Assembly (NCBI GenBank): GCA_022564935.1
Contig: JADFKM010000071.1
Location: 1-8,423 of the forward strand
DNA length: 8,423 nucleotides
Direction of reading: 5' to 3'
From: Candidatus Dadabacteria bacterium
GTDB taxonomy: Bacteria; Desulfobacterota_D; UBA1144; Nemesobacterales; JADFKM01
The translations under genes were made by a program, and so were the position numbers. Below the pieces are notes generated by a model. It worked only from the letters and a program-made list of their open reading frames with translations. It searched no databases and was not told where the DNA came from. This document shows, one piece after another, positions 1 through 8,423 of this stretch (its first letter is position 1; the number at the start of each line of letters is the position of its first letter).

Positions 1-446
1 CCTTTGATACCCCTGAATGAGTCGTGAATAGAGGGCACAGAGCCGTCGAGGCTGATTGCAACCCTCGAGGCCCCCGCTTCCTTGAACTTCCTGAAAGCAA
101 CGCTAGTGAGCAGGGGGGTTACGCTTGGGGATACAGTGGTGCGTATGCCCTTGCCGACGCTGTAGCTTATCAGGTCGTACAGGTCGTTCCTCTTCAATGG
201 GTCTCCGCCCGTAAACACGAGCAGGGGCGAACCGAACTTTTTTATCTCGTCTATCAGACCAAACCCCTCTTCTGTAGAAAGCTCAAGGGGGTCTCTCCCG
301 GGTCTGGCATCGGCCCTGCAGTGGACGCAGGCAAGGTCGCATGCCTGGGTTACCTCCCATATGACTATGAAGGGAGAGAGGGCAAAATCAATCCGGGGGG
401 GTTTTTGGGGTCTGCGTTTTGCTCTACCGTTAGGAAGCTCATTCAT
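1..446 (-). CDS. Radical SAM protein, N-terminal part (heme-associated, TIGR04053/AhbD-like)
   Basis: This is the first 148 residues of a radical S-adenosylmethionine enzyme; the rest runs off the left edge. The [4Fe-4S]/SAM motif is C36-x3-C40-x2-C43 within VTQACDLACVHCRA, preceded by a typical first beta strand (IVIWEV, residues 27-32). A glycine-rich SAM-binding motif FTGGDP lies at 78-83, and ISLDGS at 131-136 is another usual barrel strand. These motifs resemble, from memory, the TIGR04053 radical SAM/SPASM family, which is related to heme-modifying enzymes such as AhbD and NirJ. The start is fixed: an in-frame TAG sits directly before the ATG, though the ribosome site (GGATGG) is weak. 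The gene lies 93 bp downstream of hemG on the same strand, so a role in late heme synthesis or modification is likely, but the substrate is not shown. A SPASM domain would be beyond the edge. The radical SAM call is secure; the subfamily is less so. Confidence 0.88.
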   Translation of the reverse strand, partial: MNELPNGRAKRRPQKPPRIDFALSPFIVIWEVTQACDLACVHCRADARPGRDPLELSTEEGFGLIDEIKKFGSPLLVFTGGDPLKRNDLYDLISYSVGKGIRTTVSPSVTPLLTSVAFRKFKEAGASRVAISLDGSVPSIHDSFRGIK

Positions 447-468
447 CTAACACCATCCATGGATAATA

Positions 469-524
469 TAGTGATCAAATTTAGGAAATCCATATCACTA
501 AGGCATTTAAAAACACTAAATGCC
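469..524 (-). other. Two adjacent stem-loops in the hemG / radical SAM spacer
   Basis: Two inverted repeats lie side by side in the 93-bp spacer. The arms at 502-509 and 517-524 (GGCATTTA / TAAATGCC) match perfectly over 8 bp with a 7-nt loop. The arms at 469-475 and 494-500 (TAGTGAT / ATCACTA) match over 7 bp with an 18-nt spacer. Neither is followed by a T run on the minus strand, so they do not look like intrinsic terminators. They could be an RNA processing or stabilising structure, or an operator for the radical SAM gene. The repeats are seen directly; the function is a guess. Confidence 0.45.
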
Positions 525-539
525 CGGCAGAGTATACGC

Positions 540-1967
540 TCAACCGCTAAACAAATAATCGAGCAGATTTTCCGCCGCGGTCTCCCCAGTCCTTATGCAA
601 TCGGGCGTACCCACGCCGTCGAAATAGTTACCCGCGAGCTCAAGCCCACTGTGCTCACTCACTCTGCCGTTTATCTCGGAGATGAGGTCTAGGTGGCCGA
701 CCATGTACTGAGGCATCGACGACGGGTAGCGGCTAACATACGAAAACAGCGGGTCAAAACTACCCCCCAATATATACCTCAATTCGTTAAAGGCGCTTTC
801 AGATAAATCCCTTTCATCCATGTCGCAGACGCCCGGGTTCAAGGCCCCTCCTAGAAAGCAGCGAATCAAATGCTTCCCCTCAGGCGCCCTGCCCTCGAAC
901 TTAACGCTGCTGAACGAGCATGCGATGATAGCTCTTTTTTCTACGGCGGGCACGACGATGCCGAATCCATCGAGAGGCTGCTTTATGTCCGATTTGTTAA
1001 ACCCGAAGTTCACCACCGCGGAAGAAGCGTACTCTATGCCCCCCAAGTCGTTTGAGAGCTCGGAGTCCAGCCCTTCCAGCAATCTTGACGCTACAAAACT
1101 GGGAGCCGCTATTATGAGCCCGTCGGCTTCCATGCCTTCTCCCTCGTCCAAAGACACAATCCACCTCCCGCTGGCCATCTCCACACTCTTTACACGCGTA
1201 CCAAGTTTTACCGCGCCCTCGGGAAGCCTGGACGCAAGGCCGTCCACGAGGGACTGCATACCGCTGCGTAGTGACACAATCAGACCGTACCTCGCGCCGC
1301 TGCCTTCAGCGCCGCTTTGGTTTGAGGCGCGCTGTTCCCTTAGTAGGGCGCGTATCACGCTGCCGCTTTGGCGCTCCATCTCAAGGAACCGGGGCATAGT
1401 AGCCTTGACGCTCAGCTTCTCCGGGTCGGAGGCGTATATGCCGCCTATGAGAGGCTGAGCAACCCTCTCAAGCGCTTCGGCTCCGAACCTTCGCCTTACG
1501 AAAGAGCCCAGGCTCTCGTCTTCGTCCGCCGCTCGGCGCGGAATCACGACCTCCATTATCATCCTGAGCTTGCCCGCAAGAGAAAACACCGGTGATTTGA
1601 TAAAGGGCCAGAACCGTGTGGGCGCAAGGAGAAGGAACCCATCGGGCAGGGGGAGGAGCTTTCCGTCAAGGAGTATATAAGTCCTTCTGTTGTGTTGATT
1701 GGTGGGTATTATGGAATCCCCGAGCCCTATGCGGCTGCATAACTGCAGGGCGGCGGGCTTGGTCGTAATGAAAGAGTCCGGCCCCTCCTCAATAATAAAA
1801 CCGTCTTCATAGCGCGTGGATATTACACCGCCTACCCTCGGGCCGGCTTCGAGCAAGGTAATATCCACTGAAAGCCCCCTCTCTTCTCGAAGCTCAACCA
1901 GCTTATGTGCGGCGCTCAGGCCGGAAATGCCTCCACCAACGACTATTATCTTTTTGCGTGTACTCAT
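540..1967 (-). CDS. hemG: Porphyrinogen oxidase, oxygen-dependent FAD type (HemG in TIGR00562 naming; HemY/CgoX type)
   Basis: A 475-residue flavoprotein that oxidises protoporphyrinogen IX to protoporphyrin IX, or coproporphyrinogen III to coproporphyrin III in coproporphyrin-pathway organisms. The N-terminus is a Rossmann FAD site with GGGISGL at 11-17 and the ribose-binding acidic residue E40 in LLEAGPRVGG. GPDSF at 62-66 is typical of the family. The C-terminal FAD-contacting segment runs LAGNYFDGVGTPDCI at 444-458, followed by a TGETAA helix. Length is normal for this family and quite unlike the small flavodoxin-like HemG of E. coli, so the name follows the TIGR00562 convention. The sequence alone does not decide which porphyrinogen is used. 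The ATG start has only a weak upstream GAAG. It lies 62 bp downstream of hemH and is presumably co-transcribed from hemDE. Confidence 0.93.
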   Translation of the reverse strand: MSTRKKIIVVGGGISGLSAAHKLVELREERGLSVDITLLEAGPRVGGVISTRYEDGFIIEEGPDSFITTKPAALQLCSRIGLGDSIIPTNQHNRRTYILLDGKLLPLPDGFLLLAPTRFWPFIKSPVFSLAGKLRMIMEVVIPRRAADEDESLGSFVRRRFGAEALERVAQPLIGGIYASDPEKLSVKATMPRFLEMERQSGSVIRALLREQRASNQSGAEGSGARYGLIVSLRSGMQSLVDGLASRLPEGAVKLGTRVKSVEMASGRWIVSLDEGEGMEADGLIIAAPSFVASRLLEGLDSELSNDLGGIEYASSAVVNFGFNKSDIKQPLDGFGIVVPAVEKRAIIACSFSSVKFEGRAPEGKHLIRCFLGGALNPGVCDMDERDLSESAFNELRYILGGSFDPLFSYVSRYPSSMPQYMVGHLDLISEINGRVSEHSGLELAGNYFDGVGTPDCIRTGETAAENLLDYLFSG

Positions 1968-2029
1968 ATTTGGTCTTCAGACACCGTTCAGGGCAAGGCC
2001 CAACACATATAAGACAACATGAAAGAGAG

Positions 2030-2971
2030 CTACTGCGGACTTCGTCGGTCATTAATCTTAGACTCCACAATATCGGCAAGTGCGAGGAGAAATTTCTCGT
2101 CGTCATTTACGGTGTTTGCCCTTAGAAGCGTGATTCCAAGCTCCCGGGCAATCCCCACAGCCTCGACGCCAATGTCGAAGAGCACCTCGACATGGTCGCA
2201 CACAAAACCGATCGGATGAACCACTGCGTACTTCACACCTTTGTCTTTAAGCTCCCTAATGACGTCGCATATTTCGGGCTCGAGCCAGGGGTCTTCGGGG
2301 CATCCGCTCCTGCTCTGGTACGCCAGCTGCCATCTATTGTGCCCCACCCTCTCGGCAACCAGGCGGGATGCCGCCTCAAGCTGCTCCTCATAAGGGGACT
2401 TCGAAGCCATTCCGGAGGGTATGCTGTGCGCGGTAAACACGACCACTGCACCTTCGCGCTCTTCAACGGGGATCTCCTCAAGCCGCTTCTTCACCCTGTC
2501 GGCCACGGCCTCTACAAAAAGCGGGTGGTTATAGAAGGGAGGTGTATAGTCTATTGCGATATCCACTGCGGCCTCTTCGAGGGCGTCTCTGTAGTTTTGA
2601 TGATACTGCTCCCAGCTCGAGAAGCTCTGAAACCCGGCCATTATAAGTCCTATCGTTGAGAGCACCCCGTCTGAGGCCATCTTACGGACTGTATCGGCCA
2701 GGAGCGGGTGCCAGTTCCTCATACCCACATAAACGGGGAGCTTTATTCCGCGCTCGGCCAGCACTCTGCCCAAACCCTCTGCCTGCTTGAAGGTCAGCTC
2801 ATTCAACGGGGACTTCCCACCGATGACCTCATAATGGCGGGCAACAACATCAAGCCTGCTTTCAGGGATTCTCCTTCCCCTCGTGACGTTCTTTAGAAAC
2901 GGCCTTATGTCTTCGGGCTTTTCCGGCCCGCCGAAGGCTATCATGAGGATACAATCATACTTATCCTGCAT
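2030..2971 (-). CDS. hemH: Ferrochelatase (protoporphyrin or coproporphyrin type)
   Basis: A 313-residue class II chelatase that inserts Fe2+ into a porphyrin. The catalytic histidine is H182 in FTAHSIP (179-185), and the metal/proton-handling glutamate is E262 in CDHVEVLFD (258-266). The N-terminal strand and loop are LMIAFGGPEKPEDI (9-22), followed by FLKNVTRGRRIP (25-36) and GGKSPLNE (51-58). From memory, the FGGPE...NVTRGR arrangement and the IGFVCDHVEVLFD segment look closer to Gram-positive/actinobacterial coproporphyrin ferrochelatases (CpfC) than to E. coli or human enzymes; this is a family impression, not an alignment. Length is that of a minimal soluble chelatase with no C-terminal extension. 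It sits between hemDE and hemG with 62-bp gaps on both sides. The ATG is preceded by a weak GGAT. The chelatase call is firm; the substrate is open. Confidence 0.95.
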   Translation of the reverse strand: MQDKYDCILMIAFGGPEKPEDIRPFLKNVTRGRRIPESRLDVVARHYEVIGGKSPLNELTFKQAEGLGRVLAERGIKLPVYVGMRNWHPLLADTVRKMASDGVLSTIGLIMAGFQSFSSWEQYHQNYRDALEEAAVDIAIDYTPPFYNHPLFVEAVADRVKKRLEEIPVEEREGAVVVFTAHSIPSGMASKSPYEEQLEAASRLVAERVGHNRWQLAYQSRSGCPEDPWLEPEICDVIRELKDKGVKYAVVHPIGFVCDHVEVLFDIGVEAVGIARELGITLLRANTVNDDEKFLLALADIVESKINDRRSPQ

Positions 2972-3033
2972 ACTATCCAGCTCTGTCTTCTCGATTCAGC
3001 GTATAGATTTATCCACCTCATGATTGAGTGATC

Positions 3034-5001
3034 TTACCTCTTGTCGCCGGCAAGCACCTCCGCCGAGTACTCATGCACCACGTCCACAAGGGCCAGAACG
3101 TTATCCACTGGGGTTTTGGGAAGGACGCCGTGGCCGAGGTTGAATATGTGTCCGGGCCTTCCCCCCGCAAGGTCAATCACCCTCTTTGCCCGCCGCTCCA
3201 TCTCCGGTTTCGGAGCGAACAGCGCAACCGGGTCTAGGTTCCCCTGCACAGCCACATCGTACCCTACCTGCTCCCACGCCTCGTCCAGGTTAACCCGCCA
3301 GTCAAACCCTATCACGTCCCCTCCTGCTTCCTTGAAGTGGGTGAGGAGAGTGGCGGTTCCGGTGCCGAAATGGATTACGGGAACCCCGGACTTAATCCCG
3401 TCAATCAAGCCTTTGGTGTGCGGCATGACGAATTGTTTGTAGTCTTCGGGCGAGAGGCAGCCGACCCAGCTGTCGAATAGCTGAACCGCATCCGCCCCTG
3501 CTTCGATCTGTCTGTTCAAATACGAGGCGGTAGCGTAGCTCAATTTCTCCATAAACTGATGCCACGCTTCGGGCTCTGAGTACATCATTGTTTTAGTATT
3601 GATATAGCTCCTCGACCCCCCTCCTTCGATCGCATAGGAAGCCACCGTGAAAGGGGCTCCAGCGAAGCCGATGAGCGCTATATCGGGGTCAAGGGCGCGC
3701 CTCGTAGTCTTGACCGCCTCGTAGACAAACTCCAGTGCGGCGGGGTCGAAGTCACTCAACCCTTCCACCGACAGGAGCCCCCGGACGGGAGTATCTATAA
3801 CCGGGCCCTCCCCCTTGGAGAACTCGATATCCACACCCAGAGGCTGCAATATTAAGAGTATGTCGGCAAATATAATGGCGGCGTCCACCCCCAGCCTGTC
3901 CACGGCCATAAGGGTGACCTCGGCCGCAAGCTCCGGCGTCTTGCAAAGCTCGATGAAAGACACCTTCCGTCGCAGCTCCCTGTACTCCCTCAGGAACCTC
4001 CCGGCCTGCCTCATTATCCAGATGGGGGTGTATTCCGTCACCTCGCCCCTGCAGGCCTTCAAAAAGACGGAGTTTCCCCTCGTCTGTCGGCCTATGTCGG
4101 TACCGTCTCTAATCCACACCATCTCCGCCCGGCTCCAGCGGTTCGTATCGACGCCGTTTTCTTGAGCAATCCGTTTTTTCCTCAGCAGCGCCGCTCCGCT
4201 CCTTGCCATTTCGCGCACTAGGTTCCCCATCCTGGGGCTGTTCGGCTCGTAATCGGCCCTCAGCTCCAGATCATTGAGCGCCTCGGTGGTAGTGGGGCCA
4301 ATGGAGCCGATTACGGTGCGCATAAACCCCTTGCGAAGCTCCTCTTCCATGCCGTTATGATTTGCTACCTGCAGGAGGTGCCTAATCTGCTGTGCGGTCG
4401 TGAAAAGCGCGATGTCCGCCCCGCCGCAGGCGATAGTTCTTATTGCGCCTCTAAGCGGCTCCAAATCCTCGGGGAGCTCCCACCTGTAAACCGGCACGAC
4501 CATAACGTCTGCACCCATCTTCTCAAGCCCCTCTATCAGGTCGGGGTTGGACACACCGTACTCCTGAACCGCCACCGTTTTGCCGTCAATGGAAAGCTCG
4601 GCATCGAGCACCGACAGTATATCTCTCCATGTGTTCGGCTCGGGGATGACGACGTCCGGGGTGAGAGACATTTCCTTCAGGGCGGTAATGGGCTTAGGCC
4701 CGCGAGCCACGATTGTCGACTTTCCGAGTGCGGAAATGAACTGCTCTCTGGGATATTTCGTTGAAATGGCTTCGACCATGGCTCGTGTGCCCACTCCCGT
4801 CAAAAGAACCACCACATCCACCGCGCCCGCTATTAATCGCTCGGCAAACCCCAGGGCTTCGGTAGATTCACTCAGGGGCACTTCCCTCATGGAAGGAGCG
4901 ACGATCGGGTTCCCCCCGTGGTACCGTATGAGCTTCTCAATCTCTTTGGCCCTGCGGCTTTCAAACGAAACCACGTTTAGGCTATTGAAGCTATCCGTCA
5001 T
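3034..5001 (-). CDS. hemDE: Bifunctional uroporphyrinogen-III synthase / uroporphyrinogen decarboxylase (HemD-HemE fusion)
   Basis: One uninterrupted 655-residue frame joins two consecutive heme enzymes. Residues about 8-270 are HemD (hydroxymethylbilane to uroporphyrinogen III), with FESRRAKEIEKLI (13-25), APSMREVP (35-42), LLTGVGTRAM (66-75), LFTTAQQIRHLL (199-210) and IGSIGPTTTEAL (231-242). Residues about 308-655 are a full HemE (uroporphyrinogen III to coproporphyrinogen III), with IMRQAGRFLREYR (329-341), FADIL with D380, YAIEGGGS with Y456, FDSWVG with S511 and NLGHGVLPKTP with H624. By position these match human D86, Y164, S219 and H339. A charged linker of about 35-40 residues connects them. 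HemD is fused to CobA or HemC in other lineages; a HemE partner is unusual as far as I recall. In-frame M294 (ATG at 4122-4120), preceded by GGAG with a 10-nt gap, could allow separate HemE synthesis. The main ATG lacks a clear Shine-Dalgarno; an 8-codon reading frame (5014-4991) overlaps it. First gene of the heme operon. Confidence 0.93.
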   Translation of the reverse strand: MTDSFNSLNVVSFESRRAKEIEKLIRYHGGNPIVAPSMREVPLSESTEALGFAERLIAGAVDVVVLLTGVGTRAMVEAISTKYPREQFISALGKSTIVARGPKPITALKEMSLTPDVVIPEPNTWRDILSVLDAELSIDGKTVAVQEYGVSNPDLIEGLEKMGADVMVVPVYRWELPEDLEPLRGAIRTIACGGADIALFTTAQQIRHLLQVANHNGMEEELRKGFMRTVIGSIGPTTTEALNDLELRADYEPNSPRMGNLVREMARSGAALLRKKRIAQENGVDTNRWSRAEMVWIRDGTDIGRQTRGNSVFLKACRGEVTEYTPIWIMRQAGRFLREYRELRRKVSFIELCKTPELAAEVTLMAVDRLGVDAAIIFADILLILQPLGVDIEFSKGEGPVIDTPVRGLLSVEGLSDFDPAALEFVYEAVKTTRRALDPDIALIGFAGAPFTVASYAIEGGGSRSYINTKTMMYSEPEAWHQFMEKLSYATASYLNRQIEAGADAVQLFDSWVGCLSPEDYKQFVMPHTKGLIDGIKSGVPVIHFGTGTATLLTHFKEAGGDVIGFDWRVNLDEAWEQVGYDVAVQGNLDPVALFAPKPEMERRAKRVIDLAGGRPGHIFNLGHGVLPKTPVDNVLALVDVVHEYSAEVLAGDKR

Positions 5002-5040
5002 GAGCGATGACCATTTATCGGCAGAGCCTTCATTTAGATT

Positions 5041-5050
5041 TCAATATTGA
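5041..5050. promoter_or_regulatory. Perfect 10-bp AT-rich palindrome upstream of hemDE
   Basis: TCAATATTGA is a perfect palindrome 39 bp upstream of the hemDE start codon, inside its likely leader. It could be part of an operator. It does not match the FNR (TTGAT-N4-ATCAA) or Fur consensus as I know them, and a 10-bp palindrome can arise by chance in AT-rich DNA. Confidence 0.25.
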
Positions 5051-5103
5051 TAAACTATGACACTGAGCCGGTGCTCGAACAATAACTCTACCCGCACACC
5101 GAA

Positions 5104-5132
5104 TTCCTTTACAATGTTCGACATTGAAGGAA
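5104..5132. promoter_or_regulatory. Interrupted inverted repeat upstream of hemDE, possible operator or leader hairpin
   Basis: The arms TTCCTT-(TA)-CAATGT (5104-5117) and ACATTG-AAGGAA (5121-5132) are complementary in 12 positions, with a 2-nt bulge and a 3-nt centre (TCG). The core CAATGTTCGACATTG (5112-5126) is a 15-bp near-perfect dyad. No T run follows on either strand, so it is not an intrinsic terminator. It lies about 100-130 bp before hemDE and just downstream of a candidate -10 element, a suitable place for a repressor site. The repeat is seen directly; operator function is inferred. Confidence 0.4.
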
Positions 5133-5143
5133 ACCACCGTCAT

Positions 5144-5171
5144 ATTGTACCAAACGACAAATTGTGAACAA
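5144..5171 (-). promoter_or_regulatory. Candidate promoter for the hemDE operon
   Basis: On the minus strand, TACAAT (5149-5144) matches five of six bases of a sigma70 -10 box. TTGTTC (5171-5166), 16 bp upstream, is a poor -35 box with three matches. Transcription would begin near 5137, giving a leader of about 135 nt that carries both palindromes. A weaker alternative uses CATAGT nearer the gene. Low confidence: only the -10 box is good. Confidence 0.28.
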
Positions 5172-5261
5172 ACCCATTGCGCTTTCATGAACGATGATTA
5201 TATTATTATTGGCGAGTGGTTATTAAACAAGCGGCAGCTCCCGGAAACAATGGGAACGCCC

Positions 5262-5290
5262 AAAAGGCGAGAGACACTCGCCTTTTTTTT
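5262..5290 (+). terminator. Strong intrinsic-terminator-like hairpin with T8 on the plus strand
   Basis: AAAAGGCGAG (5262-5271), a 5-nt loop and CTCGCCTTTT (5277-5286) form a perfect 10-bp stem, and T runs on to 5290. On the plus strand this is a textbook intrinsic terminator with eight T. On the minus strand the same stem ends in only four T. No plus-strand protein gene precedes it, so it may end minus-strand readthrough from tRNA-Leu (a two-way terminator) or end a short plus-strand RNA. The hairpin also separates the tRNA unit from the heme operon. Confidence 0.7.
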
Positions 5291-5456
5291 AACATCCTTT
5301 TCCGTCCTTCCAGGAAGACTCGTCCAGTTTTTCCGCTTCATACGCACATCCGCAATATTCAGGGCAACTCTAAGTCTCCCGTGCGCTCAAGTCCGTCTTT
5401 TGTTTATCTATGAGAGTTTTAGGGGCGGGGAATTGAAGGTATTTCGGATCGGGAAA

Positions 5457-5543
5457 TGGTGCCGAAGGCGAGACTCGAACTCGCACGCCCATAAGGGCAC
5501 TGCCCCCTCAAGACAGCGCGTCTACCAATTCCGCCACTTCGGC
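5457..5543 (-). tRNA. tRNA-Leu (anticodon GAG), CCA encoded
   Basis: A complete class II tRNA of 84 nt plus encoded CCA (5459-5457). The acceptor stem GCCGAAG / CTTCGGC pairs in all 7 positions, with discriminator A. The D arm has GGCGGAATTGGTAGACGC. The anticodon stem CTGTC / GGCAG (one G-U) holds the loop TTGAGGG, with GAG in positions 3-5, which reads CUC and CUU leucine codons. A long variable arm TGCCC-TTAT-GGGCG and T arm GCGAG-TTCGAGT-CTCGC complete the cloverleaf. It has its own promoter just upstream and lies between apgM and the heme operon on the same strand. The long variable arm and close likeness to E. coli tRNA-Leu make the identity secure. Confidence 0.97.
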
Positions 5544-5557
5544 ATTCAGGAGCAAAT

Positions 5558-5586
5558 AAATTAGCACATCGAACCCCGGTTTTCAA
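5558..5586 (-). promoter_or_regulatory. Sigma70-type promoter of tRNA-Leu
   Basis: On the minus strand, TTGAAA (5586-5581), a 17-bp spacer and TAATTT (5563-5558) form a good -35/-10 pair. Transcription would start about 8-10 nt before the mature tRNA 5' end at 5543, a usual arrangement for stable RNA genes. It lies in the 91-bp gap after apgM, so the tRNA need not depend on readthrough. Confidence 0.65.
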
Positions 5587-5590
5587 GGGT

Positions 5591-5613
5591 AAAAAAGAAC
5601 GGCATTTTAATGC
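5591..5613 (-). terminator. Weak possible terminator after apgM
   Basis: Read on the minus strand, GCAT-TAAA-ATGC (5613-5602) is a 4-bp stem followed after a few bases by TTCTTTTTT. The stem is short and AT-rich for an intrinsic terminator, but it is the only candidate between the apgM stop codon and the tRNA promoter. Confidence 0.3.
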
Positions 5614-5634
5614 GAGTTGACTGCCATTATTGCC

Positions 5635-6858
5635 CTACGCTCCAAATTTCTGCAGCCTCCCTGCATGGGCGAGCATAAGCGTCATGGCGTCGACGGCCCT
5701 GAAAACTCCAAGCTCCCCGTTCAGACACTCCCGCTCCGAAAACCCGGAGCTCTTCCCGCCCAGCGTCAGACGGGACTTCAGCAGGAAAGGCACCGGATGC
5801 CAGCTGTGGGATTTCATGACCGAAGGGGTGGAGTGGTCTCCGGTAACTACAAGGACGTCGGGTTTGAGCTGCAGTATGCGCTGCACATAGCCGTCGAATT
5901 CCTCGATCACCCCCACCTTTCCCTCAAAATCCCCGTCCTCCCCGTAACTGTCGGTCTTTTTCACGTGCAAATAGATAAAATCGTAGCCGCCGATGTGTTT
6001 TTCCAGGGTTTCAATCTCGCTCTCGATGGTAGTACCGTCCACCTCCAGAACGTCCATCCCTACCAGCTTGGCTATCCCCCTGTACATAGGGTAGGCCGCA
6101 ACCGCCCCGGCGCTAACCCCGTAAAGCTCCCTCCATGAAAGCAGGTCGGGAAGGCGCGATATCCCGCGAAGTAGAAGGTAGTTGGCCTTTTCCTCGTCCC
6201 TTATGGCCTCGGTGGCCATTGTTATGAACTGCTCTATTATCCTGGCGACGGGCTCGGCCGCTTCAGTCCTCGGTGTGGGCTGGAGCGGGCCACTCTCCAC
6301 AACTTGCGGGTCGGTATCGGAGACCTCGTCCGAGCCGGTACGAAGGGGCTCGGGGAACGTTAGCACGAGGGCGAACCTGTGCTCAACACCGGAATGTATC
6401 GAAACACCGACACCGTCGATCTCGCTCACCGCTTCCCTTATCTTAGTCGTGATACGCCGGTTCTCCTCGGTAGAAATCCTTCCCGCCCTCCTATCCGCAA
6501 GAATTGGCTTATCGTCTTTGTATTCGACAGTAGCAAAGTTGCCTCTGACCGCGATATCGTTACGGGTTACTTCCACACCCAGGCCAAGGGCTTCGAGCAC
6601 GCCCCTGCCAATCCCGTATTTGAGGGGGTCGTAGCCGAAGAGAGCGAGGTGGGCGGCACCGCTCCCGGGGGTTATGCCCGGAGCCACCGGGATGTGCAGA
6701 CCCGTGGCGCTACCTCTCGCAATCTCGTCGAGGTTCGGAGTCGAAGCGGCTTCAAGCTCGGTCTTGCCGCCCAGAGGCAGGCCGCCGAGCCCGTCCAGTA
6801 CACACAGAACCATCTTCGTAGTGTTCGAGCTCACAAGCTCACCTATGACTTCCTGCAT
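5635..6858 (-). CDS. apgM: 2,3-bisphosphoglycerate-independent phosphoglycerate mutase, archaeal type
   Basis: A 407-residue enzyme of the alkaline phosphatase superfamily that interconverts 3- and 2-phosphoglycerate in glycolysis and gluconeogenesis, in the cytoplasm. Metal and catalytic motifs are VLDGLGG with D22, the catalytic-serine loop TPGSGAAHLALFGYDP (S66), YGIGRGVLEALG (81-92), KKTDSYGEDGD (300-310, D303), TGDHSTP (339-345, D341/H342) and HSWHPVPF (351-358). The short GKTELEAASTPNLDE segment (31-45) is typical of ApgM rather than bacterial GpmI, which is larger (about 510 residues). I chose the ATG at 6858 because GGAG lies 8 nt before it; a TTG 33 nt upstream would also be in frame but is less likely. 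The stop is 48 bp from the tRNA-Leu promoter, and the MBL gene ends 74 bp upstream, so the two may share a transcript. ApgM also occurs in several bacterial phyla. The call is firm. Confidence 0.93.
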   Translation of the reverse strand: MQEVIGELVSSNTTKMVLCVLDGLGGLPLGGKTELEAASTPNLDEIARGSATGLHIPVAPGITPGSGAAHLALFGYDPLKYGIGRGVLEALGLGVEVTRNDIAVRGNFATVEYKDDKPILADRRAGRISTEENRRITTKIREAVSEIDGVGVSIHSGVEHRFALVLTFPEPLRTGSDEVSDTDPQVVESGPLQPTPRTEAAEPVARIIEQFITMATEAIRDEEKANYLLLRGISRLPDLLSWRELYGVSAGAVAAYPMYRGIAKLVGMDVLEVDGTTIESEIETLEKHIGGYDFIYLHVKKTDSYGEDGDFEGKVGVIEEFDGYVQRILQLKPDVLVVTGDHSTPSVMKSHSWHPVPFLLKSRLTLGGKSSGFSERECLNGELGVFRAVDAMTLMLAHAGRLQKFGA

Positions 6859-6866
6859 ACTCCCCG

Positions 6867-6870
6867 CTCC
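6867..6870 (-). promoter_or_regulatory. apgM: Ribosome binding site deciding the apgM start
   Basis: GGAG, 8 nt before the ATG at 6858, on the minus strand. The upstream in-frame TTG at 6891 shows no comparable site, so the shorter protein is preferred. Confidence 0.6.
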
Positions 6871-6932
6871 AACAACTCTTCTCAGTACCAAACAAGCGAT
6901 TTCATAAAGCCCGAATCATTCTAAACAAACTC

Positions 6933-7667
6933 TCAGGGGTCATCAAGCTCAAATTCAATCCCGTCATAGGCCGGCATTACCCCCTTGGGAAGCCTCCGGG
7001 AAAGCTCGGCGTAGTCAAGCTCATGACCCATGTGTGTAAAGTATGCCCGCTTTGGCCCGATTGCAGCGATAGCATCGAGGGCTTGGTCAACGCTGAAATG
7101 AGCCGGATGGGGGTCATTCCTCAACGCTCCGATAATAAGGATTTCAAGCCCCGTCAATTTCTCCAATGAGCCCTCCGGTATGCCGCTGCAATCTGTCAGG
7201 TACGCCATATCGCCAATCCTGTAGCCGATGATAATCCACTGTGCGTGGTTTATCTCGACTGGAACGATTTTAACCCCGCCTATCTCGAACTCCTCTTCGA
7301 TGACAAATATCTCAAGCTGGGGTTTTCCCCCTGCCGTATAAGAGCCGTCAAAGATATAGCGAAACCCGCTTTTAAGATTTTCTACCGTCTCTGGGTTCCC
7401 ATAGCACGGAATTCGCATCTTGTTCATAAAGTTAAAGGTCCTAAGCTCATCTATGCCGTGGGTGTGGTCGGCGTGGTCGTGGGTCAGGACGATCGCCCGG
7501 GGGATGAGTCGGTGGTCTTTGACAAAGGCGATGATTAGTTCGGCCTGCGGCGCCATTCCCGGGTCGATGATCCAACAGTCGCCGCCGTCACGCAAGTAGA
7601 CGGTGTACCCGTTCTCGACAAAAACGGTGTCGTTGGTCACGTGGAATTGGACCACTTCGTTGCTCAT
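6933..7667 (-). CDS. MBL-fold metallo-hydrolase, apparent YqgX/GloB-PhnP chimera
   Basis: A 244-residue metallo-beta-lactamase fold protein. The dinuclear metal motif is THDHADH (62-68: H63, H65, D67, H68), with further likely ligands H141 (INHAQ), D159 (YLTDCSG) and H212 (FTHMGH). From about residue 62 on it reads like PhnP-type cyclic-phosphate phosphodiesterases: GIDELRTFNF (71-80), RIPCYGNPET (85-94), DPHPAHFS (185-192), a C-terminal AYDGIEFE (233-240). Those proteins normally open with a GTGTS motif and a cysteine cluster. Here the first 60 residues instead read VYLRDGGDCWIIDPG (23-37), like glyoxalase-II/YqgX proteins. Before residue 70 all six Ile codons are ATC and all three Arg codons are CGN; from residue 72 on ATA and AGG are frequent. 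The ATG overlaps the stop of the upstream gene (ATGA) and has AGGAG 7 nt before it. The substrate is unknown. It may be a real fusion or a misassembly. Confidence 0.75.
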   Translation of the reverse strand: MSNEVVQFHVTNDTVFVENGYTVYLRDGGDCWIIDPGMAPQAELIIAFVKDHRLIPRAIVLTHDHADHTHGIDELRTFNFMNKMRIPCYGNPETVENLKSGFRYIFDGSYTAGGKPQLEIFVIEEEFEIGGVKIVPVEINHAQWIIIGYRIGDMAYLTDCSGIPEGSLEKLTGLEILIIGALRNDPHPAHFSVDQALDAIAAIGPKRAYFTHMGHELDYAELSRRLPKGVMPAYDGIEFELDDP

Positions 7668-8423
7668 AGCCCTGCTCCTATTGAAGAGAGCAGCCAGTCC
7701 GGGGCATCAATCAGCGTGGCCATGTCCTGATCCGTTCGCTCGAGTCGCAATGTCCAGGCGAGTTCCGGCCGGCGCTCCAGTTGGATGCGTCGCGAACCGG
7801 CCTCAGCCGCCAGAGAGGAGCCTGCGTAGCGTCGTTCGATGCGGTGCAACAGATCGCCGGCGACGAAGATGTGACGAAGACGCAATTCGGCATCGGCGCG
7901 GGCCAGTAGCATCTTGCCGCGAAGTCGCAGTCCTTTGGCCAGATCAGCCGCCCGTACGGCATGGTCCCGGTCGAAGCAGAGCGGATGAGCGGCGATCCGC
8001 TCGATGGCGGCCAGGGCGGCCCCCGGTGGGTCGTCTGTTGTCAGCACGTCGGCGGCTTGTTTCAGATCTGATTCCGTCATCCGCCGACATTGATCTTGAA
8101 ACCAGGTCAGCGCCTCGGCGATGGTGTTTGGATCGAACACGTGGCCGATGTCCGGGCGGCGCACGGTTACCGAGACGCGCTGGCCGCGTAGCATGTTCAA
8201 GCCGTCGCGCATCAGGAACCGATTGGGATCGGCCTTGCCGACGGCGTAGAAGAGCGGGATGTCGCGGTGCGATCGAACGTTGCTGACGCTTACGGTCGGT
8301 GGGACGTAGTTGGCGGTGACGGCGACGGCGGATGCGGGGAAACCTTCGACGTAGAGTAGATGCAACGCCAACGCGCCACCGGCGGAGTGTCCGGTGAGCA
8401 GGACGCGACTCGGATCGTGCGCA
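7664..8423 (-). CDS. Alpha/beta hydrolase, C-terminal 252 residues, with helical tail
   Basis: The start is beyond the right edge; 252 residues are visible. Near the edge is a nucleophile elbow GHSAGGALAL (the Ser of GHSAG), preceded by RVLLT. About 70 residues later come the likely acid in YAVGKADPN and the likely base in DIGHVFDP, completing a catalytic triad typical of esterases or depolymerases. The final 125 residues or so form an Ala/Arg/Leu-rich, apparently all-helical tail with repeated RIA/AADLAKGLRLRGK-like stretches that I cannot assign. It could be a TPR-like or regulatory extension. The gene uses only CGN for arginine and almost only ATC for isoleucine, unlike the heme genes. Its TGA overlaps the ATG of the MBL gene. 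The reaction and substrate are not determinable. This segment may not be from the same genome as the left part of the window. Confidence 0.78.
   Translation of the reverse strand, partial: AHDPSRVLLTGHSAGGALALHLLYVEGFPASAVAVTANYVPPTVSVSNVRSHRDIPLFYAVGKADPNRFLMRDGLNMLRGQRVSVTVRRPDIGHVFDPNTIAEALTWFQDQCRRMTESDLKQAADVLTTDDPPGAALAAIERIAAHPLCFDRDHAVRAADLAKGLRLRGKMLLARADAELRLRHIFVAGDLLHRIERRYAGSSLAAEAGSRRIQLERRPELAWTLRLERTDQDMATLIDAPDWLLSSIGAGL
7675..7680 (-). promoter_or_regulatory. Ribosome binding site for the MBL gene inside the upstream stop region
   Basis: TAGGAG on the minus strand ends 7 nt before the ATG at 7667. It lies within the last codons of the alpha/beta hydrolase, so translation of the two is coupled through the ATGA overlap. 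Confidence 0.7.

Follow-up and report, generated by a model that had tools for sequence, protein, structure and literature searches.

Does an open reading frame (ORF) in which two metallo-beta-lactamase (MBL) families meet at a shared motif represent a gene of the bacterium to whose genome it is assigned, or a product of assembly? The window analysed here comprises all 8423 bp of contig C10, one of 104 contigs in a draft genome of 1.99 Mb that is 88.6% complete; judging by this fragmentation and completeness figure, the genome appears to be metagenome-assembled. Read along the minus strand, C10 carries a partial hydrolase gene, the MBL ORF, an apgM-like gene, a tRNA-Leu gene and a HemD-HemE ORF, followed by genes for ferrochelatase, a protoporphyrinogen-oxidase-like protein and a partial radical SAM protein (Table 1). 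The uroporphyrinogen-III synthase and uroporphyrinogen decarboxylase domains are found here in a single ORF, as a HemD-HemE fusion.

Table 1. Features of contig C10 bearing on the origin of the MBL ORF
Feature	Coordinates	Strand	Remarks
alpha/beta-hydrolase gene, 3' portion (foreign part)	7664..8422	-	best matches in planctomycete genomes
MBL ORF, 244 aa, hybrid	6933-7667	-	two families meet inside it
MBL ORF foreign part, glyoxalase-II-like 5' end, residues 1-61	7485..7667	-	planctomycete MBL matches; GSH_gloB
Junction interval, codons T62-H-D-H-A-D-H68 (+ T69), probably common to both parent genes	7461..7484	-	
MBL ORF host part, 3' portion of PhnP-like gene, residues ~69-244	6933..7463	-	NF038231
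apgM-like gene (2,3-bisphosphoglycerate-independent phosphoglycerate mutase), host	5635..6891	-	Pfam PF10143, PF01676
tRNA-Leu (GAG)	5457-5543	-	between HemD-HemE ORF and apgM
HemD-HemE ORF, 655 aa	3034-5001	-	HEM4 (20-262) + URO-D (310-645)

Our data indicate, with a probability of about 94%, that C10 is a chimeric contig, with bases 1 to ~7461-7484 belonging to the host and the rest to another, probably planctomycete-like, organism. A preliminary description of this DNA had noted that at the HxHxDH motif of the MBL gene, between 7440 and 7500, both the codon use and the protein family switch abruptly, and had offered the joining of two genomes during assembly as one of two causes. The switch is borne out by the present analysis, which narrows it to about 7461-7484.

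The change of family is clear from the matches of the two halves of the protein: the N-terminal part matches planctomycete MBL proteins and the C-terminal part matches proteins of the same order and class as the host. The MBL ORF protein has matches in 53 of 60 sampled genomes, mostly of that order and class, and the strong PhnP-like matches (order and class, 40-69% identity) start at residues 51-59, with one exception, a relative whose match starts at residue 24 and yet is PhnP-like throughout. Residues ~69-244 are 55-70% identical to the PhnP-like proteins of 29 relatives from the same order. The common PhnP-like N-terminus of the relatives, starting M-[KR], is absent from the window ORF, and residues 1-61 have no match in the host relatives' phnP loci. 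With E values as low as 4e-10, glyoxalase-II-like MBL proteins of planctomycete genomes match residues 3-68 or 16-68, and nearly every one of these matches ends at residue 68.

Curated models divide the protein in the same place. The likeness to the MBL fold metallohydrolase of the GPMC system, or PhnP-like MBL, is confined to residues 57/58-239, with NF038231 matching from residue 58 (E 5e-67; 226 bits against a cut-off of 360) and TIGR03307 scoring 61 bits against 272; relatives match these models over their full length, whereas the window protein is without the N-terminal part and stays below the cut-offs, although for NF038231 the intact relative L004 is also below (349.5 against 360). The likeness to glyoxalase II-like MBL proteins comprises the DPG and THxHADH motifs and a match to NCBIfam GSH_gloB (TIGR03413) at residues 18-77 (E 2e-9; 37 bits against a cut-off of 200.8), but only the N-terminal quarter of such a protein is present. 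Thus, the full-length curated cut-off is reached neither for PhnP/GPMC-type MBL nor for glyoxalase II, and the earlier reading of a glyoxalase-II-like N-terminal half followed by a PhnP-like half lacking its usual N-terminus stands. The ORF is a hybrid and most likely not a real gene.

The position of the join can be judged from the alignment, in which the relatives read V-L-Y-T-H-S-H-A-D-H-T-H-G and the window reads V-L-T-H-D-H-A-D-H-T-H-G. Residue 61 is L in the window, the foreign type, and Y in host relatives; from residue 69 on, THG (69-71) and then IDELRTFNF are of host type. On this basis we place the join within codons 62-68 (7464-7484), with codon 69 (7461-7463) as its outer limit.

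The right side, which had been flagged as possibly foreign, is foreign in both composition and homology. For composition, the background was a 171-kb sample of the source genome (338 host windows), leaving out the short contigs C1 (L164) and C8 (L168), both of which read as N throughout, being withheld or masked. For 7485-8423 the tetranucleotide distance, a check that had also been proposed, has a z of 6.5 and exceeds that of every one of the 338 host windows. This stretch has a GC content of 63% (host mean 52%, z 2.5), a value as high being seen in only one of the 338. In the foreign codons (the MBL N-terminal part plus the hydrolase), none of 31 Arg codons is AGA or AGG, which make up 60% of those in the host (P = 6e-13); ATC accounts for 14 of 16 Ile codons, where the host share is 35% (P = 2.5e-5). 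The codon use of the MBL N-terminal stretch taken alone is modest evidence of foreignness: as the preliminary description had counted, Ile is ATC in all six cases (P about 0.002 at the host frequency) and Arg is CGN, and the ATA and AGG codons said to be frequent after residue 72 number five and four, respectively, in residues 65-244. By mean codon log-likelihood alone, residues 1-64 were not distinguished from genes of the host; the choice of Arg and Ile codons, together with the neighbouring hydrolase gene, did separate the foreign part from the host. These differences also bear on a misassembly within one genome, with both sides of the join from the same organism. Such an event would make a second species unnecessary, and the right part was indeed binned with the source genome, but its codon use, tetranucleotides and homology all set it apart from the host, a discrepancy that only a recent transfer into some other part of the genome could reconcile. 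We regard this explanation as extremely unlikely.

As for the origin of the ~0.94 kb on the right, 59 other genomes, most of them from the host's order and class, gave no match to the hydrolase. It is best matched, over residues 3-224 and with an E value of 2e-13, by proteins of planctomycete genomes that have the same layout, a hydrolase domain and then a helical-looking tail. Among 386 varied genomes the best E value was 3e-6, and the small phylum of the best genome there gave weak hits only. The closest hydrolases are about 30% identical; neither a close donor genome nor a close donor gene was found in these searches, including that of the planctomycete phylum, and the best planctomycete family gave no closer hit. 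Similarly, the hydrolase found nothing in plasmids or viral contigs and the MBL N-terminus nothing in phages; viral contigs also lacked any match to a 21-mer taken from the foreign flank of the join. The planctomycete genomes were chosen by their content of PF07596, a family whose known distribution leads us to take genomes rich in it as planctomycetes; with the phylum assigned through these genomes, the donor was probably a planctomycete-like bacterium. The stop codon of the hydrolase and the start codon of the MBL ORF overlap in ATGA (7664-7667), as would be expected if the two genes formed one operon in the donor.

The evidence that weighs most comes from elsewhere in the source genome. A search with the protein of an intact relative located the missing phnP N-terminus on a second contig, C32 (bases 3-143, minus strand), where residues 1-47 of PhnP, 74% identical to the relative, run off the contig end; no second copy of the C-terminal part of phnP was found in the source genome. 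Beyond phnP, C32 encodes what we take, from our own reading of the sequences, to be an HtrA-like protease and then a divergent AMIN-type amidase. In all 29 relatives inspected, the divergent amidase, a full-length phnP and apgM are contiguous in this order, and C32 carries the amidase and the phnP N-terminal part while C10 carries the phnP C-terminal part and apgM. Because phnP is truncated at the end of C32, and because placing C32 before C10 restores the order amidase-phnP-apgM, the option that two genomes were joined in assembly is strongly favoured. Relatives carrying this protein in full beside such a neighbour, part of what the preliminary description had named as speaking against a misassembly, were not found among the 29 loci. 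The distance in the relatives from the equivalent of the C32 end to residue 69 is near constant at about 96 bases (29/29), and therefore only ~70-94 bases are absent from the assembly. As a separate observation, the HtrA-like gene (C32 218-1801, minus strand) sits between the amidase and phnP; in the loci of the 29 relatives phnP directly adjoins the amidase, and none of these loci showed an HtrA match.

The C32 fragment also decides the case of an ordinary native MBL gene whose N-terminus has diverged and whose composition varies locally. The MBL superfamily does hold both halves of the protein, but the N-terminus of the ORF occurs in none of the relatives, the upstream hydrolase has foreign homologues and an extreme composition, and the normal phnP N-terminus is present on C32, which we count as refuting. 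We consider this the least probable of all the explanations.

A true recombination deserves more attention, since the fusion is in frame, the ORF is open and the motif is intact. Foreign DNA would have entered the chromosome and fused with phnP at the motif, displacing the 5' part of phnP to the place now seen on C32, and the contig fragments taken alone are compatible with such an event. However, it needs a coincidence: the 5' part of phnP stops mid-gene exactly at a contig end and near its usual neighbours, as in a broken assembly. Moreover, the foreign part reaches the end of C10 with no host DNA seen beyond it, and integration between unrelated genes that share an identical stretch of ~20 bases would be very rare. 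Recombination is thus very unlikely, and we hold it highly improbable that a foreign glyoxalase-II-like MBL gene was fused in vivo with the host phnP-like gene at HxHxDH to give a functional hybrid metallohydrolase.

A chimeric contig, the reading we prefer, is marked here by a sharp boundary between the homologues of two lineages, by the remainder of the severed gene at the C32 end and by the compositional shift. The host DNA on C10 would then comprise the heme genes, the tRNA-Leu gene, apgM and the 3' part of the PhnP-like gene, and the stretch from ~7461-7484 to 8423 would hold the other organism's hydrolase and the start of its glyoxalase-II-like MBL gene. The true 5' end of the host phnP would be the one at the C32 end, separated from the C10 part by the unassembled gap. 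The assembler would have crossed between genomes through a short sequence common to both at the THDHADH codons, which specify a conserved metal-binding motif; as this motif is encoded at that point by either gene, the frame was preserved. We therefore see an ordinary artefact: neither the hybrid MBL protein nor the hydrolase should be attributed to the source genome, and the bases of C10 to the right of ~7461-7484 should be trimmed from it.

Stretches common to different species are known to form chimeric nodes in metagenome assembly graphs and to cause chimeric contigs (PMC8171044). C10 resembles the chimeras described for de Bruijn graph assembly (PMC8171044) in that two species would be joined at a common stretch, here the codons of a conserved motif. 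It differs from the usual ones, which join similar species, and here the join lies inside a coding motif with the frame kept, mimicking a real fusion protein. A motif-coding stretch of ~20 bases may yield an in-frame false fusion, and such fusions are detectable by seeking the severed half at the end of another contig. A k-mer misjoin is the likely mechanism, and a 21-base piece of the motif, CCACGCCGACCACACCCACGG (7456-7476), is seen in other genomes. Among the genomes fetched, exact copies of it occur at seven loci (L018, L037, L046, L065, L068, L076 and L081), so the motif is able to link unrelated genomes at short k. One of these loci, L046, bears the record title Candidatus Kuenenia stuttgartiensis, and its gene content is tmk-holB-metG-tatD-PhnP-like MBL; by our own reading this content looks alphaproteobacterial, and the record is possibly a mislabelled draft genome.
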